Of a DNA stretch of 33,851 nt, positions 1-33,851 are shown piece after piece (within the stretch, counting starts at the first letter, position 1; every line of letters starts with the position of its first letter). The translations under genes were made by a program, and so were the position numbers. Location of the stretch: assembly GCA_012512595.1 (NCBI GenBank), contig JAAZDW010000008.1, positions 1 to 33,851 on the forward strand. Direction: 5' to 3'. The stretch comes from Erysipelothrix sp. (GTDB lineage Bacteria; Bacillota_I; Bacilli_A; Erysipelotrichales; Erysipelotrichaceae). The notes under the pieces are model-generated. The model was not told the origin of the DNA. It saw only the letters and a program-made list of their open reading frames with translations, and did no database searches.

Positions 1-148
1 CTGCAAATGTATGTTCAACGAATTGCGGGAAAATTGTTGAACGTCTTGACCAAGTCTTAATGACTGATTTCTTTCCGCCTTTTTGAGCTTCTACTTTTTT
101 CATTAAATGCTCATCACAGAAAGGTCCTTTTTTTAAACTACGACTCAT
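1..148 (-). CDS. rpsS: 30S ribosomal protein S19 (partial, 3' end cut by window)
   Basis: Small-subunit protein that binds the 3' domain of 16S rRNA in the head of the 30S particle. Only the first 49 codons are visible, reading left off the window edge. The N-terminus [10 protein letters not shown] and the following segment [14 protein letters not shown] are typical S19. The ATG at 148-146 follows a purine-rich ribosome site (AAAGGTAGG), and the gene starts 19 nt after the rplB stop, as expected for the S10 operon order rplB-rpsS. The truncation is only an effect of the window boundary. Confidence 0.96.
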
Positions 149-167
149 ATTGATTTCCTACCTTTCG

Positions 168-1004
168 TTATTTTTTCTTTCTTCTGTCTCTAACGATTAA
201 ATCATTAGATTTATTTTTACGCTTACGAGTTTTAACTCCTTGAGCTTTTTTACCCCAAGGTGTCATCGGAGCTACACGTCCAATTGACGTACGTCCTTCT
301 CCACCACCATGTGGGTGATCGATTGGGTTCATTGCTGATCCACGAACTGCAGATCTTTTACCCATCCAGCGTGATCTTCCGGCTTTACCAATTACTACAA
401 GTGAATGATCTTCATTACCTACAGTACCGATAGTTGCCCGGCATGTGCCTAATACTTTACGTACTTCGCCACTTGCTAATCTTAAAGTTACATATTTACC
501 TTCAGAGCTTGTAACTCTTGCACTTGTTCCAGCTGAACGAACCATTTGTCCACCTTTACCAGGTTTTAATTCAACGTTATGAACTGTAGTTCCTTCTGGA
601 ATAAATTGTAATTGTTTTGAGTTTCCAACTATAATATCAGCGTCTTCGCCTGATAAGATTTCCATTCCAACCGTTAAGCCTTTAGGTGCTAAGATATATC
701 TTTTTTCACCATCTGCATATGTTACTAATGCAATGTGAGCACTTCTGTTTGGATCATATTCGATTGTTGAAACTCTTGCAGGTATATTGTCTTTATCACG
801 TTTAAAGTCAATGATTCTATATTGACGTTTGTGCCCTCCACCTTGATGGCGGGTTGTGATTCTTCCTGTATTATTACGTCCACCTTTTTTACTGATTGAT
901 TCAGTAAGTGATTTTTCAGGTTTACTAACCGTTATGTCTTCTCTTACTAGAGATGTCATGTGACGGCGTCCTGGAGTGGTCGGTTTATATTTTTTAATCG
1001 CCAT
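168..1004 (-). CDS. rplB: 50S ribosomal protein L2
   Basis: L2 (278 aa, the usual bacterial length) binds 23S rRNA near the peptidyl-transferase centre and is needed for subunit association. The N-terminal OB-like part includes [12 protein letters not shown]. The C-terminal part carries the family signature around [15 protein letters not shown], including the conserved His, and ends in a basic tail. The ATG has a strong ribosome site (AAGGAGGAG). It is the fifth gene of the S10 operon. The 56 nt separating it from rplW is longer than other gaps here and holds a possible RNA switch, listed separately. Confidence 0.98.
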
Positions 1005-1019
1005 TGATTACTCCTCCTT

Positions 1020-1051
1020 GCGCATTTGACGGAAATAGCGCCTTCTTCCGT
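1020..1051 (-). promoter_or_regulatory. Two mutually exclusive stem-loops in the rplW-rplB spacer
   Basis: Read on the minus strand, ACGGAA (1051-1046) can pair with TTCCGT (1034-1029). Alternatively GCGC-T-ATTT (1041-1033) can pair with AAATGCGC (1027-1020). The arms share 1033-1034, so both cannot form fully at once. The second stem ends directly next to the rplB ribosome site AAGGAGG. This is seen in the sequence; any regulatory role is inferred and the first stem is short. Confidence 0.35.
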
Positions 1052-1060
1052 TATTAATAT

Positions 1061-1351
1061 TTATCTTTCTTCGAAGATATCAATTGAATGGCCTTCAGCT
1101 AATTTAATAATAGCTTTTTTATATGAAGACTTAAATCCTTCATGTTGACCCATTCTAGCTTTTTTAGCTCTTACGTTGATTGTGTTAACACGTTCAACTT
1201 TAACTTTAAATATTTCTTCGACCGCTAATTTCACTTCAGTTTTGTTTGCGTTTTTAGCAACTACAAATGTAACTGTATTGTTATCATCGGTTAAATGCAT
1301 TGATTTTTCAGTGATTACTGGGCGAATGATAATATCTCTTGCTCTACTCAT
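1061..1351 (-). CDS. rplW: 50S ribosomal protein L23
   Basis: L23 (96 aa) sits at the exit of the peptide tunnel on the 50S subunit, where trigger factor and SRP dock. The sequence shows the family pattern RDIIIRPVITEKS near the N-terminus, the basic loop RAKKARMGQHEGFKSSYKKA and the terminal DIFEE. Its ATG overlaps the rplD stop by one base (TAATG), which indicates translational coupling. Length and place in the S10 operon are standard. Confidence 0.97.
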   Translation of the reverse strand: MSRARDIIIRPVITEKSMHLTDDNNTVTFVVAKNANKTEVKLAVEEIFKVKVERVNTINVRAKKARMGQHEGFKSSYKKAIIKLAEGHSIDIFEER

Positions 1352-1983
1352 TATACTAATACCTCCCCAGCTAACTCAGCAGCTTTTTGTGTCATTACTA
1401 AGTTTTCTGCATTTAGAATATCGAATACATTTAAGCTTTCAACTGGAAGTAATACTACACCTTTTAAATTTTTCATTGAAAGGTAAGCATTTTCATAGTC
1501 TTCGTCAGCTCTTATAACAAATAATGTCTTATTAGTTACATTAAGATTGTTTAATACTTCGATAAATCTTTTTGTTTTGATTTCTTGCATTTCTAAGTTT
1601 TCTACTAACATTGCTTTATTGTTTAAAACTTTATCACTTAAAGCTGATCTAATAGCAAGTCTTCTAACTTTTCTATTAGTGTGTAGCTTATAGTTTCTTG
1701 CTGTTGTTGGTCCAAAGACAACTCCACCACCAACCCATTGTGGTGATCTAATTGATCCTTGACGAGCACGACCTGTACCTTTTTGTCTCCAAGGTTTACG
1801 TCCGCCACCTCTAACTTCTGATCTGTTTTTTACTTTATGTGTTCCTTGACGTTGCGCAGCTTGTTGAGCTACTACTGCATCAAACAGAACTTGTTTATTT
1901 GGTGTAATCCCAAAAACATCAGCAGATACTTCAATATTTTCTAATTCTTTTCCATCTAGATTAAACATTTTTAAGTTTGCCAT
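1351..1983 (-). CDS. rplD: 50S ribosomal protein L4
   Basis: L4 (210 aa) binds domain I of 23S rRNA and its extended loop lines the peptide tunnel. The loop is visible near residues 45-100, rich in Arg and Gly, with GGGRKPWRQKGTGRARQG. In Escherichia coli L4 is also the autogenous repressor of the S10 operon; whether it acts on the leader found here is unknown. It is separated from rplC by 3 nt and shares a base with rplW. Confidence 0.97.
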   Translation of the reverse strand: MANLKMFNLDGKELENIEVSADVFGITPNKQVLFDAVVAQQAAQRQGTHKVKNRSEVRGGGRKPWRQKGTGRARQGSIRSPQWVGGGVVFGPTTARNYKLHTNRKVRRLAIRSALSDKVLNNKAMLVENLEMQEIKTKRFIEVLNNLNVTNKTLFVIRADEDYENAYLSMKNLKGVVLLPVESLNVFDILNAENLVMTQKAAELAGEVLV

Positions 1984-1986
1984 TGA

Positions 1987-2682
1987 TTACGCCTCCTCTG
2001 CTGCAGTTTCTTCTGTAGTTTCATAATTTACTAATTGTACTGGTTCTTTTTGTTTAATTCTCTTAGTTGTAGTTTTTAAGAATACTAGGCCTTTTTTAGG
2101 TCCAGGAACATTTCCCTTAACTAAAATGACGTTTTTGTCTAAATCAACAGAAACTACTTCTAAGTTTCTATTAGTAGTTGTAAAACCACCGTGTTGTCCA
2201 GCCATCTTTGTACCTTTAGCAACTTTACCAACTGTTCCACCACTCGCAATCGATCCCGCACTACGGTGGAATCTAGAACCATGTGTTTTAGGTCCTAACG
2301 CTTGGTTATTTCTTTTAATTGCTCCAGTATAACCTTTACCTTTTGAGATACCTGTAACATCTAGCATATCGCCTTCTGAAAATACTTCTAATGTTACTTC
2401 TTGTCCTACCTCATATTCAGACATGCCATTGCCACGTACTTCTCTAATAAACTTCTTTGGTCCCGTTTCTGCTTTACTTGCGTGACCCATGCTTGGTTTA
2501 TTTGAACGGTGCTCTTTCACATCTTCAAATCCTAATTGAACAGCTTCATAACCATCTGTTTCAATTGTTTTCTTTTGCATAACGACATTTGGTGTTGCTC
2601 CAATAACTGTGACTGGTAACAATGTACCATCAGTGGTGAACACCTGAGTCATGCCAAGTTTCTTTCCTAAAATACCCTTCAT
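1987..2682 (-). CDS. rplC: 50S ribosomal protein L3
   Basis: L3 (231 aa) is an early-assembly 50S protein whose loop reaches the peptidyl-transferase centre. The start [15 protein letters not shown] and the central loop around [15 protein letters not shown] and AGQHGG are diagnostic. The C-terminus has a roughly 20-residue acidic extension ([11 protein letters not shown]), slightly longer than in Bacillus. Second gene of the S10 operon, 19 nt after rpsJ. Confidence 0.97.
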
Positions 2683-2701
2683 GATTTAACCTCCATCACC
2701 A

Positions 2702-3013
2702 CTAAAGTTTAATTTCGATGTCAACACCACTTGGTAGCTCTAGTCTACTCAAGGCATCAATAGTTGATGCGTTAGGTCCAACAATCTCAATTAATCTTTT
2801 ATGTGTCCTTTGCTCAAATTGCTCTCTTGAATCCTTGTTCACGTGTGGTGAACGAAGAATTGTAACAATTTCTTTCTCAGTTGGTAGTGGAACTGGCCCA
2901 ATTACCTTCTTTGCTCCGTGTTCGTTAGCTGCTGCGATTATTTTCTCAGCTGCTAAATCGATTGTCCTATGCTCATAAGCCTTAAGACGAATCTTTACGT
3001 TATTCTTTGCCAT
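2702..3013 (-). CDS. rpsJ: 30S ribosomal protein S10 (NusE)
   Basis: S10 (103 aa) binds the 30S head and, as NusE, links transcription to translation through NusB and NusG. The motifs RIRLKAYEH-like near the N-terminus, [31 protein letters not shown] and the terminal SGVDIEIKL are typical. The ATG has a very strong ribosome site (AAAGGAGGAG). First gene of the operon, preceded by a leader of about 120 nt and a good promoter. Confidence 0.98.
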
Positions 3014-3135
3014 GAAACTCCTCCTTTTTCTTTAGTCACTCTCGGCGACTTTCGCCTCGCTTGAATTCCCCAATATCCCACCAGTCATGACAACGGGCTC
3101 CGGTGTATCGGCAACCTCACGTTTCTTTGCGACGC
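3014..3135 (-). ncRNA. Structured 5' leader of the S10 operon
   Basis: This is the untranslated stretch between the inferred start site (about 3135) and rpsJ. On the minus strand, CCGAT (3111-3107) pairs with ATTGG (3074-3070, one G-U). Inside it, CACCGG (3105-3100) pairs with CTGGTG (3084-3079, one G-U), separated by a small internal loop, giving one composite stem. Nearer the gene GGCGA-AAG-TCGCC (3056-3044) forms a compact hairpin. The region is clearly more GC-rich than its surroundings, as structured RNAs are in AT-rich genomes. A ribosomal-protein-binding leader is a reasonable inference; the ligand is not identified. Confidence 0.6.
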
Positions 3136-3141
3136 TTGATT

Positions 3142-3170
3142 ATTATAACAAAAAGACTTGCCCATTGCAA
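3142..3170 (-). promoter_or_regulatory. S10 operon promoter (sigma-A type)
   Basis: Minus strand -35 TTGCAA (3170-3165), 17-nt spacer, -10 TATAAT (3147-3142). The -35 box and most of the spacer lie inside the terminator hairpin of the upstream operon. Confidence 0.8.
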
Positions 3171-3177
3171 GTCTTTT
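3147..3177 (-). terminator. Intrinsic terminator of the secA-prfB-yitT operon
   Basis: An 11-bp perfect stem AAAAGACTTGC / GCAAGTCTTTT with a 5-nt loop, followed on the minus strand by a T run. It lies 40 nt past the yitT stop. It is A/T symmetrical and could also work on the plus strand. Confidence 0.88.
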
Positions 3178-3216
3178 ATTCAATATATATATATTAACAA
3201 TATCCTTTATTAAAAG

Positions 3217-4077
3217 TTAAACGCGGTGCCCTAATCTAAAGCCTTCTCCAAGGATTTCTCTCGCATCTTGTACGATTAAAAATGCTGATGGGTCCTCTTC
3301 CATGACTATCGTTTTAAGATCTGTATATTGTTCATTTGTAACCACACACATAATTATATCACGAGCTTCGCCTCCATAGCCACCGACTGCACTAATTATT
3401 GTTGTACCACGGTTAAGCTCTAAGTGAATCCGACTATTAATTATATCTAACTGATTGGAAATAATTTGAATTGACTTAGTGGTTTCACTACCAAATAATA
3501 AAACCTTATCAATCATATAAGATGTGGCCCAAACTGAAATTAAGCCAATTAAGACGTGAGTGATCCCTAAGGTATATACACCTAAGGCAACTGTTAGCCC
3601 ATCTACCAGCATCAAACCTTTTGAGGTTGGAATATGAAAGTACTTATCTAATAATAGAGGAAAGACATCCATACCACCAGTACTTGCGTGTGATCTAAAT
3701 ACAAGTCCTAAGGCAACCCCCGATAAAAGTCCTCCATATAAGGACGCCAACATCGGGTCAATTTCAATTGTAAAGGTTGAATATCGTAATAATTCAATCA
3801 TCAATGGATAGGCAATCGAACTTGCAAGTGTTTTTAAAGCAAACTTTTTTCCTAAAAAGGCCGCCCCCAAGATATAGGTAATAAAAATAAAGAAATACGC
3901 AATATATTTTGTGTCTACATTTGGCAGCAGTGGACTTAAGGCAATCGAAACTCCAAAGACGCCACCTGTCAAAATATCATAAGGTAGAATAAAGAAATTT
4001 ACAGCACAGGCTAACAAAAAATTACCTAACAACAAAACTAAAAACTCAGTTATGTTGTCTTTTATAAACTTGGTCAT
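3217..4077 (-). CDS. YitT/YvjA family membrane protein
   Basis: A 286-aa integral membrane protein of the YitT (DUF161) family with a C-terminal DUF2179 cytoplasmic domain. About five to six hydrophobic segments fill residues 10-195, with the family pattern AVNFFILPYDILTGGVFGVS near the start and FRSHASTGGMDVFPLLLDKY in the middle. The last 80 residues form the soluble domain with GGYGGEARDIIMCVVTN. The biochemical role of the family is not settled. It lies 12 nt behind prfB; in Bacillus the homologue yvjA also follows secA-prfB, so the linkage is old. Probably cotranscribed with secA and prfB. Confidence 0.88.
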   Translation of the reverse strand: MTKFIKDNITEFLVLLLGNFLLACAVNFFILPYDILTGGVFGVSIALSPLLPNVDTKYIAYFFIFITYILGAAFLGKKFALKTLASSIAYPLMIELLRYSTFTIEIDPMLASLYGGLLSGVALGLVFRSHASTGGMDVFPLLLDKYFHIPTSKGLMLVDGLTVALGVYTLGITHVLIGLISVWATSYMIDKVLLFGSETTKSIQIISNQLDIINSRIHLELNRGTTIISAVGGYGGEARDIIMCVVTNEQYTDLKTIVMEEDPSAFLIVQDAREILGEGFRLGHRV

Positions 4078-4089
4078 TTTAGCCTCCTA

Positions 4090-5191
4090 TTACGTATTTG
4101 AATTTTGACTTAAATACTCATAAACAAAGTTTTCAATTTTTCCATCTAAAACAGCTTCAACGTTACCTTCTTCATAATTTGTCCGAGTATCTTTAACTAA
4201 GGTGTAAGGATGCATAACATAAGATCTTATTTGTGAACCCCACTCGATTGCAGACTTTACTCCAGTTATTTCATCTAATTGTTTAGCTTGCTCTTGCACC
4301 ATCATTTCAAAGACTCTTGACTTTAGCATCGTTAAGGCTTGGTCACGGTTTGCGTGTTGTGACCTACCACTTTGACTTGCCGCAACGATACCAGTTGGCG
4401 TATGAATCAGTCTTACTGCAGAGTCTGTCTTATTAATATGTTGACCCCCAGCTCCAGTGGCGCGATGAGTTTCCATTTGAATATCAGAATCTGGAATATC
4501 TAACTCAACATCTTTAATTTCTGGTGTTACACTTACTGCCGCAAAAGATGTATGTCTTCTACCAGAACTGTCAAAGGGTGAAATTCTAACTAAACGATGC
4601 ACACCTTTTTCAGATTTTAAATAACCATAGGCAAGGTCACCACTAACACTAAAAGTTACCGACTTTATTCCAGCTTCATCGCCAGCTAAATAATCTAAGA
4701 CTGTCATCTTAAAACCTTTGCGTTCAACATAGCGACTTAACATCCGATATAACATTGCCGCAAAATCATGACTTTCAGTTCCACCTGCTCCTGGATGTAT
4801 TTCTACAATGGCAGTATTATTATCATATTCACCACTTAAGAGCACTTTGATTTCAAAGTCAGAAAAATCATTTGCTAACTCCTCATACTCCATTTGTAAA
4901 AGTTCTAAAAGTTCAGCGTCATTTTCATCTTTTACTAATTGATACGTATCTTCAATTGATAAAAGTTTTTTTTCGATATTCTCATAACCTTTAACTAAGG
5001 TCTTATTTTGATTTAACTCATTAAAGACTTTTTGCGAGTTTTTTCGGTCATCCCAAAAACCTGGCTCCATAGTTTTAAGATTTAATTTTTCAATTAAGGC
5101 TTTCTTTGAATCTGTGTCAAAGCGAACCTCTAAGTTGGTCAAACTTACTATTTAAATTTTCTAATTCTTTTTTAATTTCATATATTTGCAT
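4090..5191 (-). CDS. prfB: Peptide chain release factor 2 (programmed +1 frameshift)
   Basis: RF2 recognises UAA and UGA and triggers peptidyl-tRNA hydrolysis. The gene begins with ATG at 5191-5189 behind AAGGAG. Its first 24 codons (5191-5120, MQIYEIKKELENL... ending RGSL) run into an in-frame TGA at 5119-5117. A +1 shift on CTT-TGA-C skips base 5119 and continues from GAC at 5118 to 4090, giving 366 aa, the normal RF2 length. The anticodon-like tripeptide SPF (in RISPFDSSG) and the catalytic GGQ (ATGAGGQHINK) are both present. A caller that ignores the shift would place a false start near 5142. The gene lies 12 nt behind secA, the classical Firmicutes arrangement. Confidence 0.96.
5116..5131 (-). 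promoter_or_regulatory. RF2 autoregulatory frameshift site
   Basis: Minus strand reads AGA GGT TCG CTT TGA C. GAGGT is an internal Shine-Dalgarno-like element, spaced three bases from the slippery CTT, followed by the poorly read stop TGA-C. Same layout as the Escherichia coli prfB signal. Low RF2 lets the ribosome shift +1; abundant RF2 terminates and lowers synthesis. Confidence 0.95.
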
Positions 5192-5203
5192 AATACTAAC
5201 TCC

Positions 5204-7537
5204 TTACTTTACTTCGACGTGCATACACCATTGAACTGCTTCAACCGCTATATTTTTCATCATTGTTTCAAATAAAGTATAGCCTTCTTCAATATATTGC
5301 TGAAGTGGATTTGATTGGGCATAAGAACGCAAGTGAATTCCTTCTCTTAGGGCACTCATAATATCAATATGATCAATCCATTTACGGTCAATTATTCTCA
5401 AAACAATAATTCTCTCAACTCTAACCGCTTCATTTTTAACTTTTCTAATTTTTTGATTATAATAATTCCAAGCTGTTTTAAAAGCTAAGGCACTAACTTC
5501 ATTACTATCCTTGCCTTCAATATCTTTTAGTCTAACAATTCCATCAAAGCCTAAAAGGTCTAAAGCCTTAATTATCTCTGGATATTCTAATAGCTGAGAT
5601 TCAACATTGAAATGAGCATCGACAATATCAGAAATAGCTTTTTCAAACATTTCTTCAACAATCACATGGATGTCGTCATTTTCTAAAATATAATCTCTTT
5701 GTTTATAAATAGTTTCCCTTTGCAAAGCTAGAACATCATCATACTCAAGTAAGGATTTTCTAACATCAAAGTTAACACCCTCAACTCTTTTTTGGGCTGT
5801 CCCAATTGCGGTCGTAAACATTTTAGACTCAATTGGTGTGTCTCCAAGTTCATCAGTTAAACCACTAAAACGCTCACTTCCAAAGCGGACCATTAGCTCA
5901 TCTTCCATCGAAACAAAAAACTGTGACATTCCTGGATCACCTTGACGACCGGCCCGACCACGAAGCTGATTATCTATACGACGTGATTCATGACGCTCAC
6001 TACCTAAAACCGCAAGCCCACCTAATTCACGAATTTCATCAGTGATTTTAATATCCGTACCACGACCTGCCATGTTAGTAGCAATAGTAACAGAGCCCTT
6101 AAAGCCAGCTCTTGCGATTATATCGGCTTCTTTTTCATGGAATTTAGCATTTAAGACTTGGTGTCTAATTCGACGTTGTTTTAACATTTTACTAACAAAC
6201 TCACTTGTCTCAACTGAAATTGTCCCAACCAAAACTGGCTGGCCTTTTTCATTAAGTTCTTCGATCTTATTTATTAGGGCTGAAAACTTAGCCTTTTGAG
6301 TTCCATAAACAACATCTGGTAAGTCTTGTCTAATTAGTGGTTCATTAGTTGGAATTTCGATAACTCGCATATTATAAATTGAAAGAAACTCTTCTTCTTC
6401 AGTTTTTGCGGTTCCGGTCATTCCTGACAATTTCGAATATAATCTAAAGAAGTTTTGATAAGTTATTGTTGCTAAAGTTGAAGTTTCTTCCTTAATTGTA
6501 ACGCCCTCTTTAGCTTCAATAGCCTGGTGGAGTCCATCAGAGAAAGCTCTACCTTCCATCATTCTTCCTGTAAATTGGTCGACAATAACTATTTCATCAT
6601 TTCTAACTACATATTCAACTTCATCATCCATTGTAAAATTGGCCTTTAGCGCCATATTAATATGATGAACAGCATTTGAATGCTCAACATCATACAAGTT
6701 GTCTAACTTAAAGAATTTTTGAGCTTTTTCAACACCTTGTTCATTTAACTGTACAGTCTTACTTTTAATATCAACATCAAAATCTTCATTGTTTTTTAAT
6801 CTTTTGACAAAAGTGTCGGCTTTTTCATATAAATTGGCAGTTTTTCGCTGGCCCCCTGAAATTATTAATGGGGTTCTAGACTCGTCAACTAAAATTGAGT
6901 CAACCTCATCAATTAAAGCAAAGTTTAAACCACGCATAACGCGCTTGTTAACATCGGTAACCATATTATCGCGTAAGTAATCAAAGCCCAACTCTGAGTT
7001 TGTTGTATAGGTAATATCAGATAAGTAAGCTTCCTGCTTCTGCTTTTCATTTAGACCCCGCTGATTAAAGGCAACAGTTAAACCTAAAAACTCATGAATT
7101 GCGCCCATCCACTTAGAGTCACGTTTAGCTAAGTACTCGTTGACTGTAACAATATGAACGCCCTTGCCTTCTAACGCATTTAAGTAAACCGGCATAACTG
7201 AAGTTAAAGTTTTACCTTCACCAGTTTTCATTTCGGCAATATCGCCATCATTCAAAATTACCCCACCAATAATTTGCACAGGATATGCATGTTCACCAAT
7301 GACACGCCTAGCAGCTTCTCTTACAACTGCAAAAGCTTCTACTAAAATATCGTCTAAAGTTTCACCATCAGCTAGTCTATCTTGAAAAACTTTGGTCATA
7401 TCTTTTAATTGTTGATCACTTTTAGCTTGCATTTGTTGATCTAAAGCTAAAACTTGGTCAGCAATATTTTCTACTTCATTTAATCTTTTGCCTTCATAAG
7501 AAAACATATTATTGAAAAACTTTTTTATAAAACTCAT
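5204..7537 (-). CDS. secA: Protein translocase ATPase SecA
   Basis: SecA drives export of preproteins through SecYEG by ATP hydrolysis at the membrane. The start at 7537 (MSFIKKFFNNMF) is chosen because GGAGGG lies 6 nt upstream; an in-frame ATG 10 codons earlier lacks such a site. Walker A-type motif MKTGEGKTLTSV, Walker B with LIDEVDSILVDESRTPL, motif VI region HESRRIDNQLRGRAGRQGD and the helical scaffold around RKWIDHIDIMSALREGI are present. At 777 aa it ends soon after the scaffold domain, without the usual flexible linker and Cys-rich zinc tail. Upstream of prfB, as in Bacillus. Confidence 0.97.
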   Translation of the reverse strand: MSFIKKFFNNMFSYEGKRLNEVENIADQVLALDQQMQAKSDQQLKDMTKVFQDRLADGETLDDILVEAFAVVREAARRVIGEHAYPVQIIGGVILNDGDIAEMKTGEGKTLTSVMPVYLNALEGKGVHIVTVNEYLAKRDSKWMGAIHEFLGLTVAFNQRGLNEKQKQEAYLSDITYTTNSELGFDYLRDNMVTDVNKRVMRGLNFALIDEVDSILVDESRTPLIISGGQRKTANLYEKADTFVKRLKNNEDFDVDIKSKTVQLNEQGVEKAQKFFKLDNLYDVEHSNAVHHINMALKANFTMDDEVEYVVRNDEIVIVDQFTGRMMEGRAFSDGLHQAIEAKEGVTIKEETSTLATITYQNFFRLYSKLSGMTGTAKTEEEEFLSIYNMRVIEIPTNEPLIRQDLPDVVYGTQKAKFSALINKIEELNEKGQPVLVGTISVETSEFVSKMLKQRRIRHQVLNAKFHEKEADIIARAGFKGSVTIATNMAGRGTDIKITDEIRELGGLAVLGSERHESRRIDNQLRGRAGRQGDPGMSQFFVSMEDELMVRFGSERFSGLTDELGDTPIESKMFTTAIGTAQKRVEGVNFDVRKSLLEYDDVLALQRETIYKQRDYILENDDIHVIVEEMFEKAISDIVDAHFNVESQLLEYPEIIKALDLLGFDGIVRLKDIEGKDSNEVSALAFKTAWNYYNQKIRKVKNEAVRVERIIVLRIIDRKWIDHIDIMSALREGIHLRSYAQSNPLQQYIEEGYTLFETMMKNIAVEAVQWCMHVEVK

Positions 7538-7587
7538 GTGATGCCCTCCATTTTGATACCATTGCAATTATAACACTATTATAGTAA

Positions 7588-7611
7588 ATAAAAAAGGCGT
7601 TTCCACCTTTT
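7588..7611 (-). terminator. Terminator after the downstream cold-shock gene
   Basis: Minus strand AAAAGGTG-GAAA-CGCCTTTT, an 8-bp stem with one G-U pair, followed by TTTATTT. It lies 28 nt past the stop of the cold-shock gene at 7639-7836 and separates it from secA. A TATAAT just downstream could be the secA -10 element, but no convincing -35 accompanies it. Confidence 0.7.
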
Positions 7612-7638
7612 CTACGAAGTACATTTAAATACTAATAG

Positions 7639-7836
7639 CTACAACTTCACGATATTATGTGCCTGAAGTCCTCGCTCTCCTTCAACCAATTCGAATTCAA
7701 CATCTGCGCCTTCATCGATTGTTTTGAAGCCTTCCATAACTAACTGAGAGTAATGAAAGAAGACATCGCCTTTTTCTTCAGTCTCAATAAAGCCAAAACC
7801 CTTAGTTTGATTAAATCTCTTTACCTTACCTACCAT
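7639..7836 (-). CDS. Cold-shock-domain protein (first of two in tandem)
   Basis: A 65-aa single cold-shock-domain protein that binds single-stranded RNA or DNA and acts as an RNA chaperone. RNP1 is KGFGFIET (residues 12-19) and RNP2 is DVFFHYSQL (around residues 24-32). It has the general Csp fold pattern ending [10 protein letters not shown]. It diverges from its neighbour at 7908-8111 well beyond a recent duplication, and reads KRFN where most Csp proteins have KWFN (Trp to Arg). It has its own promoter in the 71-nt gap upstream and its own terminator. Confidence 0.93.
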
Positions 7837-7874
7837 ATTAAAACCTATACCTTTCCACGTATCTACGTATTCTT

Positions 7875-7902
7875 ATTATATAACATTAACGTGAAAATGC
7901 AA
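7875..7902 (-). promoter_or_regulatory. Promoter of the cold-shock gene at 7639-7836
   Basis: Minus strand -35 TTGCAT (7902-7897), 16-nt spacer, -10 TATAAT (7880-7875). The -35 lies 6 nt past the stop of the preceding cold-shock gene. Confidence 0.7.
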
Positions 7903-7907
7903 AAATT

Positions 7908-8111
7908 TTAACTTTCTACAATTACTACATTACGAGCTTGAATTCCCTTAATTTCATTTACTATCTCATATCTTACAATATCCCCCGCTTCAAGACTTTT
8001 ATAACCTTCTTGTAAAATATGCGAATAATGAACAAAGATGTCTGATCCATCTTCTTGACAAATAAAACCAAAGCCTTTTTCAACATCAAACCATTTAACT
8101 TTTCCTTGCAT
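7908..8111 (-). CDS. Cold-shock-domain protein (second, behind comFC)
   Basis: A 67-aa cold-shock-domain protein with the standard opening [17 protein letters not shown] (RNP1) and DIFVHYSHI (RNP2). The nucleic-acid-contacting Trp and Phe residues are all present, unlike in the other copy. It starts 18 nt after the comFC stop with an AAAGGTG ribosome site and no visible terminator or promoter between, so it is probably the last gene of the comFA-comFC transcript. No terminator is seen after it either, so reading through into the next cold-shock gene is possible. Confidence 0.93.
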
Positions 8112-8129
8112 TTAATTCACCTTTTCTAA

Positions 8130-8735
8130 TTATTGTGTTCTATTTGTAATGATTGAAATAAGTACTATTTTTTTTGAGATTGGAGCCAACAGCCTAAGTG
8201 CCTCCAACATTGAACTTCCAGAGGTTATAACATCATCAAAGATAATTACTTTATCTAAATTATCAACTGATTCTTTAAAAGTGAAATAAACCTTTGAACG
8301 ATGATGACTAAACCGCTGGATACTGTCTGTTTTTTCTAGACAGTCGATAACCTCTAGTTTGCAGCCTTTTAAAATAGCTTGTAAATGATTAAAGCCTCTA
8401 CGCTTTTCTAGAGTCTTTGATGAAGGAATTAGAATAACTTTATAACCTTTAAAAAAATAATTAATTAACCACATATACTCCTTTAAAAATAATGGAGCCA
8501 GAGGTTTATCTAAAAGATCTTTATATCTAATTAAAAGTCTAGCAATCTCATCATTATAACTATAAAAGCTTAAAAGGCGATAATTATTAAATTTCGAAAA
8601 CTTAAGTTTGGGTTTTAAATTTTTTCTACACCTAAAGCAAATGCAGTCATCCACCAGTAAGTGATAAAGATCTAAACCTTTTAAAAGCGATCCTTCACAA
8701 ATTAAGCATTCATCATTTCTAACTCCGCTATACAT
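8130..8735 (-). CDS. comFC: ComFC-type phosphoribosyltransferase-fold competence protein
   Basis: 201-aa member of the ComFC/GntX family, needed for efficient DNA uptake or integration in competent Firmicutes. The N-terminus carries a CxxC...CxxC zinc-finger pattern (CLIC at residues 10-13, CFRC near 33-36). The C-terminus has the type I phosphoribosyltransferase PRPP loop VIIFDDVITSGSS. The gene overlaps the end of comFA by 34 nt in another frame; its ATG is preceded by AAGG at 7 nt. ComFA and ComFC are known to interact in other species. comFB is absent here. Confidence 0.88.
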   Translation of the reverse strand: MYSGVRNDECLICEGSLLKGLDLYHLLVDDCICFRCRKNLKPKLKFSKFNNYRLLSFYSYNDEIARLLIRYKDLLDKPLAPLFLKEYMWLINYFFKGYKVILIPSSKTLEKRRGFNHLQAILKGCKLEVIDCLEKTDSIQRFSHHRSKVYFTFKESVDNLDKVIIFDDVITSGSSMLEALRLLAPISKKIVLISIITNRTQ

Positions 8736-9793
8736 AGGTCAACCTTCTCACTTTTATTTTCACAAAGAAATATTCCAAAGCCATTTGGTGCAGAAGCTTT
8801 CCTTCCAACCCGACCGGCGATCTGGATTAGCGAAGCTTGATTAAATACTGGATGGTCAGCATATAAAACACAAATGTTAACACCTTCAATTGTAATCCCA
8901 CGTTCCATAATTGTTGTCGTTACTAGCACATTAAATTCTCCTTGTTCAAACTGGTTAATAATTTCATCCTTGGCATCACTTTTTGAGTGGATAGCTGGAT
9001 AGCCTAAGATTTTAGATAATTTTTGAGCTAGGGCAATTGTTGGTACAAAGAGCAAGACTTTTTTATTTAAAGTAATCCATTTGTACATCTTTAAGAGCAA
9101 AATAGGCTTAAAGGCAATCACTACCTTGGGAACTAATAAGTCATGACCATGATAACGTTTAAAAAGTGTTAAAGTTTCAAGTTGCTTCATCTGTTTTGTT
9201 GGCGTTGCAGTCATGTAGACAGTGTTACCTTTTACACTGTTTTTAGCTAAGGCTTGTAAAAGTGGATTGTCAGCAAAAGGAAAGGCATCTGGTTCATCAA
9301 TAATTAAGATATCAAAGTAGTTTGGGTAATTATGCAACTGGTGGGTAGTGCATATAATTAAATCCGCAAACAACTCCTTTGTATAACCTTCACAAACACT
9401 GACTATTTTAATTTTAGAAAAATATTCGCTCAACCTTTCTGAAAGTTGTAAGACTACCTGACGTCTCGGGATTGCTATACCAACTTTTAGCTTGTTATCT
9501 AAGCCATATTTTATCGTTTTTAGAATAATTTCCGTTTTTCCACTGCCACAGGCCGCAAAGATTAAGACGTCTTTTTTCGCCATGATATTTTCGACAACTT
9601 TTTTTGATAAAACTTTTTGTTCTTTAGTTAAATCAAAACCAAGCTGATATTCGGCATCAAGGTCTTCGCTATATGAATATAACTCTTTGTCTAATAGACC
9701 AACATTAAACATCAGACACTTGCGACAAACATACTCTTTCTTTAATAAAAAGAAATATCTCAAGTCTTGATTATTACACCTCTTACACTTCAT
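8702..9793 (-). CDS. comFA: ComFA-type DNA helicase/translocase
   Basis: 363-aa superfamily 2 ATPase that helps pull transforming DNA into the cytoplasm. It begins with a four-Cys zinc-finger (CKRC at 3-6, CRKC near 23-26). It continues with Walker A AACGSGKTEI, a DEAD-box-like IIDEPDAF, motif III TATPT, and motif VI QIAGRVGRK. At 363 aa it is shorter than Bacillus ComFA (about 460 aa), mainly because the N-terminal region before the helicase core is short. Start ATG with GGGAGG upstream. Divergent from the iron alcohol dehydrogenase gene; 90 nt lie between them. Confidence 0.9.
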   Translation of the reverse strand: MKCKRCNNQDLRYFFLLKKEYVCRKCLMFNVGLLDKELYSYSEDLDAEYQLGFDLTKEQKVLSKKVVENIMAKKDVLIFAACGSGKTEIILKTIKYGLDNKLKVGIAIPRRQVVLQLSERLSEYFSKIKIVSVCEGYTKELFADLIICTTHQLHNYPNYFDILIIDEPDAFPFADNPLLQALAKNSVKGNTVYMTATPTKQMKQLETLTLFKRYHGHDLLVPKVVIAFKPILLLKMYKWITLNKKVLLFVPTIALAQKLSKILGYPAIHSKSDAKDEIINQFEQGEFNVLVTTTIMERGITIEGVNICVLYADHPVFNQASLIQIAGRVGRKASAPNGFGIFLCENKSEKVDLCIAELEMMNA

Positions 9794-9883
9794 TTAGGCC
9801 TCCCAGTTTAATATATGAAAGATTTTCCTTTTTACCTAAGCTAAAACATAATGTGTTAAAATAAATGAACAAGGAGAGATAAC

Positions 9884-11065
9884 ATGGTTAATTTTACATA
9901 TTATACACCAACCAAAATAGTTTTTGGTGCTGACACTGAAAATCAGGTTTCAGAGCTTATTAAAGAATTCAAGGGTCAAAAGGTATTAATTCACTATGGA
10001 CAGCAATCAGTCGTTAAGTCTGGGCTTTTAAATAACGTTAAAGAAAACTTAAAGGAAAACAATATCGATTTTGAATTATTAGGTGGGGTTGTCGCTAATC
10101 CCCTTTTATCAAAAGTAAAAGAAGGCATCGCTTTAACCAAGGCGAAAAATATCGACTTTGTATTAGCCTTAGGTGGTGGCAGTGTCATTGACTCCGCTAA
10201 GGCAATTGCCGTGGGTGCAATAACCAATGATAAAGTCGAAGATTTAATTGGGAAAAAAGACATCAATCAATCTTTACCAGTCGGAGCCATTTTAACCATT
10301 GCCGCAGCCGGTAGTGAAATGAGTGCAACATCTGTAATCACAAATGACCAAACCCTTTTAAAACGATCCTTTAGTGGTGATGCAATGCGCCCAGTTTTCG
10401 CAATCTTAAACCCACAACTAACTTATACTCTTCCAAACTATCAAAGTGCCTGTGGTGCTGCCGATATAATCATGCACACAGTTGAAAGATATTTTACAAA
10501 TGCAGCTACTTTAGACTTAACTGATCAAATAGCTGCGGTTTTAGTTAAAAATGTCATAAAGCATACAAAAACCATTTTAAAACATCCAAATGACTACAAG
10601 GCTCGAGCTGAATTGATGTGGAGTGGTTCCCTCTCCCACAATGATTTAACAAGTGCTAGATCAAACCGTGGTGATTGGGCTGTTCACCAGTTAGGTCATG
10701 AACTAAGTGCCAAGTATAATCTCGCCCATGGCGCTTCACTTACGGCGATCTGGTCAACTTGGGCTACTTATGCTGCCCCTTGTAATCAAGAGAGATTTTT
10801 AAAGTTTGCTAAAGAAGTGATGGAAGTCGAAACAACCGATAAAAGTGATAAAGAAGTAATAAGTCAAGGCATTAGTAAACTTAATAACTTTTTTAAAGAA
10901 ATTGGCTTACCAACATCCTTAAAGGATTTAAAAGTTAACATTAGTGACCAAGATATTGATGATATGACCATAAAGGCTAGCCGTTATCATAGCTTTAAAC
11001 CAGGCAATATTTTATTGTTAGAAGAAAGTGACATTAAAAATATTTATATGCTTGCCAATACTTAG
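9884..11065 (+). CDS. Iron-containing alcohol dehydrogenase, copy 1
   Basis: 393-aa group III metal-dependent alcohol dehydrogenase (BDH/YqhD-like), cytosolic, reducing aldehydes with NAD(P)H. The nucleotide loop GGGSVIDSAKAIA is at 97-109. The metal ligands expected in the family fit Asp194, His198, His268 and His282 (in ADIIMHTVERYF, HQLGHE and AHG). It aligns without gaps to the copy at 14284, with 183 identities in the first 290 residues by hand count. It carries WSTW where the other copy has WPTW. AAGGAGAG precedes the ATG. Next to pflAB, so likely used to re-oxidise NAD(P)H during fermentation; the exact substrate is unknown. Confidence 0.93.
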   Translation: MVNFTYYTPTKIVFGADTENQVSELIKEFKGQKVLIHYGQQSVVKSGLLNNVKENLKENNIDFELLGGVVANPLLSKVKEGIALTKAKNIDFVLALGGGSVIDSAKAIAVGAITNDKVEDLIGKKDINQSLPVGAILTIAAAGSEMSATSVITNDQTLLKRSFSGDAMRPVFAILNPQLTYTLPNYQSACGAADIIMHTVERYFTNAATLDLTDQIAAVLVKNVIKHTKTILKHPNDYKARAELMWSGSLSHNDLTSARSNRGDWAVHQLGHELSAKYNLAHGASLTAIWSTWATYAAPCNQERFLKFAKEVMEVETTDKSDKEVISQGISKLNNFFKEIGLPTSLKDLKVNISDQDIDDMTIKASRYHSFKPGNILLLEESDIKNIYMLANT

Positions 11066-11089
11066 ATAAAATAAAAATTTTAAATAAAT

Positions 11090-11119
11090 ACCACGTAACT
11101 TTAAGAGCCTACGTGGTTT
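11090..11119 (+). terminator. Terminator of iron alcohol dehydrogenase copy 1
   Basis: Plus strand ACCACGTA (11090-11097) pairs with TACGTGGT (11110-11117), followed by a T run. It lies 25 nt past the stop codon. Confidence 0.88.
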
Positions 11120-11122
11120 TTA

Positions 11123-11158
11123 AATGAAAAATCAACAACCATTAAGATTGTTGATTTT
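11123..11158 (-). terminator. Terminator of pflB-pflA
   Basis: An 11-bp inverted repeat AAAATCAACAA (11128-11138) / TTGTTGATTTT (11148-11158). On the minus strand it ends in TTTTTC, just past the pflA stop. It backs onto the plus-strand terminator of the convergent dehydrogenase. Confidence 0.85.
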
Positions 11159-11163
11159 CTAGA

Positions 11164-11898
11164 TTATTTATAGATGTCTAATTTACCCTGCAAATAAACA
11201 AATAATTCGTCTAATTTTTCTTTTTCCATACCTGGAACACCTTCTAGCGGATATTCAATACCAAGTTCTGTATATTTTGAATTTCCCATAGTGTGGTATG
11301 GAAGTAGTTGCACCTTTTCGACATTTTTGATTTTATTAATTTCAACTGCTAATTCATCCATTTTTTCAAATGTATCATTATGACCTGGAACAATAACTGT
11401 TCTAATCCATAATGGAACATTATTTTCTTGAGCCTTGGCGACAAACTGGTCGGAGATCCTTTTAGTGACCCCAGTTAATTTTGGATAATCAAAGGGATTT
11501 GGTTCTTTTAAATCAAAGATAACCAAGTCCACTAATTTTAAGATGCTATCAAAATGAGCAGCATTTCCAAAACCGGATGTATCAAGGACTGTATGAATTT
11601 CATTCTCGCGACACTTTTCTAGAAATGACTTTAGAAATAGTGGTTGTGATAATGGTTCGCCCCCACTAATTGTTACTCCGCCATCTGTACCATAAAATGT
11701 TTTATAGCGTGAAATTTTTTCATATAATTCATCAATGGTCGTTAAATCAGATGGTTGTGTTTTCCATAAGTCAGGATTGTGACAGTATGAACATCTAAGT
11801 GGGCAGCCTCCAAAAAAGACAACTGTTCTAACTCCAGGTCCATCAAGGGTACCCATTGATTCAATTTTTCTGACAAAACCTTTTTTAGACCACGTCAT
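11164..11898 (-). CDS. pflA: Pyruvate formate-lyase activating enzyme (radical SAM)
   Basis: 244-aa radical S-adenosylmethionine enzyme that installs the glycyl radical on PflB under anaerobic conditions. The 4Fe-4S cluster motif CxxxCxxC is at Cys32, Cys36, Cys39 ([14 protein letters not shown]). The GGE motif that contacts SAM is in [10 protein letters not shown]. The length matches the family. Its ATG overlaps the end of pflB by 14 nt, so translation is coupled and dosage tied to its substrate enzyme. AGGA lies upstream within pflB. Confidence 0.96.
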
Positions 11899-14113
11899 GG
11901 AAGGTCCTATTAATTACTTCTTCTTGTTGTTCTTTAGATAAGCGATTAAAGTGAACGGCATAGCCAGATACTCGAATGGTTAGATTTGGATAATTATCTG
12001 GATTTTCCATTGCATCAATTAACATTTCACGGTCTAAGACGTTTACATTTAAATGATGGGCATCTTGAACAAAGTAGCCATCTAAAATTGAAACAATATT
12101 TTCTATTCTTTGTTGTAAGTCTTCGCCTAAAACTGAAGGTACAATTGAAAACGTATTTGAAATACCATCTTCACAAGCACAGGCATAAGGTAATTTTGCC
12201 ACGGAATTTAGCGAAGCCAAGGCTCCACTTTTATCGCGACCATGCATTGGGTTTGCACCTGGGGCAAATGGTTCGCCAATTTTTCTTCCATCTGGTGTTG
12301 AACCAGTTGTTTTACCATAAACAACATTTGAGGTAATTGTTAATAAAGACATCGAATGTTTAGCATCACGAATTAATTGGTGACTCTTTAGATAACCAAA
12401 GAATGTTTCAACCATATCATTAGCTAAGTTATCTACCCGGTCATCATCATTTCCAAATTGTGGATATTCACCATCTAAGTCAAAGTCAACCGCAATTCCT
12501 GCTTCATTTCTAATAACTCTAACTTTACTATATTTAACTGCTGACAATGAATCCGCAACAACTGAAAGTCCAGCGATTCCAAAAGCCATAATTCTTTCGA
12601 TGTTTGTATCATGTAAGGCCATTTGAGCTTTTTCATAAGCGTACTTGTCATGCATAAAGTGTATAATATTCATCGCATCAACATAGACTGCGGCTAACTG
12701 GCTTAATACTTTATCATAATTAGCCATTAATTTATCAAAGTCTAAAATATCATCAGTAAGTGGTTCAATATCAAGTAAAACTTTTTTTCCTGTGATTTCA
12801 TCAATACCACCATTAATTGCATAAAGTAGCGCCTTGCCTAAGTTTGCTCTTGCACCGAAGTATTGCATTTGTTTTCCAAGGGCCATTGCCGATACACAAC
12901 AAGCGATCGCATAATCATCACCATAAATTGGACGCATCAAGTCATCGTTTTCATATTGTAGGGCACCAGTATGAACTGAGGTTTTAGCACAATACTTTTT
13001 CCAGTTTTCTGGAAGATCTTGAGCCCATAAAACCGTCATATTTGGTTCTGGTGCTGCACCTAAATTATCCAGTGTGTGCAAGTATCTATAACTGTTTTTA
13101 GTTACTAAGTGTTTTCCATCATCGGTCATTCCACCTAATCCTTCAGTTACCCAAGTTGGGTCGCCCGCAAATAGGTCATCATATTCCTTAGTTCTTAAGT
13201 GTCTAATTAAACGTAACTTCATCACAAATTGATCAACTAATGTTTGAGCCATGTCTTCATCAATTAAACCGGCTTGTAAGTCACGCTCAATATATATATC
13301 TAAGAAAGTCGAAGTTCTACCAATACTCATTGCGGCTCCATTATTTTCTTTAGTCGCAGCTAAATATGCATAGTATAACCATTGAATTGCTTCTCTGGCT
13401 GTAGTTGCCGGTAATGAAATATCATCACCATAAGTAAGCGCCATTGCCTTTATATCATGTAAGGCTTTAATTTGGTCACTAACTTCTTCTCTTAATTGAA
13501 TCGTTTTTGCATTAATTGTTGTAATCTCATTTAAATCTTTAGTTTTTTCTTCAACTAAATAATCAATCCCATAAAGTGCTACTCTACGGTAGTCACCAAT
13601 AATCCGACCACGCCCATAAGCATCAGGAAGCCCAGTAATTAAGCCAGCACTTCTTGCTCTTCTAACCGCAGGTGTATATGCATCAAAAACGCCTTGATTG
13701 TGTGATTTTGTATATTTAGCGAAAAATTCTGAAAGTCCATCTTTCCATTTATAACCATATTGGTCTAAAATGCTATCAACCATTCTAATCCCGCCATATG
13801 GATTAATAACTCTTTTTAAAGGAGCATCACTTTGAAGCCCTACAATTAATTCTTCTTCTTTGATAATATAACCAGGTTTAAAATTATTAACTCCTGAAAC
13901 ACTATCTGTGTCAATGTCTAAAACACCAAGTCTGAGTTCCTCTTTTAATAACTCTTCTGATTTAGACCATAATTTTTCTGTTGACTTGGATGGTCCAACT
14001 AAAAATGAATCATCGCCGTCATATCGAGTAATGTTTGCTTTAATAAAATCAGATACATTTATCTCATCTTGCCACTTATTCAAAACAAAACCCTTCCATG
14101 CTATATTTTGCAT
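11885..14113 (-). CDS. pflB: Formate C-acetyltransferase (pyruvate formate-lyase)
   Basis: Converts pyruvate and CoA to acetyl-CoA and formate by glycyl-radical chemistry; oxygen-sensitive. The start at 14113 (MQNIAWKGF) follows GGAGG at 8 nt and gives 742 aa, a normal length; longer starts lack a ribosome site. The paired catalytic cysteines are Cys405-Cys406 (IACCVSAM). The radical-bearing glycine is Gly717 in RVSGYAV, near the C-terminus. The presence of this enzyme points to anaerobic fermentation. It is divergent from dehydrogenase copy 2 across a 170-nt region with promoters in both directions. Confidence 0.98.
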
Positions 14114-14129
14114 ATTATCATCCTCCGCT

Positions 14130-14157
14130 TTAATATAATAGCATATATAACTGTAAA
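14130..14157 (-). promoter_or_regulatory. Probable pflB promoter
   Basis: Minus strand -35 TTTACA (14157-14152), 16-nt spacer, -10 TATTAA (14135-14130). Moderate match. Confidence 0.5.
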
Positions 14158-14188
14158 GACTAGTTAATATCATCATATTATAAAGGCT

Positions 14189-14206
14189 TTATTAAATATT
14201 TCACTT
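14189..14206. promoter_or_regulatory. Possible Rex-like redox operator between pflB and dehydrogenase copy 2
   Basis: The 18-mer TTATTAAATATTTCACTT resembles the Firmicutes Rex operator, an inverted TTGTGAA/TTGTTAA half-site pair around an A/T centre. The core TAAATATTTCAC is good, but the outer bases are degenerate. It lies between the two divergent promoters. Rex commonly controls pfl and alcohol dehydrogenase genes; the assignment here is a guess by similarity. Confidence 0.3.
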
Positions 14207-14234
14207 TTAAAAAGTTATTCGACAAATCAAAGCG

Positions 14235-14263
14235 TTTACATTTGAATTATGTTATTATATAAG
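14235..14263 (+). promoter_or_regulatory. Promoter of iron alcohol dehydrogenase copy 2
   Basis: Plus strand -35 TTTACA (14235-14240), 17-nt spacer, -10 TATAAG (14258-14263). The ribosome site AAGGAGGAG follows at once, so the leader is very short. Confidence 0.65.
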
Positions 14264-14283
14264 CATAAGGAGGAGTTGTTTAG

Positions 14284-15465
14284 ATGGTTAAATTTAATTA
14301 CTATACACCCACAGAGATAGTTTTTGGAGAAAATAGTGAATACGAAGTCGCAAACTTAATCAAAGTTTATAAGGGAAAAAAAGTATTAGTTCATTATGGA
14401 GGAAAATCAGCCCTTGAATCCGGATTACTAGATCGTATTTATGAAGCCTTAACTGCAAATGAAATTACTTATGTAAGTTTAGGTGGGGTTGTGGCAAATC
14501 CTGTGTTATCTAAGATTGAAGAAGGAATCACTTTAGCAAAAACAGAAAAAGTCGACTTTGTTTTAGCAGTAGGAGGCGGAAGTGTTATTGACTCTTCCAA
14601 AGCAATCGCTGTAGGGGCATTGTCAAAAGAGCCTATTTGGAGTTTTGTTGGAAATATTGACATCAAAAAAGCGCTACCGGTTGGAGTTGTTTTAACAATT
14701 GCCGCAGCTGGTAGTGAAATGAGTAGTGGTGCAGTTATTACAAATGACACCAACGACTTAAAAAGAGACTTTGGCGGAAGAGCCTTACGTCCGGTCTTTG
14801 CGATTTTAAATCCCGAATTGACTTATACCCTTCCAACTTATCAAACAGCTTGTGGTGTGGCCGATATTATTATGCACACAGTTGAAAGATACTTTACTAA
14901 TAAAACAAGTATGGAAATAACTGATCAAATTTCAAATGTTTTAATTCAAACTGTAATGCGTCATGCGCTAGTCTTGTTAGATGAGCCTACAAATTATGAA
15001 TCTCGTGCTGAAATAATGTGGAGTGGTTCACTATCTCACAATGGCCTTACAGGCGCAAGAGCTAGTGGTGGAGACTGGGCTTGTCACCAAATGGGACATG
15101 AACTAAGTGCTAAGTATGGTGTTGCTCACGGAGCCTCACTAACTGCTCTTTGGCCTACTTGGGCTAGATATGTTTCAGGGGAAAATAAAGAACGTTTTAA
15201 AAAATTTGCAATTGAAGTTATGGAAGTAGACCCAAGTGATAAAACTTCAAGTGAAATTATTGACCAAGGCATTTTAAAACTAGAAGACTTCTTTAAAAAA
15301 CTTGATCTACCTACAACACTAAAAGCTTTAGACAAGGACATAAATGAAGAAGATATTAAAGACATGGCTTTAAAAGCCACTCACAATAATACGTTTAATC
15401 CAGGAGAAATAAAAAAACTCCACTATGAAGATATTATTAATATCATGAGTAAAGCTAATCAATAA
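14284..15465 (+). CDS. Iron-containing alcohol dehydrogenase, copy 2
   Basis: 393-aa group III iron alcohol dehydrogenase, exactly the length of the copy at 9884. It has GGGSVIDSSKAIA at 97-109 and the expected metal ligands Asp194, His198, His268, His282. It keeps the WPTW segment more typical of butanol-dehydrogenase-like relatives, so this copy may be the more conventional enzyme. Strong ribosome site AAGGAGGAG and its own promoter, facing away from pflB. Likely an NAD(P)H-consuming aldehyde reductase in fermentation; cofactor and substrate cannot be read from the sequence. Confidence 0.94.
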   Translation: MVKFNYYTPTEIVFGENSEYEVANLIKVYKGKKVLVHYGGKSALESGLLDRIYEALTANEITYVSLGGVVANPVLSKIEEGITLAKTEKVDFVLAVGGGSVIDSSKAIAVGALSKEPIWSFVGNIDIKKALPVGVVLTIAAAGSEMSSGAVITNDTNDLKRDFGGRALRPVFAILNPELTYTLPTYQTACGVADIIMHTVERYFTNKTSMEITDQISNVLIQTVMRHALVLLDEPTNYESRAEIMWSGSLSHNGLTGARASGGDWACHQMGHELSAKYGVAHGASLTALWPTWARYVSGENKERFKKFAIEVMEVDPSDKTSSEIIDQGILKLEDFFKKLDLPTTLKALDKDINEEDIKDMALKATHNNTFNPGEIKKLHYEDIINIMSKANQ

Positions 15466-15480
15466 AAATTAAATTGTTAT

Positions 15481-15505
15481 AAAAAGTGCACCAGGTGCAC
15501 TTTTT
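15481..15505. terminator. Bidirectional terminator between dehydrogenase copy 2 and the CPBP gene
   Basis: AAAAAGTGCACC-A-GGTGCACTTTTT, a perfect 12-bp inverted repeat with A/T ends on both sides. It serves the two convergent genes whose stops lie 15 nt and 6 nt away. Confidence 0.9.
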
Positions 15506-15511
15506 ATTTAC

Positions 15512-16516
15512 TTAAATAAATAATATTAAAACAACTGAGATTAAATTATTGAAAAAATGTGCGCCCATGGCTGTATAAATAGAATTAGTTTTAACATAAA
15601 TATAAGCGAATAATACTCCCATCATTCCATATATTGGCAAAAACAAGAATTCAGAATAACCCGCTCCTTCAATAAATCCAACTAGTAAGTGTGGGATTCC
15701 AAAGGCAAAAAATGTTACCACATAAGCCAAGACTTTATTTTTATTATAAAGATTTCTAAAAAAGATTCCTCTAAAAACAAACTCCTCAAAAATCGCAGCT
15801 GTAAAAGTAACTTCAAAAGCTACCCTTAAAAAGTTGTCTTTTAACATCATTTGAATAATGGCTTGATTGCCTGATTCAATAACTTCAAAATCAATTACTT
15901 GAAAGAAAAAATCATTTAATAAATTTAGCGCAAAGATAGCGGCCACTCCAATAGAGATCCATTTAAATGTTTTTTTATACCCTGTCTGTTTAAACCCATG
16001 GTACGATTCAATTGCCAGTGGTGCCAAGGCGACAAATATTGCTGTAAAATTCATAATACTAAAAATATAAAAGGCCCAATTACTTAAGTATGGGGTAAAA
16101 ATATCTGCGATAAAAAAGACAAACAATAAAAAGCCCCACCGCTTTTTACTTACTGTAAAACGGCTATCACCAATAATAACTTTACTACCATCATTGGGTG
16201 CTGTATAGCTTTCAGTATCTGCAAAGGCAATTGCCGCTAAGCGTGCTTTTGCCGCTTCATATTCAAGATTTGCATCTTCAACTATTACTGGTGGATCAAT
16301 ATGCTCGATGTCAGTTAAATTTAATAAGCGCCTATGATAATTTTTAGCTTTTTCAATTCCACCAAAGTCCTTAATGTATCGCTTATATAAAATAAAAAAT
16401 GTTACTACTGCCATAAGTAAAACGAGTAAGTCAGAAATTGGTGAATTGAGACTTGCTAAAACTGATAGTGATGAAAAAGCAAACAGTCCATAAATTAATA
16501 CATAAAACATATACAT
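15512..16516 (-). CDS. CPBP-family intramembrane metalloprotease-like protein
   Basis: 334-aa membrane protein of the CPBP/Abi family (CAAX-protease and bacteriocin-processing related). The C-terminal domain holds the three family motifs: EEFVFR (EExxxR, from residue 244), FAFGIPH (FxxxH, His276) and HFFNN (His320), with several membrane segments. The N-terminal third is one or two membrane helices followed by a charged soluble stretch (about residues 50-110). The ATG at 16516 lies only 3 nt from GAGG; the next ATG (16510) has better spacing and may be the real start. Substrate unknown. It sits 24 nt behind smpB. Confidence 0.85.
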   Translation of the reverse strand: MYMFYVLIYGLFAFSSLSVLASLNSPISDLLVLLMAVVTFFILYKRYIKDFGGIEKAKNYHRRLLNLTDIEHIDPPVIVEDANLEYEAAKARLAAIAFADTESYTAPNDGSKVIIGDSRFTVSKKRWGFLLFVFFIADIFTPYLSNWAFYIFSIMNFTAIFVALAPLAIESYHGFKQTGYKKTFKWISIGVAAIFALNLLNDFFFQVIDFEVIESGNQAIIQMMLKDNFLRVAFEVTFTAAIFEEFVFRGIFFRNLYNKNKVLAYVVTFFAFGIPHLLVGFIEGAGYSEFLFLPIYGMMGVLFAYIYVKTNSIYTAMGAHFFNNLISVVLILFI

Positions 16517-16540
16517 CTACCTCTACATTTTTGCGAATTG

Positions 16541-16987
16541 TTATTCATATTGTTTAATGCTCTTGCGAATTTCACGTTGAGCATCTCGTTTTTTTACTGT
16601 CTCGCGCTTGTCATAATCAGCCTTACCCCTGGCAATTGCTATTTCAAGTTTAACTAAACCATTTTTTAAATAGATTTTAGTCGGAACTACAGTATAGCCA
16701 GAAAGTTGGGTTGCATCTGAAAGCTTTTTAATTTCTCTTTTATTTAAAAGTAATTTACGCCGGCGATCTTCATCATGATTAAACTGATTAGCTTGTTTAA
16801 AATGACTGACATGCATTCCAGTTATGTAAACTTCATTATCGCGAATATCAACATAAGCCTCACTCAAATGAACCTCACCTCGGCGAATTGATTTTACTTC
16901 TGTTCCAAGTAAAACCATTCCAGCTTCAAATTTTTGTTCTAGAAAATAATCATAACGAGCACGTCTATTTTGTGCAATTACTTTCAT
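16541..16987 (-). CDS. smpB: SsrA-binding protein SmpB
   Basis: 148-aa partner of tmRNA in trans-translation, rescuing ribosomes stalled on broken mRNAs. The OB-fold start NRRARYDYFLEQKFEAGMVLLGTEVKSIR, the motif RKLLLNKREI and the basic tail KGKADYDKRETVKKRDAQREIR-type segment are diagnostic. The ATG overlaps the rnr stop by four bases (ATGA). The rnr-smpB pair is conserved in Firmicutes and the two products cooperate in quality control. No ssrA gene is seen immediately downstream. Confidence 0.97.
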   Translation of the reverse strand: MKVIAQNRRARYDYFLEQKFEAGMVLLGTEVKSIRRGEVHLSEAYVDIRDNEVYITGMHVSHFKQANQFNHDEDRRRKLLLNKREIKKLSDATQLSGYTVVPTKIYLKNGLVKLEIAIARGKADYDKRETVKKRDAQREIRKSIKQYE

Positions 16988-19077
16988 TTCTTACGACCTC
17001 GCTTTTTTTCTTTAACGATTTCAAAGTCAACATTGCGGGCTTGTTTACTAGCTCCAACCACGACAACTTTTACTTTTTGGCCAATTTTATAAGAAACTTT
17101 ATTAGCCTTATCTTCAAGGGCAAAACCACTTGGATTTAAAGTATAATAGCCATCCATTGAATCGACTCTAACTAAACCCTCAACTAAGTTTGGAAGTTGG
17201 ACAAACATGCCAAATTTATGGACTGAAGAGATAACACCAGCATACACTTCGTTTATCTTACCTTCCATGTATTCTGCCGTCTTCATGTCATTAACTTCAC
17301 GTTCAGCAAATATTGCTTTGCGTTCAGCTTCAGATGTTTGTTTTCCCATTTTTGCCATTAGTTCTAAGTCTTGATCAATTCCAGAAAAGTTATTATTGAA
17401 AAAGTATTTTTTTACCATTCGATGTAAGAGTAAATCTGGATATCTTCTGATTGGTGAAGTAAAGTGAGAATATTCTAAACTACCTAAACCAAAGTGGCCA
17501 ATATTATTGTGGTCATACCTTGCTTTTTGCATACTTCTTAATAACTGTAAGGTTAAAACAAAGTGATTCTCACTGCCTTTTGACTCACTTAAAAGTTTTT
17601 GCAGTTGGTGCGGATGAATTTCATCCATATTCCCTTTTAATTTATATCCTAAGATTTGCGCAAAACCGGCAAAGTCACGCATTTTAGCTGCGTCAGGCTT
17701 TTCATGGACTCGATATAAGGCTGGCCATTCACTCCATGCCATTAATCTTGAAATAACCTCATTAGTCGTTACCATAAAATTTTCAATAATTTTTTCTGAA
17801 ACGCCACGTTCTTTAAGTTTAATATCAACTACAAAGCCATCTTTATCAACTTGAAGATCTGCTTCGTCTTTATCAAAATCAATAGCCCCAAGTTTATTTC
17901 GGCGTTGTTGGAGTATTTCTGATAAAGCTTCCATCATAATTAAACTATCATAAACATTACTATATTCAGGAACACTGTTTTTATCTTTTAAAACCATGTT
18001 AACCATTTCATAAGTTAGTCTTTGTTTGTTGTTAATAACTGTTGGTTTTATATCATAAGATACAACATTACCATTTTTATTTATTTCCATAATTGTTGAA
18101 ATCGCTAAGCGATCTTCATTTGGATTTAATGAACAAATACCATTTGATAATTGCGGTGGCAACATACTTACGACTCTGTCAATTACATAAACAGAGGTTC
18201 CACGTTTGCTAGCCTCAATATCAAAGACTGAATCTTTTCTAACATAGTGATCAACATCAATTATATGGACTGATAAGACATAGTTATCACCTTTTTTTGT
18301 AATGCTAACTGCATCATCTAAATCTTTAGCATCTGCACCATCAATTGTAAATATTAAGTCATCGCGTAGGTCTAAGCGATTTTGCATATCCTTTTTACTT
18401 ACTTTTAATGGAATTGAGTCGATTGCATCTTTAACATCTTTGGGCCATTCAACTCTAATTTCGTTTTCAATTAAAACCGATAAAATATCTACACCTGGAT
18501 CATCCGCATGTCCCAAGACCTCTTTAATCTCACATAAGATATAACCACTTTCAAAAGATTGAACTTCAAGTAAGACTTTATGCCGATGAATATTTTTAAA
18601 GTCATCAAGATTGCTGATCCTAATTTGGTTTTCATACATTAGATTATCGGCAATAAACTTAGCAGGTTTGCGGCGACTTAAAACAACGCCAACAATTCTT
18701 TTTAAGTTTCGCTCTAAAACTTTTATTACCTTACCTTCATCACTATCAGGTAAAAGTTGAACAACAATTGTATCTTGATCATAAACATTTTTTAAATTAT
18801 CTTTAGAAACATAGATTGAGGGTTTCTCTTCAAAATCAATAAAGCCAAAGCCGCGTCGATTTGTTCTAATCTTACCGTGAAAATAACCTTCCCATTCGCC
18901 TAAATATAATCGATTATCTTTAAGTATCACTTCATAATTTTCAACCAAAGTGTCTATAGTTTGGATAAAATCTTTCTTTTCTTCACTGCTTAAGCCAAAA
19001 AAACTAATCCATTCAAAAACTGTTTTCGGATTATTCTTATGATCTTTAATTCCATTTATTATTAAATTTTTCTCCAT
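16984..19077 (-). CDS. rnr: Ribonuclease R
   Basis: 3'-5' exoribonuclease of the RNB family that degrades structured RNA and, with tmRNA-SmpB, non-stop mRNA. The start at 19077 (MEKNLI) is chosen because GTGGAG lies upstream at good spacing; an ATG seven codons earlier has no ribosome site. It gives 697 aa. Order: N-terminal winged-helix and cold-shock domains (GYFHGKIRTNRRGFGFIDF), RNB core with the acidic metal site DGADAKDLDDAVS and FTSPIRRYPDLLLHR, S1 domain (AGVISSVHKFGMFVQL) and basic tail KKRGRKK. It lies behind a terminator that follows secG, so expression may need read-through or a promoter I could not find. Confidence 0.96.
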   Translation of the reverse strand: MEKNLIINGIKDHKNNPKTVFEWISFFGLSSEEKKDFIQTIDTLVENYEVILKDNRLYLGEWEGYFHGKIRTNRRGFGFIDFEEKPSIYVSKDNLKNVYDQDTIVVQLLPDSDEGKVIKVLERNLKRIVGVVLSRRKPAKFIADNLMYENQIRISNLDDFKNIHRHKVLLEVQSFESGYILCEIKEVLGHADDPGVDILSVLIENEIRVEWPKDVKDAIDSIPLKVSKKDMQNRLDLRDDLIFTIDGADAKDLDDAVSITKKGDNYVLSVHIIDVDHYVRKDSVFDIEASKRGTSVYVIDRVVSMLPPQLSNGICSLNPNEDRLAISTIMEINKNGNVVSYDIKPTVINNKQRLTYEMVNMVLKDKNSVPEYSNVYDSLIMMEALSEILQQRRNKLGAIDFDKDEADLQVDKDGFVVDIKLKERGVSEKIIENFMVTTNEVISRLMAWSEWPALYRVHEKPDAAKMRDFAGFAQILGYKLKGNMDEIHPHQLQKLLSESKGSENHFVLTLQLLRSMQKARYDHNNIGHFGLGSLEYSHFTSPIRRYPDLLLHRMVKKYFFNNNFSGIDQDLELMAKMGKQTSEAERKAIFAEREVNDMKTAEYMEGKINEVYAGVISSVHKFGMFVQLPNLVEGLVRVDSMDGYYTLNPSGFALEDKANKVSYKIGQKVKVVVVGASKQARNVDFEIVKEKKRGRKK

Positions 19078-19102
19078 ACTATCATACTCCACTTCCATAA
19101 AG

Positions 19103-19126
19103 AAAAAAAAGGCTTAAGTAGCCTTT
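19103..19126 (-). terminator. Terminator/attenuator between secG and rnr
   Basis: Minus strand AAAGGCT-ACTTA-AGCCTTT followed by a run of eight T. It begins 3 nt past the secG stop and ends about 26 nt before the rnr start. Confidence 0.85.
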
Positions 19127-19128
19127 GT

Positions 19129-19353
19129 TTATATTATTCTCGTTAAAACAATAAACAGAAAAAATAATCCACCTAGAACCATCGTAGCATTCGCTATTAC
19201 TTTTTCAGGTCCACGTTCTTTAACATTGGCAAATAAATTTAAGCCACCTGAACCACCTGAAAATGCACTACTAATTCCATCTGATTTTCCACTTTGTAGT
19301 AATGAAAGAATAATTAATAAAACCGCTACAAACATAATTAATACATCTAGCAC
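19129..19353 (-). CDS. secG: Preprotein translocase subunit SecG
   Basis: 74-aa SecG, a small membrane subunit that supports SecYE and SecA. Two hydrophobic helices (residues 3-19 and about 56-72) flank the conserved cytoplasmic loop with Gly-rich SAFSGGSGGLNLFA. The start is GTG (19353-19351), not ATG; AAAGG lies about 11 nt upstream. A good promoter precedes it. The order secG-rnr-smpB is kept as in Bacillus, with yvaK missing. Confidence 0.94.
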   Translation of the reverse strand: MLDVLIMFVAVLLIILSLLQSGKSDGISSAFSGGSGGLNLFANVKERGPEKVIANATMVLGGLFFLFIVLTRII

Positions 19354-19380
19354 ATTAATCCCAACCTTTCGCGCTTAATA

Positions 19381-19409
19381 ATTATACCATTGTAAGGCAA
19401 GAATATCAA
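19381..19409 (-). promoter_or_regulatory. secG promoter
   Basis: Minus strand -35 TTGATA (19409-19404), 17-nt spacer, -10 TATAAT (19386-19381). Confidence 0.8.
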
Positions 19410-19438
19410 ATATTTAACTTATGAAGGCCATTATCGAC

Positions 19439-19461
19439 AATCGTAAATTGAATTTACGATT
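19439..19461. repeat. 11-bp inverted repeat between eno terminator and secG promoter
   Basis: AATCGTAAATT-G-AATTTACGATT, perfect arms around a single base. No T run follows on either strand, so it is not an ordinary terminator. It lies 30 nt upstream of the secG -35 box; a protein-binding site is possible. Confidence 0.6.
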
Positions 19462-19483
19462 ATTCTAATCTTTTTTAAAAATT

Positions 19484-19512
19484 AAAAAAACCAAAGTCAA
19501 AATACTTTGGTT
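19484..19512 (-). terminator. Terminator of eno
   Basis: Minus strand AACCAAAG (19512-19505) pairs with CTTTGGTT (19496-19489), followed by a T run. It lies 24 nt past the eno stop. Confidence 0.9.
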
Positions 19513-19536
19513 AGTTTAATTCTATTTTATCAATAA

Positions 19537-20832
19537 TTATTTTTTGATGTTATAGAAAGTTTTCATTCCATCAAATTTAGCTGCATCGCCAAGTTCATCT
19601 GCAATTCTTAGAAGTTGGTTATATTTAGCAACACGGTCAGATCTTGAAATAGATCCTGTTTTGATTTGCCCTGTGTTAAATCCTACTGCTAAGTCAGCAA
19701 TAGTTGTGTCAGCTGTTTCACCAGATCTGTGTGATACAACACATGTGAAGCCATGACGTTTAGCTAATTCCATAGCGTCCATAGTTTCTGTCATTGTACC
19801 GATTTGGTTAATTTTAATTAAAATTGAGTTAGCTGATTTTTCTTCAATTCCTCTTGCTAAGAATTCTGGATTTGTAACAAATAGGTCATCTCCAACAATT
19901 TGAACTGTTTCGCCTAATCTTGCTGTTAATTTTGCCCAGCCTTCCCAGTCGTCTTCTGCTAGTCCATCTTCAATTGAAACTAGTGGATATTTTTCTACCC
20001 ATTCTGCATACATGTCAATAATTTCGTCAACTGTCATTGTTCCGCCACCTGATTTTTTAAGTTCGTAAACTTTTTTATCAGCATTGTAGAATTCTGAAGC
20101 TGCAACGTCTAATGCAAGTACTACGTCTTCATATGGTTTGTATCCAGCTTTTTCAACTGCTCTTAAAATATATTTAATTGGAGCTTCGTTATCTTCTAAG
20201 TTTGGAGCAAATCCACCCTCATCTCCAACTGCTGTAACGTGTCCTTCTTCTTGTAAGATTGCTTTTAAAGCATGGAACACTTCAGCGCCCATTCTTAAAG
20301 CTTCTTGAATATTTTTAGCTCCAACTGGCATCATCATGTATTCTTGGAAATCTACTGATGAGTCAGCATGGCTTCCACCGTTGATAAAGTTCATCATTGG
20401 TACTGGAATTGTAACTGCGTTGTGTCCACCAATATATTTATAAAGTGGCATACCATAGAAATCTGCTGCTGCTTTTAAACATGCTAGTGATGCACCCAAA
20501 GTAGCGTTAGCTCCTAGGTTTGATTTAAATTTAGTTCCGTCTAATTCGTTTAACAAAGCATCAATTTCTGCTTGTTCAGTTACATCCATACCGATTAATT
20601 CTGGTGTGATGATGTCGTTAACGTTAGCTACTGCTTTTAAAACACCTTTTCCACCGTAGCGTGATTTGTCGCCATCTCTAAGTTCTAAAGCTTCACGTGA
20701 TCCTGTTGATGCTCCACTTGGTACTTGTGCTCTTCCGAAAGCTCCTGATTCAGTTAATACTTCAACTTCGATTGTTGGGTTACCTCTTGAATCGATAATT
20801 TCTCTTGCATACATTCCTGTAATTACTGGCAT
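19537..20832 (-). CDS. eno: Enolase
   Basis: Converts 2-phosphoglycerate to phosphoenolpyruvate in glycolysis; also a degradosome component in Firmicutes. 431 aa, the normal length. N-terminal [16 protein letters not shown], the loop [17 protein letters not shown], the metal and catalytic region [15 protein letters not shown], the catalytic lysine in [10 protein letters not shown] and the signature [18 protein letters not shown] are present. AAGGAGG lies upstream. It sits 58 nt behind tpiA, with no terminator between, so it probably belongs to the pgk-tpiA-eno transcript. Confidence 0.98.
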
Positions 20833-20890
20833 AAATAAATTCCTCCTTGTTTTCTTTCTATTTTATTAAATCTTAATAAATATATTTAAA

Positions 20891-21634
20891 TTACTTTACT
20901 GCATTTATAATTTCTGTAAATGAATCAACCTTTAATGATGCTCCACCAATTAGGGCGCCATCAATATCTGGTTGTGCCATATACTCTTTAATATTATCAG
21001 GTTTTACTGATCCACCATACTGTACTCTTACTGCATCGGCAGTTGGTTGATCATATAAAACTTTTACTTGGTCTCTAACAATTGCACATGTGCTTTGAGC
21101 TGTTTCTTTTGTAGCACTCTTACCTGTACCGATAGCCCAAATTGGCTCATAAGCAATAACTAAATTTTTTACGGCAGCACTATCAAGGCCTTCTAACATT
21201 CCTGTTACTTGTTTTCTAACGACAGTTTCTGTTTGGTCAGCTTCAAATTGTTCTAGTGTTTCACCACAGCATGCGATTGCATACATATCGTTTTCAACTA
21301 ATTGTTTGATTTTAAGATTTACTGTTTCATCGGTTTCATTAAACATTGCTCTTCGTTCAGAGTGTCCAACAATCGCCCATTTGATTCCTAAATCTTTTAG
21401 CATTTCAACACTTACTTCTCCAGTAAATGCGCCACTATCTTCAAAGTGAACATTTTGAGCTGCTACAATTAAATTTTTTGCATTTTTATTAGCATCTTTT
21501 AGTGCAACATAAGCTGGTGCAATTCCAAAATCCGCTCCATCATGTAATACTTCCTCAATACCTTTTACAAAGTCTATTGCTTCAGTGTTAGTTTTATTCA
21601 TTTTCCAATTTCCAACAATAATAGGTTTTCTCAT
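20891..21634 (-). CDS. tpiA: Triosephosphate isomerase
   Basis: Interconverts dihydroxyacetone phosphate and glyceraldehyde-3-phosphate. The start at 21634 (MRKPIIVGNWKMN) gives 247 aa, the standard size. A longer reading would run 50 codons back inside pgk in another frame. Catalytic Lys is in GNWKMN, His in GHSERR, Glu in the signature YEPIWAIGTG; the phosphate loop VQYGGSVKPDN is present. The ATG lies one base after the pgk stop, with AGGA inside pgk. Confidence 0.97.
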   Translation of the reverse strand: MRKPIIVGNWKMNKTNTEAIDFVKGIEEVLHDGADFGIAPAYVALKDANKNAKNLIVAAQNVHFEDSGAFTGEVSVEMLKDLGIKWAIVGHSERRAMFNETDETVNLKIKQLVENDMYAIACCGETLEQFEADQTETVVRKQVTGMLEGLDSAAVKNLVIAYEPIWAIGTGKSATKETAQSTCAIVRDQVKVLYDQPTADAVRVQYGGSVKPDNIKEYMAQPDIDGALIGGASLKVDSFTEIINAVK

Positions 21635-21635
21635 T

Positions 21636-22832
21636 TTATTTGTCCTGGACAATTGCAATCCCAGGAAGCTCCTTCCCTTCCATAAATTCAAGTGAAGCTC
21701 CGCCACCTGTGGAAATGTGTGAGAAGTCATCTGCAAAACCATTATTAATTGCGGCAGAAGCACTATCTCCTCCACCAATGACACTCATTGCGCCAGGTAG
21801 GTCTGCGATTATTTCACAAATACCAATTGTTCCTTTTGCAAATTGTTCTTTTTCAAAGACTCCCATTGGTCCATTCCAAATTACGGTTTTAGCTCCATCA
21901 AGTTCTTTTCTAAATAATTCTAAAGTTTTTGGTCCGATATCTAGGCCCATATACCCTTTTGGTGTTTGATCAACATCAACTGTTTTAACATCAGTTGGGT
22001 TTGCAAAATCATTTGCAATAACGTGATCTACTGGTAAAACAATTTTACCTTTACCTTTTTCTAAGATATCTTTAGCAACATCTAATCGATCTTCTTCTAA
22101 AAGTGAGTTTCCAATTTCTAAGCCTTGAGCCTTAAAGAATGTATATGCCATTCCGCCACCAATTAATATCTTATCAGCAGTTTTTAAAAGGTTTTCAATA
22201 ACTAAAATCTTATCTGAAACTTTCGCTCCACCAATAATAGCAACAACTGGTTTTTCAGCATTGTAAACAGCTTTACTTAACATCTCGACTTCTTTTTCAA
22301 CTAAAAAGCCTAAGGCGCTTGGTAAAATACTTCCAATACCTACATTTGATGCATGTGCTCTATGCGCTGTTCCAAATGCATCATTAACAAATAAATCTCC
22401 TAAACTTGCCCAGTATTCTGATAATTTACTATCGTTTTTTGTTTCTCCAACTTCAAAACGAGTATTTTCAACGATTAAGATTTCGCCTTCGGCTAATTCA
22501 TTAATTGAGTCTTCTAATTCTTTACCACGAGTACTAGCTACAAAGTGTACTTTTGCATCTACTAATTTTTGTAGTGCGTTTGCGACAGGTAATAGTGATT
22601 TACTTGCCATATCTGCTTGTAGTTTTTCTGCATCTTTGTGATTTACTTTACCTAGGTGAGACATTAAAATAACTTTAGCGCCGTTGTCTACTAAGTAATT
22701 AATAGTAGGTAGTGCACCTTGAATTCTGTTATCATCCGTAATCACACCATCAGTAATTGGGACATTAAAGTCAACTCTAACAATAACTTTTTTGCCCTTA
22801 ACATCTAAGTCCTTTACAGTTCTTTTTGCCAT
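21636..22832 (-). CDS. pgk: Phosphoglycerate kinase
   Basis: Makes ATP from 1,3-bisphosphoglycerate in glycolysis. 398 aa. The N-terminal substrate motif [11 protein letters not shown], the SHLGK segment, the hinge and nucleotide-binding region (GPMGVFE) and the C-terminal GGGDSASAA are visible. Strong ribosome site AAGGAGG and a good promoter. First gene of pgk-tpiA-eno; gapA does not lie upstream as it does in Bacillus. Confidence 0.98.
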
Positions 22833-22857
22833 AATCTTCCTCCTTTTACCAAGTACA

Positions 22858-22886
22858 ATTATACCATTCTATCCTGTGTTAGTAAA
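22858..22886 (-). promoter_or_regulatory. pgk-tpiA-eno promoter
   Basis: Minus strand -35 TTTACT (22886-22881), 17-nt spacer, -10 TATAAT (22863-22858). The leader is about 20 nt. Confidence 0.75.
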
Positions 22887-22953
22887 CGAAATCAATGTAT
22901 TTGTTCTTTATTTCACATTCTTTTTCAATGAAACCGTATACATTTTAATAATT

Positions 22954-23763
22954 CTACTTAACTAAGCGTTTAATAATTGCTTCATAAACTGCATAACCAA
23001 TAAAACTATTTAAAACAACCATTAGCCCTCCCTTGATAGCCCTAATTTGCATTGAGAGTAAAATTGGTGTTTTGGCCATGTCATGTAACCATATTGGCGT
23101 AAAAAATCCTTGAACAATAAACTCAACTAATATTGCTGCAATAATCAACATAATTAAACTATCAGAAAGATTAATAAATTTAAAACGTTTTTTCCTTTTA
23201 ATGATATATCCAATGATTATTAAGAGCACACTAACAATTGTTAAAATTAAGGCACTTTTAATCATATTAAAAGTAATACTGTCAATTAGGGTCATTAAGT
23301 CTTTTTGAGTTATAAATAAAGTTAAAACTACCACAATATAAATGGCATAAGCCAAAATACTCGTTATCATAACACTAACCTTAAATTTATGACTTTTAAG
23401 CTTTAAATGTTTAAAGGTTAAGGCCGCAAATAGACCGACCCAAATGTTATTTAAGGTAAAACCAATGTATGGTGTTCCAAGTGGTCTTACGACTAGATTT
23501 AAGACATCAAAGCCAAAGCCGGCAATAACTGCATATATTGGTCCTAAAGTTGCCCCTAGTAAAATTAAGACAAGTTGGGAAAATCTAATTACAACTTGGC
23601 CTCCTAAGAAAAATACATTTATAGAAAAAAGGGTCATCAGTAACGATACAGAGAGTAAAATCGCCGTAATTGTCATTTTTTTAATTGTAATTTTTTCTGG
23701 ATAAAATTTTAAAACAAAGGCAGTCGTTAAAACAACCGCAAGTAAAGCAATTATTTGTATCAT
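22954..23763 (-). CDS. FolT-like ECF transporter S component (enlarged)
   Basis: 269-aa membrane protein. The stretch RFSQLVLILLGATLGPIYAVIAGFGFDVLN followed by GTPYIGFTLNNIWVGLFAAL (about residues 60-115) matches substrate-binding S components of ECF transporters of the folate type. The C-terminal MQIRAIKGGLMVVLNSFIGYAVYE matches their last helix. It follows folC by 8 nt; a FolT-folC linkage is established in Firmicutes, so folate uptake is the likely role, using a shared EcfAAT module encoded elsewhere. Usual S components have about 170-200 aa and six helices; here eight or so hydrophobic segments are visible, with an extra N-terminal helix and an enlarged middle. Substrate not certain. Confidence 0.75.
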   Translation of the reverse strand: MIQIIALLAVVLTTAFVLKFYPEKITIKKMTITAILLSVSLLMTLFSINVFFLGGQVVIRFSQLVLILLGATLGPIYAVIAGFGFDVLNLVVRPLGTPYIGFTLNNIWVGLFAALTFKHLKLKSHKFKVSVMITSILAYAIYIVVVLTLFITQKDLMTLIDSITFNMIKSALILTIVSVLLIIIGYIIKRKKRFKFINLSDSLIMLIIAAILVEFIVQGFFTPIWLHDMAKTPILLSMQIRAIKGGLMVVLNSFIGYAVYEAIIKRLVK

Positions 23764-23771
23764 ATACCCTC

Positions 23772-24989
23772 CTACGTTACTAAAGTCTTTCTAATCTCTG
23801 AAATAAAATACAATGATCCACAAACCAAAATATCATAGCCTGGATATTTGTTTGTTAAATAATCTAAAGCTAAACTAAATTCTGAAAACCTTTTTACAGA
23901 TAATTCATCTAAGTCAGCTTCATTTAGTCCGCGATAAAAGTCAAACTCACAAAAGACAACCTCTTTAAAATTATCTTTTAATAAACCTAACATCGCTTTG
24001 TAATCCTTATCTTTTAAAGCCGAAAATATTACTACATACTTTTGATGGTGATTGCTACTTTTAATTAGCGCCTCAATCCCCGCCATATTGTGGGCTCCAT
24101 CTAAGATAATATTTGGATTAGATCTAACCTTTTCAAAACGTCCAATAAAAGTAAAGTCATTAAGGCCATCCAAAATCGCTTCTTCACTAATGTTGTAGCC
24201 ATACTTTTGATTTAAAACATTGATGGCAGTAATTGCCACTTCTGCATTTGCAACTTGATAAAAAGCTTTTGAATTTAAAGTATAGATTTTATTGTTAAAT
24301 TCAAAGTCTAATTTGTCACCTTTTAATTTATAAGGGCTTGGTTTTAGCGCGATTAAGTCAGCCTTGTTTAAAGTTACTTGTTTTCTTAAAATTTCTAATA
24401 ACTCTTTTTCTTGAATCATTGTAATTGTTGTATTGTTTGATTTAATTATTCCCGCTTTTTCAAAGGCAATTTCTTTTAAATCAGAACCCAACTTCTCTGT
24501 ATGGTCATAGTTAATATTTGTAATAATTGATATTAAAGAGTTAATCACATTTGTGGCATCAAGACGACCGCCAATACCTACTTCAATCACAGACAGATCC
24601 ACTTTATTGTCATAAAAATACTTTAATGCAACTAAGACATAAATTTGAAAAAAGTTTAACTTATGCTCTATTATTTCAGGATAAAAAAAGTTGACATAGT
24701 GAATTAAATCTTGATCACTAATATTTTTTCCATTAATTCTAATCCGATCGTTTGCGACAACCATATGTGGCGAAGTGAAAAGTGCGACCTTATAGTTTGC
24801 CTTATGTAAAATATCACTAATCATCTTACTTGTACTTCCCTTACCATTTGTACCGGTGATGTGAATAGTTTTCAAACTTTTATGGAAATTGTTATATTTT
24901 TTTAAGATTATTTCTAAGCTGGCAAAACCAGCTGTACCTGAATGACTATTTAAAATAAAATTTAAAGTGTCATTTATATTATCAAACAT
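23772..24989 (-). CDS. folC: Folylpolyglutamate/dihydrofolate synthase
   Basis: Adds glutamates to folates, trapping and activating them. 405 aa from ATG 24989, which overlaps the ung stop by one base (TAATG) and has GGAG 6 nt upstream. The ATP loop HITGTNGKGSTS, SPHMV.NDRIRINGK-type substrate motif, EVGIGGRLDATNVI and the C-domain LDGAHN are all present. With the S component behind it, it forms a folate uptake-and-retention pair. No other folate synthesis gene is nearby, which fits salvage. Confidence 0.94.
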   Translation of the reverse strand: MFDNINDTLNFILNSHSGTAGFASLEIILKKYNNFHKSLKTIHITGTNGKGSTSKMISDILHKANYKVALFTSPHMVVANDRIRINGKNISDQDLIHYVNFFYPEIIEHKLNFFQIYVLVALKYFYDNKVDLSVIEVGIGGRLDATNVINSLISIITNINYDHTEKLGSDLKEIAFEKAGIIKSNNTTITMIQEKELLEILRKQVTLNKADLIALKPSPYKLKGDKLDFEFNNKIYTLNSKAFYQVANAEVAITAINVLNQKYGYNISEEAILDGLNDFTFIGRFEKVRSNPNIILDGAHNMAGIEALIKSSNHHQKYVVIFSALKDKDYKAMLGLLKDNFKEVVFCEFDFYRGLNEADLDELSVKRFSEFSLALDYLTNKYPGYDILVCGSLYFISEIRKTLVT

Positions 24990-25645
24990 TAAAGACTCCA
25001 ATCTATTTCTGATAAACCTTCATTTTTTAAAAGGTTATTTATCTTTGAAAATGGTTTACTACCATTAAAACTATGATAAGCCGAAAGTGGTGAAGGATGT
25101 GAACTTTCTATAATAAAGTGATGTTTATTACTTATAAGTCTTTTCGCTGCTTGGGCGTTATTGCCCCATAAAACAAATATCACTCGATTACTTTTGGCAT
25201 TGACTTCACTAATTATTTTATCAGTGAAAGTTTCCCATCCTTTATTTTGATGTGAATTGGGCTTAGAATCTCTGACACTTAAAACCTTATTCAAAAGTAA
25301 GACCCCTTGCTTAGCCCAATTGCTCAAGTCAGTTGCGTTATTTCGATCAATATTTAAATCTGCCTTTAACTCTTTAAAAATATTGTTTAAACTTGGCGGC
25401 ATTTTTGTACCGCTCAAAACTGAAAAACACAATCCATGGGCTTGACCTTTTTGATGATAAGGATCTTGACCAATTATTACAACCTTAACTTTATCTAAAG
25501 CTGTCAATTTAAAACAATTAAATAAGTTTTCTCGACTAGGATAAATATCATTTTCAAGATATTCCTTATTTAAAAATGCTTCAAGTTCAATAAAGTATTG
25601 TTTTTGGCGCTCATTTTCAATTATCTGGGTCCACGTCTTTGTCAT
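24989..25645 (-). CDS. ung: Uracil-DNA glycosylase (family 1)
   Basis: Removes uracil from DNA in base-excision repair. Start 25645 (MTKTWTQIIENE) has GAGG at 6 nt and gives 218 aa; the catalytic water-activating motif GQDPYHQKGQAHGLCFS and the C-terminal HPSPLSAYH are typical. The start overlaps the end of the lipoprotein gene by 29 nt, in another frame. The operon lipoprotein-ung-folC-folT has no internal terminator. Confidence 0.97.
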   Translation of the reverse strand: MTKTWTQIIENERQKQYFIELEAFLNKEYLENDIYPSRENLFNCFKLTALDKVKVVIIGQDPYHQKGQAHGLCFSVLSGTKMPPSLNNIFKELKADLNIDRNNATDLSNWAKQGVLLLNKVLSVRDSKPNSHQNKGWETFTDKIISEVNAKSNRVIFVLWGNNAQAAKRLISNKHHFIIESSHPSPLSAYHSFNGSKPFSKINNLLKNEGLSEIDWSL

Positions 25646-27041
25646 CTGTTTCCTCACTTTGGGGTCTTTCGTCATTTAAGCCTTCAATAATAATTTCATT
25701 AGCTGACAACCACTCACTTATTATCACTTTTATTTCCTTTTGAACTGTTTCTGGATTTTTTCTTCCTAAAAACACATCACTTATTGCTTGTCTAAAATCG
25801 TTTTCTAAAAAGATATCCCATCCTCTAACTTTTTGATTTTGTGAAAAGGCTTGAAGTGGTGATGTTTCGCTAAATTGATAAGCTTTGATTTTCTGTTTAG
25901 TATTAGCATCAAGTTTAAAGCCTTCAACATTTAAAAGGTCTTTGTTAATTAGGGGTACGATCCCATTGTTAATTGCGACTTGCGTTCCTTCAACACCTTT
26001 AATATGTTTTAAAACCATATTTGCAGCATTTTTAAACTCACTATCCTTATTTAGCACAAAACCACTGACTGAACTTATTGTAGCCATCTCTTGATTATTT
26101 AGAGTTGGCAGTTTAGTAAAGACTAGTTCATAGGCCTTGCTCTGCTGGTAGTGGTCATAGTACATCCAGTTACCAACTAACAAAAAAGGCGCACTTTGGT
26201 CGATTAAAACTTGTTCATAATTCCAGATTGTTTCATTATTAAAGTCTTTATTATACTTCCAAGCATAACTTCCTAAAGTTTTTAAACCTTCTAAGGCTTG
26301 GAGTAAATTTTCATCTAAGTCCATCATTTCAGCACTAACACCTTGAATTAGCCGGTAGTCGCTATTTTGTAAAAATGGCAGCATTGCCATCTGGTCATTT
26401 AAAGGAAATGAAAAGATATCTTCGATCGCTTGATCCAAATACAAGACATTTTCTTTACGCCAAATATCTGAAAGCTCAGCAATTTTTTCAAAACTGTCAA
26501 TTGCTTCTGGAATACCATTATTATCTTCATCACTTAGGTCAACTTTAAATTCTTCTAACATTGTCTTGTTATAAACAAAAAGTAATCCTTCAACATCAAA
26601 AGGAATAAAGTAATTGGCGCTTTGATTGATTTGACTTGAAAACTTACTAAGTTTTTCATTTTCCAAAAGATTTGAAAATGACTCATCGAAACTAGCCAGC
26701 TTATCAAAGTATAGGGGGACGTATTCACTCTTGAGTTGAATTAAGTCAAATTCCGATAGATGTGACAATAATTGTTCATTGTCATCAGAAGATATTACTT
26801 CATAACTTAAAAGTTTTTGATGGTCAGGATAGGCTTGATTAAAACTTTGGACTAAATCGATCCCATAGTCTTCATTAAAAACACCGATGATAATTTTAGC
26901 GTTTGCTTCTATTTCTAATTCTGCTATTTTTTCAATCTCACATAAGCCTTCATTATCAACCTTACATTTATCTGTGCTACAACCAATCAATACTAAACTT
27001 AAAACTAATATATATATAATATTACGGATTATTTTTTTCAT
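25617..27041 (-). CDS. Extracellular solute-binding lipoprotein (MalE-like, orphan)
   Basis: 474-aa secreted lipoprotein. The signal peptide ends in a lipobox LIGC with the lipidated Cys21, so it would be anchored to the outer face of the membrane by Lgt. The body resembles family 1 ABC solute-binding proteins for sugars or oligosaccharides: GLLFVYNKTM near the middle, NNGIPEAIDSFEKI, and VGNWMYYDHYQ. The C-terminus is a short acidic tail. No permease or ATPase genes are adjacent, so the transporter partner and ligand are unknown. It begins the transcript that contains ung-folC-folT. AGAGGT precedes the ATG. Confidence 0.8.
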   Translation of the reverse strand: MKKIIRNIIYILVLSLVLIGCSTDKCKVDNEGLCEIEKIAELEIEANAKIIIGVFNEDYGIDLVQSFNQAYPDHQKLLSYEVISSDDNEQLLSHLSEFDLIQLKSEYVPLYFDKLASFDESFSNLLENEKLSKFSSQINQSANYFIPFDVEGLLFVYNKTMLEEFKVDLSDEDNNGIPEAIDSFEKIAELSDIWRKENVLYLDQAIEDIFSFPLNDQMAMLPFLQNSDYRLIQGVSAEMMDLDENLLQALEGLKTLGSYAWKYNKDFNNETIWNYEQVLIDQSAPFLLVGNWMYYDHYQQSKAYELVFTKLPTLNNQEMATISSVSGFVLNKDSEFKNAANMVLKHIKGVEGTQVAINNGIVPLINKDLLNVEGFKLDANTKQKIKAYQFSETSPLQAFSQNQKVRGWDIFLENDFRQAISDVFLGRKNPETVQKEIKVIISEWLSANEIIIEGLNDERPQSEETDDKDVDPDN

Positions 27042-27118
27042 ATATTACCTCTTTTATATTTTATCACTTATAAAGAGTCTTCTCTACTATATTGTATAAA
27101 GAATCATCCTAAAGTGTT

Positions 27119-27183
27119 ATAGGAGTTTTCCTAGACCATCATAACTAATTTTTACTTTATAATCAACTGTTTAATAAAGTAAA
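27119..27183. repeat. Inverted repeats upstream of the lipoprotein gene
   Basis: Two symmetrical elements lie between the ogt terminator and the lipoprotein gene. TTTACTTTAT (27151-27160) is repeated inverted as ATAAAGTAAA (27174-27183). TAGGA-GTTT-TCCTA lies at 27119-27132. Neither has a T run suited to termination toward the lipoprotein gene. Operator function is possible but unproven; I found no convincing promoter in the stretch. Confidence 0.45.
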
Positions 27184-27202
27184 AAAACCCAAAAATGGGT
27201 TT
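27181..27202 (-). terminator. Terminator of ogt
   Basis: Minus strand AAACCCA-TTTT-TGGGTTT followed by a T run, about 30 nt past the ogt stop. Confidence 0.88.
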
Positions 27203-27231
27203 AGATTTTTAAAAATTTATTCTAATCTTTA

Positions 27232-27708
27232 TTATTTAACCACTTTATTATTCACAATCTTAAGTCCTTCAATTTCAAGTAGTTTTATTTTTATATCTAA
27301 GCCGCCAGCATAGCCGGTTAAATCATTGTTTGAGGCAATGACCCGGTGACATGGGACAACAATCGATAAAGGGTTTTTATTTAAAGCCCCTCCAACCGCC
27401 CTTGCAGCTTTTTCATTGTCTATCATTTTAGCCAACTGCTTGTAACTAATCACCTGACCATATGGAACAGTCATTAAATGCTTATAAACAGTCTTTTCAA
27501 AGTCACTTCCAACTATTTCAATTGGAAGATTGAATTCCTTTAACTCATCATTTAAATAGGCGGTTATTTGCGTATAGGCTTGTTTAATTAAAGGTGTTTC
27601 AATTTTCTTTAAATTTGCCTCTTTAAAATAGCTAATTGACAAAATATACTTATCACTAGCACTTATATAAAGATCTCCAATATTTGTCTTGTATTTATAA
27701 TAGTACAT
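27232..27708 (-). CDS. ogt: Methylated-DNA--protein-cysteine methyltransferase
   Basis: 158-aa suicide repair protein that takes the alkyl group from O6-alkylguanine. The active-site motif VVPCHRV, the Arg-finger region VPYGQVISYKQLA and the ARAVGGAL helix are present, all typical of Ogt-type enzymes of 155-175 aa. GGGAGAG precedes the ATG. It sits behind the lemA terminator with 12 nt to spare, so read-through from lemA or a weak promoter must drive it. Confidence 0.94.
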   Translation of the reverse strand: MYYYKYKTNIGDLYISASDKYILSISYFKEANLKKIETPLIKQAYTQITAYLNDELKEFNLPIEIVGSDFEKTVYKHLMTVPYGQVISYKQLAKMIDNEKAARAVGGALNKNPLSIVVPCHRVIASNNDLTGYAGGLDIKIKLLEIEGLKIVNNKVVK

Positions 27709-27720
27709 ATATCTCTCCCT

Positions 27721-27744
27721 AAAAAAAAGGTATCATAAGATACC
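27721..27744 (-). terminator. Terminator of lemA
   Basis: Minus strand GGTATC-TTAT-GATACC followed by eight T. It starts 6 nt past the lemA stop and ends 12 nt before ogt. Confidence 0.88.
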
Positions 27745-27750
27745 CTCATT

Positions 27751-28311
27751 TTAAAATGATACTTCTGGCTTTTCCCTTTTGCTTTCATCTGGAAGTTCGA
27801 ATAAAGTTTCTTTTTGGAAATTAAATTGATTTGCAACTAAATTAGCTGGAAATACACTAACTGCATTATTATGATACTTAACAGTTCCATTATAATATCT
27901 TCTAGAATTCTCTATTTCACTTTCCATAGATTTCAAATCTGTTTGCATTTGCAAGAAGTTTGAACTAGCTTTTAAATCAGGGTAAGCTTCTGCTACAACT
28001 AACAAACGACTAATAGCTTGGGTTAGTTCACCTTCAGCTGCTAATCTTTCATCGGTGGTCCTTGCGCCAACCGCATGTGACCTTGCGGCAATAACACTTT
28101 CTAATGTTTCTCTCTCATGTGCTGCCGAAGCCTTTACAGTTGCGACTAAATCAGGAATTAAATCTGAACGCTTCAAAAGGAAAATATCCATTGTTGAAAA
28201 TGCTTCTTCTACTTGGTTTTTTGATCTTACTAAGTTATTATAAGTTCCCATAACCCAGATACCAACCACGGCTACAATTACAACAATTACTAATAAAACA
28301 ATCCATTGCAT
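27751..28311 (-). CDS. lemA: LemA family membrane-anchored protein
   Basis: 186-aa LemA family protein with one N-terminal membrane helix (residues 3-23) and a long alpha-helical cytoplasmic or surface domain. Family patterns TYNNLVRSKNQVEEAFSTMD, LLKRSDLIPDLVATVK and the terminal NAVSVFPANLVANQF are present. The function is not established; in Firmicutes it often occurs with HtpX, which is not seen here. AAGGAGG precedes the ATG. It is followed at once by a terminator, so it appears to be a single-gene unit. Confidence 0.94.
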   Translation of the reverse strand: MQWIVLLVIVVIVAVVGIWVMGTYNNLVRSKNQVEEAFSTMDIFLLKRSDLIPDLVATVKASAAHERETLESVIAARSHAVGARTTDERLAAEGELTQAISRLLVVAEAYPDLKASSNFLQMQTDLKSMESEIENSRRYYNGTVKYHNNAVSVFPANLVANQFNFQKETLFELPDESKREKPEVSF

Positions 28312-28335
28312 TTGTATTCCTCCTTACTAAGTTAT

Positions 28336-28364
28336 ATATTACACTTTATAAGTTTATTTATCAA
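28336..28364 (-). promoter_or_regulatory. Probable lemA promoter
   Basis: Minus strand -35 TTGATA (28364-28359), 17-nt spacer, -10 TAATAT (28341-28336). An alternative -10 TATAAT at 28423-28418 has no good -35. Confidence 0.5.
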
Positions 28365-28372
28365 CAAATACT

Positions 28373-28407
28373 ATGCTTAAAGCATTGATATCGGCTTTAA
28401 ATAAGCC
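28373..28407. repeat. Two small inverted repeats upstream of lemA
   Basis: GGCTT-TAAAT-AAGCC at 28393-28407 and ATGCTT-A-AAGCAT at 28373-28385. They lie just upstream of the probable promoter, or in the leader if the TATAAT at 28418 is used. Function unknown. Confidence 0.45.
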
Positions 28408-28429
28408 AAATACACCATTATATTGTAAT

Positions 28430-28453
28430 AAAAAAATAAAGGTTTGACCTTTA
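28430..28453 (-). terminator. Terminator of the XRE regulator gene
   Basis: Minus strand TAAAGGT-CAA-ACCTTTA followed by seven T, 4 nt past the stop codon. Confidence 0.82.
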
Positions 28454-28457
28454 CTTT

Positions 28458-28700
28458 TTATAAACCATTGTTCTCGTCATCTTTAAGAAGTTTATATAAA
28501 GATGTTTCTAAGCCACTGGCAATCTGTTGCATTGCTTTTAAAGATACATTTCTTGTGCCACGTTCAACATCAGATATATAGTTTCTATGTAATCCCGCTC
28601 TAAAAGACAATTCTTCTTGCGATATATTCATAGCAAGTCGCCTTTTTCGCATGTTGTCCCCAAATTTTTTTTGAGAATGATCCTGTATCCCCTTTTTCAT
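28458..28700 (-). CDS. XRE-family helix-turn-helix regulator
   Basis: 80-aa DNA-binding protein from ATG 28700 (MKKGIQDHSQ), with GAGG 8 nt upstream; a TTG two codons earlier is less likely. The helix-turn-helix spans about residues 13-70: RRLAMNISQEELSFRAGLH, recognition helix HRNYISDVERGTRNVSL. That pattern resembles controller (C) proteins of restriction-modification systems and other small XRE repressors. No restriction or methylase genes are in the window. It lies 75 nt behind whiA with no terminator in the gap, so it may share that transcript. Target unknown. Confidence 0.86.
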   Translation of the reverse strand: MKKGIQDHSQKKFGDNMRKRRLAMNISQEELSFRAGLHRNYISDVERGTRNVSLKAMQQIASGLETSLYKLLKDDENNGL

Positions 28701-28775
28701 GCTCAAAACCTCAGTTCTATAATAAGATTTTAAGCATTAACCCTTGTTTTATCTACCTATTTTAAGTGTTATAAA

Positions 28776-29714
28776 TTACCGCTTGAACTTGTCGGCAATT
28801 TCAGAAATACGTTTAAAGCGATGGTTTAAACCCGATTTTGTAATGTTTTTACCATAGCGTTTTTTATATTCAACTACTAATTCATTTAAACTGTAATCTT
28901 CAAAATCCCTTCTTAATTCAATTACCTCCATATGAATCTCACTCATTGCATCAAGGTGATTAGCATCTTCAATAATTTGAATATCCTCTAACTGTTTTTG
29001 ACCTGCCTTAATAACTTTTACTTCATTTGCCAATTCACAGTTGTCTAATCGAGTAAAACTATTGGCAAAATCTCTTTGAATTCGATGTTCTTCAAATTCC
29101 ATAACCGCATTTGAGGAACCAATCGCTCTTAAGAAATCTGAAATCTTTTCAGCTGCTTTAACATATACAACATAGGAATTTCTTCTTTCAACAATTTTAG
29201 CGTTTAGGTTTATATTATTCATTAACTTTTGAATTAGCTGACTATGTTCTAATTTATTAGTCGAAACTTCCAAGTGATAATTTGAAGTTGCAGGTGAGTT
29301 TACACTACCTCCGGCCATAAAAGCACCGGCTAAATATGCTCTTTTACAGCACTCAGCCTTAAAATGACTTTCCTTCAAATGATCAATTAAACCCTCTTTA
29401 GGACTGTAAAGCTCTAAATCTTCTAAAATAGTTAAACCTTCATCAATAATACTAACTTGATAAATATTACTTTTATTAAACCTTAATTTTTGTTTTACAT
29501 CTAATTTTAGTTCAACTTCATAAAGATCTTTAATTAATTGCCATACCCTTTTTGCGATATAAGAGTTTTCGGTTGAAAACTGCAAAGAAATACCTTTGTT
29601 GTTTATTACTAGTGTTGATGAGAGTAAAATCAAGGCACTTAATTGACTTCTTTGACAGCATTCAAAAAGTACATTTTGAGACACTTCATGTTTTACAAAT
29701 TTTGAAAACGACAT
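28776..29714 (-). CDS. whiA: DNA-binding protein WhiA
   Basis: 312-aa protein of the WhiA/YvcL family: an N-terminal LAGLIDADG-homing-endonuclease-like domain and a C-terminal helix-turn-helix, linked to cell division and chromosome segregation in Bacillus. The start at 29714 (MSFSKFVKHE) matches the family start; a TTG four codons earlier overlaps yvcK and is less likely. YLAGAFMAGGSVNSP is the LAGLIDADG-like segment and the end ITKSGLNHRFKRI is the recognition helix. It is translationally coupled to yvcK. Confidence 0.95.
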   Translation of the reverse strand: MSFSKFVKHEVSQNVLFECCQRSQLSALILLSSTLVINNKGISLQFSTENSYIAKRVWQLIKDLYEVELKLDVKQKLRFNKSNIYQVSIIDEGLTILEDLELYSPKEGLIDHLKESHFKAECCKRAYLAGAFMAGGSVNSPATSNYHLEVSTNKLEHSQLIQKLMNNINLNAKIVERRNSYVVYVKAAEKISDFLRAIGSSNAVMEFEEHRIQRDFANSFTRLDNCELANEVKVIKAGQKQLEDIQIIEDANHLDAMSEIHMEVIELRRDFEDYSLNELVVEYKKRYGKNITKSGLNHRFKRISEIADKFKR

Positions 29715-29718
29715 TTTA

Positions 29719-30675
29719 TCATCCAATCTTTAATTTTTTCTTTAGTGCTTGTTCAATTTTTTCTGAACTATGGCGAGCTTGTTGAAAATCAAAGCTGAGT
29801 AAGTCTGCTTTAATAACTCGACAATCACGTTTTTTACTTTTATCTAATTTAACGATATCAGAATTATTTTGTCTATATAGCTCTACAATATCTTTTGGAA
29901 TAATATTGTTGGGATAAATAATTGTGTCTATTTTACCATGCATATGTTTCTCAATTGCCTGAATATGATCATCAACATCATAGTGATCGGTTTCTCCAGG
30001 CTCAGTCATTATATTACATAAGTAAATAACATCTGCCTCTTTATTATTATTAATAGCCTCACTAATTCCTTTAATAATTAAATTTGGAATTACCGAAGTA
30101 TATAAACTACCAATTCCTAAAAGAATGTAGTCAGCTTTGTCGATGGCCTCTACGGCTTCTTTTGTCGCAATTACCTCACCCTTGTAAAACACTCTTTTTA
30201 TAACATTGTTAAACTTGGGAATACTATCTTCACCACGCACTATCGTGCCATCTTTCATTTCGGCATATAAATCAACAACTTCAGTTGTTGAAGGAATAAT
30301 TTGGCCCTTAATTCTTAAGACAGAACCAACTTGACCAATTGCATCCATTATATTTCCGGTTGATTCAGTTAGGGCAGCTAAGATTAAATTCCCTAAACTA
30401 TGACCGCCAATATCATCACTTTTTGATGAATCCCCATAAAAGCGATAATCCATTAGATTACTCAAAAGTGATTCTGATTCTGCCAAGGCCGTTAAAACAT
30501 TTCTAATATCACCAACAGCTGGAATATTATACCTAGCTCTTAGTCTACCCGTACTTCCCCCGTCATCCGCAACTGTTATGATGGCAGATATATTAAAACC
30601 ATCAATATTTTTTATGCCTTTTAAAATAGCTGCAACGCCTGTACCGCCACCAATGACAACAATGTTTTTATTCAT
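29719..30675 (-). CDS. yvcK: YvcK/CofD-like gluconeogenesis factor
   Basis: 318-aa protein of the CofD-like family. It is needed in Bacillus for growth and cell shape on gluconeogenic carbon sources and binds UDP-sugars there. The N-terminal Rossmann-like IVVIGGGTGVAAILKGIK, the signature VTVADDGGSTGRLR, DIRNVLTALAE and YLCNIMTEPGETDHY are typical. It starts one base after the 2-hydroxyacid dehydrogenase stop and ends in front of whiA, keeping the yvcK-whiA pair; rapZ, usual upstream neighbour, is absent. Confidence 0.94.
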   Translation of the reverse strand: MNKNIVVIGGGTGVAAILKGIKNIDGFNISAIITVADDGGSTGRLRARYNIPAVGDIRNVLTALAESESLLSNLMDYRFYGDSSKSDDIGGHSLGNLILAALTESTGNIMDAIGQVGSVLRIKGQIIPSTTEVVDLYAEMKDGTIVRGEDSIPKFNNVIKRVFYKGEVIATKEAVEAIDKADYILLGIGSLYTSVIPNLIIKGISEAINNNKEADVIYLCNIMTEPGETDHYDVDDHIQAIEKHMHGKIDTIIYPNNIIPKDIVELYRQNNSDIVKLDKSKKRDCRVIKADLLSFDFQQARHSSEKIEQALKKKLKIG

Positions 30676-30676
30676 T

Positions 30677-31597
30677 TTATACTACCTTGTTTCTAACTTC
30701 TTCATCTTTTTCAAATCGATAAATATTATCCAAAACAAGATCTTTTAATCTTTTACTAAGCAAATTTGAACTTGAAGAAATATGAGGCGTTAAACTAACC
30801 TTAGGATGCTTCCACAATAATGAATCTGATGAAAGTGGTTCGTTTGGAACCACATCTAAGTAAACATGGCTAAGCTTTGTTTCTAAGACTTTTAAAAGAT
30901 CCTCAACTACTAGTTGTGAGCCCCGTCCAATATTAATAAATATAGCTTCAGTTTTCATTTGACTAAAGAAAGCTTTATTATATAAACCTTTTGTTGCAGT
31001 AGTTAAAGGTAGGGCTCCAACCACAATATCAGCTTCACTTAAAACTTCATGCATATTATCTATAGCATAGGTTTGGTCAAAATGTAAAACATGGCCACCA
31101 CTACGATTTATGCCAATCACTTCAACTTCAAAAGCCTTTAATCTTTTGGCGATTTCGCTACCGATGTCGCCAGTCCCTAAAATTAAAGCTTTTTGATTAG
31201 AGACTTCTTTAATATTTTTTTGACTTATTGAACGTTTTTCCCAAAAAGATTTACTTTGATTATCCCTAAAGCGCTGAGCATCTTTGTAATAGTCTAAAAT
31301 TTTCAAAAGCACATATTCAGCAATTGAAATACCCGAAACACCAGTAGCATTAGCAAAAATGATCCCCATTGACTTTATTTTTTCTAAGTCAACATGATCA
31401 TAACCTGCCATTAGTGATTGAATAAATTTAAGTCCTTTAATATCTTCTAACTCTTTAAAAGGTGTACCTGGAAAGCCAACAAAAATATCGCCTGCTACCT
31501 TTTCATTATTATAGTATTCAATTGAAAACCCTAAATCTTTTAAATTATCTAAATCACTTTTATTAAGTTCTGCATTTTTTTGTAAAATTATTTTCAT
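30677..31597 (-). CDS. D-isomer-specific 2-hydroxyacid dehydrogenase
   Basis: 306-aa NAD(P)-dependent oxidoreductase that interconverts 2-hydroxy- and 2-oxo-acids. The Rossmann motif GTGDIGSEIAKRL is followed by GINRSGG; an Arg after the second strand hints at NADPH use. The catalytic triad fits Arg in NIGRGSQL, Glu in VVPNEPL and His in TPHISS. The N-terminal substrate domain includes FVGFPGTPFKELEDI. It has AGAGG before the ATG, is preceded by the trxB terminator, and runs into yvcK with a 1-nt gap, so it starts the yvcK-whiA operon. Substrate unknown. Confidence 0.88.
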   Translation of the reverse strand: MKIILQKNAELNKSDLDNLKDLGFSIEYYNNEKVAGDIFVGFPGTPFKELEDIKGLKFIQSLMAGYDHVDLEKIKSMGIIFANATGVSGISIAEYVLLKILDYYKDAQRFRDNQSKSFWEKRSISQKNIKEVSNQKALILGTGDIGSEIAKRLKAFEVEVIGINRSGGHVLHFDQTYAIDNMHEVLSEADIVVGALPLTTATKGLYNKAFFSQMKTEAIFINIGRGSQLVVEDLLKVLETKLSHVYLDVVPNEPLSSDSLLWKHPKVSLTPHISSSSNLLSKRLKDLVLDNIYRFEKDEEVRNKVV

Positions 31598-31653
31598 CTA
31601 ACCACCTCTAAATAAATATTACCATATTAAAGAAAACAATAGGTAAGATATAA

Positions 31654-31677
31654 TAAAAACCAACCACTTAAGGTTGG
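31654..31677 (-). terminator. Terminator of lgt-trxB operon
   Basis: Minus strand CCAACC-TTAAGT-GGTTGG followed by TTTTT, 10 nt past the trxB stop. Confidence 0.88.
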
Positions 31678-31687
31678 CGATTATTAT

Positions 31688-32614
31688 TTAATTTGGATAT
31701 TTTTCACTGATGTATTCAAAAGCTGCCTGAGCTGCGATTGCGCCATCACTTGTCGCCGTAACTACTTGACGTAATTTTTTTACATTAATATCGCCAGCAC
31801 TATAAATGCCTTCTTTACTTGTCTGCATTTGACTATTAACTAAAACATACTTTTGAGCATCTAAGTCAACAACGCCCTCTAACATGTCTGTAATTGGGTC
31901 AGCACCAATATATGGAAAGACGGACTTAATTGCAATATCTCTTTTTTCTTCTGTTTGATTATTGACAATTTTCAAACCAGTTACTTGACTTCCATCAACT
32001 AATACTTCGACTGCCTCATGATGATATAAAATCTCAACATTACTTAAAGCTTCAACTTGTTTTAAAATTCTATCTTCAGCCTTAACTTTATCGCCTCTAA
32101 CTAAAATAGTTACTGATTTTACAAGTCCAGCTAAGTAAATTGACTCTTCTAAAGCTGAATTCCCGCCACCGATAACAGCAACATCTTCTCCTTTATAAAA
32201 ACCACCATCACATATGGCACAATAGGAAACACCACGACTTGCATATTCTTTTTCATTAGGAATACCAATTAATCTTTCCTTTGTCCCTGTGGCAACAATA
32301 ACTGCCCTGCCTAAATAAGAATCTTGGTCACTTACAACTTCATGTCCATATTCATGGTCTTTAATTTGACTAACTCTTCCATAAATATATTCAGCACCTA
32401 AATTTGTTGCATGTTCAAACATATCTAAGGCCAAATTGGCTCCATGAGTTGCCTTAATTCCTGGCCAGTTAGTTATTTCATTTGTAACCGTCAACTTACC
32501 ACCTGGTGCGTCCGCTTCTATAAAAGCTGTGCTTAATCCACTTCGAACTGCATAAATGGCTGCCGTAAGCCCAGCTGGGCCACCGCCAACAATAATTAAA
32601 TCATAATTTTTCAC
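31688..32614 (-). CDS. trxB: Thioredoxin-disulfide reductase
   Basis: 308-aa FAD-dependent enzyme that reduces thioredoxin with NADPH in the cytoplasm. FAD motif DLIIVGGGPAGLTAAIYA at the N-terminus, redox pair CAIC (YCAICDGGF), NADPH motif VIGGGNSALEE and the terminal SAGDI signature are present. The start is GTG, overlapping the stop of the upstream fusion gene (TAGTG) with AAGGAGG 7 nt upstream. The linkage lgt-ppaX-trxB also occurs in Bacillus. Confidence 0.96.
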   Translation of the reverse strand: MKNYDLIIVGGGPAGLTAAIYAVRSGLSTAFIEADAPGGKLTVTNEITNWPGIKATHGANLALDMFEHATNLGAEYIYGRVSQIKDHEYGHEVVSDQDSYLGRAVIVATGTKERLIGIPNEKEYASRGVSYCAICDGGFYKGEDVAVIGGGNSALEESIYLAGLVKSVTILVRGDKVKAEDRILKQVEALSNVEILYHHEAVEVLVDGSQVTGLKIVNNQTEEKRDIAIKSVFPYIGADPITDMLEGVVDLDAQKYVLVNSQMQTSKEGIYSAGDINVKKLRQVVTATSDGAIAAQAAFEYISEKYPN

Positions 32615-33851
32615 TAAATAACCTCCTTGATAATTTCAATAATTTCACTTAAATCTTCTACTAAATAATCTGGTTTAACATCAATTAAATCTTGTCTGAT
32701 TTCCTCTACTCCAAGTAGGGCAATTGAAATACAGCCACTTGCTTTTGCAGCTAAGATATCGGTAACTGTATCGCCAACATAATAGCACTTTTTAGCCTTT
32801 GGTAAAACTGCGTCTTTAGCTTTTAAAATACCTAAGGGACTAGGTTTGGCTTTTTCTACTTCATCGCCACCAACTACAACATCCATGTATTTATCAAAAT
32901 CTAAAACTTTTAATCCCAGATTTAAGGAGTCTTTCCACTTACTGGAAACAACACCCATCTTTACTTTATTTGATTTTAAATACTCTAGCAATTTTGTTGC
33001 ATTTTCTATTTCCGTCAAAGAAGTTTTTTGTAAAAGAAAGTTTATTTCACGGTATTCATTTATATACTGGTCAACATCGTCTAACTTTAAATATTTTTTA
33101 AATGTGTAGTCTAAGGTTGGTCCAACATAACTTACTTCCATTTCGCGCGTGATTTCTATTTCTGGAAAATGCTTTTCAAAGACTTGATTAAAGGAGTCAA
33201 TGATAAGGGCGTTACTGTCAGCTATAGTTCCGTCAAAGTCAAATAAGACTAAAACATCTTCGGCTTTATTCTTTTTAAAGACTCCCAGCAAACCTAAGGC
33301 TCCAATTATAATAAAAATCACTGATACAATTTGGGCTGACTTTAAACTAAATAACATTAAACTATCAGATCTAAAGTGTTCAACAACAAAGCGGACAATC
33401 CCATACCAAAGTAGATATGAAAAGGCATAGTCGCCTTTTTTAATTTTCTTAACTCTTTTTAATAGAAAGTAAATTAAAAGAAATCCGACAATATTTAAAC
33501 TACTTTCTAAAAGAAACATTGGTTGCCGATAAGCCCCATCAATAAACATATGATTTTTTAGCCATAATGGCCAACCATTAAAGAAACTTTCACTGACCTT
33601 TTGGCCAAAGGCTTCTTGATTTAAGAAGTTACCCCAACGACCGATTGCTTGAGCTATTAGTAAGTTTGGCATTGTGCTATCTGCTAAATCAACAAAATCA
33701 ATATTTTGTCTTTTACTCGCAAAATATGCATAAGCTGCACCACCAAACAAACCACCTTGGATCGCTAAGCCACCATCTCTAAAAGCAAATACTTTCATTG
33801 GATTATTAATAAAATATGCCTTATCAGGATAAAATAGTACATACCAAAGTC
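32614..33851 (-). CDS. Lgt-PpaX fusion: prolipoprotein diacylglyceryl transferase plus HAD phosphatase (5' end outside window)
   Basis: One open frame of at least 411 codons, still open at the right edge; ATG 33798 is internal. The first visible ~190 residues are the C-terminal two-thirds of Lgt, the membrane enzyme that lipidates prolipoproteins. GGLAIQGG, IGRWGNFLNQEAFG (conserved Arg, Asn, Glu) and YGIVRFVVEHFR match its core. A last helix (VIFIIIGALGLLGVF) and a short charged linker lead into a HAD-superfamily phosphatase like PpaX/Gph: FDFDGTIADS (catalytic Asp pair), VVSSKWKDS, KAKPSPLGIL, YVGDTVTD. In Bacillus lgt and ppaX are adjacent separate genes. The motif normally reading HGG has Gln for His here. 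Confidence 0.9.
   Translation of the reverse strand, partial: LWYVLFYPDKAYFINNPMKVFAFRDGGLAIQGGLFGGAAYAYFASKRQNIDFVDLADSTMPNLLIAQAIGRWGNFLNQEAFGQKVSESFFNGWPLWLKNHMFIDGAYRQPMFLLESSLNIVGFLLIYFLLKRVKKIKKGDYAFSYLLWYGIVRFVVEHFRSDSLMLFSLKSAQIVSVIFIIIGALGLLGVFKKNKAEDVLVLFDFDGTIADSNALIIDSFNQVFEKHFPEIEITREMEVSYVGPTLDYTFKKYLKLDDVDQYINEYREINFLLQKTSLTEIENATKLLEYLKSNKVKMGVVSSKWKDSLNLGLKVLDFDKYMDVVVGGDEVEKAKPSPLGILKAKDAVLPKAKKCYYVGDTVTDILAAKASGCISIALLGVEEIRQDLIDVKPDYLVEDLSEIIEIIKEVI

Follow-up and report, generated by a model that had tools for sequence, protein, structure and literature searches.

In a genome of Erysipelothrix sp., Lgt (prolipoprotein diacylglyceryl transferase), the membrane enzyme by which bacterial lipoproteins are lipidated, and a phosphatase of the HAD type stand in one continuous reading frame, which raises the questions of whether this joint is genuine and what a phosphatase attached to Lgt would do. 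The window analysed here, 33,851 nucleotides long, is a complete contig (G000:C22) of a draft genome of 0.95 Mb and 66% completeness. The contig terminates inside lgt, which removes any upstream gene and, judged against the nearest relatives, some 67 residues of the N-terminus with TM1 and a portion of TM2. The following features were assigned:

32614..33849, minus strand: fused lgt-HAD open reading frame, 411 codons plus TAG stop (32616-32614), 5' end cut by the contig end
33280..33849, minus strand: Lgt domain, aa 1-190, end of TM2 to TM7 (PF01790, E 1e-47; TIGR00544; PDB 5azb, E 1e-9)
33613..33642, minus strand: Lgt motif GRWGNFLNQE (equivalents of R143, N146 and E151)
33364..33393, minus strand: Lgt motif RFVVEHFRSD (equivalents of R239, E243 and R246)
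33253..33279, minus strand: linker of about 9 aa between TM7 and HAD
32617..33252, minus strand: HAD domain, aa 200-411, PpaX-like, subfamily IA with C1 cap (HAD_2, E 6e-43)
33226..33240, minus strand: HAD motif I, DFDGT
32836..32853, minus strand: HAD motif III lysine (KAKPSP)
32758..32775, minus strand: HAD motif IV, GDTVTD
31688..32614, minus strand: downstream gene trxB, thioredoxin reductase-like, with a GTG start that shares 1 nt with the stop of the fusion and a ribosome-binding site within the fusion

A preliminary description of the locus had placed the two domains at the contig end in one uninterrupted frame with a complete HAD domain carrying all four motifs. This was borne out: the frame is open from 33849 to the TAG stop, and HAD motifs I-IV are present. 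The coordinates given there (32614-33851) were correct; the gene lies on the minus strand, and its start codon is outside the window. Pfam assigned aa 1-186 of the fused ORF to LGT (E 1e-47) and aa 201-377 to HAD_2 (E 6e-43). The junction contains neither an N or other ambiguous base nor a homopolymer run, and the remaining two minus-strand frames hold 43 and 46 stops. An ORF of 394 aa starting from an internal ATG was discarded as an artefact of the N-terminal truncation at the contig end.

Chance and misassembly were ruled out as causes of the joint, because both other genomes of the genus encode the same fusion in single ORFs (482 and 484 aa, 53-54% identity). A single match spanning both domains was also obtained in most genomes of family f1, which by its named members corresponds to Erysipelotrichaceae (Erysipelothrix aquatica, L049; Amedibacillus dolichus DSM 3991, L051), and ORFs were read from the DNA in 29 of them. 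About 110 of approximately 171 f1 relatives of at least 90% completeness gave a match covering both domains, most of these being counted from the match itself. In total, 71 distinct fused ORFs were read across one class, distributed over f1 (43), f21 (14; Anaeroplasmataceae by named members, with L056 identical to L162), f11 (7), f6 (5) and f8 (2). The architecture for which a search among relatives had been proposed thus recurs in five families, and relatives are not always organized as separate genes. In the scan of genome contigs an alignment used as query gave matches and a single sequence gave none. Among 245 genomes drawn from across the phylum, no extra double-domain match was obtained beyond the class at E 1e-90, and no description of an Lgt-HAD fusion was found in the open-access literature. 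Four family members of 98-99% completeness, G018 and three genomes of genus g58 (G279, G499, G500), were without a match to the profile of the fused Lgt-HAD, or without one at E 1e-40; for G018 and G279 the search for hprK was also without match. In the two fused proteins of f8 (L191, L193), which are 665-667 aa long, Lgt is preceded by some 170 additional N-terminal residues that include several hydrophobic segments.

The Lgt half scores above the family cut-offs despite its truncation in the window, with 156.1 bits against 118.9 for TIGR00544 and 163 bits against 24.9 for PF01790. The residues R143, N146, E151, R239, E243 and R246 are kept in all 71 fused sequences, and R143, N146, E151, R239 and E243 are likewise found in the window. 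At the position of E. coli His103 (HGGL motif) the window has Gln, and the fused set comprises 37 H, 30 Q, 2 Y and 2 V. Since His103 is essential in E. coli but not conserved among aligned Lgts, Gln at this position does not exclude membership in the family; His103 is species-specific and does not define the family. The protein therefore resembles E. coli Lgt (5azb) in its tested catalytic residues save His103, in the 7-TM fold and in its family scores, and differs from it by Gln in place of His103 and by the added C-terminal cytoplasmic HAD. Judged by its residues the Lgt core looks catalytically complete, and diacylglyceryl transfer is predicted.

The HAD half is equally well preserved, with the catalytic residues D, D, K and D intact in 71 of 71 fused sequences. 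Its proposed kinship to PpaX holds in so far as PpaX (NF009804) was the top NCBIfam model for all fused HADs tested, the window's HAD having motifs I-IV and the C1 cap; its score of 145.7 bits, however, lies under the cut-off of 218, as do those of the other fused HADs (150-212), compared with 361 for PpaX of B. safensis. Motifs, best-scoring family and operon neighbourhood are thus shared with the PpaX/YvoE pyrophosphatase of the hprK operon, from which the fused HADs differ by scores below the cut-off and by being membrane-tethered rather than free.

On which side of the membrane the phosphatase would act can be predicted from the fold. Lgt has seven TM helices, and its N-terminus adds a strand to the periplasmic head (PMC4728403). 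With seven helices and the N-terminus outside, the C-terminus and hence the HAD should be cytoplasmic, which supports the earlier proposal of a phosphatase tethered to the inner face of the membrane. An AlphaFold prediction for the E. aquatica protein at full length (pLDDT 93.7, pTM 0.85) places a complete, helically capped HAD after seven long helices, and it matches E. coli Lgt 5azb as well as HAD phosphatases in the PDB. This topology bears directly on the suggestion that the HAD clears sn-glycerol-1-phosphate, the by-product of Lgt. Such a role is made attractive by the presence of both domains on the same polypeptide, and fused families that lack HprK (f6, f8) indicate that the link is not solely to HprK. 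However, Lgt uses phosphatidylglycerol, its active site faces outward and glycerol-1-phosphate exits on the periplasmic side (PMC4728403, PMC8689077). With the product released outside and the HAD held inside, direct clearance is unlikely: a HAD acting in the cytoplasm beside the membrane would have no direct access to the by-product. Moreover, the nearest kin of the HAD is PpaX and not a glycerol-phosphate phosphatase, and the HAD persists where Lgt is dead or not attached at all. The suggestion was consequently not supported, and we regard it as very improbable.

The fusion can be traced to genes that are neighbours elsewhere. In the sister family f2, lgt and ppaX are separate genes and are adjacent in genus g45; apparent g45 fusions of 503-511 aa were rejected, as their frame had been read through stops and the DNA holds two separate genes. 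The two genes occupy the same frame and are parted by a single stop in Gracilibacillus, G081 and G112, and such in-frame, one-stop pairs are represented by L055, L161 and L172. They overlap by 4 nt in Vagococcus humatus (L091 being a 4-nt overlap) and abut in Exiguobacterium (L122 being an abutting pair), and in most Bacillaceae sampled they are separated by 0.8-1.1 kb. The separate pairs of g45, V. humatus, Exiguobacterium and Gracilibacillus therefore have the same gene order, sometimes even the same frame with one stop, and differ in yielding two proteins instead of one. As adjacency of lgt and ppaX is common, the step to a fusion is small; it would suffice that, on two or more occasions in the class, the stop between the two genes was lost within an operon hprK-lgt-ppaX-trxB. 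In the Lgt tree the Erysipelotrichaceae-like fusions stand apart from those of f21, f11 and f6, and a single fused clade was rejected by the AU test on a 43-row subset of the Lgt sequences (p = 0.00034); the HAD tree was more poorly resolved. Because one fused clade is rejected by the Lgt tree, at least two independent fusions within the class appear to be the simplest reading. One ancient fusion followed by several fissions is less simple, though formally still admissible.

Given this easy route, the fusion may be passive, with a stop lost, both enzymes still working and neither tether nor link functional. In many Bacilli the two genes adjoin or overlap, which makes the fusion mutationally easy; fission or a free HAD is tolerated (G006 and several g32 genomes), and in L036 a HAD remnant persists where it overlaps the ribosome-binding site of trxB. 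At least two origins and retention over dozens of genera speak against passivity, as does a dead Lgt membrane part that appears to be under purifying selection in frame with HAD. A passive fusion is accordingly possible but doubtful.

The lineages in which one half is dead are instructive here. In L037 and in L039, L200 and L201 of genus g32 the first part of Lgt is retained; Pfam LGT still scores above its cut-off in L037 and L039, in both of which the catalytic residues of Lgt are gone and the HAD is complete. In L032, the closest relative of L037 by its HAD, the membrane helices are beyond recognition as Lgt. The genomes of L037, L039 and L032 have a separate Lgt paralogue of the CCYG type. 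Second Lgt paralogues (L033, L035, L038, L040, L045, L046) carry Cys at the positions of E. coli Asn146 and Glu151, and in the genomes of L037, L039 and L032 such paralogues are the only other Lgt found. About 45 g32 genomes carry either a dead Lgt fused to HAD or HAD alone, for the most part as recorded from matches. Across dozens of species genomes, genus g32 (e.g. L039, L200, L201) presents a decay series from dead Lgt fused to HAD to HAD alone. Between L039 and L200, dN was 0.16 and dS 1.32 in the membrane part (dN/dS about 0.12, against 0.03 for HAD), values that come from one species pair with dS above 1. By this measure the dead membrane part in g32 appears to remain under purifying selection while fused to an intact HAD. 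The converse loss is seen in L036, L196 and L197, where Lgt is kept and motifs I-III of the HAD have disappeared; a search of their genomes gave no close HAD as a replacement. In G006, HAD stands alone directly after hprK with no Lgt attached.

Since the dead Lgt remnant in one genus still seems to serve as an anchor, it appears that selection maintains the membrane tether for its own sake. A broader form of this reading is that Lgt was repeatedly recruited to anchor a PpaX-like phosphatase in the membrane, tethering at the cytoplasmic face being what is selected, and that one large genus retains its Lgt half, by now a catalytically dead pseudo-enzyme, only as anchor, lipidation having passed to the second, CCYG-type paralogue. 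We put this forward tentatively, as somewhat short of an even case.

The gene neighbourhood points to a possible substrate. The commonest operon is hprK-[lgt::HAD]-trxB, with hprK immediately preceding the fusion in almost all genomes of f1 (Erysipelotrichaceae-like), f21 (Anaeroplasmataceae-like) and f11, both same-genus genomes included; in the window the contig ends in lgt, and no hprK was found in its 66% complete genome. Directly 3' of the fusion most genomes have trxB, whiA or a RapZ-like gene, the latter two being named by inspection of the sequence. A C-terminal tail conserved in many f1 fusions, W[ST]xN[TM][IM](W), was considered as a functional motif and rejected, as its conservation results from the Shine-Dalgarno sequence and start codon of trxB, which overlap it in another frame.

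Further along the window, a D-2-hydroxyacid dehydrogenase gene (30677-31597, minus; PF02826, E 4.7e-45) is located between trxB and a yvcK (CofD)-whiA pair; many Bacilli have rapZ at this site beside yvcK-whiA. Two paralogous ORFs resembling iron-containing alcohol dehydrogenases (9884-11065 and 14284-15465, both plus) flank ORFs resembling pyruvate formate-lyase and its activase (11164-14176, minus).

For YvoE (PpaX) of B. subtilis, a pyrophosphatase encoded in the hprK operon, it was proposed that the enzyme favours dephosphorylation of P-Ser-HPr by removal of PPi (PMC2937029). With PpaX as the best model for the fused HADs, this role favours a tethered PpaX-like phosphatase acting on PPi. 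The likeliest substrate of the HAD would then be pyrophosphate, including that from HPr kinase/phosphorylase, and its removal would pull the dephosphorylation of P-Ser-HPr forward. The substrate is the weakest step of this reading. HprK was absent from all fused genomes of f6 and f8 in which it was searched, and HprK-derived PPi is therefore not a general reason for the fusion; two lineages that have kept hprK and Lgt yet lost the HAD also count against the PPi reading, as do the scores of the fused HADs below the PpaX cut-off. Most f1 genomes checked, the window's own included, contain a family II pyrophosphatase and the other fused families one of family I, so bulk removal of PPi has no need of the fused HAD.

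A substrate on the lipid side was weighed as well, the HAD being a lipid phosphatase that converts PG-phosphate of the inner leaflet to phosphatidylglycerol and so feeds the donor lipid of Lgt. The usual Gram-positive candidate for this step is YqeG. The HAD is on the appropriate membrane face, and in some fused genomes, among them G003, G378 and G401, no YqeG-type HAD of full score was found; YqeG is, however, above its cut-off in the window's own and most other fused genomes checked, which disfavours this role. In addition, the HAD persists with a dead Lgt and has a C1 cap, which in HADs is typical of small soluble substrates. This role, too, is hardly to be expected. The explanation to which we return, a bifunctional membrane protein in which a working Lgt is joined to a working PpaX-like, C1-capped HAD as a tethered phosphatase that probably acts on PPi, is one that we would accept or reject with about equal readiness. 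Observed directly are the fusion, its intact motifs, its distribution, the operon and the cases in which one half is dead; the topology of this protein, its catalysis, its substrate and the benefit of tethering are inferred.

Overall, the fusion is real, recurrent and constrained, and it is built from two known families, with a lineage in which the Lgt part appears to be a dead anchor. It physically joins lipoprotein biogenesis to a phosphatase whose relatives work in carbon catabolite control. Anchoring and catalysis are naturally set apart in the series of lineages where one half is dead, and the fusion could become testable in named cultured relatives, namely Erysipelothrix aquatica, Amedibacillus dolichus and, probably, Acholeplasma laidlawii. 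Targeting or annotation of Lgt in these bacteria concerns a two-domain protein.
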